From the NCBI GenBank assembly GCA_021904315.1, contig CM038908.1:24820501-24884500 (forward strand): a stretch of DNA of 64,000 bases, in the 5' to 3' direction. This document shows, in pieces, positions 1 to 64,000 of the stretch. The first letter of the stretch is position 1. Every line of letters starts with the position of its first letter. The position numbers were made by a program, and so were the translations under genes. This DNA comes from Sphagnum magellanicum (taxonomy: Eukaryota; Streptophyta; Sphagnopsida; Sphagnales; Sphagnaceae). The notes beneath the pieces are model-generated. The model was not told where the DNA came from. It searched no databases and saw only the letters and a program-made list of their open reading frames with translations.

Positions 1-142
1 TGGGTCCATTCTTGTCTGTCCACACAAGACAATGAGATGTCAAGAAATTGAAAGGCAGTTCTTCTGTGCACATGATTTCAGAGTGGTCTATGACAAACCT
101 AGGAAATAGAGAGAACCAAACATGTACACAGTATCTATCCTT

Positions 143-148
143 TTTATT
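143..148 (-). terminator. Candidate polyadenylation signal of the first gene
   Basis: On the minus strand this reads AATAAA, about 250 nt downstream of the stop codon of the 559-codon gene. The position suits a plant 3' UTR. No transcript evidence is available, so this is inference from motif and placement. Confidence 0.4.
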
Positions 149-395
149 GAGTAACCTTTCAGGTCCAACTTCCCTCTCAGCCCATTTTTAAGTCCTCTCT
201 TTACAGATATGCAGGTCAAAAGTCTTTTCAACTACATTCTTAAGCATGTGTCCACCCTAATTTTATCCTGCCAGTACTCTATAACTCCATCATCCACAGT
301 GAAGGTGCTTTACATTCACCAAACAGCATACATGCCCAGAAAGGTGAATTCTATTTTACAGTGTGCACTAACAAACAAACTTTTCATTTCCCCCA

Positions 396-2075
396 TCAGA
401 CAGAGGAAGTTGGAGCATTATCTATATCTTTCACACCCACTACCACCCTTAGAAGGTCGAGACCAACTCTTGCTTTTGTCAAGTCAGAGACTGCTCCCAT
501 TTCAGGTAGCTCGATGCCTACAATCTCACTAAGCTTCTCCACATCCTTCCAAAGGGAAAATTGGGGTGGAAATGCCTCCCCAAGGATTTTCTGTATTACA
601 GTGATCTCACTCCGTAGATGCCAAGCAATCTCTCCAGTTGACGGAGGAGATGAAGGTAATGGCTTGCCCTTGTCTCTTGCCCGCCAGTAAGACAATAGTC
701 CCTCAAATTCTCCAGAAAACACATCAATGCTCTCAATACACACAGTTGATCCAGGAGGAAATTCTGAAGAACGAGATGCCATGATATCCTTCCTGTGTCC
801 AGGCCACTCCTCGTATCCTGTCCCAAACTCTTTGAACCTGTGGCGTTGTTGTGGTGTCTCATACATAGGGGAGGAACTGGTGGGAGCATATGCCTTGTCA
901 TCATGTTTCTCTAACAAGCATGTAGCATTCAAATCTGCTTCTGCTGTCCATTCCCTGCTTCCCCTTGCTTCTCCATTCTGGTTCGCATCAAGGTGCCTTT
1001 GAATTCCATACTCAGAATGTGAACTGGTCGCATCAAGAGATTGCTCAGGAACATCCTCTTCATGAGGTACTGCACCTGGCATTTTCCTAGCCAAAAGGTC
1101 CTCTTCTGACTTCTCTTGTCTTTTAAGCACGTCCTGGACAGACCTTCTCTGTGCTTCCTCAGGCCTTTCCTCTAACTTATAGCCAACCAGAGATTCTGCT
1201 GCTGCTTCTGCCATCAAAGCTTGTTGAGGAGGTGCTGGGAATGAAAACTGGGAAAATGTCGTAGCTACCTCTGCTTCTTCCTTGCCTCTCTCAGAATCCT
1301 TGGTGTACTTTTGTTGCTGTGGCAATGACCATTTGCTGGTCCCATTGGACTCCAACAATTCATCATGACCTCCTTCAGCACAAACGGCAAGGGCTGCCTT
1401 AAAGCTCGTGGAATCCTCCTCTCTTTCTGTCAAGCCTCCGTCAGGACCTGCTTTGGCGATGCTTGTTTCTTCCTCATGGTGATGGCTGTTGTGTGGTACT
1501 TCTTTCGCACTTGAAACTTCCAAAGCATCAATATCAGTCTCTGCTCCTTGGTAACCAGGACTGATGTCGACGACTTCCTGAACTTCCTTCGGTCCTTTGT
1601 CGTCATCGGACAATCGCAAACTCAAGACTGCATCCAGCATCCTTTTCGATTCGTCATCACCGTCGTCATAGCTTTTTAGAGACGTCCTGTCTTGACTACC
1701 ATATCCCCCTTCATGAGCAATTCCAGACTTCTCATTAACAAGAGGTTCTGCAGGTTGCAAATCTGAGACGGCACCTCTTGGCAGGGACTTGGAGAAGAAG
1801 GACGGATACAAAACACGGAAGAAGAGGACGCAGGCACCGATCCCGCTCAAAATAGGAACCGCAAACAGCAAACCGGCAAAGAAAGAGAAAATGAAAACCG
1901 GCAACAGAATCGGAACCGATCCCAACACAAGCATCCACAAAGTCAAATGTTTGCCCGCCATCCAAATCTGATTCGCCATGTTCCGCGTCCGTGTGACAAT
2001 CCACCTGCCTCCTCCATCGTCATCGCTCCACACCACTCCTACCTCTTGTCTCACATACTCTACAGCTGCTCTCAT
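396..2075 (-). CDS. Membrane-hairpin protein with acidic disordered middle and conserved-looking C-terminus; function unknown
   Basis: A single uninterrupted 559-codon frame, far longer than any other in the window and with protein-like composition. Seen directly: a hydrophobic stretch at about residues 43-95 (two potential helices with prolines between, ending near RVLYPSFF); then about 350 residues rich in Glu, Asp, Ser, Lys and His that look disordered; then a compact C-terminal region (about 455-550) containing the motifs FEGLLSYWRARDKGK, WKDVEKLSEIVGIELPE and LLRVVVGVK. A second in-frame ATG at 1979 (MANQIWMAGK) lies closer to the hairpin and has the stronger context (AACATGG), so the protein may be 527 residues. 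Hydrophobic hairpins of this kind anchor proteins in the ER or lipid-droplet monolayer. The C-terminal pattern reminds me loosely of plant lipid-droplet-associated interacting proteins, but that is weak recall. No intron is needed inside the frame. Confidence 0.85.
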   Translation of the reverse strand: MRAAVEYVRQEVGVVWSDDDGGGRWIVTRTRNMANQIWMAGKHLTLWMLVLGSVPILLPVFIFSFFAGLLFAVPILSGIGACVLFFRVLYPSFFSKSLPRGAVSDLQPAEPLVNEKSGIAHEGGYGSQDRTSLKSYDDGDDESKRMLDAVLSLRLSDDDKGPKEVQEVVDISPGYQGAETDIDALEVSSAKEVPHNSHHHEEETSIAKAGPDGGLTEREEDSTSFKAALAVCAEGGHDELLESNGTSKWSLPQQQKYTKDSERGKEEAEVATTFSQFSFPAPPQQALMAEAAAESLVGYKLEERPEEAQRRSVQDVLKRQEKSEEDLLARKMPGAVPHEEDVPEQSLDATSSHSEYGIQRHLDANQNGEARGSREWTAEADLNATCLLEKHDDKAYAPTSSSPMYETPQQRHRFKEFGTGYEEWPGHRKDIMASRSSEFPPGSTVCIESIDVFSGEFEGLLSYWRARDKGKPLPSSPPSTGEIAWHLRSEITVIQKILGEAFPPQFSLWKDVEKLSEIVGIELPEMGAVSDLTKARVGLDLLRVVVGVKDIDNAPTSSV

Positions 2076-2780
2076 TGCTCCTGGCTTTTATTCTTTTGCC
2101 AAAAAAAATCGTCCAGAATGTAGAACAAGAACAAGAATCTACCTCTATTGCACGATCGACCTTGTCCACCACACTCCTTCCTTTCTTGTCCCTCTTCCTT
2201 CCAAGAAAAGCCGCAACTACCTCTCACATTCCTTCCGTAAAAGGAGACACGACAAGAAGAAACTGAGCTAGTCACAGAATCTCAGCAAGAAAAAGACAAA
2301 AGTTCCAAAACTATAATCCGATGATACTCTAACTCCAGCATACCTGCCACCGAGAACAACGGCAAAAGAAGTCTCGTCTCATTCGCATCCACCAAACCCG
2401 ATGCGTCCGTCCGCGTTAATTCATTCCACAAACATAAGTGCGTGCATTCTTCAACCGCCCAGCCCTTCAACAAAACAACCATCACCCCAACCCGACACAC
2501 AAAATCCTCCGAGGTTCAACGCCCAGAGAGGAGAAGAGCAAAGCAAAATCTGTATCCACTCCACTAATAATAACAAGTACTAGTAGCCTACGATCTCAAT
2601 TTTGCAGGGAGAGGAGTCTAGCAGCAACAAGCAAACCCAACCTGGCAAGCTCCAAATAGAAAGCACCAAACAAAAACTTCCGCAAAGCAAAATTCTTTGT
2701 TTACAAGGAAGAAATGGGCACACATGATGCAACTTTCTAAAATCCCACTGTCTGTTTCCCATGTGAAATGTTCCTTCTGC
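2076..2780. other. Upstream region of the first gene (5' UTR/promoter)
   Basis: This stretch has higher GC than the downstream intergenic DNA and is free of recognisable repeats. It lies immediately 5' of the minus-strand gene and probably holds its leader and promoter. The short frames in it show no family resemblance. I could not place a TATA box or transcription start with confidence. Confidence 0.4.
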
Positions 2781-3105
2781 AAGGCAAGGATATTGTGTTT
2801 AGATTCATTATAGAGTATTATAGTAGCTTCAGGGATTTTGGCCCCCTACTTACCTACCTAATAGGTCTATTTTTATATGAGGATTTTTTTGAAAGATGAT
2901 ATATTTTGGCTTGTGTTGAAACTTGAGATTAGTTATTATAGAGTTTATAATATGATCTTGAAGGACTTTGCTTTCTTTTAGAGGATTTTTTGAAGATTAT
3001 ACCTATTTTTGCATGATGAAATATTTGAGTTTCCATAATTCTTCTTTTGCCTTAAGATACTTTTTTAAAAGTAAAATGGCAAGGCCATAGTGTGACACAC
3101 CCCTT
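2781..3105. repeat. Dispersed repeat, copy 1 (unclassified)
   Basis: About 325 bp from AAGGCAAGGATATTG to TGTGACACACCCCTT aligns with 15279-15585 over its whole length. Shared blocks include TTAGATTCATTATAGAGTA, GGCTTGTGTTGAAACTTGAG and TTTGAGTTTCCATAATT. Differences are many single substitutions and small indels, so both copies are old. There is no coding capacity. The terminal TGTGACACACCCC block could be an LTR edge, but I cannot show a second end. Confidence 0.75.
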
Positions 3106-3351
3106 GTTGTTGTTGATGAAACAGGTGCAGCAAGCATGCCCACTGTTGGTCTGGTATAGTAGCATATTATATGTATAGGCCTGCGCTTGATATCAACACT
3201 GGTATCACCACTAGTATCTACCAGTTTTGGGGTACCAGTCTGGTTGGTCGGTACTTGAGATAATAGAGAAATAAGCCGCAAAGTCACCCTGTCTTTGGGC
3301 CTCCTTTCACCCCCTAACCCCTCTTTTAGTGGTATCCGCAAAGTAGGGAAA

Positions 3352-3978
3352 TCTACTATATAAATTCACTTGTTCTGTCTGTCTGTCTGTCCGACGACAA
3401 TTCCGGCCTCTGCATTTTCTATGGCAGAACCGGCCGGCCTCTGTATTTAGCTATGGCGGCAATACCAATGCAGTTTTCTATGGCAGAACCGGCCCGGCCT
3501 CCAGATAATTTAGATACGAACGAGGCCGCCACCGCTCTTGCCATCGCGCACAGCTTGCCTTCTTCTTGCTCTCCCAAAGTTCACATTTTGCACAGCCGTG
3601 CAGAGAGATAACTGACCACCGGCTACCAGCGACCCAGGTCCTGAGAGCCAAATGCAGCAACACGGCAGCAACCCAGGTGTCGCGGCTCCTAATAGGACTT
3701 GCATGGCTTCTAAAATTAGGTTTTCTGTGTAGGTATCAATATATCAAGAATTTGTTGAAAAAAAGAAGAAGAGGGTATTAGGCTTCAAATTTTTAGGTTT
3801 TTTGGGGGATGGGTTTAGGGTGAAGGGTAGAGTGGGGGTTTGGGTTGTGGTTCTTTCACCTTCAATTCCATTTAACTATGGTTTGAGTATATATGGGAGT
3901 CTTAAGACCATCCAAGTGAAGAAAAAAAAAAAGCCAGGCACGGGCGGATTGTGTCCGACCGTCATGGGTACCCACTAG
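3352..3978 (+). mobile_element. Non-autonomous Helitron, about 627 bp
   Basis: The 5' end reads TCTACTATATAAATTC, the TC start typical of plant Helitrons, directly after an A. The 3' end reads CCCACTAG directly before a T, the expected A/T target without duplication. A hairpin (CGGGCGGA, loop TTGTG, TCCGACCG; one mismatch) lies at 3941-3961, 13 nt upstream of the terminal CTAG at 3975-3978. The interior is locally GC-rich with no Rep/helicase, and includes (TCTG)n and a tandem block with GGCAGAACCGGCC. The GC-rich core at about 3400-3680 could be captured host sequence, but I recognise no gene in it. Confidence 0.7.
3368..3510 (+). repeat. (TCTG)n and imperfect GGCAGAACCGGCC tandem repeat inside the Helitron
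   Basis: A short TCTG run is followed by two copies of a roughly 75-bp block containing TTTTCTATGGCAGAACCGGCC. The block is GC-rich against an AT-rich background. Confidence 0.6.
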
Positions 3979-3979
3979 T

Positions 3980-5725
3980 TTTATTAAATCTCAGTATGAA
4001 ATGCTGAATCTTAGCATTTAATGCACAAGGTTCGAGAGGAATCATAATGTACAGGTAGTATGATTCAAAATTTATGTAACAGCAATGGAGACGCTCAGGA
4101 AAAGAAGAAAGACAGGGTGAAACTCAAGAAACCATCAAAATTACTCAAAATTCATTATCTCCCCTACCTTATGTCTAAATATTATAAAATCACCTCCATG
4201 AAATCCCACTCATCTGCTTTCCAACATTAGCAAGAGCATGCCCCAATTTCCTTAAAATCTTTATTTTTGATTTTGTTAAATTTTCTTTGACAAAACTATT
4301 CAATATCCAATAGCTTTTCACAAAACTATAGGTCTAAACTCTAATTAAACATTATCAAATGACATCAGTGCATGTAACATGAAAAATTAAATAAATATGT
4401 ACTTTGAGATAGGACCTTGAAGGGAATATGTAATTTGGGGAATGGGTTATTCAGGTGATGATCACATACACATGGGGGTGAGTTCTAAAAAAAAAGACAT
4501 AAGTAGACTATCAAGTGGCCCATATCTAGAAATTGAGCAAGATTATTTCAAGTGATAATCTAAGTTCTAGAAATTGAGCATATATAGTTGTGTGGTACCT
4601 CATTTGATTAGGATGACTCATTTTGGATGAATCATTGAATTAGAATTGTCAATTTGAGGCTAGATGACACATATTCAATGAGTCACACGGTGATTCATGA
4701 GATTGAAAGACATTTTTAAAATGAAGCTTTTCGAAGATGCTTGTTAACTTCCAAGTAGTTGGTATTTAAAAGGTATTTAGGATTTGTGATAGACAAATGA
4801 TTAGCTTTGATGCCAACATAATAAATGTGGAGTTTTTTATTTGGAAGATTGAAGAACTTGACAAATTAATTCTTGTTTGGGTTGCAAGGACAAAATTTGG
4901 ACCTTTGAGTTTATTAAATTTTCACACAAACTTGGAAAGGTTTAGATAATGATAATTAGACTTGATAATCAATAATTTGAATAGAAGGAACATAAAAAAA
5001 TAAATGTATGTAACAAATTACTTGTACTCGATCCATGCAACTCATGTGTACGTGCACATCAACTCGTGAAGGGCTTTCCAAAGCACGGTGGGGAGCAATG
5101 TAGTTTGGGAGATCTCAATAATACCAACAACTAAAACAAAACAGTCAAACTACCTTGCTTAGTAGATAGTATGAGTAACAATGAAAGCACACATAGGGCG
5201 AATCCAAAATTGGGGTGAAACTTTTGTGAAGGCCAATTTCCATGAGAAAACTACTTTGGTACTCTTTTTTTTATGTATTATTTTCATCCTTTTCTTTTGA
5301 TTTTGTTTCCAGTTTTGGCAAAATTGGGGCCTAGTTACCTGCAGTTTGGGGTATTTTACAAAAAAAACCTTTACAGTCCAAAATTTTCAAAACTTGCAAA
5401 AATCAAATAATAACCTTTTATAACCACCCATTCTTTCATGGAAACCCAGCATTGGTTCATTGAGGTTTTAAAATAACCAGAACCACTACAATTCTTTCAT
5501 TCAAACTCTTTGTCCAAAAACTAAAACTAGCAATTATTCAATTTTAAAATATTTCAAAAACCCAAAACAAAATGGTTATTACAAACAAAACAAAAAAAAA
5601 AGGAACCCCACCCAACACTAATGTAAGCCTACATGTTCATACTAATTTGGTTCAATTGTTAATGGTTTCAAATTATTTTTTAAAATCTTTTCATTGTTGT
5701 TTTTATGAGGTATACCAAACAACCA
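3980..5725. other. AT-rich intergenic DNA
   Basis: I see no frame of useful length, RNA gene or recognised repeat end here. Confidence 0.5.
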
Positions 5726-5733
5726 GGCTAGAG
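5726..5733. repeat. 8-bp target site duplication, left (GGCTAGAG)
   Basis: The octamer directly precedes the left terminal inverted repeat at 5734. It is identical to 8335-8342, which directly follows the right terminal repeat. Eight bases is the hallmark length for hAT insertions. Confidence 0.85.
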
Positions 5734-5752
5734 CAGGCCTCATAAAAAGTGG
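5734..5752 (+). repeat. Left terminal inverted repeat of the hAT element
   Basis: CAGGCCTCATAAAAAGTGG matches the reverse complement of 8316-8334 with a single A/G difference. Confidence 0.85.
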
Positions 5753-5840
5753 TAGATACCACTTTTAGCACTTTTAAGCTAAAAGTGGTACAAATTGACC
5801 TATTAAAAGTGGTACGTCAGAATATGGCGCCTCATGAGGG

Positions 5841-8037
5841 GGAATTTATTGCGATAGGCCAAGCAGAATGCACCCGATGAGATCCAGTAGTTTGAATTAT
5901 TTCGCTTGGAAGATTCCCTCCAAGGACAAGTCCAGCAGACTCTTGCGGAACTCATCAAGCTCCCATTTAAGGATGGACAAGTTAGACTCGATCGACGTCG
6001 AGTTCGGGAAGACGGTCGCCAGCCCAACGTAGAAGCGGCGCAACTGGTGGAATCGCGCGCCATCGAACGAGTCCCACGCCTTGTTGAACGTCGTCATGTG
6101 ATTGTGCTGGTCAATGATCGACGCGATGCCGTTCTCCCTGCAGTACGCCGTGAGCAGCTCGCGATGATCGTTCTCAATTGCGTTGTTCTGGTAGTCGGTC
6201 CAGGCGGTCGCCTACAGCTGTGCCATGCGCGGCTCAATCACCTCGGAGATGAACGTCGAGGATCGCATCTTGATGAAGTCCATCGGCATGACAGGCGGCG
6301 CCAGGTTGACGGTCGCATTATTGGCTGGGCTTCGACCTTGGCGATGCCGTCCGATATGTCGATCACGAAGCAAGCAACCATTCGCAGGACGATCATCCTT
6401 TCATTGGTGTCGATCAACAGCCAATGCGCTTGCATGCGCGTGCCAAGGTCGTCGACGTACTCACGCAGCGTCGTCAGTAGCACGAACGAATCATCCCTGC
6501 GCACGTAGTTGGCGATCAATAGGTTGTCAAAGGCGCCATCCTCCTCGTCTTCAATGTGGCGCACCTTGAACATGTCGCGAATGTCTTTCGTGAGAAACAC
6601 CAACAGCTCGCATTGCTGGCAGATCACCAAATCGCGCGCTTGCAGCTTCACGATCGTCTCATTGATTATGGCGATGACCGGGGCGAACACGTACATCTGC
6701 ATCCACCAGGATGGCGTCAGGATGTGCGGCGCGGCATTGCCGGCCTGCTAGAAGCGCTCGTCGAGGAACCCGATGATGCGCGACACTCGAGTGATGTAGA
6801 ACTTGAGCACCGACCTGAGCGTGACCCATCGGTTTGTCTTCTTCGGGCACGTCTCGCCCATATCGGTGATCAGGTTCGACTACTTGCAGTGGTATGTGGA
6901 CAAGGTGTAGCAGGTCTTGACCCAGGCGCTGCCATCGACTTCGTCGACCACCACGTGAACGACCAGGTCGAATTGGTGAGGTGCGCACCAAATCTGAACG
7001 ACCTTGAATTCGACACGCCGCACCATGTGGACTTGGACGCCGTTGCGGTGACCCATGTTGGTCTTCTCGCCGTCCGTCGTGACGCCAATCAGCTTGCGTG
7101 TCCACCCAGCGAACAGCTAGACGAGCATGGCTTCTTGGTTGGCGACCGTGTGGTGGTCGAAGTGCGGCATGGCGATCAAGTGCAAGTTGTACAGGACGTC
7201 GTTCACGCTGATACGGATGTAGACGTCAAAGAACATCGTGCCGCGATGCTAGCTGCCATCAAACGACAGTGCAAACGCCCACACATCATCGCTCGCCATG
7301 ATATTGCTGATGACTTGTAAGGCGTGGGCAACCAGGATTCGCACATACTGCCCGACAATCGTGTCGTTGAGGCCGTCGAACTTGGCAATCTTGCAGGTGT
7401 TCTTGGTTTGTTCGATCGTCGTCGCGACCTGCCGGAATGACAAGCCACACAACACGTGCTGGATGGCGAGCTTGAAGTGCACGACTCTCTTGATGTTAAC
7501 AGTGTAGCCGTCGTTGTTCTCGTTCAGCTTGAACAGCTGCAGCGCACCACGACGTAGCTTCTCGATCTTTTGGTTACGATCGCCAACGCTAGCCAAGTCG
7601 TCGTCGGTGGTGGCGTCGAGTTCGTCTTCAGGGTGGAACAACATTTCGCCGATGATCACATCGACGATCTTGGTAGAAACGACCAGGTTGATCTCGTCGC
7701 CCTCCATGTCAATGTAGTGATACATGGTGTTGGCGCGGGGCTGCACCGAGTCGAAGAACGAATCCTGCTCGCCGGACAACAGCGCGACGTACTCGGCCCA
7801 CTTAACGGCGTGTTGCCCCTCGACATGCTTGAACATGAGGTCGACATGAAACGGGATCGCGTAAAACTGGTCGGTCCTGCGCGGGCCACGTTTGTGATTG
7901 TTCAAGAGGACCTGTCAGCCGAAGTATTTGCAGAATTTGCAACGGGCTTCCTTGACGCATGCGCCTTCTTGTTGAATCACTTCCAGGGCGTACTTGCGCC
8001 GGTAGGAAAGCTGCCAGCTGCCGCGCGACTTCGTCAT
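5841..8037 (-). pseudogene. hAT-like transposase, degraded (oomycete-like family)
   Basis: The ATG at 8037 opens MTKSRGSWQLSYRRKY. A C-x2-C ... H zinc-finger-like region (CKFCKYFG) follows near residues 33-41, then a long open stretch at 7905-7249 (RTDQFYAIPFHVDLMFKH, DVWAFALSFDGS). Further motifs in the same direction are HRGTMFFDVYIRI (about 7246-7208), WCAPHQFDLVVH (about 6990-6950) and a C-terminal segment (about 6097-5897) with STSIESNLSILKWE and SLEGIFQAK, which looks like the hAT dimerisation region. The coding run is broken by several in-frame stops (for example TGA in codon 41 and a TAG after DGS) and by one frameshift near 6320. The usual length would be about 730 residues. From memory the family is abundant in Phytophthora; I cannot verify this here. 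Confidence 0.75.
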
Positions 8038-8060
8038 AACCAACGTTGGAGTCGATAGCA

Positions 8061-8179
8061 ATCGATTTGAACCTGGCGCTACGACAGGTTGGTGAAATAA
8101 AAGATGAATTTATTGGAGAATCGATTTGAACCTGGCGCTATGACGGGTAGATGAATTAAAAGATGAATTTGTTGGAGAA
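8061..8179 (+). repeat. 59-bp tandem duplication near the right end of the hAT element
   Basis: Two adjacent copies (8061-8119 and 8120-8179) share ATCGATTTGAACCTGGCGCT and AAAAGATGAATTT. They lie between the transposase start and the right terminus and may be subterminal transposase-binding repeats. Confidence 0.8.
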
Positions 8180-8249
8180 CGTCAAAATTTGGCGTTCAAA
8201 TCTGTTGAGCTAGATTTGGATGCCAGATAAGATCTGGACGTTCTCCAAC
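8171..8249. repeat. Subterminal 13-bp inverted repeat of the hAT element
   Basis: GTTGGAGAACGTC at 8171-8183 is perfectly inverted at 8237-8249 (GACGTTCTCCAAC), spaced by 53 nt. It could form a hairpin or a paired transposase-binding site. Confidence 0.8.
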
Positions 8250-8315
8250 AGATTTCTTAAAAGTGGTTCACATTCGACCTTAAATGTGGTATAAGTGGTA
8301 TCTATTTTTAGTTAA

Positions 8316-8334
8316 CCACTTTTTATGAGGCTTG
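8316..8334 (-). repeat. Right terminal inverted repeat of the hAT element
   Basis: Read on the minus strand this is CAAGCCTCATAAAAAGTGG, the partner of 5734-5752. Confidence 0.85.
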
Positions 8335-8342
8335 GGCTAGAG
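8335..8342. repeat. 8-bp target site duplication, right (GGCTAGAG)
   Basis: Identical to 5726-5733, which supports a single clean insertion into this plant-like sequence. Confidence 0.85.
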
Positions 8343-9396
8343 TAGAGTGAACACCACTAGCACATCACAAAGGATAGATGGTAAGTGGTCATGCAACAAT
8401 TTTTTTTAGGTTCCATGTCTTGAACTAACCATCATGGTTAACTCCAAAAAAAATTCCTACATACCTAGTAACAACATGTGTGTAGTTACTAGGTATTTAA
8501 TGATAATAGCTTTTACCTATGTATAAATCATCTACTTATATTCACCTTTTTTTTAACCTAGTAATTGTGCATGTACATGAAAATATGGGTAATATCCAAT
8601 GGTTCTAGGTCAAGGTTAACGGAACCTTACCTTCTTCAAATACTCAAATACAAAACCTATGCTAAAACCTGCCTACTTTTGAGATTCAAGTAGGACCTAG
8701 AACCTATGATCAACATTCCAATGGAAAATGCACAAAACCCAAGTTGGGGGGGGGTGGGGGGGGGGGGGGGGGGGGGTTGCCAAGGTTTTGAGTTTTTTTC
8801 TCAATGATTGTTGGTTTTCAAGTTTTAAGATTATTTGCTCTTTTGCAACACAACCATTTCCATCATTGAACTCCCTTGAACTTTACACTCTACACTCATT
8901 TCATCTTTTCATTTTGTTTTCTTCCTTTTGTCCTTCTCTCTCTTGCTTTCAAAGTGCAAAATCTTGTTGGACCAAATGCTTATGAACTTCATCATCATTA
9001 ATGTCATTTTCATTGTTTTCTAGGTATGAATTACACCAACATTGTGTTATTTTGTTTCATTTGTTTTTCCATCCTTTCCTTCCATTTTTTTCCACTCACT
9101 TTCTTCTTCTTTCTTGCTTGGTGTAATGTGATAGGCAAAAGTTCAAATAGGTCAAAAAGTTTTTAAAAAACAAAAGAAGGTTCAATGGGAAGGGGGGTTG
9201 AACTCATTTTAAGAGTTACATTGTTTGGAAAAGCTTGTGATTTGGAGGTTCTGATATCAAAAGTGATCTTTGTTGAACATTGTTTTTTTTTTCCAAATGT
9301 TGTAAAAAGATTTTTTTAATTTTTTTAATGTTGGAGGTTTGATTTGATTTTTTTTTGAGTTTCTTAAAAGCTTGTGTGAATTCTTCTAGTGTTGAT
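8343..9396. other. AT-rich intergenic DNA with a long G tract
   Basis: No gene is recognised. It contains the G-run described separately and pyrimidine-rich stretches around 8880-9120. Confidence 0.5.
8746..8776 (+). repeat. Poly-G tract (G9-T-G21)
   Basis: Nine G, one T, then 21 G are read directly. The tract could fold as a G-quadruplex. Exact length in such runs is prone to sequencing error. Confidence 0.8.
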
Positions 9397-9876
9397 AAGA
9401 CAATTTTTGGGCCAATTTAGGATGTAATGGACCAATCTCAAACAAGCATTGAATCTTTAACAATCCTTAATAATGGATCAATATTTTGCAAAATATGCTT
9501 ACAATCATGATTTACAAATCAAATTTTAAAAGTTTAAAATTCTTATGACCCAAAAAGATGTTGCAATATATTATAATGTAAATGTGTACATGATGCATTT
9601 CTCATAGAAACATCATTTTCTAATCATTTCATGTCTTTTTAAAAGTCTTTTTTGAAACAAAAAAATTGTTTATATTGTTTTTAAATATTTTTGGGTATTC
9701 CATATTCATTAAATTCATTTCAAATTTTGCCAAATGTTCTCACAATACAATTAAAATATTATTATACAAATTCACCCAAAAATTTCAACATCAACTTAGG
9801 TAACTATTTATTACAATGGAAATTAAGTAGGGATTACATCTTGCACTAGCTCCTTATATCATGTTTACACCCTTTT
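9397..9876 (-). repeat. Inverted copy of part of the plant-type hAT fossil (left arm)
   Basis: The reverse complement aligns with 11979-12448 along its length. Shared blocks include GTTGAAATTTTTGG, AATGAATATGGAATACCCAAAA, TGGGTCATAA and AAACATGATATAAG. The arms are clearly diverged (roughly three quarters or more identical by eye). They are separated by about 2.1 kb. Confidence 0.8.
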
Positions 9877-10739
9877 GTTCTTTGCTTCTTCAATGGATTT
9901 TATTTTGACTTTCTTTCTTTTGAAATTGTTATTGTTTGTATGTCTTTGCCCCAACATGTTCTATTTTCATTTCCTTTCTTTTGTGTTATTTGTTTTTTTT
10001 CAAACATAGATTCAAAGTGAATGTCAACAAAAGGTCACAAGATTTGTTCCGATGAATATTGGGTATGCTGAAATGAACTCTCACAAAATGAACATATGTG
10101 AAACAAACCTTGCACATGTAGGCACCAAAATTGGATGCATATGATGTTGCACAAGAAGGTGTTGTTGGAAACCTTCACTGTGTGATGTGTTGTTTAGTTT
10201 TCAAAAGGTACTTGCAAGTTCAGTTAAGGGAGTCAATTATTCATGTTCCTAAAAAATGAATCAAAAGAGATGGTTAGCTCTATGGTTAATTGAGAAAAAA
10301 ATTAAGTCCACAACTACCTATCATGATTAATCAAGTTTTAAGTTCAAAACTCTTGATTAATTGTGACATGTGGTACCCCTAGCACCACACCTCTAATTAT
10401 TGGGCCTTTTTAAAAAAATATTATGTTGTAATAATTAATGTTTGCAATGCACAAATGATGCATTATATTGTATGTCACCTTACCTCATTATTAGTTGATG
10501 CTATGATGTTTACCCTAAGGAAAAGTAAGGACCTTCTAAATTATAACAAAGATCATGGCACAAGTTTATAATGAACATCCAAAGGAATATTGGAGGCTCG
10601 GGGTTCTTTTTATCCAAAAAGTTATAGAATTTATTGATTAAAAACAAATTGCAAAAAAAATGGAAATGATGTAATGTTCAATATCATATTACAAGAAACT
10701 TTGGTAACTAGCGGCCTTATCACAAATCTAACCTTGCAC

Positions 10740-12940
10740 AACAAATTTTTCTAAAGGATTTGATGTTGTATATTGTAAAAGGATACCATCGTTTGTTTTC
10801 TATCAAAAATCCATGGTTGAAACAATGGGTTTTACATTAATGTGGGCATGTTCATTTTCCTTATTGATGATAATTTGTGAATGAATTGTTTTCAAATGTT
10901 GTAGACAAAACTAAAGAAAAATATGTCCAATCTTCTCTTGTATCTGTGTGTTACATGCACAACTTCTTTTGATCTTTGTATGTTATAGGTTGGATATGAT
11001 ACTTTTGCCATGGTTATTAATTTATCAATAGTTCATGGGAACTCACCCATGTGATTGTGAGGATATTTGAAATGCATAATACAACAAATGTAACCATGGA
11101 AAACTAAAAAAAAGTTTTGTTTGATTGATTTGGTTTGTTGAACAAAATAACTTTGCCTATGTGAAAAAGAAAGGGTTTAATTTGTTTACATTGACCATTG
11201 CATTAACATGTGTTGTTTCTTGTTCACCACTTCAATTGCCATGCTAATTTGTGAGGTTTTATTTTGGCCATGCTATGTCAAAGGCATGCCAATATGTTGA
11301 TGATGATGTCAAAGTTTGCCATGTGTTTGCCAAGGTGAGCTTGAAAGGTGTTCAAAATTCATTACAAAAAAATATAACATGGACTAAAAAATCTAGGAAA
11401 GGAACAGAAGAATGGAAAGACTCTTGTGTTATTGCAAGGTTGTTGGCTAGGAGGTTCAAAACTCCTATGAAGACATGATTTGCTTCGTGCATCATTTGGT
11501 TTCAAAAAACTTTTAAATATTAAGATGCAATCTCCATTTGTTATGGACACATCAAGCTTTTCATTTGTCCTTTGGAATGTTAGTGTGCCAAATTTGGGCT
11601 ATTGTTTGAGCCATTGTCAATACATTATTCCATGTTGTCAAACTATATGTTTTGAACCATTTAACTTCAAGGTTATTGGTTATTATTAAGTGCACTTTTC
11701 TTTGCTTTCACATTATGCATTACCATGAAAATTAACATGGTTAAGATTCAAGCTTTGAAAATCAATTGCTAATTCCTTGTGATTTTGAGTCAAAATTGCA
11801 AGAATTCAAACTTTGAATAATGGCACAAGTTATCCAAATATTGATGCCATTCTTGGCATTTTCTATGGTTTATAATGAGAGCAAGGCACACAACATGTTG
11901 GTAGTCATGTTGGATCCCTACTTCAAAAACAACCATTTAGGATTTTGTGGGTGATGCATCAACCATTGAAATTGTTGCTAAGGGTGCAAACATGATATAA
12001 GTAGCCACCACATAATGGAACTAATGTTTAATTTCCATTGTAATAAATGATTGTTTAAGTTGGTGTTGAAATTTTTGGATGAACTTTTATAACAATATTT
12101 TGGATGTATTGTGGGAACATTTGGAAAATTTTGAAATGAATCTAATGAATATGGAATACCCAAAACCATTTTAAACAATGTAATAGTATTTTTCATTGTA
12201 AAAAGGACTTTTTAAAAGACTTGAAATGATTTGAAAATGACTTTTTTATGGGAAAGTTGTTATGTACATATTTACATTATGATATAATGCAACATTTTTT
12301 TGGGTCATAAATTTTTTAAAATTTTAAAAGTCAATTCACAAATCATGATTTTAAACATATCCTACAAAATTATTAAAGACTTAGTCCTTGTCTTGGATTG
12401 ACTCATCATATCTTGGATTGACCCCTAAATATGAATAAAATTGTCTACCATCTTTTTTTACAGGTCTACTTACATTTGAACCCTATATTAAGAAAGCAAT
12501 ATGAGTAGTTCCACTTGAAAACAATGATAAATGTTCTTTAGGTAGATTGTGTCTACTACTGGAATCACGTCTATCCTAAAAAATGAATAATTGTTGTTTT
12601 GATGGCTTTCTATGCCTCGGCAACTAAAACTAAAAACCTCGTGGTTTTTTGTTCGTAACATGTGGTTTAGTTTTTTAATATGTTTTTTGTATTCATCAAG
12701 TATTTAGCATTGTCTCACAAATTGAGATCAAAAGAATTTTCAATGTGGTTAGTGTTATTACAAATATATGGTGCTTTAGGTTGGGGATTGAAAATTTGGA
12801 CAACATAATCCTAACTATCAAAAACTCACCCAACAATGTTCGTGTTGAATGTGCTTTGAACCCTAAAATCATGAATGGCTTCATGATATTTGAAGCTACA
12901 ATGATTATAAAAGACAACAAGCTCATAGAAAAGAATTTTT
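10740..12940 (+). pseudogene. Degraded plant-type hAT transposase
   Basis: Fragments in order along the plus strand fit a common plant hAT family: KNPWLKQWVL (about 10805), VDKTKEKY (about 10905), FGHAMSKACQY and KVCHVFAKVSLKGVQNSLQK with ITWTKKSRKG (11251-11400), RFKTPMKT (about 11453), MLVVMLDPYFK (about 11898-11930), FVGDASTIEIVAK (about 11943-11980), and a C-terminal dimerisation block with IEIKRIFNVV and LGIENLDNIILTIKNSP (about 12725-12835). Many stops and frameshifts separate them. I could not find terminal inverted repeats, so the element ends are undefined. It belongs to a different hAT lineage from the GC-rich element at 5.7-8.3 kb. Confidence 0.75.
11979..12448 (+). repeat. Right arm of the 475-bp inverted repeat
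   Basis: This lies within the hAT fossil, between its DPYFK/FVGDAS region and its C-terminal block. It is the partner of 9397-9876 in opposite orientation. Confidence 0.8.
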
Positions 12941-12994
12941 TTTTGAAAAAGACTCTAACTTATTTTGAAGCTTTGTTGGTCTTTTTGTTTTGAC

Positions 12995-14199
12995 CTTTAT
13001 GTTGTTTTCAATATTGATTGATTTTGCCTTTTTTTTAAAAAAAATCTTGTGCTGATTGTTGTTTATGGGCGGTTTTTTTTGGGGGAGGTTTTTTTTGTTT
13101 ATTTTATGAAACACATGATATAAAGGATTGTTTTATTAAAATTGGTAATATTTTAAGTACATTTTCATAATGCAATTCTTGGCAACTTATTTACATTGAA
13201 GTGAAATATAAGTTTTATTTATTTTTCATTAAGTTGCATCCTATATGCTTTTGCACATCATTTGGAAAAAAATGGAGGGAACCCTCTTGGGTGTTTTTAG
13301 GTCATATGTTGTCCACTTGCTTTTTATTTTTGAGGTCATATGTTTTTTTTATTGAGTTGATTCTAGGTCCGCAATTTCCAATTTGAAGGTCTAAAATGTT
13401 TAATTTAAGTATGTCAAGTTTGCCATGTCTAATTGTTGTGATTTTGTCAATGTTTGTCAATTTCAATCATGTGTCAACTCAATCTTAAGTCTTGAATGTC
13501 AAGTCCTTTTTTTCAAGTTGTGTTATGCCCAAAATCATTCTTTTGAATAAACATGTGTTGCAAAGTTTACTATGAATCCAACAATTCATTTACATCTCTA
13601 AAGGTGATGCAAGTTAAACTTCAAGATTCAAAATTATATTTTCTCATACCTTTTGTTGGTTGAAAATTACAAACATGTTTTAACTGATTATAAATTTGAA
13701 CAAAATGTGACATAATAAACATGTGATTTGTTTCAAAATATGTTCTTCACATTGGTTTTTTTAAAGACAGATTATGTATTTAAAAAATAAAAATAAAAAA
13801 CATAAAATTGAATAACATCAACATTTTAAAATTATAACCTTAAATACAATTTGCAACTACAACTATATCCTCTTGAAGGAAAAAAAAACATAAAATCCTA
13901 TACCCTATAACCACCATGTTTGGGCAAACCATGTTTGGGCAAAGCAATATTATCCAAATTTTCCAATTTTAGCATTTAAGAAAAGAAAAGAAAAACGCCT
14001 TATCCAAAGGTTTTACCACATTTTTAAATATATATTAAATCCAAGACCAGAGGTTCCTTTTTAAAAAACATAGATACTTACACAACATTATTATCTACTT
14101 ATATATAAGACCCACTTCTTACAAAATGGGTTACCAAGGTGAACAAAATATTAACTCAGTTCAAATTCATCCACAACTGAATTATTAGTGGATGGTGCA
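12995..14199. other. AT-rich intergenic DNA
   Basis: Short frames only. A CCATGTTTGGGCAAA block is tandemly repeated near 13914-13940. Nothing else is supported. Confidence 0.5.
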
Positions 14200-14204
14200 T
14201 TAGT

Positions 14205-15028
14205 ACGTGACGCATTCCCAAGTCACGGGGTGAAACTCACTTGAGGGTTTCACAAAGTCAAGTTGCAGAAAGTTGAGACTTGGAGGCACGCTCCCGGCTT
14301 CCAACTCTAAAAAGGGGTAGAAGGTCGAGTTGGGAGCCCAAGGATTAGACTAGGAAGAGGGACTAACTTATCTCGTGTGATTCTGCATCCAAAAACCAAC
14401 CACAAGAGGTTAATTTAGCATTTGGGACACCCTTTGGTGTTGGGACTTACCACGGGCACTTGGACACACAAGACTCACCACGGCCCGGACTCGGGGGAAG
14501 CCACCACCTTCCCCCTTATAGTATTCTCTGCGGCTGGTCGCGGAGGCTACATCCGAATGGCACATTTTGTTGGGACTCTCGAAATGGAGTCCCGAAAGTG
14601 TCTCGGCTGGACTCCCGGAACTTTGGACGGCCATAGTTCCTCGCCCCAAACTCGGATTGAGACGAGTCCTGAATCAAAGTTGTAGCTCTCATCGAGAGCT
14701 TTCCAACGTCATGTTGCACTCTCAAATCGGACGTCGAAAACAGTTCGATTCCCGACTTTTTGTGGTCGGGAGTCAAACTGCCAGTTTGACTCCCGGCCCT
14801 TCTTTTGCCCATAACTTGGGCTGCAGATGTCCGAATGGCGAATGCGAGGCCATTTTCGATATTTACGTTTCAAGACCTTTCCAATGACACCAAGAACGCC
14901 TCAATACGAGGTGTTTTGGACCTTGTTGTCGAGCTCAAAACATTCGGGAGTCCTGGTGGACTCCAAACCTCCAACTTTTCCAAGTGTTGGGCTTCACCCC
15001 CACACTTGGCCAAAGTGGGGTTGCGACA
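14205..15028 (-). mobile_element. Probable solo LTR (family 1), about 820 bp
   Basis: On the minus strand it begins TGTCGCAACCCCACTTTGG at 15028 and ends near GGAATGCGTCA. TTAGT flanks it on both sides (14200-14204 and 15029-15033), as expected for a 5-bp target duplication, although three extra bases lie between the CA end and the left duplication. It is GC-richer than its surroundings and has no internal region. A second copy (50521-50774) and a decayed, split copy (26950-27218 plus 36941-37300) show it is a dispersed family. Short frames inside it are not genes. Confidence 0.65.
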
Positions 15029-15278
15029 TTAGTGGGTGTTGAAAAATGGGATTCCATCCAGTGGTGCACTAATGGATGTTTGTTCACTTGGGCCATGAAT
15101 TTGCACTTCATATTTATGTTAAGATTAATTTATTTTAAATGTTGGGAAATCCCTCTTCAAGGATGTTAATCACGAAAAAGAGTCAAACCAAAATTTTCAG
15201 TCCTCCAATGTCTAGGAGCAACATAGGCCACAAGCCTTGAAGTTAATGGCCAAATACAGGTTTGTTGGCCTTGCCTAC

Positions 15279-15585
15279 CAAGGCAAAAAAAATTGTGTTT
15301 ATGTTTAGATTCATTATAGAGTATAATAATTTAAAGGATTTTGACCCTTAGGTAAATAATAGGTCTATTTTCATATGAAGATTTTTGAAAGATGATATTT
15401 TGGCTTGTGTTGAAACTTGAGATTAGCTATAAAGCTATAATATCTCGAAGGATTTTGGTTTCTTTTAAAGGATTTTTAGAAGATTATATTTTTGCATGGT
15501 GAAATATTTGAGTTTCCATAATTGTTCTTTTGCTTTAATATATCATTTAATGTAAATGGCAAGGCCACAGTGTGACACACCCCTT
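15279..15585. repeat. Dispersed repeat, copy 2 (unclassified)
   Basis: Aligns with 2781-3105 from AAGGCAA through TGTGACACACCCCTT. Both copies stop at the same terminal block, so that edge is probably a real element end. Confidence 0.75.
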
Positions 15586-16530
15586 ATTAGATGTGTTGGG
15601 GAGTTTTTTCACATCTAAAAAAAAGTAAGTGCAAAATTGTCAACATGGCCTAAAAATAAACCTCACATCCCATTTCATTTTTTTTGTTCAAAAGTTAACA
15701 TTGGCTTCCACATCAAATTTTTTTCCAATGGGAATACATCTATCAATCTATATATATGGTAATACCCAAGGAACATGGCATTCTCAAAATAAACACCCAG
15801 CCAAATGAAGCCAATGGACCTTTATTTCAAGAACACTCTTCTTTTAGGGCATTATTTGATGTAAAGCATGGGCAAAAAATTATTTTATTATATCACTTTT
15901 CAAAACACTCAACTTTTTATCAAATTTTGGCTCTCTCATTGGTCAATGTGGAGATGACAATTGTTTACAAAATGAAAATTTTCACATGGATGTAATTTTC
16001 CATGTTTGGGTGGATGTAACCTTAAGAACATTAGGTTTTCAAGTAGTTGAACGTTGCAAGTTTTGATAACCATTGTAGAAGCTAAAAGGATTTTCCTTTT
16101 CAACCAAGCTCTCTACTATTGGAATTATAGCTCTAGCTAGAATGGCGATTGTAAATAACCATGCTAACGACCTTCATAGCTTGCAAGATCTCAATGACAA
16201 GATTGTGGATTTGGTAAGATCTTTTTTTCTGTGTTCTTTTATTTATGTTTTTTTGTTGCATTGAAATAGTGAATGATTTGGAGACTTTGCTTCAAGCTTT
16301 ACATCCTTGTTTGTAACTTATTTACTGCTATTAGAATTTTTCACGTTCACATCCTGTTTTGCCACTTTAAAATGTTCATGTCTTCACAAAAATCCTAATG
16401 CAAAGAAAAGAAACACATGGAGGGAGCCATATAGACAAAAATAAAGATAGAGATAGAGAATCCACCAAATCCACTATTGTTTTGCAGTACTATAATTTTA
16501 TTTAGAAAAGCAATTTTGCAAGAATTGCAA
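15586..16530. other. AT-rich intergenic DNA, with one isolated exon-like segment
   Basis: No gene is established. At 16142-16213 an ATG in good context opens 24 codons (MAIVNNHANDLHSLQDLN...) followed directly by GTAAGATCTTTTTTT, a strong plant 5' splice site. I found no continuing exon, so I do not call a gene. Confidence 0.4.
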
Positions 16531-16589
16531 CCATCAAGATGATGATGCAAAAAAACAATTTGTCTAAAAAAGAATTACCTCTTGTATTT

Positions 16590-16668
16590 CCTTTAGTGCA
16601 CCAACATCTTCTTGTTGTTTTTGTCGTCGTCGTCGTCGTCGTCATTGTTGATGTTGTTGCACTAAAGG
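16590..16668. repeat. Hairpin with (GTC)n loop
   Basis: CCTTTAGTGCACCAACATC at 16590-16608 is inverted at 16650-16668 with one mismatch. The loop holds a run of about seven GTC triplets. It may be a small foldback element or simply an inverted repeat. Confidence 0.65.
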
Positions 16669-16739
16669 TCCATGTCATTCCCATCCCAATGCACTCCACC
16701 CACAATCTCTTTCAAAAGCAATTATACCCTGGATAGAAG

Positions 16740-17360
16740 ATTTGCAAAAACAAGTGGATGATGATGATCATCATGTGATGATCTGTGCTTAAAGTTGTTG
16801 TTGTTGTTGTTAAAGCTTAAAACCATGCATGTTTTAATGGGTACACTTGTATCACCTTGTAGCATATCACCCAACAACAATAGACATACGCTCTTGCCCA
16901 TAGATCATCATCATCACATCTCAAGAAGCTTTTCCCCATCTATGCCCCCAAAAAAAAAAATTCGCATCCAACTAGTCCTTTCCTTAAAGAAGAGAAACAA
17001 AGACCTAGACAAAAAACAAGATCTTGGTCTTGTGGTAAGCCCACAAACACATAAAGAGAGATAGACATAAATAAAGAGGGTAAGAATTTTACCAAGAGCA
17101 AGAAATTGACATGCTCCAAGCGCAACTAGCGAAGGGAATGGAGATGGTTGCATTTGGCACCCACATCCTTCAAGTAAAATTTGATGCAGTAATGAACTCT
17201 GAAAGCATCAACATCACCTTCTCCTTCTCCTACCACATAAGCTTCCTCACGTTTCTTCACCACAACACCTTAGTTGTGATGAGCATGACTAGCAAATGCT
17301 CCTTATATTGTTGTTGTTGTTGTTTTTGTTGTCGTTGTCGTTGTTTCTTCTTGTTCTCCT
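16740..17360. repeat. Cluster of trinucleotide microsatellites
   Basis: GAT/ATC runs near 16758-16785, GTT runs near 16793-16810, and GTTGTT/GTCGTT runs near 17306-17345. The short frames across them are composition artefacts. Confidence 0.6.
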
Positions 17361-17399
17361 TAGACTTCTTCCAACGTTGAACATGTCAAAACAAGAGTT

Positions 17400-19700
17400 C
17401 CACAGAGAAGCAACAACAATAGCAGTGGTATGGATCTAATCTTGCTTAAACAATAAATGTGCCTAAATGGTAAACCCATTGCAGTAAGAAGAAGAAAAAG
17501 AAGAAGAGATCTGGAGCACACTACATCCTACTATTATGTGTTTTGCAACAAATGATGTGCAACAACAAAAGCTAGATTGCAACAAAACCCAAAACCCTAT
17601 TTAGACCTTGAAACTTTCCTTAATTTTAGGGAATAAATTCTCTAAAACCATATGCACCCATGATCATGGAGAACCACCCAAGTAGAAATTCTCTTATGTG
17701 ATCATCATTGTGCAAAACCCATCAACACAAAATGTTTTTGTTTGTACGAAGAAATAAATGCCCAAAGATTTATTTTTTGCAGTTTGTTTTGCCTCTTTAT
17801 GCTTGTAGCTTACCTACTATTATTTGTTTTTGGGTGTTCTCTCCTCATGAATTTTTCTTTTATTTTGGGAATAGGAAATGTTTTTGTTTCTAGAGATTTT
17901 TTTTTATTGCAAAGGTGAAGCCACATAATGACTACTAGAACAACTACTACTATTTGTGTGGGCCTTCTGAAAGTAGCTTTCTATGTAAAGTGAAGAAGAG
18001 TAGCAAAGGAGAAACATTGTTGTAATAATCTAGAAGCACAAAATCAAATTGCAAAAAACCAAGAATAAAAACTATAACAACAAATTGGAAATGGAGAAAG
18101 GAGAAGAAGAGACACTAAATGAATCAAACATAACATCAGACAAAAATTAGTGTCGTTGAAAGTGGAGAAAGCTTATCACCTAACACCAAAGAAAGAGAGA
18201 GAAAGGATTTACAAGATTTAGGTTGGAAAATTGCAAATTGAAACAATTGAAAAATGAACATAGTGGATTATCATGCTTTTGATGCTTTCAAAGTTCTTAG
18301 CTCTAGCTTTGCGAGAAAATCAGATCCAATAGTTGATGATGATGATCATCATCATCTTGCCATGAACCTCATCAACACTACTAATGCTCTAGATGTCAAA
18401 GGTGTGTTTATTCTATTTTGCAAGAAAGAGATTTGATTGATGATGATAATGATGTTGCCATGAATTCAGCACTACTGACTAATGGGATCTAGATGTGAAA
18501 TTATTTCTTTTCATTGCTTTATGAAAACTTAGAAATTGCACTTGTTATTGATGATGATGATTTGATCTTGCTATCTATCATGTAAATTGGGACCTACATG
18601 CTTGGTATGTATGTTTAAAAGAATAGGAAATCCACAACTTCTAAGGAAGACTGAAGTTTATCAAGCATAACAATAACAGAAGCAATAAATGCAAGGTGCA
18701 TATCCTTTTCAAGAGTTTTAAATCAAGAACGAAACCAAATGAGCTACCAGGAATTACAATTGCAACTGAATGGAGTTGCTACAAAAAGAAGAAATGCAAC
18801 TAAATGGAATTGCTACAGAGGGGAAAAATGCATCTAAATGGAGCTCTTGCAAAGAGAAGAAAGACAACTAAATGGCTGAATGGAAAAAAAATTCTTAATT
18901 AAAGGAGTTCAAATGCACTTGGTGATGGAATTGTGAGCAATCACAACATCAACAAGTTTAATAGCTCGCTGTTTATCAACGATCAAAAGTTCACAAATTG
19001 GTAAACTTTGCAAATATCTTCATCATATGTATTCCTTTTATTATTATCAATCAAAAGCCCACACCTCTGAGTTTGCTAAATGGGTGGTTTTTTAAAATGC
19101 CTTTCAAGTGCTAGTGATCATGATCAAGTCTTCTTCTTCCTTGTTTGTTGCTAGAAAATGCAATAAAATTTTTGAGATGGCACATGTCTTTGTATAATAA
19201 ATAGTTTTGTGTTAAATTTTACAACAAATTCTTATTTTACTTATCTACATCGACCATTGGGAAGTTATTGATGAAGTCAACGAGTGGGTAGTCGTCGTGG
19301 CAAGTCAGAAGCTAATGATGTCCAATCTTGTGTAGACTCATGAAGATGGTGATCATCTAAAAATTTAGGTGAACAATTTTTTTTTTAAAATTTATTTTCT
19401 TTCTCACACATGATAACTTACATGATAACATTCAATTGTTGTGTTTACCTTTGAATGATTTTTGTTGATGTGGGAGATTTTCTCTACAAATTTTCATAAT
19501 TCATCAAGATGGCGAAGTTTTTTTTTTAGTTAAATTTCATTTTTAATTAGTTGAAACTTTCCAAACCATTCTTTTAACAAATCCATTGTGGGAAATTTGT
19601 AACCCAAGTTTTGTTGAAAAGACTTAAATTAACTTATTGAGTAAATCTTTTCCATTTGCAAATGAAGCTCTTTAGTTGCTGATGTAAGATGTAATTTAAA
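17400..19700. other. AT-rich intergenic DNA with a duplicated GATGATGAT block
   Basis: A block near 18330-18530 containing GATGATGAT, TTGCCATGAA and CTAGATGT occurs twice in tandem at about 100 bp spacing. Nothing else is recognised. Confidence 0.45.
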
Positions 19701-19719
19701 ATCCTAGACATTCCATGTA

Positions 19720-20340
19720 GAGATTTCAAATTTCAGTTTTCAATATTCAAACATTTCAATTTTCAATTTTCTATGTTCAAACATTTCAATATTCAATTTT
19801 CAGTGTTCAAACATTTCAGTTTTTTGTTTTCAATATTCAAACATTTTAGTTTTTAGTTTTTAGTTTTAAGACATTTTAGTTTTCAGTTTTCATACATTTC
19901 AATTTTCAAATGTTTTAATTTTGAGTATTTAGAAATTTCAGTTTCCAATTTTCAGTATTTAGACATTTTAATTTCCAGTTTTTAGTATTTAGACATTTCA
20001 ATTTCAATTTTCAATATTCAAACATTTCAGTTTTTTTAATTTCAAATTCCTTCCAAACATTTCACCAAAAGATTTCAAATTTCAGTTTTCAATTTTCAAT
20101 TTTCAATTTTCAACTTTTAGTATTCACACATCCAAATTCAAACATTTTAGTTTTCAAATTTTCAAATTCTAAACACTTCACATAGAGATTTCAATTTTCA
20201 ATTTTCAACTTTAAGTATTCACACATCCCAATTCAAACATTTCACATACAAATTTTAAATTTTAATTTTCAACTTCCAATTTTCACACATCGAAATTCAA
20301 ACATTTCAGTTTTCAAAATTTTAGATTCCAAACATTCCAT
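19720..20340. repeat. Degenerate tandem tract based on TTCAATTTTCAGTATTCAAACA
   Basis: About 600 bp is built from variants of a roughly 20-28 bp unit (CATTTCAATTTTCAATATTCAAA), with irregular spacing and some larger sub-blocks (CACATCCAAATTCAAACATTT). No coding potential. Confidence 0.75.
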
Positions 20341-21070
20341 ATAATGAAGTAGCTTGGCAAGTTTGACACATGCCTCTCAAACAATTAATTAATTTTAAAT
20401 ATTCAATTTCAAAAAATAAAATACTCCTAAAGATTCTTTATTTTCCTTCCTTATGAGTTGGTCTTTGGAATAAAATATTGATCATGGTCATATAACATTT
20501 ATATCACGTTGCAGAAAGACATTACACGACGAGCTACTTGTGAAAGTGAGTCCACTTTAAACCCAATTTGTCAAATTGCCACAAACTAAAAGTTAGTGAT
20601 AAGCTCCCTATAATTTATTCCTTCCTGTGAAAACTGCTATACACCTTCCCTATTCATTAGATGGACTGCCTCACAAGTTCAATTATTTTTTTTGCATGGA
20701 GCCTATTTGATTGGCCCAACACTCAAAAAAGATTGAAGGTATGGGAGATCACCAATAAAGAAGGTTCAATTTTGGCCGATGTATATACGTTAAAGGAGGA
20801 CAACAGTTGCCAAAGCATATGGGATAAAATTGAAGTGCTGGTGGGAACTTTTTGGGGAACATGTCAGGCACTTGGAAAGCCTTTGCTGTGAGTAGTGACT
20901 CTCCCCCAAAAAACCAAAAACGAAAAAAAAAAAAAAACTTGCATGGAAAGTACATCTTCTTCAGTGGTGCATTTTCATAATCTCTCCTGAACACATTTGA
21001 GGACTGATCTGTTCCTGACTTTCAATCCCAATTTCTACACTAACAACATCCATGACACTCTTGCTAGAAA
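20341..21070. other. Downstream flank and probable 3' UTR of the three-exon gene candidate
   Basis: This lies 3' of the minus-strand coding exons ending at 21071. The part nearest the gene is less AT-rich. An AATAAA-like signal on the minus strand is possible near 20615. No other feature. Confidence 0.3.
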
Positions 21071-22335
21071 TTAGAATGGGATGTAGATCAACTTACTACT
21101 CAAGGGAACAGAGGCATCAGATATGTCAGTATCAATATCAAGAGGTTGTGGATTCAGCAAGTCCATGGTGGTGTAAGTGCAACCAAGCCTAGAGGAGAGA
21201 TCAACACATCTGATGTCCGGCACAATCAGATTGTTATTGTTTGCGATACCAGTGTTGTCGTTTAGGCCCAGTGGTGAAGGATGATGTGTCCCCCAGAAGC
21301 TCTGCGCTCTGCTTTTTGCGGCAACTTTGCTGTTATTCTCTCCTTCCATATCCTTCCATCCTGCACAACCCCATTTTGATTTGAGACTTTTCACTTGAGT
21401 GTTAGCACCTCTACACATGACTTGACTGAGAGAATGTGTCTTATCTCCTTTGAGGTCCTGCATGGATTAGTGGAGCTTTAAGAAAACTGGAAGGAAGGAA
21501 GGAAGGAAGGAAGGAAGGAAGCAAGGGAGGGTTACTAACATGCATGATGCAAGGCTCAGGTCGTGGGCACCATGTAGGCTTGTCAGCTTCCAATGGTTCT
21601 GAAGGATGTTCCACTGGAACAAATTTATCCATAGGCTCCACACCATGTGGACTTGTGTTTGCATGAACTCTCCCGTTCAAACCCTTTGTTCTCGAAGCCC
21701 TCACTTCCTAGACTCAACCAAATCATCATCAATGTCATTGCAGGCTCCATTCTTCCCCATACATGTGATGCACAAAATCCTAGATTATGTCAGCAGCAAA
21801 ACCTCAACTGAAATGCTTTTTTTGGGACACAAGGTTCATGGCTGGGGCTATGTGTCGGAATTCTCCATTGCCCAAGACATGTTGTACTTGAGCAGGATGT
21901 TTTTGGGTACTGAACAGGGAGGGAGAATTCCTATCATTTCCTTTATCAACACCACCAAAATCACACCCAAACTCAAACTGCAGTGGGTAGACATGCATGA
22001 CTCCCTTCCTTTTCCATTCAAAGAAAGATGTCCAACTACAATGATCTGTTGTGATCAAGAGTTTTACAAGGCTTTAAGGGTGAACATGAAAGCTTTAGAA
22101 GGAAGCAGGAGAAAAAGAAACAAACAGATGGTTCTCTAGTCTTGCCATGGCAAGTTTCCAACACACAAAGCACAGAATAGGTAGATAGATACCCATCAAA
22201 GCCAACAAAGATGTTTACAGAAAGGAGGAGGGGAGTGGTGGAAAAATGTACCAGAAACTGCTGTGAATGACATGATGATCTGTTTCTTGGAGATTTCTCA
22301 AACACACCCAGCATTACTCTCTCTGACACCCACAT
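21071..22335 (-). CDS. Candidate three-exon plant gene, about 212 residues, function unknown
   Basis: Proposed coding exons on the minus strand: 22335-22252 (ATG, 28 codons), 21707-21540 (56 codons) and 21457-21071 (128 codons plus stop). All junctions are phase 0 with GT...AG ends: donors CTG|GTACAT and CAT|GTTAGT, acceptors TCTAG|GAA and GCAG|GAC. The middle exon is the most protein-like (NGRVHANTSPHGVEPMDKF, PSEPLEADKPTWCPRPEPC), rich in Pro/Glu and unlike repeat DNA. The last exon contains KSKWGCAGWKDMEGE and PLDIDTDISDASVP. No membrane segment or catalytic motif is visible. The proline-rich PSEPLEADK...CPRPEP stretch feels like a conserved plant family of unknown function, but I cannot name it. 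The first exon is the least certain part. The small second intron carries a (GGAA)n microsatellite. Confidence 0.5.
21490..21521 (+). repeat. (GGAA)n microsatellite
   Basis: About eight GGAA units lie inside the proposed 82-bp second intron (21458-21539). On the gene's strand they form a pyrimidine-rich tract upstream of the acceptor. Confidence 0.85.
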
Positions 22336-25300
22336 CTCCACCCCTGCAATGCACACATAAATTGAAACTATAATCCTCCTTTTAGTCTCCCCTACTACAA
22401 ATCTCTTGCACTCTTCACCTCTCTCTCTAGCAGGTTCTATATGACTATGTCTTTGTCCCTCTTATTCCTCACTCATTTCCATGATCCCAAACCTGAAACA
22501 AACCAAACCCATCCTGTGTGTCTATCTCCCTCAACCATGCCATGTAGCAGCAGCAGCATCAGCAGCTGTGCTGCCGAGATACCGTCTAACCAATGGATTC
22601 TGAGAAGAACCTAACATTTGAGATGTATGTTTTGGGAATAAGTTTCATGTTTTGTATTTGAGTGTACAGACAATGAACTTTTCTACAAACATGAAATTCC
22701 ATAAAATTGGTACCAACATACATACTTACTCCATTCATTGAATCATGGTTCCTTGCTCAGGTGGCTTATGAAAACATTGCACAACTTTCTCTTTTGGAGA
22801 CTTACAATGCACCAAGAAAATAGATTTTAACAATTTTGTTGTACCAGAGACTTGTTGTAAGTTCTTAGTGAGCGGGCAGAGTTTGGCTGATTCTGGCTCC
22901 TAGTGAGCATATGGCCTAGGCCACAGGCAAGATAGGAGCTGGAGTCAGCGAAACCATGCCTACTTTCTGGTGTTAAACTAACAGAATTGGCAAGGCCTGC
23001 CAATTATGTGATCTACAGAATCAGCACTTGTGCTGAACAGATGATTCAGCATGAGAATTAGTCCCTTCAGCTGATAATGATACATGACCAGAGAGTTTTA
23101 TATATATATATATATAGCCTGCTACTTAAACAAATATTGTCAAATATAGAGGACTCCGTATATATTTACAAAACATGTTTTGAAATATTATTACAAAAAC
23201 ATTATTAGTATTGTGAACTTGTGGTTGTATGAAAGATCTGTTATCAATTGATGTCAGTCTTTGGTTAGCTCTTTGTGATGCTGAGTTTAATTTTTGTGAG
23301 TTCTGTACCTAGATTTGCCATGTACAGAATATTTGTGCCCAAATCTCAATTGAGCAACAAAACACATTGAAATTCAAATTCTTCAGTTAAGCAGAGGACA
23401 CCATAGTTTTTTAGAGTGTAAACGTAAGAGGAACTTACCCATGTCGACTTCATGAGTTGTCTGGGATTCCTCCTCCTTTCCAGTTGTTTTACTTACATAT
23501 AGGTAGATTTGACCATGTTGGTTTTCCCACTGAAAAAGGCTGGCCTACGTATGAATACTCATGGCCACCCACTCTCTCACAAGCCACACACCCATTCTCC
23601 ATGCCTCCATGTGCTTCATACTGGCATTTTACTAGAACTACAGACTTTGCATTCTGGAAGTGCTCGCTGTAACTGACCAACTTGGGGAAGTGGAACAGCA
23701 GGAACCAGACTAGCTAGCTCTCTGCATGATTCTCATTCATATATACATATATATGTATGTATCTCGCAAAATGTAGGCAACTCGTCAAACTCTCCATAAC
23801 GAATTGTAAGGAGCATCTTGTTAACATGGCAGCACACCATCGGACAAGATCTCACAAGTTATATTACATATTTTGCTGCCTTCTGACATCTTCACACACC
23901 TCCCTAAGACCATTTTGCACGTCCCTGGTCGCTGGTTGGTTGAACCTCATAACTCACACTCTTTTGTGTCCCATAATTCATAAGCTCCACAATCATGTTA
24001 GCAATGGGTTGTGTCTGGTAACTAAGTTGAGTGCGACTGGTTACCGTGAACAGTCTCGACACTCACATACCTCAGTATTCATGGTAACCTGAGTGCTCTC
24101 GCAGGTAACCCGAGAGTCCTTTCATGATCACAGTCCAAAAGTAGATGTAAGTACTATGTACATCTAAGATTCTTCCCTGTCATCCCAGCAAGACTTGAAT
24201 ATAGAAAAGCTTAGCCTTTGACATTGGGAAAGGTGAAACAGCACAGAAAACTGTCATAAGCTGAATTGTAGTCAAGGTGTTTTGCTATCTAGGTTGAGTT
24301 TTGCGAATACCGCAGCACCTAAGGTCAGTTTCCACATTGAGAAAAATGAATAATTTATTTTTTTCAAAAAATGAATCCGTTTTTAAATTTTGAAATTATA
24401 TTATTTTTCCATCATCTACTATAATATTGTGATGTGAGTAGTGAAATTACATCAGAGTGTAGCCTATGATATTTATGATGATTTTCAACTTTTATGTCGA
24501 CTTCATATTTTTCACAAATTTTCATTTCACTATTTTGAGGATCATTTAAAGATGAAACTGACCTTATGGGTAAGGGATATGGTTTTGCAACTATATTAAC
24601 ATCAGAGGCTAACATTTTTGGTTTAATGCAAAGTTGAAAGTTGTGGCCTGATTATGATTTTCAAACTGGAGTTGTACTCTGGGAGAGTGACCATGACTAC
24701 CCATCACACTTCCCTCATCACTTTACTGCATGGTGTAGTACCCATTGAAAGCTCAAGGAAAATGTGGGTTATCCATCGGCCAGTCATTGTGTGTTCTAGA
24801 AGGCCTGTCCTTGAACTTCCAATGCCCAACCTAAACCCTAAACCCTAGTAAACCCCACCATGCTCTGATGACATATGGTCCTCTTTGTCAACCTCTTCAG
24901 TCTTGCATTCAGTACCTTTGAAGTTTGTACATAGGTTTCAGGAAGGGACCCAGTGAACCTGTGCACCATCTACAATGGATGTTGTGTGGACAGGAAACAC
25001 TTTTTCATTGTATTCCTGTTCTATAGCTAACCACGCCGGTTAGTTATTCGTTGACCATCCACATCCATCTATCTACCTACATAGTAACACCTTTCATTCC
25101 CTTCTTACCTACTTACCTATGATATCACCCACTTATGTAGGTAGTACCTAGGTAAGGAGAGGAGGGGGAGTAGGAAGGGTTACAGCAATGTTGTGCAGTT
25201 ATTAGAATCTGCTACAGATACCTGCTGGTTATCAGCCCGGGTATATACTCACCCAGTGGGGATGAAAATAAAATCAAAAAATCAGTATTGATATGGAACC

Positions 25301-26949
25301 TTGGTTCTCAAATTTTTTTTGAAAAATTCAAAAACCCACCTTTTTAACTGCCATTTCTTTGCCAGTTCCTTCATGAATTTTTTTGTAATTTAATTGAATT
25401 GGGTAACCAATTCATATTGGGCCAATAGCACAAGCTACACTAGTCCTAGCTAAAATTAGTTAATCTAGTTTTATTTTCAAGTTGCAATTTTTAAATCATG
25501 ATATTATGGGGTTGAAGTCTTGTGAACGCATATTTCCCTCATGGAAAAAATCGCTAATTCATTCACCTTGTAGAAATACATAATCCAAGCGCACTCCCAC
25601 ATGAATAGAGAAAAAACAAAAGTTCCCAAAATTTCACATTTTAGTCCATGCTTTTCATTTGGGATACATGGCTCAAGTAATCACAAGAAGACACATACAT
25701 ATGTGGGAAAAAAAAACCTTGGTGGATTTTTCATGTGGTAAAATGGATTTCTTCCCAATCTTTAAAATGAAACCAATTTGGGTTATCTAACTTGCAATAT
25801 GTAAGGTAGAGAATGAAGGTCTTCTATTCTCATTTGTCCACCCACCAATCCACAAAAAATATATATTTAGAGCAAGTTCCATTTGATAACTTTTGCAACT
25901 TTTGCAAGTACTCTTTTTAAAAATTAAGCTAATTTACCCTTGGTAGAGCCTTCAAGCTCAACTTGTCTCACCCAAAAAAATACAAAGAAAAACTTTTCAA
26001 ATGAATACCAAATCTTGCTTAAATCTTTGCCCATGCTACATGTGTCATGAACCCTTGCAATCACAATTTGTTTCATGACTATCAACTCGATTTTTGACAA
26101 TTGCCATTATGCAAACCTTTAGGGTCATTTGCATATTGTGTACAACAACTTGAACACGAAATTTACCCGCTTCATCAAGACATTGACCTTATTACTTGAC
26201 AACAAATCACACAACCCAAGCAAATTTGGTATCAATTAATAGAATGTTCATTGAGATCAAGTGTGCCTCCACAACTTCGTATGGTTAAAATTAATCTAAG
26301 ACACCTACATAGCTTTGTTTAGGCAAAATTAAACTTGTTCAACTAATCAACAATCCATTCATGATACATGATCAACAACATGCTCAGAAATCCAAGTAGT
26401 ATCGGCATGACCAATTATCAATCATTGGTCATAACCACATGGCCAACACATGCAATCTCAAAAAATTGACTTTAGACAATAAACAAATTCATTCTATGAT
26501 GTAAGGAACAATTGAGTATGTCAAAGATGGTATTAATTGAAGGATACCAAAAATTCTTTTCATTCGATGTTTGGAGCATTATGAAAACTTGAAGTTCTAA
26601 AAGTACAACAAAAATACATGATTGTTTAGAATTTCTTCATGTTACAAGCTTAACCAAACTATTGAATTGTCAAAAATGTCGAAATAGTTTTTTAAAAGTT
26701 GTCCAAAATGTTTATACCATAATCATTTGAAACACAAAGAATATTCCTTGAAATTGCAAAAATGTTCAAACCTCAATGCTCAACCATATGTTTTGAATCT
26801 TCTTTTGAATCAAACAAAAGTTGATTTTTTGAAAACTTTTTTTGAGCACACATTCCTTTGAATTGAATACAAACTTAAGATCTAAAGAGGCATACACTTG
26901 TTACATTGGATCTAATTTTTTTTTTAAACCTAGGAACCCCCATATGGAT
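22336..26949. other. Intergenic DNA upstream of the three-exon candidate
   Basis: From 22336 to about 25250 GC is moderate, with CT-rich stretches near 22390-22450 and a CAG/GCA run near 22546-22570, which could be promoter or leader sequence. A (TA)n run lies at about 23100-23117. The telomere-like CCTAAACCCTAAACCCTA at 24830-24848 is too short to mean a telomere. From about 25260 on the sequence is AT-rich and featureless. Confidence 0.4.
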
Positions 26950-27218
26950 GCACCCCTTAAAGCTTGTCAAATGGTATTAGGGTAAACTTTCCAACACAAT
27001 ATGTTATGAAAGACTTAAAAACTTTTGGCACTCTTCTTGACTCCTTGTGCTTGGGTTTAGAAAGGCATTTAAAGCTCTGGGATGGGATTAGGATGAGCTT
27101 CCCAAGATGAACTTTCAAACATGTGAAATGCACAAACCAAGATAAAAGGGCAATTTGCACATTTGGGGTCAAATTGGGTCATGAACTTGTCATGGATTCA
27201 TAATAAATTCACACAACC
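26950..27218 (-). mobile_element. Left part of an old, AT-decayed family-1 LTR split by the gypsy element
   Basis: Weak but ordered similarity to 14205-14470, best at the inner edge (CATTTGGGG, TCATGG, CACACAAC). The matching continuation resumes at 36941 after the inserted element. Boundaries on the outer side are uncertain. Confidence 0.5.
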
Positions 27219-27530
27219 TGTCATGCTCGTACATGGCCTCATACATGATGGCCAATTACGGGCATGCCCATCATGCCTTTTAAGGTTAATGTGCACTTTT
27301 AGGGTTAATGTACGGTCTTAGGTGATTGTACGTTATTAAGTACTTAGGGTTTCAGTTTGTTGGCGGTTGTATAAAAGGCCAAGCCTTTCCTTTCTCTTTT
27401 TAATTTTTCTAAAATTTTTTTATCAAGAGAATTTTCTCCATAGTCAAATTGGATTTCTAGATGTTAATGACAGCCATTGCATGGCCACCATTTACATACA
27501 TTACATGTTTTTCCTTTTTTGCAAGTCAAT
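27219..27530 (+). repeat. LTR segment A, left copy
   Basis: 312 bp starting TGTCATGCTCGTACATGG and ending GCAAGTCAAT. It aligns without gaps to 36455-36766. A TATAAAAG promoter-like box lies at 27370-27377. The sequence following it is not homologous to what follows the right copy. Confidence 0.85.
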
Positions 27531-28264
27531 TCTAAAAAAAATCTTCTTTGTTGTTTAATGTTGAAAGCAACAAATTTCTTTTGAGCTTTGAGTTCTTTTG
27601 CAGTTGATGTTGTTGTTGTGCTGCTTCTCCTTTCATGTGTTCCTGTTATGGCTATAGTACGAGCGCAAAAAAAGAAGGAGAACTAGCAACAGCTTGCACG
27701 CCGTCCTCTCTTCCACAACAGGAGCAGTTCAAGTAGCAACCTCAACTGCTCCTCCTCTTACCACGACTCTAGTGGGGGCAAAAGAAGTGGTTGTGATGTT
27801 AAGTTCATGTGACAATTTGTTTATCATAGCTATAGTAAGCTCTTGGGTAACATCACCCAGAATCTTCACCTGAACGTGCGTGTGTGCATGCATGCGTGCT
27901 ATAACACAAGAAGAGGCATTGCCAAAGTTTCCACCTCGCACCTGCTGTTGTCTTCTACTGCTATGCAAACCAGTTGTTAAAGAGGACCAATGCAACTTCA
28001 ACAAACACAACGCGACCATGTGTAGTGGTGTTCCTTGATCCAACAACAACATCCAGATCCAAAGCACATGCGTTAATAATCCTTCTGTTGAGGTGGTTGA
28101 CACAATAATTTTCTTTTGTTCCCTCAGACTTTCCTTTTTGTGTGTCTTCTGTCTTTTTCTTTCTCTCTACTCTACTCTTGCGAAAAGAAAAGGAGCGAAG
28201 GCGAACATTAAGGAAACAACAAGCAAACATGAAGTAAAAAAAAAAAAAAAACATTTTTTTCTTC

Positions 28265-28548
28265 GTAGTGCCACAACATCGCGAGTTGCAGCACCACCAT
28301 CGAGAGCTGCAACACCACCATCGCTACAGTGCTGCAACATTACGTGTTATAGTGCTGCCATCACGAGTTGCAACATCACCATTGCTGCAATGCTGTAGTG
28401 TTGCGTGTTATAGCACCACCATAGTTACAGTGTCGCAACGTAACGTTGCGAGTTATAGCACCGCAGCGTAGCCATCGCTATAGCGCAGGGTTGTGAACTG
28501 CAACACCACAACATCGCCATTGCTACAATGCCGCCATCGCTATCGCGT
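28265..28548 (+). repeat. CpG-rich degenerate tandem array, about 45-bp period
   Basis: Repeated variants of CACCACCATCGCTACAGTGCTGCAACA and GTTGCGAGTTATAGC. Unusually CpG-rich for this AT-rich window. Confidence 0.6.
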
Positions 28549-28654
28549 TAGGACGTTTACCCGACTTCTGACATCCATCGTCTGTCAACTTCCGTGCAAC
28601 GTCGAATTTCTGTCCACCAACATTTTATTCTTATTCTTATTTTTATTTCCGTTA

Positions 28655-28810
28655 GATTGCCATCCTACGTCCTACAATACTGCGTCTTGCCGTCCTACGT
28701 ACTAACGTACCGCATCCTGCTCCCCTGTGTCCTGTCATACTACGACTACCGTACTACCGTCCTACGACCTACCGTGCTACCGTCATGCGATCCTACATCC
28801 TATCATATTA
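28655..28810 (+). repeat. Degenerate short array of CTACCGTCCTACG
   Basis: Many variants of a 10-14 bp unit (GTCCTACG, CGTACTACC) lie in the leader upstream of gag. Confidence 0.6.
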
Positions 28811-29199
28811 ACGTCCTGACATTTTATCCGACGTCTATTCGTCACCATTCATTCTCATCATCACACCATATTCTCAAACTGTACATTGTGTTAGAATTTT
28901 GTAGCTAGGGCTTTATATTAATGCAAAATTTTGGGGCATGGGACAACACCATGTCCTCGGATGATGAGAGCACTACCGTTCATCCAGAGCCAAGGTATTA
29001 GTTACGAAGTAACACATAATCCTTTGAACCAATATCTTTGAATTCACGATCTTCCCGACGGTATCATCAAGCATCTACAGTGCCATCGTCATCTAGTACA
29101 ACTCCTATTAGGAATTCAGGTTTAGGTTACATTACATCAACAATACATTAGAGTCCATTTGGAGGGGTTCATGAGTGGGGTACACCTGTAGCCGCACCT

Positions 29200-30480
29200 A
29201 CTTTCACACCATCATCGTATATTCTGCTACAAGTCGTAACCTCTACACCCATATACACCATGGAGGTCAACAGTTCCTTTGGGAAAAATAAAAAGTTTAG
29301 CGGAAGGCCATGTACCATTTCTTTGAGGGAGTTCAAGGCAACTTTCTCAACTGTGATTTGTGAATTGGAGCTCAAGTATGGCGTTAATTACACCGAGGCG
29401 TTTGCATTCAAACAATTGGCCCGTTATGTGCACTATGAGGCATTGGATGTCTACGAGCAACATTCTGCAAAGATTTTGGGTGTCATCCAAATTCCCAATC
29501 CAATTTATGCCATAGCCATCGCCACCACCTCTCAAGCTACATTGCAAGCTACCATTGCACATCATGAGACTATGCCCAATAATCCAGATTCAATACCTAA
29601 TTCAATAAACCTTTCTCCTCAACAACTCATTATTGCTACCACAAACATTCCTCCCACCATCGATGCAGTAGCTTTTGCTGATCCAATGGGGGAATTCCTT
29701 CGAGTTTTTGAGCTAGAATTTTTGGTTAAAAAGTTTTTAAAAAATTTACAGCTCACCACCTTCTCTCAGTAGAAGGATGAAACCTTCAAGATGCTCTGCA
29801 GGAAACTTTTCAAGCTTAAAGAGAATACTTAGAACATCACAGACCTAGAAGCTGCCCATTGGTATCTTCGTTCGTTGGAAGGTACTCCAACACTCCATGC
29901 GTAGGTTTTGCAATAGGTTTTTGCAAAATTTGGAAATTTGCTAGATGTGTAGAACATTTTCGAAAAGCTAGAACTAGCTCATGCACATTATGAGGTTAGT
30001 ATTATGAAGCTTCCATCACGTTCAAGGCCTCAACTTACACTAGCTGCGCCAACCAAATCATCACATTCTTTTTCAAGGGCTAAAGTGGTGCACTCGGCTG
30101 CACCCATCCTACCTTCTTGCAACTACTCTGGCAATCCTGCCCACAAAACTAATGAGTGTAACATTCCTTCCGAGGATCTCTTTCGTGATTATTGTGAGAA
30201 AGAAGGACATCAGGAAGCTATATGTTTTGCCAAGTTCCCGGAATGGAAGCAACTTCGATTACCACGGCAAAATCTGCAAACATCTTTCATTGTCCTTCAA
30301 CCAAAAGCTAAAGCACCTCAGCCTTTCACTCAAGCTTTGCCCACCAAGGGTAATTCCAATAAAAATACTAAGAAGAAGGAACACAATGTTGACAAGAGGG
30401 AGGTGCTTCAAGCCCATGCAATTCAAGTTCAAACTTTACAAAATGAACTCGAATCATTGAGGGCCCAACTTGTTATCTAA
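29200..30480 (+). pseudogene. gag region of the gypsy fossil
   Basis: An N-terminal capsid-like portion lies at about 29260-29990. A basic region with two zinc-knuckle-like sequences follows near 30115-30220 (around GNPAHKTNEC and EKEGHQEAIC). The tail at about 30390-30480 is predicted coiled coil (QTLQNELESLRAQL). Gag proteins of this kind form the particle and bind RNA. The region is broken. Confidence 0.65.
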
Positions 30481-31329
30481 AAGGCAAGTCCTCCCAACCA
30501 GCTAATCATGCCCAACCTATACAAGGTTCAGGATCACGAGAGGGACCTCTTAGGTCGTTCTATGGCCTCCCACACGATGCCATGGTTGGGGAGTATGTTC
30601 TTTCCAATGCACATAATTATAGTCTCACACCAGAATTTGCTACTTCTTTTTGCCCTTCCTATGTCGTGGCACAAGAGGCTAGTGTGGCACCCAAAGTTTC
30701 CGCCACTAGGCAAGTAATTCAGACTGATGGACTCGCATCTGGTTCAAGTTTTATTACCAAGGCTAGAGGACCTCAAGTAGTCATGCCACAATCTTTTTGT
30801 CCTTTCAACACAAAAGAAGAACGCACCTTGTTGGCAAGGGGGGAGGAGACTACTATACCACAAGCTGTTAGGGCATCAAATTCCCATGTCCTAGGAGTAC
30901 ATGTACATCAAGAAAACACACAATTTTCCATTGATCGACTTATGGAATGCTAACTTCAAATGCGTGAAGTGGCATAAAAGCTTGTGAGTACACCGTTGTT
31001 TACTTTTCAAGATTTGAAGCTAAGCACCAAGGACATAATTACAGTACTAGAGGATACCCTGAACATTACATCAGGTCCTCTACCAATCCTTAATCCACAT
31101 GCTACAAAAGTCCCATCCAACACTTTGGAGACACACTCAATTAGCTCACGTGTTGCAGATGGCGTTCGTAATCTAGTCACTAGTTTTAGCATGGTTAAAC
31201 TAATGGGCTTTCCTACCTCTAATTCTACATTCACATATCAGAAGGGAGTTAAGAACATTTCACTTGTGGATTTGTTACTCATCAAAGGTCTTGTGGATAG
31301 CCATTCTCTCCACAAAGTCTCTCACTCAT

Positions 31330-31690
31330 TTCCAAAGGTGGTGCCCAGTGAAAGAACTTCCATCGCCACCAGAGTTGTCATTGTCGACAATATTGGGTCA
31401 GTAATCCAAGTGAGAGGACATACACCCAAAGTGGTACTTCTTGATACATGTGCCCAAGCAGTGATTCTTGGAGTTCAATTCGCCAAGAAGATGGGCATAC
31501 TTGACTCCAAACTACGGAAATTTATGTGGCAGATTTGCACCGCTAATGGGAGCATAGAGGAGGTACTTGGGGAAAACTCGAATTTGATTACACTTAACTT
31601 CAATGAAGGTACAAATCAGGAGCTTTGCTTACAGGTCAGATGTTTAGCCACCAATGCCACGAGTTATGATGTGCTCATTGGGTAAAAGGC
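31330..31690 (+). pseudogene. Retropepsin-like protease region
   Basis: Contains the aspartic protease active-site type motif LLDTCAQ (about 31437-31457) followed by hydrophobic strands, and later SYDVLIG at the expected distance, as in Ty3/gypsy proteases. It processes the polyprotein in active relatives. It lies between gag and the methyltransferase. Confidence 0.7.
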
Positions 31691-32089
31691 CATGTTTCCA
31701 ACAGGTTTCACAATTGACAACTCGTTCAAGCATGCGTAGTACTGAGTGGATTGGGAGACTGATGGCCACCACCTGGGATACATACCCCTTGATTTACATG
31801 GGAACCATAGTCCTATGGTTCACCATTGTATGTTCAAGGAAACACACACAATTCCTTACATCAAACAAGCTAACCATGAGTGGATAAAGGGAGATGAGGA
31901 AATAGCTTACGCGCAAGCTACTGAAAGCTTGAGGGTGGTTCCTATTAACATTCAACATGGACCAAAGGTTTTACAGAAGTTCAAAGCAGCCCACGAGCTC
32001 TTGGTCAAAGCTTTGTCTAATTTTGAAAACATGGAGAGCCATGGCGAACTGATTAAGCTAGTATTTCATTAGCTAATCGCCTAGACACC

Positions 32090-33060
32090 ATTTGAGGAGG
32101 GGATTACATTACTAGAGCTTTTTAGTGGTATTGGTACAGGTCTCGAAGCCCTACTATAGTCAGGGATGGTGGTTCGGAGGTATTTCTACGTAGACATTGA
32201 TCCTATTACAAGGTAAGTGGCAGCATCAAGAATAATGGAACTCACAACTAGATTTCCACAACAATTTTCAACCACCGCATGGAAGGCTAGTTTCACTTTC
32301 TTACCCTCTGACATACAACTAATTCAGAATAAGCATATAGAATTACTTGGCCCTATAAACCTCATCATTTTAGGTTGGGAGTGTCAGGGATTTTCAATGG
32401 CTGGATTTAGAAAAGGCTTGAATGACACAAGATCCGATCTCTTCACGGACATGGTACAATTGATCACCTGGGCTTAATCCATTTCTCTTACGTTTGGTTA
32501 TGTAATTGAGAACACCCCTTCTCAGCTTGACCAAAGGGAGAAAGTCCAGGAGCATTACATGCTGGTCAAGCATTACCTTGGAAAGCCCCTCCTACTTGAT
32601 GTAGCACAATGCGGTTCCTATGCGCACCGGTTGCGCAACTGGTGGACCAACTTGGCACCACTTTCAGTTTTGCAACTAGTTTTGAGATACACCATCAGAG
32701 ACCCCAACCTATAGGTTTCTCACATATTGGATGATTAGAGCTCTTGCCAACCAATTACAAGGCAAGAGAAACCTCCTTGGTTTCCTACAAACACAATAAG
32801 AAAACCAAGAGGTGTTTGGCCCACCTTTGTCTCCTTCCCAAGAGCACATGCCTTTTAAGGAGATGGACCAGGCCTGGTGTATCGTCATGCTTCAGCCATT
32901 TGGGATGAACCAAGCCCAAAAGAAAGAGAAAAGGCTATGGGGTTCCAAGCTATCACTACTAATCACACTAAGGTGACTAGATTGGAATGTAACGCTCTAC
33001 TAGGGAGAGGCATGGACCTGAACTCCCTTACATGGTTGTTGGTAACCTGTGTACTCTTCC
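32090..33060 (+). pseudogene. C5-cytosine DNA methyltransferase domain inside pol
   Basis: Motifs in canonical order: I, LLELFSGIGTGLEALL (about 32103-32153, cofactor-binding loop); II, FYVDIDP (about 32185-32208); IV, GWECQGFSMAG (about 32373-32407) with the catalytic-type Cys in a CQGFS core; VI, VIENT (about 32500-32515); VIII, AHRLRNWWTNL (about 32623-32655); a target-recognition-like stretch of about 90 residues; IX/X, PKEREKAMGF (about 32917-32946) and LLGRGMDLNSLTWLL (about 32998-33042). The family transfers a methyl group from S-adenosylmethionine to C5 of cytosine. The linear order excludes the permuted plant DRM type; CQGFS resembles Dnmt1/CMT/bacterial enzymes, while other segments resemble Dnmt3. 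It sits between protease and RT in the same orientation, so it was part of the element. Broken here. Confidence 0.85.
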
Positions 33061-33389
33061 AAATGTACATAACACTAACATTGATTCAATCAACTTACAG
33101 TTCTAGCGATGCGATCACATGGCACCTCGACCAAATACACTTGCCTATTTTCAACACTCTACATTTCACTCTTAGTGTTGGGGGGGAAGAGGTACCATGT
33201 AATTTGACCCAAGTTGTGTCTGATACATGTGGAGGTACATCAGCTTTTGGAGAAACAATTACAACCTTTTACAAATCTGCGCAGTTGGATAGTGGAAAAC
33301 CCAATACACTAAGTTCTTCAAATACACTTTCCAATTCCATTCCATGTGTTTCCAACTACCCTTTCATTATGGGGAACTAACTCACCAAG

Positions 33390-34160
33390 AAGGAGAGAGA
33401 CCAGGTCACAGATTTGCTAATTAAGTATGAGAATGTGTTCACATTCTTAATGAAAGACTTAGGTAGGTGTAAGACCATGTAGTTCTCTATAACCCTTACA
33501 GATGAGACACCCATCTATCGGAGGAGGCATAGGTTGAGCAAGCATGAGTGGGAACTGGTAAATGAAAGATGCAAATAGCTCCATGAAGCTGGTCTCATTC
33601 AACCATCAAGTTTTGATTTTGCAGCTACTAAAATAATGCCAACAAAAAAGGATTCAGCTGGATTATGGACTGAGAAAAGGATGTGCGGGGATTATAAGCC
33701 TTTGAACCTAATTACACCTCAGGACAAGTACCCCATTCCATCCCTGAGGAACTATTTGATAACATTGGAGACTCAAACATCTTCACAATTATGGATCTAA
33801 GGCAAGGCTTTAACCAAATTGTGCTCACTATGAAGGATCACAAGAAAATGACATTCCATGGAAACAACAAGTTGTGAGAATGGCTTGTGATGCCTTTTGG
33901 ATTGAAGAATGCACCTGTCTTCTTTTAACGAATCATGAACCAGGTTTTCGAAGGGGCAAATTTCTTGAAGTGCTACATAGATGACGTCCTAGTGCATAGC
34001 AAGGGACTCCTGCATCACTTAGTTCATCTTGAAGAGTTATTCAAGAAGCTCCACGAAGTCAATATGAATATCCATCCTAAAAAGTGTGAATTTGTTATCA
34101 CCTTAGTAATCTGCTTTGGACACAGAATTTTGCCAAATGGTATTATGGTTCATTAGGCCA
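33390..34160 (+). pseudogene. Reverse transcriptase region
   Basis: Ty3/gypsy RT signatures in order: RRRHRLSKHEWE, RMCGDYKPLN (about 33688), a conserved MDLRQGFNQI-type segment (about 33790), and the catalytic-loop motif KCYIDDVLVHS (about 33968-34000), then NIHPKKCEF (about 34066). Family role: copying the element's RNA into DNA. The region is broken in several places. Confidence 0.85.
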
Positions 34161-34319
34161 TAGTAGTAGCCATTTTGGAGATGCCCAATCCTATTGATGT
34201 TCACACGTTGAGGAGCTTCATCGGATTATGTAATTACTACATAATTTATGTCCAAAACTTCAGTACTATTGTTCATCCTCTCTATGCATTGTTATAAAAG
34301 GATGTTGCTTAGACATGGA

Positions 34320-34735
34320 GTGATGAGGCTCAGGAAGCTTTCAACACACTCAAGGAAAAGCTTTCACAATTCCCCATTCGGAGAAGACCTGATTTCAACA
34401 AGGTCTTCATTCTACACATTGACTAGAGTGCTCTTGGTACTAGAGTTATTCTTGGCTAACTTGATGAAGAAGGCAAAGAATATGTTATTGCCTATGCATC
34501 CCAAAGCAACAACAAGGTTGAGAGCAACTACTCTTCATACGAAGAGGAGTGCCTTGTTGTTGAATGGGTTGTCATACATTTCAGGCCCTATGTTTATGGC
34601 ACCAATTTCACTTTGTATACCAACCACCAACCTATCAAGTGGTTGATGACCAACGATAAGCTTACTAGTAAGTTAGCTCGTTGGGCGTTTATACTTTAAG
34701 AGTATGAGTTCAAGGTTATTCACCGATGCATCTAA
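34320..34735 (+). pseudogene. RNase H region
   Basis: Directly follows RT. Typical gypsy segments such as YAYASQSN-like and TLYTNHQPIKWL-like stretches can be read in the plus frames (about 34490-34650). Broken. Confidence 0.7.
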
Positions 34736-34929
34736 TTATCTTGCACTACTATAATGTAACCTGGTTGAGCATCCCATTGTGGATATATGGGAGGACTTGG
34801 ACACTCAAAGGTTTTTTCAGCATGGGGAATACCTTCCCCAAGTTACATCAAGTCAGCGGGATCGCATACAAAAATGGTCCAACTGCTACTCATGGAAGGA
34901 CAATCACCTCGTCCGATGCTTACCACAAG

Positions 34930-35945
34930 GCGACAGAATGGTTCCTCCACCACATGAACAACCTGGTCTTATTCAAAAGGTACACTCGGAGCTTGGACAT
35001 TTGGAGTTAAACGTACTTATAGCCTTCTCGCTCCTCATTACCATTAGAGAGGTATGTATGTTCAAGTCCGAGACGTCATTGTTAGGTGTGAACAATGTGA
35101 TAGAGTGAGAACTTCTTTCTCCTCTTGACAGATCACACTTTCTCCACTCCCTATCAAGGGCATGTTCTATCGTTGGTCATGTGATTTAGCTGGAGAGTTA
35201 TCACAAACCTCCAAGGGTAATGTTTACATCATGATTATGATTAAGCATTTTTCAAAGTGGGTTGAGCTTCTTGCGCTACCAGACAAGTCATCAACAACAC
35301 CAACCAAGTTTTCTTACAATAGGTTCTAAGTAGGTTTGGGGCTTGTGCTGAGTGCCTTATTAATCAAGGATCAGAATTCAGGGGAGAATTTCCAGACCTA
35401 CTTGACCATGCTCTCATTGACCATCATCGGACTTCAAAAAATCACCCCCAAGCTTATGGCCTTGAAGAGAGGATGGTTCAAACGTGCAAGAAGGGACTTC
35501 GGAAGATTTGCCTCACTAGGAACAAAGAGGATTGGGACCTGGCCTTCCCTTACATTGTCATGGGTTACAAGATGTCCAAACACGCCTCTTTGTCTCATTT
35601 CTCTCCTTACTTTCTACCTTTTGGGAGACATCCCATTCCACCCTCTTTCATTGTTACTCAAATGGACCAAGTTATGGACTTGGACTCCCAGCCACTTGGG
35701 CTAGGGTCATTATAGAAAAGGCTGCTCTATTTTGGAAGGTTATGCCCATGGCCATGGAGAACTTATCCATTACACAACATCAAGACACCTTACGATATGC
35801 ACACACACGAAGTGGCAATTACAAACCTAAGGTGAGACAATTTGATGTTGGTGACTTTATGTATCTCCAACGGCAACCTAATGATACTCTAGACATTTCT
35901 TCCAATCGCATTATTTTAAAGATTAAGGTAATCAGGCCTTCTGGT
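34930..35945 (+). pseudogene. Integrase region
   Basis: A zinc-binding type start with HSELGH (about 34984) and a later C-x2-C pair (CEQCDRVR, about 35089); the catalytic core with WSCDLAGE (about 35174), SKWVELLALP (about 35256) and NQGSEF (about 35362); and a C-terminal part with VGDFMYLQRQ (about 35847). Order and spacing fit Ty3/gypsy integrases. I see no chromodomain at its end; a PHD-finger module follows instead. Broken. Confidence 0.75.
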
Positions 35946-36075
35946 GTGTTGGAGTTATAAAGAGCTAACGAACACACAATTCGGGATCACTCCAAAAATT
36001 GTGTGCCCTACCAGCTGCCAAATTTGGACCCTACCATCATCAAGTGGACTTGGATTCCTCCACTTGACTATCCAT

Positions 36076-36230
36076 GTCAAGTATGTCAGAGGACAGATGA
36101 TGCTCATTAGATGTTGTTTTGCGATAATTGTAATGGTGGATACCATCTCTTCTACTTCAAGTCGGAGCTCATTCAAGTTCCTATCGACATTTGGTACTAT
36201 TCATCATGTTCTTTTGCAGCACTATGATTT
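36076..36230 (+). pseudogene. PHD-finger module at the 3' end of pol
   Basis: The stretch CQVCQRTDDAH ... FCDNCNGGYHLF ... VPIDIWYYSSC reproduces the spacing and flavour of a PHD zinc finger: C-x2-C pair, a loop rich in D, C-D-x-C with GGYH, then a W ahead of the last S-S-C. PHD fingers in host proteins read the methylation state of histone H3 tails. It starts roughly 40 codons after the integrase tail and ends about 40 bp before the polypurine tract, so it is the last coding module of the element. Broken like the rest. Confidence 0.75.
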
Positions 36231-36264
36231 CTACTCAGACCATGCCACACTTTTCCCAGCTCGG

Positions 36265-36277
36265 GTTTAGGGGGGGG
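36265..36277 (+). promoter_or_regulatory. Polypurine tract
   Basis: GTTTAGGGGGGGG lies immediately before LTR segment B. In this family such a tract primes plus-strand DNA synthesis and marks the start of the 3' LTR. Confidence 0.7.
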
Positions 36278-36448
36278 ATACATGAGAATTTCATCTCAAC
36301 CTCCTCTTGTGTATTGTATATATATGTGCGTGCATCTCTTTTTGGTTGAATAGTTTCTACCTTTGGTTGGTTTTAATCTTTTTGTTTTGTAGAGTTTACT
36401 ATGGATTTACACCCTTACAACACCATACATCACAACATTGCATGTCAC
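36278..36448 (+). repeat. LTR segment B, first copy
   Basis: 171 bp beginning ATACATGAGAATTTCATC directly after the polypurine tract. It aligns without gaps to 36767-36937. Confidence 0.85.
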
Positions 36449-36454
36449 GATAGC

Positions 36455-36766
36455 TGTCATGCCCGTACATGGCCTCATACATGATGGCCAATTACGGGCA
36501 TGCCCATCATGCCTTTTAGGGTTCATGTGCACTTTTAGGGTTAATGTACGGTCTTAGATGACTGTACGTTATTAGGTACTTAAGGTTTCAGTTTGTTGGC
36601 GGTTGTATAAAAAGCCAAGCCCTTCCTTTCTCTTTTTAGTTTTTCTAGAATTCCTTTGTCAAGAGAGTTTCCTCCATAGTTAGATTGGATTTCTAGATGC
36701 TCATGGCGGCCATTGCACGGCCACCGTCTACATACATTACATGTTCTTCCTTCTTTGCAAGTCAAT
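36455..36766 (+). repeat. LTR segment A, right copy
   Basis: 312 bp, gap-free partner of 27219-27530, starting TGTCATGCCCGTACATGG and containing TATAAAAAG at about 36606. It lies between the two B segments. Confidence 0.85.
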
Positions 36767-36937
36767 ATACATGAAATTTTCATCTCAACCTCCTCTTGTG
36801 CATTGTATATATATTTGTGTGCATATCTTTTTAGTTGAATAATTTCTACCTTCGGTTGGTTTTAGTCTTTTTGTTTAGTAGAATTTACTATGGATTTACA
36901 CCCTTATGACACCGTACGTCACGACACTACATGTCAC
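36767..36937 (+). repeat. LTR segment B, second copy
   Basis: 171 bp following segment A, duplicate of 36278-36448. The two B copies are offset by exactly 489 bp. It ends in CATGTCA followed by CAACA, which resembles the CAACC preceding the element at 27214-27218. Confidence 0.85.
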
Positions 36938-36940
36938 AAC

Positions 36941-37300
36941 AAACCCAAACTTGGGAAAAGTCATCACTCTCTCCCTTATAATATATTATGTGATTGATGG
37001 TGAAGCATACATCACAATGGTTACAATTCCGAAATTATGAGTCCTACAAATTTGTAGGTTCATGATTCCCTCATATGAAATCGGATTGAAAAGCTTCAAA
37101 CTACAAGTTTTAGCCCTTGACAAGATCTTTCCATCATTATGATGCATTATCAATTTGGAATTTATTTGAATTTATTTGAATTTTAATTATTTTTTCAAAT
37201 TTTTAAAATATAATTCCAAGTTCACAACTACAAATGGAAAATGTAAGCCACTTTAAATATCTACATTTCAAGACCTTTCTAACGGGATATTGGAGGAACC
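36941..37300 (-). mobile_element. Right part of the old family-1 LTR split by the gypsy element
   Basis: AAACCCAAACTTGGGAAAAG and CTCCCTTATAATAT align with CGGCCCGGACTCGGGGGAAG and TTCCCCCTTATAGTAT near 14476-14525. Later, ATATCTACATTTCAAGACCTTTC aligns with the same block near 14858. Differences are mostly G/C to A/T. The far end is not recognisable. Confidence 0.6.
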
Positions 37301-39260
37301 AATTTGAACCATGTTTACAATATGAAAAAAAAGGATTAAAACTAGGCTTACAACTAAATTTCTAAATTATAAGGACTACTTGTAACAATTACATCAAACA
37401 GACCTCACCACATATGGAAACATATATTTATTAAAAGTACATGCAAATAGGTGCAACTATGTTACAACTAAGGTGTCCACATAATTTTCCCATGTAAAAT
37501 GTTCACAAATGAATGAAATGTTTATGTGGCTTTTCATTCATCCATCAACAATTGAAATCTATTAATGTCCATTATAACTAATGCATTATCAAATTAGTGT
37601 CTTGAGACTAATGGCTTTTTCCAATGGTATTATGTTATCATTTGGATTCAATTAGTGTAGTTCTAAATTACAACTTATCAATTTGTTGATAGAACTATGT
37701 TGTTACTAATGTCCATTCATGGATGGTATTATTTTGCACTTACTAGAATTGGCAATGATGATTTTACATCTTGAAACACATTACATAAATTCACTGCATA
37801 AATGACAAACATCTTGCTCCAATATATATATATATATATATATATTCAATGTTGGAAAATACAATATTCATATGAACATTTTTGGTGATATTTGGTCCTT
37901 CCAATGGTATATACTTTATTTATATTTATGGTGATAATTTCAAACTTATTAGAATTATTGTTCTTAACTATCATTTCCAATATCTAATGTTATTTAATGT
38001 TAAGAATAAGGTCCACCTTGTTTCTATTCAAAATTCAATTATATTTTGATAATTGTCAAATGTGAAATGATGTTTGCACATCAATGTAAAAATACATCAT
38101 TGCAATGTGAAAAATAATTTAATGTTCATATTCTAAATCTAAGTAGGAATCTTTTGCAACCATAATGCAACTAACAAGCAATGTACATATAGTCTCACCA
38201 TTAATTTATCATTGAAATGCAATATAAATAACACAATGAATAGCTATGAAATGATTAAATTACAAACTCTACATTTACAAACAAACATTTAAATTCAAAG
38301 TAAGATGTCATAAACAAAATTGAAGTAAATTGGTCTTGAATTTTCTCACATGTAAATGTAAATTTACCTTCACCTTTATTGTTTTAGCATAAAGTCTATT
38401 TAATTAGAATGACTTGGGACCTACACCAAGTTCATAATCAATAATTCATTTTAATTATACAACAACTAACAATCTAACAACAAAAATATTTTAATGCACA
38501 AGAATAATGAATGGTGTTGCAAATGCACAAAACAACATGGCTGTTGAACTTGAATATTTCTATTCATTACACTCAAAAATTAAAAGCTCTTATAATTTCA
38601 TACAACCACCAAGAATAAAACTTTGATGGTTTCAATCAATAAAAAAAAAAAATAGACAATTTTTTTCTTAAACAAAGATATGAACAACAAAAAATCAAAT
38701 TTTTTAACTCCATGTGTTATTTAAATGAAAATGAAAATTTTGTTTTTCTATCTTGAATGTTTCATTCTTTGAATTAAAAGCCAAAATGCAAAAGAATGTT
38801 GTGTGACATGTCTCTTAATTGCCTCACAATGAACAATATAGTTATTAATTAGTTGTAAAAAAGTTGGATATGCTAACTAATCATTGGTAGAGTGCTAGTT
38901 GGCAACCACATACTACAAGGAATTTGCATATTAACAATTAGATTTTTCAATCATAAATCATTATTTTTCAAAACTAAATGCTACATGTGACTACAAACTT
39001 TTATATTGCTCTGGAAAATTTGCATAAAATTTTAGTCACATAAGATATTACATGGCACCAAGTCAAAACAATAATCACGTCAAGGTGCAACTTACACCCA
39101 ATTTTCATCCAACTAACTTCTACCATACATGGTACAGTCATTGACAATTGACTAAAATGTTTAGTGACATATGCTTATGTGCATGGTCATTTGCAATTAG
39201 TTTTATGATTAAAATGTGAAAACCTAGGAAGTTTTTTAAACATTGAAATATATTGACATG
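37301..39260. other. AT-rich intergenic DNA
   Basis: No gene or element end is recognised. A (TA)n run lies at about 37824-37844. Confidence 0.5.
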
Positions 39261-39299
39261 TGGCAAATTATAGGTTGAAAAAATGGTGCCAAATGGCCT

Positions 39300-40010
39300 A
39301 TATAGGATAAACCACCTATCCTAAACTAGTTGGCCTAAGGTATTTAGGTTAAACAACCTAACCGAAATTGTTTAAGCTAAAAACATGGTCTTAGTCGAAG
39401 CCTAGCTGGTTTAGGCTAAACATACTAGCCTAGAATAAGGATTTAAATTACCTAGCCTAAACTATGGTAAATAGGTTGCAATAGTAAAGAATCAACCATA
39501 ACCTCAACATTGAAGTTCAAAGTGTTTACCATTGCACCAACTTTTTTTTACATAATATGAAATGAATTCACATTTAATAAACATTTTTTCTAACCTACCA
39601 AAATGACATATTCAACCTACCTTAAGATATGTAGGCTACTTAAGGGTTCCAAGTGGCTACCTAGGGATTTGCTAAGTTAATTAGGCTATATATCTAAGGG
39701 GCTACCAAAGGGTTGCTGTGTTATTTAGCGGTTACAAAGGGGTTGCCTTCAGTACATGGGGGTTGTTTAGGCTATTTAAAGGCTACCTTGGGGCTACCTA
39801 GGTTATTTAAGGTATTTAAGGGCCTACCTAAAGGCTACCTAGGTTAGCTAAAGTACCTAAAGGCTACATAATGGTTACCTAGGCTACTTAAGGCTTGCTT
39901 AAACTAATTAATGTACTTAGGGGCCTACCTAGGGGTTGCTTAAAATATTTTAAATACTTTAAGGACCTACTTAGGGGCTATGAAGGGGCTACCTAGCACT
40001 ACAATAATTA
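39300..40010. repeat. Degenerate GGCTACCTAGG / AGGCTACTTAAGG minisatellite, copy 1
   Basis: Dozens of variants of a 12-25 bp unit (GGGGCCTACCTAGG, GGCTACTTAAGG). It is preceded by a SINE-like ACCATTGCACCAAC segment near 39525, in the same arrangement as the tract at 48.7-50.2 kb. Confidence 0.65.
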
Positions 40011-41960
40011 TGGCTTTTTTAAAGGTTCATGTTAATTAGGTTTTTTTTTAGTAGAAGAAAAATATTTTTTGGGTAAAAGGTCATAACATGAATGGCACAT
40101 GTAACATTTGCCCAATCAAAATGGATTAAAAGTTGACATCCTTAGCTAGAACTTATATGGGCATAATAGAAAATGACATGCCATTACTTATATTAACTAA
40201 GTACCTTAACTATGTTTTATAATTTGGCAATTGAAAGAAAGATGTCATTACTTGTATTAATTTATAGGTACCTTAACTACATCCTTTAGTTTGGCAATTA
40301 AAAGAGGCATGCCATTATCTATATTAGTTAGGTACCCTTATTGTGTCCAATAATTGTAACTCCCATATTTACAAAACATGTCTATGTATGTGACTAGCCA
40401 TGTTAAATTTAATTACTTCTCCATTAATTCTACAATCTAATGGGGCAACTTGTAGCTTAAAAATCAAATGAATTACTTGTTAATTTGGAAAGGTTTTGTT
40501 TTCTCTTACAATGTCAATGTGATTTAATAATCTTAATGTGAATAAGTTTTGAACAAATATTGTGAATTTGATTGTGTAACATGTGTTTAACAATTGTTTC
40601 CAGATTTTGTGAGTAAAAAAGTCGAACAATTAATGAACATATATATTTATAATAAAACCAAAAAAGAAGCTTTCATGTCTCCTCTATCTCTTGGTGTTCA
40701 TTTAATGTCACCTCAATTATCTTTTAAAACATATTAAAATTTGGATATTTAGATATATATACCCCCCCCCACCTCCCCGGTTTTCATATAAGAAGTCAAG
40801 TAGGACATCTAAGACAAAAAGCTACTAGAAATTGAACCTTTTGATACCTAGAGAGTTTAAGAATCTTAATTAAGGATATAATAGCAAAGGAGAATCAAAT
40901 CCCTATGCCATGGGTGAACATAATTTTCCAAACTCAAATAAAGTTGATCCATTGAAAAAATTCATAATAAATGTTTTGTTGTTTAATAAAACACCCCCTT
41001 TTGTATTTGAAATTACATTATACCTATATACAATAACAACAATTATGTTTAATTGTATGTCATCACATGATGTGCTACTACTTACCCTAAATCTACTTAC
41101 ATGCCTTATATATTTATTTACCATGGTTAACAACCTACCCACTTACTTACCTTACATATATACTTATTTAGCTACCTACTTATGACCTATCTACACTATC
41201 TATATATTTATTTACCCTAGCTACCTAATTTTGTTCAATCACATTATGAATGGAGTTAAAAATAGAAGAATCATAAATTAACATGTTTAAATTTCTCAAT
41301 GATTCATATTTTTCAAAAATATTTTCTTCAAACTCATTTGAACATTTAAAAATATATATATATTTAAGTGAATAGATTTTTGAATAAATTGCAAGATTAT
41401 GATTTTATTTGCTTCATTTTTTAAAATTTTGAAAAAAAAAAGTATGTCGATTTTGCGATTTCCTAATGGTTAAGTTAGGGTAGCATCTACATGTGAAAGA
41501 AATCAAAGCACATTTTAATTTATACATAGCAAAAATGAAATAGGGTAAAATTTGAAAGGATTGCATGTTTAGTATTCAAATTCAATAGTTTAATATTGAA
41601 AGAAAAAAAAATGCAATCCCAAATATAAAGAATAATTCATAGAATGGGCAAGTGATGATGATGAGTAGACAATTATTGTCATGTGAACCCTAATTTGAGA
41701 GGTTTATCCTTCATATATAATTAATTTTTCAGAAAATTGCACAATATTTTTTTCAAATTATGTTTTATTTAATAAAAACATTCCATTCACCATAACAGTT
41801 TTTTTTTTACACTACTTCAAAAGAATGATGTTTTTTCATTTTTTTTTTACATTTTCCAAAAACCTCATACTACAGCAAAACTTGTTTGAAGAATTGTTGG
41901 GCTGTCTTTTGATAAATGTATTTCTGGAGAGAAAATCAAAATAAAAAATCAAACAAAAAA
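40011..41960. other. AT-rich intergenic DNA
   Basis: It holds a C-run (about 40762-40770) and imperfect CTTACTTACCT/TATATA stretches near 41090-41220. No gene is recognised. Confidence 0.5.
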
Positions 41961-41969
41961 AATTGTAAA

Positions 41970-44900
41970 TGGTCAGCTGCCTCAACATTCACCTCAACAT
42001 GTCAGAAACCCTAAACCCTAAACCCATTCATTTTTTCTTAGAAATGAGAATCACAAATATCTGCTTGCAAAAACAGCAAAAGATTGTTGGAAGTACATGG
42101 GAACAATTGCTTTTGGCCACATCATTAGGTATGCTTCTGCCTGGAAAAACAAAGTGTGAGTGGTACTATGGGGCTCAAAAGGACTAGTGGAAATTTCTTT
42201 CTGCAACAGAATTTCAGATTTCTAATGGAAGTTCTCTCAATGATCAACTTACATGATAGAAGAAGCTTGCAGCACATCCAGGGATTTTTTCCCCCAATTC
42301 TGTGATGTATCCACACTAGCAATCATCCACAAGAGGAATTAGACAAATTTGAGTTACAATGAGGAAAGTAGAAAATTTTAAGAATCTTGCTATATTTTTG
42401 CAACCTGCTGGAACCCAGTGTCTAAATGTGACAAGTTCAGGAGTTTTTTTCTCAAAATCTGATGTCTTTCGGTGCATTTTTTTGCACAAAAATCCTTGGT
42501 ACATGAGTTGCACTGGGACTCTTTTCATGGCCAAGTGGTGAAAATTTGCCCCCCAAAAAAAACTGCTGAGCACATCCCCAACCATTGCACTCAGGTGTGA
42601 AGTGGTGATCTTCTTGCATGAAGCTCAAGCTGCTTAACCTGGATTGCCAATATGTGCAATTTGTAGTCATCAAAAGCTACAGCCATTTTTTATCCATTGT
42701 GTAGGGCAGGATTCCCTATGGTGGAAAGATGGTTCCAAACGTGGGTGATTGCAATTTCCAGTTTTTACCAACAGGAGTGGATCCAATGGACCCAATATTG
42801 GACCCAACAGAGTGCAGGTTTATCAATATTCTCTTGATGATATCCTTCTCACACAACCAAATTCTATGGCTTTCAAGCTTTCTCAACAGCAGAACCTTCC
42901 ACAAAATGGTCTTGCAAAGGATTAACTGCTAAATTTATATCAACTCTAATGCTAGCAATATTGACTCACAGCAAAGATCTGTGCAGTTTGCTTCAGTAGT
43001 TTTCTTCAGATTTTCTAAAAAGAATGGTGAGACCCTACAGGAGACACCCTGCGGTACCTCAACAAGACAACTTCTCTCTTGATTGCTGTCAAAGAAAGCA
43101 TTGTACCCATCTCTTAAAATAGGCATGAACTTGGTGTGCCCTGATTGAATCTCCCTCTGCTCTGGAAATATTTGCCTTTGGCCTGCAATTCACCCTCAGA
43201 ATATTCAGATGGCAAAATAACTCTGCTGCTGCAGTAGTGTTCACAGCCTATGTAAAATCGTACCATCCAAAAGCTCACCCAGCCAACTCCAAAGATGTTC
43301 CACCCCAAGCAGCTCATCTTCCTCCTCTGCTATTTCCTAAGCTGCAAGATGGATGACCAGACATACTCAACCAAATAATCTCAAGACTTGAGTTGAAGGC
43401 AAAAATATTTGACCAACCTTTTGCAAACTACTCAATTTCAAGGACACTCTTACTCCCCTTCAAGGTTTCTGGCAGTTGAGCATTTCCATCTAATGGAAGC
43501 CTTGATATGGTGCACAAATAACAAACAAAATCACCCATGGTATATACAGAGACACATAAGTTTATGAGCTTGGAGTTTATCAGGCGAGAGCAATCTGATC
43601 TTCCAACAACTCTCCAACAATATAAGTCACATTGAGCAACAACAAAGACTTGAGGAGCTCCAGGGGTCATCATGCAGTTCCATAGTTGAATGATGCCCCA
43701 CAAGAAGTTCATGATATTTCCATTTCCTGCAACCCTGAAATTGCACACAATCCATCCTCCCATCCCACATGTCATTTCACCAACTAATGAATACAGCACC
43801 CATCATCCCTAAGACCCAACAAATATCAACAATCAACAGAATGTGGAAACCTGAGACTGTCAAGACACTTGCCCAGTTGTACATTGCCCAGTGACAGAAG
43901 AGATCTTCCCCGTTGGAGCCATTAAAATTATGATGATGTAGCAATCACCTCACACAACAAACAAGCAGGGATTGAAGATTTCTCATGGGCAATCTCTTTA
44001 AAGAAATTGCTGATTTACTGAGGACTAATCAGCAGACTCTGCACTACAGAACTTCCCATTCTCTGCATCCAGAAGTCTCCTTTGAAGAGATTTCCAGCAT
44101 CGCTTGCATCCAAAGAGGTTGAAAAAGAAGCCCATCTGATTCTAATCGGAAACATTGCTGAAGGATCCAATATTTGACCATGCATTTGATGATGTTACTC
44201 TGTTCAGGTGCCCTGAGTTAGTATCTCCAACACATTTACACATGTGGCTTCCTATGCAGCACAGAGTGGTAGTACTTCACTGAACAATTGTGCTACACTC
44301 ACTTTGAGAACCTTTCTATCCCATCTCCACTGCCCAGAACTGACTTACTTCCACCTCACTGGAGAGCATAAGAGCATTTCTTTCAGGAGCCAGGCATAAG
44401 AGCATGATTTCCTCAGGAGTCTCCTTTGTTTCCTTGTCTCCCTGTGCAATCCCTGACTTCAGAGGCATCCAAATCCATTTGCACAGTTTCATGTGTTCCA
44501 CTCAACCTGCCTGTACCTAGTTCCACTAGCATGTGCTCATTTTGCTTGCCCCAATCTAATAACCTGCCCTCTATCTGAATGGCCTGAATTTGGGTCCACT
44601 CTTGTGATCCACTTCTTTTGCAAATGTCATCCTTGGATTTTTCAGTGCCTGAGATTTTGCAACTGCATCAGTCTGTTGGCAACTGATGGTTATGGTTGAG
44701 AATCTTCTGTGGTACTCAAGAGTGAATTGGTGAAGCTGCATCACTTGCCATATTCCTCTTCTTTGTGACATCAAAACATGTGTTGGTCTTCTCAGAGTTA
44801 TTTTTTCATGTAGGAACCTGGAAGTTTGAGAGTCAAGCTGCATTTAAGTAGAGATGTGCTGGGTGAGACTAGAACCCTGCTTTTAATTGCAATGTGGTCC

Positions 44901-45045
44901 ATGCACTGCTGCCAGTGTCTGGACTTCCGTTTTGCACAACCTTTTGACACAAGAGCTTGTTGTGCTGCCAATGCCGTTATCTGTGCTACAGACACCATTG
45001 ACCAGTGCCCACCCTGCACAAATTGATGACACTCTTGTGGATGAT
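41970..45045. other. Unclassified island of intermediate GC
   Basis: Composition is clearly less AT-rich than both flanks, and short frames occur on both strands, but none shows a domain, a splice-supported chain or similarity I recognise. It could be a non-autonomous LTR element, a non-coding transcript or an old gene remnant. It contains a short telomere-like AAACCCTAAACCCTAAACCC at 42006-42025. I looked for long direct repeats at its ends and saw none. Confidence 0.35.
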
Positions 45046-45050
45046 GTACA

Positions 45051-45342
45051 GCACAATTCACCTGCGGGATTCTTCCCTCTATTGGAATGCACATTCCAGC
45101 AGCACAATTCACGTGCGGGATCAAATCCTCTATTGGAATGCACATTCCAACAGCACAATTCACCTGCGGGATCCTTCCCTCTATTGGAATGCACATTCCA
45201 GCAGCACAATTCATCTGCGGGATCCTTCCCTCTATTGGAATGCACATTTCAGCAGCACAATTCACCTGCAGGATCCTTTCAAATGCACATTCCACAATTC
45301 ACCTGCGGGATCCTTCCCTCTATTGGAATGCACATTCCAGCA
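45051..45342. repeat. 51-bp minisatellite, about six units
   Basis: Units start at 45051, 45102, 45153, 45204 and 45255 (shortened), with a final unit from about 45293. The consensus includes GCACAATTCACCTGCGGGAT and CTCTATTGGAATGCACATTC. Because 51 is divisible by 3, several frames stay open on both strands; the minus-strand reading gives a repeated 17-residue NCAAGMCIPIEGRIPQV. No evidence shows it is translated. Confidence 0.9.
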
Positions 45343-45439
45343 CATGTCACGTACATCACTAGAAACCTACATGGCATGGCTAGCGTTAGTCGGTCAAACT
45401 AACATGGCCCAGAACAAGATTGGTTATTTGGGGTGAAGA

Positions 45440-48400
45440 AAATTCACAATTCCATTTGCCATTGCACTTTCAGGGAAGGCTTGTACTACTCTCTATATTG
45501 AAATGCAATTAGGCGGATGCTATGTCAATTGGTCATGTCTCACATGCTTGCTAGGAACCAAGAACTGCTAGCCTGCACTCTGAACAGAGAGAATCTCTCC
45601 ATCAAAAATTCTCTACTGTGTTCCTGAAAGATACGTAAACAACTCCCTTTCGATTTCTATGTGTATTTTGAGGGATCTCCCCCAGCAGAAGAACCCTAGG
45701 CCGTTATGCTGGCGGAGCTCCCCAATTTTATATGTTCCCACGTTCCCATGGAAATATTTCTTTTCTAAGAAACAGGAAAGAAGCAAGGAAAAAAGAGAGT
45801 TGTATATGTGTTGTCGATTAATGCTATGTCATTTTTGGATTGTTCACCAACAAGGTTGATTTTTTGCACTCACCACATGTCAAATGCATGTCAAAAAAAA
45901 TACCTACTCCTATCAAGAAAACTGGAACAATTCTTTTCTAGCCCATCATGTGACACACTATAAAATCATACATGTCTATCAAAAAAGTTCTTCAAATCCC
46001 AAAGGGATTAGTGTGCACATGGACCAAGATACCCGATGTGGACAAGTCGTGTCATTTTAAAAGGTGAGGGATGAAGACTTTTTCAATTCCAGGTTGTGTC
46101 GTTTTGATAGATGATGTATGAAAACTTTTTTCAATTCCAACTAATATTCATGACAACTTCGATGAAAACATTTTGTGCTTCTAGTTAACACTCATTTGAA
46201 CCCTTTGAACCCTATTGGTGCTTGTGGCTATAGATTTTGGTTGTGATTACACATGTAAGTGCAAATGTTGCAATCTTGCATTGGATTCTAAAGGGACATG
46301 TTGGTGTTTATTGGCATGGTGGATCATTGTTTAATACTACAATTGGGCAAGGTATTGCACTCCTCTAAACTTTGACAGGTGTAGTAATCACATATATAAC
46401 TGAAATTTTGCATGTGCTCTCATACTTATCGATTTTACTTTGTAACACTACAAGAAGATAAGGTTTACAACATCACAACATTTTTCACACCTATTCATGG
46501 TGAATAAACCATATTTGATGGAAGTATAGTTATGACATAAGTGTGAAGTAAATCATGTGGTCTCATCCATTTGATATACCATGGCAACATGAGGTGATTC
46601 GAAGATGAATTGTGATAACTTTTCTTACATAATTTTAATGGTTCTTCTTATGACAAATTTCATGAATTCTTTTACAAAAAAATTTGCAAATGTTCTTGAA
46701 ACAAGGTGTGTTGTACACAATGGCCTTGCCATTAATTTAATATCAACAATTGATACTGTATAATAAATTGGTCATAGCTAGGAGAAATTTTTTTTAAACT
46801 AATGCACATCATCATCATGTTGTAAAAGAAAAATTCTCATGAATTTTTTTCATTTTTTTACATCACATTAGTTATGAGGAACCCAAAAGGGATCTCAAAT
46901 TAAATGATGACATGTTCTAGGAACCTATCTAAACATTTAAAAAATTGTTACCAAATCAAAATCAATAGGGAAATGTCACAACATGGTTTTCAATTTTTTT
47001 TCAAATCTAATGACTTTTTTTTCAAAAAAAAAGTGATCAAATATTCCCTTTCTGTATTTATTTTTGACATTTGTGCAAAATTTCAAACAAAAAGAAAAAG
47101 ACTCATCATGACACATGTATTTAAATGTTTTCACATTGTCACATTTTGAAAATATTACATGAATTTTTGCATATGATGAGTGCCATAATCATTTTTGGAG
47201 AAAGCAATTTCATATTTAGTTTTGTGGGTTATGGGTTGGTGACAAAATCACTTGGGGATGGGTGCACATTTGAGGGGGTGACATAGAAAATAAAATATCA
47301 AAAGATGAATGTGAATTTTTTACAACCGAATTAAAATGAATCATCTCACCTAGTTTCTAAGGGGCAAAATCCCATGAACCTATTATATTTTATAATGATT
47401 CTCAACACAATATCCTTGCCTTACAAGCTAGGGCCAACAAATTGGGAGGTTTTTCTTATTTTTATTTGAAGAATTTTCTTATGATAATTTTGAAATTTAT
47501 TCTTTCGACTTAACTACAAAACAAATGTGTTTTTGAGAAACTTATTATAGAGTTATGAAAAAAAAATCTTTTTTTCTACATTGTGAATGTTATTGATATT
47601 TTGTTATTTGATTATTATAATCCATAAAAGTGAGAAACACAACTAGTGGTGGATCCTTCACAATGTGAATGAAACTTACATTAAAGGGAAAAAATGTGGA
47701 CCTTTATTCAAATATGAAAATGAAAGAACCTCAAAAAACAAAGAGATTTTCCTTTGTAAGTAAAACCCACTTATTTAAAGCCAAAAATATAGAATTGGAT
47801 GTCATAGTCATCTACATGTTAAAGTGTAACAATTGAAATTCACCATTGTGTATTGTTAAAGTATTTGTTCTTACTAGACTATCTAATCATCCCTTATGTG
47901 TCTTTTGACTTGATAATTTCAATATATGCATTTTTATTTTTATTTTGAAAAGTTCAACAAAGAATTTCATTTCCAAGGAAATAAAACAAGGGGAAGGAAA
48001 GGTCATCCCAAGAACATGCAATGAAGTGGGTGGAAAATAAAGAGAGAAAAACACATTTATACTTGAAGGGGTCTTGAATTGTCAAATGGGTCCAAGCCAT
48101 CAACAACATATACTTTTAGATCTAGACCATGGAAGGAGTTAGAAATTAGGAACATTCCATCACATGCCATAAAAGGGGTAGCTACCATAAGGGAGTTATG
48201 AAGGTTTAAAAACACAAGTTCCGTTCAAGATATTTGTGCTTCTAATGCAACAAATTGTGGATGTTGACTACCATCAAAAGCCAACACACATCATTAGTTA
48301 AAACAAATGTCTTCTTGCTATGTTTCAAAATAGAAACCTACAAACTACTACATTCTTCAAGTGTCCATTCTCATTAACGCCAATCAAAGATAAGATTACC

Positions 48401-48700
48401 TATAAACATAGCAAAAATTTGATGTAGACATAATGTGTATAATATTCATTTAGTTATTATACCATTATTACAAATTTTTGACCTAGGTCACTCTACATTC
48501 CACCCAATTTTCGTTATATTGCAAAAAAATTACTAGACTAGTTTAGACCATGTATAGTGGATTGGACTATGATTCAAGTTGCATGGCAACATGTCCACAC
48601 ACTTTCCACACAACCACCCTTGTATACATTGGCTGCTTAGTAGATTAATCCATTGTATAACTAGTTCATATATGTACAAACATGGTTTAATGTTATATTG
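45440..48700. other. AT-rich intergenic DNA
   Basis: No gene is recognised. A CACTACAAGAAGAT sequence at about 46447 resembles a CACTA transposon start, but no partner end was found. Confidence 0.45.
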
Positions 48701-48825
48701 CCACTTGGGTAGCCTAGGCTAATTACTTTAGGCTTCAACAACATGGGCTACCTATGAAAGAAATGAACCTAGGATAGGAACCTAAACGTAACTACCAAGC
48801 TAAGCAATCTAATACAAGTAATTGA

Positions 48826-48900
48826 CAAGTGTGAGGGCTTGAACCCTTCACCTTCACATTTAGGGTTCAAATCTTTAACCATTGCCCCATATTTTTTAAT
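48826..48900 (-). mobile_element. tRNA-derived SINE-like module
   Basis: On the minus strand TGGGGCAATGG resembles an RNA polymerase III A box, and GGTTCAAGCCC, 33 nt later, resembles a B box. A more decayed equivalent (GGTGCAATGGTAAAC ... GAGGTTATGGTTGATTC) lies near 39486-39535. No tail or target duplication was identified, so only the promoter-like head is supported. Confidence 0.35.
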
Positions 48901-49537
48901 GTAATAATAAATTTCACCATATTATTGTGAACATTTCTAATTTTTAACAACTTAAGTAGCTTAAACTAAACTAACTTCAAGTATAATATTTGATTATTTT
49001 AGATTTAAACATATGTTAACCTAGGTAGGCCTACCTAGGTCGACCTAATTTATTTTAATGTTTATCTAGATTATCCTAGGCTTATTTACATCAACCTAGG
49101 CTAATTTAACTAAACTAACCTATGTTTAGGCCTACTTAATATGACCTACAATAACTTATGTAGACCTAAGCATACCTAATTAAATAGGCTAACATAGCAA
49201 TGTATGTATGACCTAGGTTACATATGTAAAATTTAGTTTAGCCTAAAGGCCTACATACAACCTAGTTTAAAGACCTATGGTTTATGTATGACCTAGCCTA
49301 CATAAATACCACTTAATGTATGTACAACCTCCTAGTTGCTTAGCCTAACCTTTGTATGACCTAGGTAGTTTAAGTTGTAGTTTATGTATGACTTACATAT
49401 GACCTAACTAACATACTAGATGACCTAGCATATGTATGTGAAACCTAGCCTATGCACAATGTACTAGCCTACATATGTATGACCTACATACAACCTAGCC
49501 TACATACTCATGACCTAATTTATGTACATACAACCTA

Positions 49538-49667
49538 TATTATGAGAAATAATGTCCTTTGCAACTTGTCCTATGCAATTAAAAAATGTCCTTTATAATT
49601 AATTTGAATTGCAAACTAATTGTAAAGGACATTTTTTAATTGCATAGGACAATGATTTCCCATAGTG
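49538..49667. mobile_element. 130-bp foldback MITE, CACTA type
   Basis: Nearly the whole element is one inverted repeat. TTGTCCTATGCAATTAAAAA and the following ATGTCCTTTA are mirrored on the other side of a short loop. The right end read inward is CACTATGGGAAAT; the left end is TATTATGAGAAAT, explained by two C-to-T changes plus one G-to-A. CTA flanks both ends (49535-49537 and 49668-49670), the 3-bp duplication expected for CACTA elements. The left arm has a 13-bp insertion. Confidence 0.75.
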
Positions 49668-50520
49668 CTAGCTTACATACCTATGACATAGTCTATGTAC
49701 ATATGTACATACAACCTAACCTACATGCATACGCCCTAGCATATGTATGTAAAACCTAGCCTACATACAAATGACCTAGCTTATGTACGTATGGCCTAGC
49801 CTACATACAACATTATAACCTACACATATACGATGTCTTAAACCCCACATATGATGTCCTAGCCTATTCTACCCTATGTATGACCTAGGTAGGTCAGGTC
49901 GTAGATAGGCTCTAGGTTGTAACCTATGCATGACCTATGTATGAAATAACTTACATACATACAACCTAGCTTAACATACATATGACCTAGGTTTATACCT
50001 AGGTATAAGGTTGTACCTATGTATACTTATGCATACCTATGGGTGTAGCTTATGCATAACCTCGGTATTTAGGTAGGTGTACCTATGTGTACTTATGCCT
50101 AACCTAGGTGTGGCTCTATGTACCTAGGCATACCTATATGTACCTATGCATACCTATGTGTAACCTATTTGTAACCAAATCCAAAGGTGCATTGGAATGC
50201 ATGTGAAGCCTAAAGAGACAAACAAACATTGGAAATAACAAATACATTTATTTGTGAGCATTCCTTGTTCATTTCAAACATGGTCAAAATTAGGCAAGCT
50301 CATATAGTGTTCTGAAGTCAAAACCATACAAATTAATTACAAGCAATCAAGTTTAATCTACAAAATCTAGGAAAAAACAAGTACCAAATTGAAAAGTAAC
50401 AAGACATTCAAACAAAAAAGAATTGTGGGTGGAATAATGAAATGAAAAATGTATTGCCAAGAACCTCAAAGGTATGCAAAACAACAAGCACTTTGGTGTA
50501 GATGCTAGTATGTTCAACAC

Positions 50521-50774
50521 AAACTGCCAGTTTGACTCCCGGCCCTTCTTTCGCCCATAACTTGGGCTGCAGATGTCCGAATTGCCAATGCGAGGGCATT
50601 TTCGATATCTACGTTTCAAGATCTTTCCAATGACACCAAGAACACCCCAATGCGAGGTGTTTTTCCCCTTGCTGTTGAGCTCTAAACATTCGGGAGTCCC
50701 GGAGGACTCCAAACCTCCAACTTTTCCAAGTGTTGGGCTTCACCCCCACACTTGGCCAAAGTGGGGTTGCGACA
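50521..50774 (-). mobile_element. Family-1 LTR fragment (start of the LTR only)
   Basis: Aligns closely with 14776-15028 and ends at the same GGGGTTGCGACA, i.e. TGTCGCAACCCC on the minus strand. The rest of the LTR and any internal region are missing. Short frames across it follow the repeat and are not genes. Confidence 0.8.
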
Positions 50775-51190
50775 ATGGCCCCCTAAAGTTTGAAAGTCAA
50801 AAGACCAAAAATGAAAGTTTTGAAACAAGAGGTAATCCATAACCAAACAATGAAACATTGTTAGTTAGTCTCCACCTACCCATCACCAAAATGAACAAGA
50901 AATGAACAAATTTCATTGATTAAACATTGAATTTTGTGTGTGTGGCCAAGATTTTCCTAAAAATAATACTATAAGATCAACGATTATGGGTGTTTAAAGG
51001 CTGCACAACATTGCAAGGCAACAACTCTAACAAATATTGCTAAAATTGGGGGTTGTTATTTGGGGTGAAGGGTGTAGGTGCAAATGTGGAGGTTGTGATA
51101 TAGATTTGGAGCACATTTATTGTAAGAATTTGACATGGCCTCACATTTATGACACCCATGCCTATATGTCGATGATGTGGAACCTATGTG
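50775..51190. other. Intergenic DNA
   Basis: I see nothing identifiable here. Confidence 0.5.
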
Positions 51191-51234
51191 GCAATGATAT
51201 GGCACCTATGTAGTGATGACATGCTAATTGGGAA

Positions 51235-51580
51235 TGCATTGGAAACATACGTTCCCATGTACAAGTTTCTCAATGTGCATTCGCATGTTGGGAAGTTCAT
51301 AACATTCCCACATGTCCCCTCTTGGGAACTCATGTTCCCATGTTGGAGAACATTGTGTGTTCCCACATGAGAACCCCATGTTTCCTTTCCAAAAAAAATT
51401 GTTCCATTGTTGGGGAACATTGAATGCTCCAAGCTGAGATTTTCTTATTCCCACGTTCCCAACATGTGTGTTCCCATGTTGGTAATTCTCAATGGGAACA
51501 TGGGAACAAAAGAGCTCCAATTAGATAATGTGTTATTTTCACACAAGAACATGTGTTCTTGCATGTTCCCAAACATGGTG
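51235..51580. repeat. Palindrome-rich TTCCCATGTTGGGAAC tract
   Basis: Repeated direct and inverted variants of TGTTCCCATGTTGGGAACAT occur (for example near 51325, 51410, 51450, 51490 and 51565). They create many alternative hairpins. The local frames are a by-product. Confidence 0.65.
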
Positions 51581-54500
51581 TATAGTGATTGTATTTTATT
51601 TTCCATGTTTAGGAAATTATATTGAATGTATTTAATTTTTTTATGGATTTGTTACATATTTGTTTGATTTTATTGTGTTACCGAAGGTGTAGCATCCAAG
51701 GATTGACCTAAAGTTTCACGATTGTATTTTGTTCAAGAGAAAATTGAACCATCAAAAATGAAGATGATTGAAGGCCTTTATGAGGAAATGGGATAACACC
51801 ATGGTCAAATTCTCACGTGAATCACACAATTCCTTTCAAGGATGAGATGTCTGAGGTGGTAATAGGAGTTGCATCTCAATGTATGGTCAAAGTACTATAG
51901 TTATTAATCATCAACCTTAAGGTAATTTGCCTTGTTGGCATTTCCAAATGTTGATTTTGACATTTGCCAAGGAAGTGGTCATCTTCGATGCAATGTTATT
52001 TGTAGCATGCAATTCCCCACATGCAACTATAAACCCTTTGTATGCAATACAATAAATAAGATGGTTCCAACAACTCTGATATGATCAAAAGTATGATTAA
52101 TAAGAGGTAAACTAATTTTTCTTCAAATGATGCAACATAATTTGTTCAAGTTATAACATCATGGAACTAAAATTGGTCAAACCAAAAGTTCGATATAAAA
52201 AAGACTTGACATAGCCAAACCATCCAAGAACATGGGAACACATATTCCCAATTGGATTAGGGTCAGATACCACTATTGCAAAATTAACCTATTTTTCCAA
52301 CATCATTTTTATTTCACAATGCATTATAATGTTAGTAAAAACCATCTAGATTCATCATAAAAAGTACTCAAATATCCTATCATTGACTTAATTTTAAAAT
52401 TGTTTAATTTCATAATTACTATAAAAGCTTGCGCGCGCACACATGATATATCATCATATTATCAACATTAAAAAATGAAATTTTCATCATGAACACAGGG
52501 TTTAATCAAGGTTTAAGGTTTAAGGTAGGCCAAACCACTTAGGTGCAAATATGGGCAATTTCCTTGGCATATAGGGTTTTCTAGGCATATCATGTTATAA
52601 GTAGCATTTTAGTTCTTTAATTTTAAAAAATCAAAATTGCTGTAAAATTAACATTGTTTAGAAGGTTGAAATTATGTAATTTAATTTGCCAATAAAGTGT
52701 TAAAATTTGCCCCCAAAATCCTCTAAAAAATCCCATTAGGTCTAAGTATTAATAATTAATTATGTCGTAACAAATTTAAAAGTAGAAAAATGTGAAGGAG
52801 GTGCAAGTTGTGAATGTATAATTTTTATGCGAATCATGGACATGTGAAAAAATTAAATTAAATCACAAATGGAAAACCACGTAATTTATTTGTGGAAAAG
52901 CACACCCAAAATGTTAGGTCTTTAGTTTTTTGGCATTGGAAACTCAAAAGTCTCCATGTTTATTTTCATTTATTTTCCTCGATAAATTTCTAAAGGAGTG
53001 ACTTCCCATTTTTCCCCACTAAATGGGGGGAAAGAAATTTTACAAACAATCAATTATTGAAAGGAAGTGATTTGAACAATTGAACTTGATTGCAATTTTG
53101 TGATGGTATAAAGAATGATTTTCAACATGTCTAGTTACATCTAATTAAATCCAATTGTTAAAACTAACCTAGATCATGCATTGTCAATTAATTGGTTTTT
53201 AAATTGACTTTTTCATGCAATTCGTGACCAAATTTCAAGTGGAAGAGTGTGGTGCAATCCAATAGGTGGGATAGGGATTTGCTCATACACACAAATATTG
53301 CAAGCAAGAAAACAATTTGATTCATACATGATAAAAACAACAGTCCAAGGCATTGTATCAATTGTAATCAATGTTAAAAAGCCCAAACAATCTTATAATC
53401 AAATGGAACTCATGGTGTCAATTCAAAAGTATTGTGATCAATGTAGGCAAGGACTTCCTTGAAATAACAAGGAGTCTTCTCATGGGAGGGTGGAGGTGAA
53501 AACAAGGAAGCCATATATAGTTGAAACTTGGGCTTTGGCATATGGAGGCAATAGATTGGGAGATGGATTCCTCATAAAACTTAATTGTGCAAGTTTTAAG
53601 GGCATAAGGGCAACTTTTAGGACCTCAATGAAAAGAAATCTCTGCAAATGCGATTGACAAATTAGGTGATCACACCAACATAACATTAAATGCAAACACT
53701 ACAAAAGACTTGAAAATTTTGTAGAATACAACTTACTCATAGTTTAAAATTTTCCAAATCCATTCCTCCACATGACAATCATCATTTAAACTATGTTCAA
53801 AGGATGCTTCAAACTCAATATTTGACACATCCACAAGAGGCTTTAGAACCTCGATGAAGACATCCCCATCAAGCTCCAAAGTTAAAATGTGTTTCCCAAA
53901 ATTCTAGCATGTTTGGACATTGATGCCTATATATATATAGCAAACATATCATCAATAATAATGAGATGATAAATTTCATAAAAGAACAATAAAGACCTTT
54001 AACATCAATTGAACCATGAAAGAAATCTCTATTCACTTGTGGAAGCACTAAGATTTACGATGAATGATGTTGGCATAAACAAGCTTCAATGAGGGTTTCA
54101 TAGTGACAAGGTGAATTTCTTTTGTTATTTAAAATGGCATTTTTGTCTTCAATGTTGACAGAAATTCAAGTTAGTCTAATTGTACAAGACATCCCCACCA
54201 TGTAGTCTCAAACCCTAACACACCATATGATTAAAAGGTTTGAGGATTTGAAAAAATGGAATATTGTGCTACTTGTGATGACTAATTTCTAAAAATAATG
54301 ATGACTAAAGGTTAAAAGGGTTCAAACACCTTATTAGTATTGATTCCATTGTTGTAAAGATGCAATGTGTTGATTGTGACCCACTTCATATAGATCTTGA
54401 AAAAATATTCCTCAAACTAAAAACACATGTCCTTCATAATCCAAAGTCATTTGCATGGAAAATTCAAATTACATCATTTTTGTTAAGAAACTTGTTTGCA

Positions 54501-55735
54501 AAAATGAATACACTTTCTATGTAGTTGTCCAATAGCTCATTCCATGGAGGAATCATGTTTGGTGGATAAAAAATCTAGGGAACACGGACATTTATAATCA
54601 TGAGGTCAACCTTCTACTTTGCAGAGACTTGCATGATTGAAAGCATGAACAAATGAAGCCAACAAACTATGGAAGATTTTAGTGTTGAATGTCAAATGTT
54701 ATAATATAGTTATGGAACTCACCATATCCACAAAAGATTATATCTCCTCAAATTCATATGGTCACACATTAGCGACAATCCTTCTAGACATGATGGACAC
54801 CCAAAAGATGGTTAGTGCTTTCTTAAACATTTTATCATTTCTTTTGTGATGCAAAATATGTAAGGTCATGCAATGTCTTTTTTGAGTGTTCTTGTTAAAG
54901 ATTAGAAACATCACATTAGATCTCTTGGTATGAGATGCATGGACTTTTAGGTGCTTGACATGTATTTTGCAATCATTTAAAACATTAGATATTTCTCTTA
55001 AAAAGTTGTTTTTATGTAATGTTCGGTGTTATAATAACATTTTCTTCCATAATTGATGATCATAAAACCTTGCTCTTAAAATTCCTTATGGTAGATCCTT
55101 GTGATTTTTTGTTTGTGGTTGCAACATTTATAATCTTATCAATCGCTAATCTCCCAAGAAACCTAACATCATGTTTTGATGTCATTGCCCTCTTTGAAAT
55201 GGGAATATTATCTTTGGGACAATCCAAATATCAACCACATTCTTCAATGTGGGAGGATGTCTAATCCTTGTGTAAATCTCACATTCAACTACCCAATTTT
55301 GGATCACACCAAATCAACAAAAGCTAGGGAATTTCATTGAGCACACCAATAGGGAACAAAACATGATAAAATTACTTACATATTTGAATGATTTGTTAAT
55401 GCATTGAGAATATTGAACATAAAAAATTAGTGGAAAAGTTTTGGCATGGATTTGTACATATTAGAATAAGAAGCTTATTATGACAATGCATATGCAAATG
55501 AAAGTTTTTGCTATATGTACATCGTACTATAAAATCGTGGGATTTAACAACCTAGTTACTATCAAGAAAAAAAAATTGTTAAGTAAATAAACAAATGAGA
55601 AAAAAATGAAAACACATGTGAACTTAGGACTTGTTTTCTATTTGCCTATTATCTTACAACAACTACCGTCCTATAATAGTTATTTTCATGTTGCACCTAT
55701 TATCATCTGTAGACTTGAAAAAAGAGTAAAAACAT
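51581..55735. other. AT-rich intergenic DNA
   Basis: Only short frames without recognisable domains. I support no gene. Confidence 0.5.
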
Positions 55736-55915
55736 TTACAAACATCTTGTAATTGTTGCTTACCCATTTGCAACACCTACAGACCTTTTATAATTGTTGC
55801 CTACCATTTGTAGGGCCTACAAACCTCTTATAACTAATGATTACTATCTACAACACCTACATACCTCTTATAGTTGTTTCCTATTGTTTATAACATCAGA
55901 TTGCCATCTATAGCC
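55736..55915. repeat. About 55-60 bp degenerate tandem repeat, three to four units
   Basis: Units share CACCTACAAACCTCTTATAATTG and GTTGCCTACCATTTG. Confidence 0.6.
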
Positions 55916-56289
55916 CTTAAATTTAATGGTTATCAAAGACATGAAAAAATATGAGAACAAAGGTTAAAGGAAAGGTTTAAGTCTAATTTTCAAACAAGGA
56001 ACAAAACAAGATTATATGATTCAAAAACAAGAACACAAAAAATAAAAATAATAGCACAAAATGTGCAAAACAAATGTGAAAATGAATATTTATTATGCTA
56101 ACATATGTAAACATGAACATGAAAAGAACATGATAAGGCTATGGTGTAAGATTGTGCCTAAGATTAAATGTTGAACAGATTGAAAGAAATTAAAGGTCCT
56201 ACTCTTATTTATACCCTTTTGGGGACCTAGCTCAAAGAAGCTTTCAAGGAGGCTTTTATGTGTGCATAAAGTAAATAAGCTTCTTGAGA

Positions 56290-56450
56290 ACCTTCTTAAC
56301 TAAAAGTCGATTATGAGTTAATTGAAACTTGACTAAAAGTTAACTCTGACTTAACTAAGAGTCAACTAAGATTTAATTAGAATTAACTAAAATTTAACTA
56401 ATAGTTAATTAAAACTAAATTGGGACTTAACTAAAAGTTATGGATGAACA
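56290..56450. repeat. Degenerate AACTAAAAGTTAACT tract
   Basis: Repeated variants of TTAACTAAAAGTCAACT at about 15-20 bp spacing, partly palindromic. Confidence 0.55.
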
Positions 56451-59400
56451 TTGTGGATGAATTCCATCCATTGGAAGATGATGTTTAATGTTCGCATCCA
56501 TCACAATGGCTACTTTCATGTTATTTCCTTTTAGTAATAACTAACCTCCTATAATAGCCCTATCTTCATATTCCAATAGCAAGTACAAAAAGTATTTTCA
56601 TTGCAAAAGAAAAAAAGAACCACACTAAAAAACTAATATTTTACATCAACTAAAAAGGAACTACTTTCCCTACCTTCTTAGAAGTTAGTACAAACAAGAA
56701 AAAATAATGCACTTGATTCCATTAAACCTTCAACCATTTTTTATTACATAACATTAAGTACAATTTTATTTCATTCTTCTCTCTCCACATTCACACAAAA
56801 TGTTGCACACAAGAATGATAGAATCCTAATATTAACACCATCCTTATTTCCCCTTAAGAAATAAATATGAAGCTAGAAAAGGTTGCCCACCACACATGTG
56901 GGTTTTAAAATCTTCCTCTCCTTATTCTAATCTCTTCCACACATCCCATTAGTTAATCGGTTAACAAATACCAATCCTTATCCTTAAAGACTAACCACCA
57001 TGTTATATTCATCCCCTAGGAAGATAGAAGATGGTAAGCAAATCTACCACTAGTAATTAAGTAGTTAGTAATATATTCATGGTGTTAACTAGCCTAGGAA
57101 GATTTTCCACCCTTAACATGTACACATTTCACTATTTCTCTTCCATCAAATTGTTATTCCCATGGGTGCATTCATAGTTGGGGTACCACAACATGAACCA
57201 TAACACCCATTTATCATGTGTTTTGAGTCCTATAACAAGGACTTAACAAAATGAATGTTTTGAGATGCTAAAAAATGAAAGGAGGATATGTATGTTTAGG
57301 CTTTCAACAAATAAATGTTATAATGATTGATTCAAATCAATTGAACAAATTTTGAATTTCCTATTCAAGTATAAACCAAAAGACTACTTAGACATTTTAG
57401 AATGACATACTTTCATTTGGAGTGCCAAACCCCTATTAAAAACATCAAATAAGGTCTTATTTTTTGCACCCACATCTTTTATACTTGTAAATTTGTAATT
57501 AACAAAATTAATTTGATTGTCCTTATTAATGCATCCATTTTATTAAAAAATTCAAGATTTTAGCATCAATTCCATCAAATTTTATGCAAAGTAAAAATTT
57601 GTGCCATCATATAGAACATATTTTATTTTATTTGTGGTTAAAACATGGAGCAGTTTGAACAAATATTGTTAGTTCTTTTGAGTCCTTTTCAATAAAACTA
57701 CGCAATGAGACATAATTCTCGAGCCATCTTTTAAGACATTTAAGGACATGTTTCAATCATCCAGATCACAAAAAATCACCATCATTTTAATCAAGAAGTA
57801 CATGATTATCTAATAAAAAATAAAACTTACCAAATAAATTATTTTGTAAATGTATTGGTCATTCAAATTGGTGTCTTAAGAGTGATTTTGGGGTGAAACG
57901 TTCTTTTTGTGTACCTAAGTTATAAATGTACCCCTATGACTTGTTATTTTAATCTTATCTTTTGATTTGAACTTTCAAAAGAATCCACTTTCCCAAGTTG
58001 TCAACCAATGTATTTTGAGAATTTGTAAGGCAAAGTGGTTTTGATGGTCAAGCCCAAGTCCTTGATAGTCATGTCTAGAAATTTCATTGTTTCAACTTCC
58101 AATTGCATAATTTCAAAAACTTGCAAAAGGTTAGATTCATGCATAAATGAAATATAACAATAAATTAATACAAAAATTAATTGGACACATGTGATTTTTA
58201 CTTGAAACCAAAATGTAACCTTGTTTAACCACTTGCCAAATGTGGAATCGTAAAAGTCTTGTTAGAGGAACTTTTTGGTCTCTTGGAAAATTCCAAACCC
58301 ATTCCATATTTTAAAACAAGAGATCTTTTGATCATTGTTTAAATTATCATTCATAATTTCTTGGCTAACATCTTTAACTTTGAATTCATGTCACAATGGA
58401 GCTAGATTTGACACAACAATTCCACCCATAGAAGAGGATAGCAAATGATTATTGAATAAAATGTATAATCCTTTCGTACCTACTCCATTGCCTTCTCCAT
58501 AAGTGGTTACATTTTTCTAATCAAATTTTTGTTCAAGATCATTCATTTTTCATAATACAATTTCATAACATCAACTATCATAAATAATTCATGTTGCATC
58601 CAACCAATTCATTTAATCAAATTACATCAATGGAATATGTAGTGCATGTGAAATTGAAACCAACCACTTCAACTTAATGCATCCAATTCAAATAATGCAA
58701 ATGAATATCGATAATCAAATACCCTTGACTATCGAAAACATGGGCATTTATCAAATCACATGAAGGTTGTAAATTTGAAATCCACTTACATTTTACATAA
58801 ATTTAAAAAAATTCATGTGTAAGTGAATATTAGGTCTTTTATGATTTATTTTCAAATTTGTTATACACATAAAGGGTAATGACATTTTTGAATTGTTGCA
58901 AGGGATTCGTGTTTTGAATTTGGAAAAAATCATGCACGAGGTTTGGCTTCACATGGTCATGTTCAATGGACTTAATATTCACAACCTATTTTAATCAATA
59001 CATGGAAATAAATGCAAAAATCTTTAATTTTGTAATGAATCAATTAAAGATTTTACTTGTTCAATATAACCATTGTAGTCAAAAGTTCCATTAAACCCAT
59101 CATATTATCAAGTATGATTGAACCAATTGAAATGTAATAAGATGTATCATGAAGATGCATACAATTAATGTAAGGCCTCCATGCTTGGAGCCCATGATAT
59201 TCATCCCCTGCAAAAAAATATTTTCTTAAAAAATTTCATGAAGTTAGGATCCTTGGATCCAAAATTTTAAGGTGTACCAAAATCTTGTCACAACATCACC
59301 TTTTTCTATATATTTTTTACCTTGTCCCTTTTTATGATGTAAAGACACATTTATGAGTGGTTATGATGGAATCTAAAATTGTAATGGTTTAAAATATGGT

Positions 59401-62400
59401 ACTTATGAAATATTTGATATTTTTTGATTCATTAGTTTGATGGGGATCAAAATATAAAGAAAAAAAGGATTGCAATAAGGATTAGGTCCTTTTTGTCATG
59501 GGTGATACACTTTAGAAGGGTTTTCACCCCCTCCCAATACTACAATTTCAATTTTTTTGTGCTCCTTTCTTCAATTCATATCGCAAAATTGTTCATGTTC
59601 ATCCAATGACTTTTCTTACCCTTGCCAATTAATGAAAGAAATGCAAAATATATTGTCCTTTTCATAATATGCCATATAGAATGCTTGTTCCATCTTGAAA
59701 ATATCAATATTCAAGGAATTATGTGTATTATGCATATTACACATTTATGCAATGACCATAATTGTGAGCCCTGTCAACATCACCTTTGCTTTCCTAGGTC
59801 TCAATTTAGTTGACTAGGTCTCAATTTAGTTGACTGTTACAAATAAATAACATTTATACACAATGTCAAAACATGGTTTTCATGATTATAACATCTTGTA
59901 ACTAATATGTAATTGTAGTCATGTAATCATATTTGGGTTTGAATCGTTACCATTTTTTATTATAACCATAATTAGGACCACATGATTATAAATAAGATTA
60001 CAAATAATTATGATTATAATTATGACTATACTTATGACTACACAACTAGTAATCATGCTGAAGGACAACACCTTGTTTGACTAATTATAAAAAGTTAAAG
60101 AGATATGAACATGCTTAAAATTGTGTTGTTCCATTTGTTTGACAAGTTATGACAATATAAATTAATGGAAATGTATATTTATATATTTATATTGTATTTC
60201 TTTTTAAAGGGGTGAACAAATGTATTTGAAATTATGTATTAGAAGTGGGGCTTGTAAATATTCAACTACATCAAACTAATATTTAATCAAATGTTCCAAA
60301 TAAACTAATAAAAACAAATGAGAATTAATCTTTTGAAGATTACTTTATTTTTATATATGTGTCATCAATATTCAAAACACATACATCAAGTGTAGGTTAT
60401 AATGAAAAGTTTTATCATAAAACCACAATAAGAAACCAGAAGAAAAACACAAAAGGTAATTTTATAGTAATGAATCTTGAAATATGGTTGAATTCCATTA
60501 AAAGCCCAACATTTAGATTTATATTATGCAACCTATAAATTCATACTACACAATCTATATTGAAACATGTTATAAAATTACTTATAACTCTAATAAACAA
60601 GACTTATTGACTAAATCAAACTTTCAAATATCATGTCTAATATGTTTTTTTTTAATTTAGTTATTTTATATCCTCAAGAGTTGTAAAATATCTTAGACAA
60701 TATCAACAATGTACCTCACATATTGTTCAAACAATAAATGATTCATAAGGCCTTTAACCAATTTAATGACCGCAACCAAAATCTAAAAACTATGAGGTGA
60801 TCAACATTTGATGGTTAATTAAATTTCATTCAAATTAAAGTTTTAGTATCATGGATATTGTATTCCTTGATTGGATTTGGCAATAAGTTGTCAAATAACT
60901 AATTAAAATTTAAATCTTAACTTCGACACTTAGTTTTTTAATTCTGAAAATTTTAGCAGGTAATGGTTATAAAAAATAATAAACACATTCTTGTTATGTT
61001 TATATGACAATCTTGTGTGTCTAGACTATTTCAATCTTAAGCTCTTGAACTTAAAGGTTTATAGTTGAAATTCGATAGTAAAAAACTTGCAAATTCATAA
61101 TTTTAAAATAATTATAATTTCTTGGCACAAATAATAAACAAAATTTCAAATATTCAGCAAAATGGAAAATAATTTAATTTATGCCAAAACCATTCATGTA
61201 CGGTAATGACATATATTTTACCTCTAGCAATCACTAGAGATCACATTAGGCATTGACAAAATAGATGGACATGACGAATAACTAAAATGTGTTTCAACAC
61301 ATCATTATCAGCTTAAAATTTACATTGATTCATAAAATGTCACATGAGTAACAAATGAATTTCATGTTATTACAAAAGGGGTAATTTTCTTGAACTTTGG
61401 TTCTTTATGACTTGGAAACATGTATTGGTTTAAAATTCAAAATATTAAGTTTGTATCAAGTTTTAATCATCGTATTATTATGAATTAGAAGAAGATTTGG
61501 CACAATAATGTATTTTAAGGCATAAGTAGGGGTTCAACTTTTGTTATTTTGAATTAATATCATAATTAGAAAAGATAAAAGCATTATAATAATGAATGAA
61601 ATAAGGCAACTGAAGTGAATTTTTTTGATGAGTAGATCCTTGACAGGATAATGTGTTTTTCAAGATTTTTTTTGAAGGATTTGGTGTTATATTTCTAATG
61701 ATACAATTGTTTGAACTTAGAAAGGGTCTATTACCATGGATTTAAAAAAAACCCTTCCATTGAATCACATCTTGTTGATTGATGTTTAACTAAAGAAGTT
61801 GAATTTTGGAGTGCATGAAATTTAAATGTTTATGAATTTTTTGAGTTAACTTTTTATTATATTTGGATAGTAAGATGAAAGCGGTATAATGGGTTGGAAG
61901 GATGAAAGGTTTGTTGTCAATTTGAAACATTAATATCGCAACTCAACTTTAAAACCATGTCACCAATATTGACAAGGAAGTTTTTTCCGCAATATCTGAC
62001 AACTTTTTATATATTGTAGTTATGATTTCAAATTGATTAATGTTTTAACAATTGAAATTTGGAATGATAAATAATGTATTTGGATGTTACCAATTATTGC
62101 CATGTTGCCATGGTCATCTAATGAATAAAAAAGATTATGAAAACTATGGTAATGATATTGATTTGAAATGCCAATGTAATAAAATTTCAAAGCATTTATA
62201 AAACATTTTATAAAAAATTGATTAATTACTTTAAATGTAATTTATATCAATTGTTGATTAATCTTGATTTCACTTATTATATTGTCGATGAGTTTGTGAA
62301 TATTATAATTTACACCTTGGTATTACAATGCATAAATTAAAGAGAAGCTACTTCATGTATAAATCAAAATCATGTAGGCATAGCAAGGTTCTTTGATGGT

Positions 62401-64000
62401 AAGGTTTGAAAGTTGTTTCCAATTCACTTAGTTTCAAAACTAAGCTAACATGAACAAAGAAAAATAAAAACACAAAAGTTGTCTTATCAAAGTAAAATGT
62501 TAATAACAAATCATGTTGCCAATGTCATTTTCAATGAACATTGGAAACTCTTCTTTCAAATGAAAAAAAACTAAAGGTTGGACCTAATAAATTTTCATTT
62601 GAAAGCACCTTCAAGACAATGAAATTTTATGGCACAAATTATTTCAAAAAAATATATTCAAGCCAATATATGTGTACAAGTTTTTGTGAAATATATGTTG
62701 TGCCATGTGTGATTTCACATCTGAAAATTTGATCAAATTTTTGTCATCCTTTTAACTTGTGAGTTGCATAACTATTATATTTTAACATTGTTTGGACCTT
62801 GGGTGAATTCATTCACATTAATAATTTGGTGAAATTGTTATCATCATATTAATTTTTTTTGAGCTTTTTAATGTTTCATGCTAATTTGTTAATCTAGTAA
62901 ATATAATGGGGTCAATCACCAAAGGTAACTTATTTTGCACATGGGCTTTCATTATAACCTTGGATTCATTTTTCTTTTCAAAAGTGCTTAAACATTTCAT
63001 GGCATCATGGGTTGCACCTTGATGACATGTTTAAAGATTAAGTCATTAATTCTTTGTGAAATGCAAGAAAATAAAGAACTTTAATTTCAATGAATGTAAG
63101 TTAATTTTTTTTAATTTGATTTTTTCTTTGTGTTTATTATTTAGGGGATGACAAATAATCTTACAAGGAATTATTTTGAACCTATTAGCCAAAAATGTTG
63201 AATGCAAGCTTCATAGTAAGAAGGAAATAATTATAAAACTTTCATTTTGTTGTTTCATTCACAAATTTATTTTCAACCTTGTCAAATAAATTCGGGATTT
63301 TTTCATTATGAAATTTGTAAATGTTTTTTCATACTTCTCATTTATGGTCTTCTTTTTCTTGAACGTTTGTTTTCCATTGGTTTTATGAATTCATTTCTAG
63401 ATATGTGTGAATCTTGTCAAAAGGTTTTGCAATCATTTCACATGTTGAAATTTTCATCATTGACAATTAAAATTAAAATTGAGTTTCAAATATCAATGAA
63501 TTTTTAAAGCTTTTGAAAAATTAAAATACCCAGCCAATTTTTTAGTTAAAAATAATTATATTTTATAATGAATAAACTCCACAAACTAAAACCATCCATG
63601 AATAAATACCAAATTAACATTAAATGAAAATTAAAGTAAAATAAATAAACTTATTTTTTTAAAATGAAAATTACAAGATTTCAAAACTATATTGATGAGC
63701 TTTTAAAAAAATTCAATTTAATTCTATGTTAATATTCATTTAATATACTTTTCACATGTAACAAAAAAATATTAAAAAATATATACCAATAGAAATGAAA
63801 TCCAACAAATAAAAATTTAGAAAAAAAAAAGAAATGAAATTTTTTTTTTTTTCATATGCCTATAAAATATTGATTATAAAATATTTAAAAATTTATATAT
63901 ATATATATATGTTGTTGATCATGTATCAATTTCACAATTCATTCTACATTCGTTACATTTTATAATGAATAAACTTCAAAGAGAAAAAACATTAATGAAA
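56451..64000. other. AT-rich DNA without recognisable genes
   Basis: Strongly AT-rich, with short frames only. Minor ATTATGATTATAATTATGACTA repeats lie near 59980-60050 and a (TA)n run near 63896-63910. I see no gene, RNA gene or element end. Confidence 0.5.

Follow-up and report, generated by a model that had tools for sequence, protein, structure and literature searches.

The window analysed here, a stretch of 64,000 nucleotides from the moss Sphagnum magellanicum, contains the remains of a retrotransposon with a cytosine methyltransferase inside its pol region. With a probability of roughly 0.6, we read it as a dead copy of an old Ty3/gypsy-type lineage that regularly carries a DNMT3-like methyltransferase between protease and reverse transcriptase (RT), ends its integrase in a PHD finger, and methylates its cDNA or its target. 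Many relatives have the methyltransferase at the same place, flanked by protease and RT, which supports its being an integral component of a Ty3/gypsy-type pol. The arrangement poses a puzzle, namely that a genomic parasite carries the enzyme which its hosts use to silence it. In the papers accessible, earlier cases come from one charophyte alga and from dinoflagellates; moss and liverwort hosts bring the question into plants that are open to genetics and methylome work.

The features of the element are compiled in Table 1. Its four direct repeats stand in the order A-internal-B-A-B, which differs from a simple LTR pair and is seen here in one copy. No target-site duplication was obvious by eye at the ends of this decayed copy, no tRNA primer site was recognised by eye after A1, and the window had no match in tRNA or Rfam scans. 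The split repeats would come from integration of end-joined or circular DNA: reverse transcription would yield B-A-internal-B-A, the ends would join as a two-LTR circle, and the integrase would open the B/A junction.

Table 1. Features of the retrotransposon, in window coordinates
Feature	Position	Strand	Basis
Whole element, A1-internal-B1-A2-B2, ~9.7 kb	27218..36937	+	Window self-comparison
Repeat A1; TATA-like tataaaag near 27371	27218..27530	+	91.4% identity to A2 over 313 bases
gag, decayed	29260..30471	+	tblastn with P0168 residues 1-407, 66.8% identity
Aspartic protease, DTG changed to DTC	31422..31790	+	tblastn with L001 first frame; Pfam on 31158-31661
C5-cytosine methyltransferase, DNMT3-like, six premature stops	32094..33068	+	PF00145, reading frame, motifs, nearest PDB chain DNMT3A
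RT and RNase H, in two frames here	33354..34726	+	Pfam RVT_1 and RT_RNaseH on 33755-34630; tblastn with L001 second frame
Integrase, DDE (rve) type, split over several frames	34776..35748	+	tblastn with L001 second frame (rve PF00665 E=1.2e-13)
PHD finger remnant, integrase C terminus	36075..36209	+	tblastn with P0078 and L001 second frame, both with PF00628
G-run directly before B1, polypurine-tract-like (putative function)	36270..36277	+	Sequence
Repeat B1	36278..36448	+	88.9% identity to B2 over 171 bases
B1/A2 junction motif, near-palindromic, 16 bases	36446..36461	+	Recurs in L001 with 2 mismatches
Repeat A2	36454..36766	+	Window self-comparison
Repeat B2, abutting A2	36767..36937	+	Window self-comparison

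A sequence-only reading of this DNA had proposed a C5-cytosine methyltransferase at 32090-33060, between protease and RT and in the same orientation. The limits proved correct within about 10 bases, and a Pfam profile search with DNA_methylase (PF00145) matched the domain significantly (E=1.2e-8, 35.2 bits, cut-off 22). Motifs I, IV, VI, VIII, IX and X, as we label them, follow one another in canonical order. The neighbouring Pfam domains all lie on the plus strand, as proposed: the protease match (E 4e-4) falls under the curated cut-off in this decayed copy, RVT_1 (E 8e-23) and RNase H (E 1e-25) lie downstream of the methyltransferase, and both the protease and the beginning of the RT share the phase of the methyltransferase frame. 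Single-frame Pfam scans of 34773-35732 and 35731-36204 gave no match because the integrase is split over frames; the PHD remnant in the window itself had no Pfam match either.

Over its 325 codons, the methyltransferase frame is free of frameshifts and has six stops, against 14 to 27 in each of the other five frames. First-order Markov sequences of matched composition contained 16.8 stops on average, with six or fewer in 13 of 5000. Together with the relatives, these counts rule out a chance open reading frame. A stop-free gag-protease-methyltransferase protein (P0168) can be aligned to window 30477-32882 as a single block of 806 columns (66% identity); P0123, which runs from methyltransferase into RT, aligns to 31830-33548 at 78% identity. 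All six stop positions are occupied by glutamine in most close relatives (e.g., 35 of ~39 and 67 of ~73), which fits C-to-T decay of a coding copy; of the 27 differences between A1 and A2, 21 show T or A in A1 against C or G in A2, and four run the opposite way. We read the stops as ordinary decay of the C-to-T kind. The copy is dead, as the protease DTG is now DTC, gag is out of frame with pol and the integrase is in pieces. Stronger CpG depletion inside the element was considered and rejected: observed/expected CpG is 0.45 in the element, 0.28 in the methyltransferase, and 0.22 and 0.15 in the 10-kb flanks, so that the element is no more depleted than its surroundings.

Elsewhere in the window, a 562-codon open frame at 402-2087 (minus strand), without a Pfam match at E 0.1, is possibly a host gene. 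Long overlapping open frames on both strands at 5891-8055 had weak Pfam matches below cut-off, and tandem-like internal repeats occur at 19692-20343 and 45048-45342.

Relatives were collected in three protein searches at E 1e-3 or better, which returned 288, 1025 and 108 proteins, the best 120, 120 and 108 rows being used; the second and third search scored only the 8000 candidates sharing most words. Rows represent 90% clusters, some of which share one contig. A local profile matched 262 rows (261 proteins and the window), and the family was defined as those at 70 bits or more, i.e., 226 rows (225 database proteins and the window); 34 rows lay at 30-63 bits, and two fragments at 15-20 bits were dropped from the counts. 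At least 226 rows form one family by the local profile among the matches listed. The named hosts among these matches are three Sphagnum species, the liverwort Calypogeia fissa and the alga Closterium. Matches to the window domain came from S. magellanicum (81% over 25%), S. balticum (80% over 38%), S. compactum (72% over 63%) and C. fissa (57% over 83%), and the protein of Closterium sp. NIES-54 has 39% identity to P0131. Taken by themselves, these matches would suggest a Sphagnum-like host for the window. No relative was confirmed among the 24, 24 and 2 pattern matches from three scans of viral contigs. A prokaryote genome scan gave 153 pattern matches with five confirmed, namely the contig described below (L001) and four short Streptomyces matches. 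One row, on a 2.4-kb contig (P0126), is labelled as an Obscuribacterales MAG.

The gene order proposed from the window recurs among the database relatives. The protease lies upstream in the same open reading frame in 23 of the 226 family rows and the RT downstream in 10, many other rows being fragments without flanks, and the reverse order was found in none of the 226; P0106 was left uncounted, its protease match overlapping the start of the methyltransferase. Six proteins (P0123, P0007, P0172, P0173, P0177 and P0181) read on from the methyltransferase into the RT, and the frames of relatives are stop-free across both methyltransferase junctions. Two members depart from this order and count against a regular architecture. 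In a 7.6-kb metagenome contig (P0160), the methyltransferase is followed by an integrase zinc domain with no RT between them, and in a gene model of Closterium sp. NIES-54 (P0182), a copia-type gag domain precedes the family methyltransferase. These architectures hint at a transfer of the enzyme family from one element type to another.

An intact relative with both chromatin modules is L001 (CADCWO010000201.1), a whole element on a 9,285-base contig from the prokaryote genome scan. The contig is labelled Synechococcales AVDCRST_MAG81, and its two ends share an overlap of 127 bases. Judged by its content, it is probably eukaryotic contamination of a cyanobacterial MAG. Its first stop-free frame encodes gag, protease and methyltransferase (1162 residues, open at the contig edge); its second, in the same frame and separated from the first by one TAG, encodes RT, RNase H, integrase and PHD finger (1047 residues). 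Four relatives (P0162, P0163, P0164 and P0171) share the exact C-terminal residues of the first frame and P0167 nearly does; the stop thus seems conserved in that clade. At 3489-3497 of L001, this TAG is followed by CAATCA, which fits the CARYYA context of read-through stops. The 16-base motif at the B1/A2 junction of the window occurs once in L001, with two mismatches, between a G-run and gag, where 0.04 matches with three or fewer mismatches are expected.

The methyltransferase has evolved in step with the protease. For the 11 members with both domains, window included, the identities of the two domains correlate with r=0.965, a value reached in none of 20000 permutations. L001 and P0161 are 81% identical over 315 methyltransferase residues without a gap and 82% in the protease, as against 60% in gag and 48-49% in the linkers. 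Towards P0166, P0131, P0165 and P0168, the identities of L001 are 57, 57, 61 and 44% in the methyltransferase and 62, 61, 59 and 38% in the protease. At the protein level, this conservation looks like selection for function; for the Klebsormidium domain, purifying selection with Ka/Ks < 0.2 is given in PMC5890265. The presence of this kind of element in mosses and a liverwort, with an enzyme no less conserved than its protease, indicates that the domain has been useful to the element over long times.

Usefulness could take a form other than catalysis, in that the domain was kept as a polyprotein module for folding or for binding DNA or RNA after methyl transfer had been lost. We regard this as unlikely, albeit as the strongest of the alternatives. 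In motif IV, an unusual ECQ-type sequence replaces PCQ in 86 of 154 rows, which would suit a non-catalytic module, as would the finding that the Klebsormidium domain produced no methylation in yeast, a result described as inconclusive by its authors in the part of the paper available (PMC5890265). Against it, the catalytic cysteine is kept in 149 of 155 rows, the motif VI glutamate in 143 of 154 and the second motif VIII arginine in 107 of 139, although many rows are decayed copies, and PCQ itself is kept in 60 of 154. Moreover, SymbioDIRS Dnmt3 domains were active de novo in yeast (PMC5890265).

As judged from sequence comparison, the family is a DNMT3-like cytosine methyltransferase, DNMT3 being the nearest known enzyme. 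Among solved structures, DNMT3 comes closest in both sequence and fold, and the nearest PDB chain is DNMT3A. DRM, DNMT1 and DNMT2 were ruled out as nearest kin by score, and the DRM class also by motif order, which is canonical and not permuted. NCBIfam gave only a dcm match, under cut-off, in six of six proteins. The sequence-only reading had noted a CQGFS-like motif IV beside Dnmt3-like segments and considered the origin unclear; the motif is indeed a trait of the methyltransferase family, whereas the origin is clearer than was supposed, given the proximity to DNMT3. According to the portions available of two papers, the companion domain of plant DNMT3 is DUF3444 (PMC12344493, PMC6453930). 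Neither this domain nor ADD or PWWP was found beside the methyltransferase in 28 listed proteins scanned with Pfam at E 0.01 or in 18 of 25 members of the alignment, many of these proteins being partial.

An origin from a bacterium or virus instead of eukaryotic DNMT3 is improbable, more so than the loss of catalysis. It would account for PCQ in part of the family, as the PCQ-type glutamine is found in 32 of 34 generic C5 enzymes, while the PCN of DNMT3A is not matched by the family. The tree places the family apart from generic C5 enzymes; DNMT3A joins it with weak support (94/78) and a long branch, which leaves some room for such an origin, and the placements of Closterium and of P0261 are weak too. 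The latter, DIRS-like by eye, falls outside the family on a long branch. Weakest is the proposal that a host gene fragment was captured by, or inserted into, this single copy by chance: although only one copy was read in the window's genome, such a private capture is ruled out by the co-inheritance with the protease (r=0.965) and by recurrence in a 226-row family, at the same position in moss and liverwort relatives with stop-free passage through both junctions.

With the PHD finger, the element has a chromatin module besides the methyltransferase. PF00628 is matched in a protein of S. magellanicum (P0078, E 8e-10) and in L001 (E 4e-10), and both PHD ends align to window 35.7-36.2 kb; no chromodomain was matched in either at E 0.01. 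Among solved structures, those that match the L001 finger best include CHD4, PHF12, Cph2, UHRF1, KMT2D and KDM5A, and KDM5 and BAZ2 are also named among its kin. Several such PHD fingers read H3 tails unmethylated at K4, and a corresponding histone preference of the element may be inferred from these PDB relatives.

Under our preferred reading, that of a lineage equipped for methylating its own cDNA or its target, the methyltransferase would be made in line with Gag and protease and enter the virus-like particle, where it would methylate de novo either the new cDNA of the element or the DNA at the insertion site. The PHD finger would direct the integrase to chromatin whose histone tails are in a particular state. 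A new copy would thus be born methylated and be tolerated in a methylated host genome. The ECQ majority, the lack of methylation by the Klebsormidium domain in yeast, called inconclusive by its authors (PMC5890265), and CpG depletion no stronger than in the flanks count against self-methylation. More tentatively, and on balance doubtfully, the lineage may have rebuilt the logic of de novo methylation within its polyprotein, with a DNMT3-type writer in Pol and an H3-tail-type reader at the end of the integrase, so that integration and methylation are coupled across algae, mosses and liverworts and ECQ reflects a changed substrate or rate. If true, each insertion would arrive already methylated in chromatin of a selected type. 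Through its PHD finger, the element in any case offers a testable link of insertion site to methylation.

The precedent cited in the sequence-only reading holds: de Mendoza et al. 2018 report, in the text available, Dnmt3 methyltransferases inside the Pol open reading frame of a Klebsormidium Gypsy element (PMC5890265). A 2025 DNMT survey further places DNMT3s in LTR Copia and DIRS retrotransposons of streptophytes and dinoflagellates, and its accessible part makes no mention of Sphagnum or bryophytes (PMC12344493). In the literature searched, chiefly non-subscription, no report was found of a land-plant host, a PHD finger or the motif IV variant.

Among known systems, SymbioDIRS-Dnmt3 and SymbioLINE-Dnmt of dinoflagellates likewise are retrotransposons bearing a cytosine methyltransferase, and the A-coding region-B-A-B layout is given for the DIRS type in the part of PMC5890265 available. 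Unlike the gag-protease-RT-DDE integrase set found here, they use a tyrosine recombinase or LINE machinery. A DIRS or tyrosine-recombinase element was rejected for the window, as rve and Integrase_H2C2 are present in L001 and P0173 and the window aligns to both. DNMT3 enzymes resemble the family in profile score, fold and motif order, but have PCN where the family has PCQ or ECQ; ADD, PWWP and DUF3444 were not found adjoining in the proteins scanned, and the PHD finger of the element lies at the opposite end of the polyprotein from the methyltransferase. Chromoviruses are Ty3/gypsy elements with an integrase chromodomain; they likewise carry a chromatin reader at the integrase C terminus, whereas the present element has a PHD finger instead of the chromodomain and a methyltransferase in addition.

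Closest is KnitGypsy-Dnmt3 of Klebsormidium nitens, compared here by its published description and not by sequence, no named Klebsormidium sequence being among the matches listed. Its host is an alga, that of the present element a moss, and no PHD finger is mentioned for the former ('phd' has 0 occurrences in the main text of PMC5890265, as available). In common are the protease, RT, RNase H and DDE integrase, present in the window element and intact in L001, and an unpermuted methyltransferase of the Dnmt3 class within Pol. The Klebsormidium element is further described, in the same available text, as combining Gypsy-type domains with the repeat structure of DIRS elements (PMC5890265), i.e., the A-coding-B-A-B order seen here in one copy. 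On account of this shared layout, the element looks like kin of the Klebsormidium precedent, a dead copy of the KnitGypsy-Dnmt3 kind and not a new kind.
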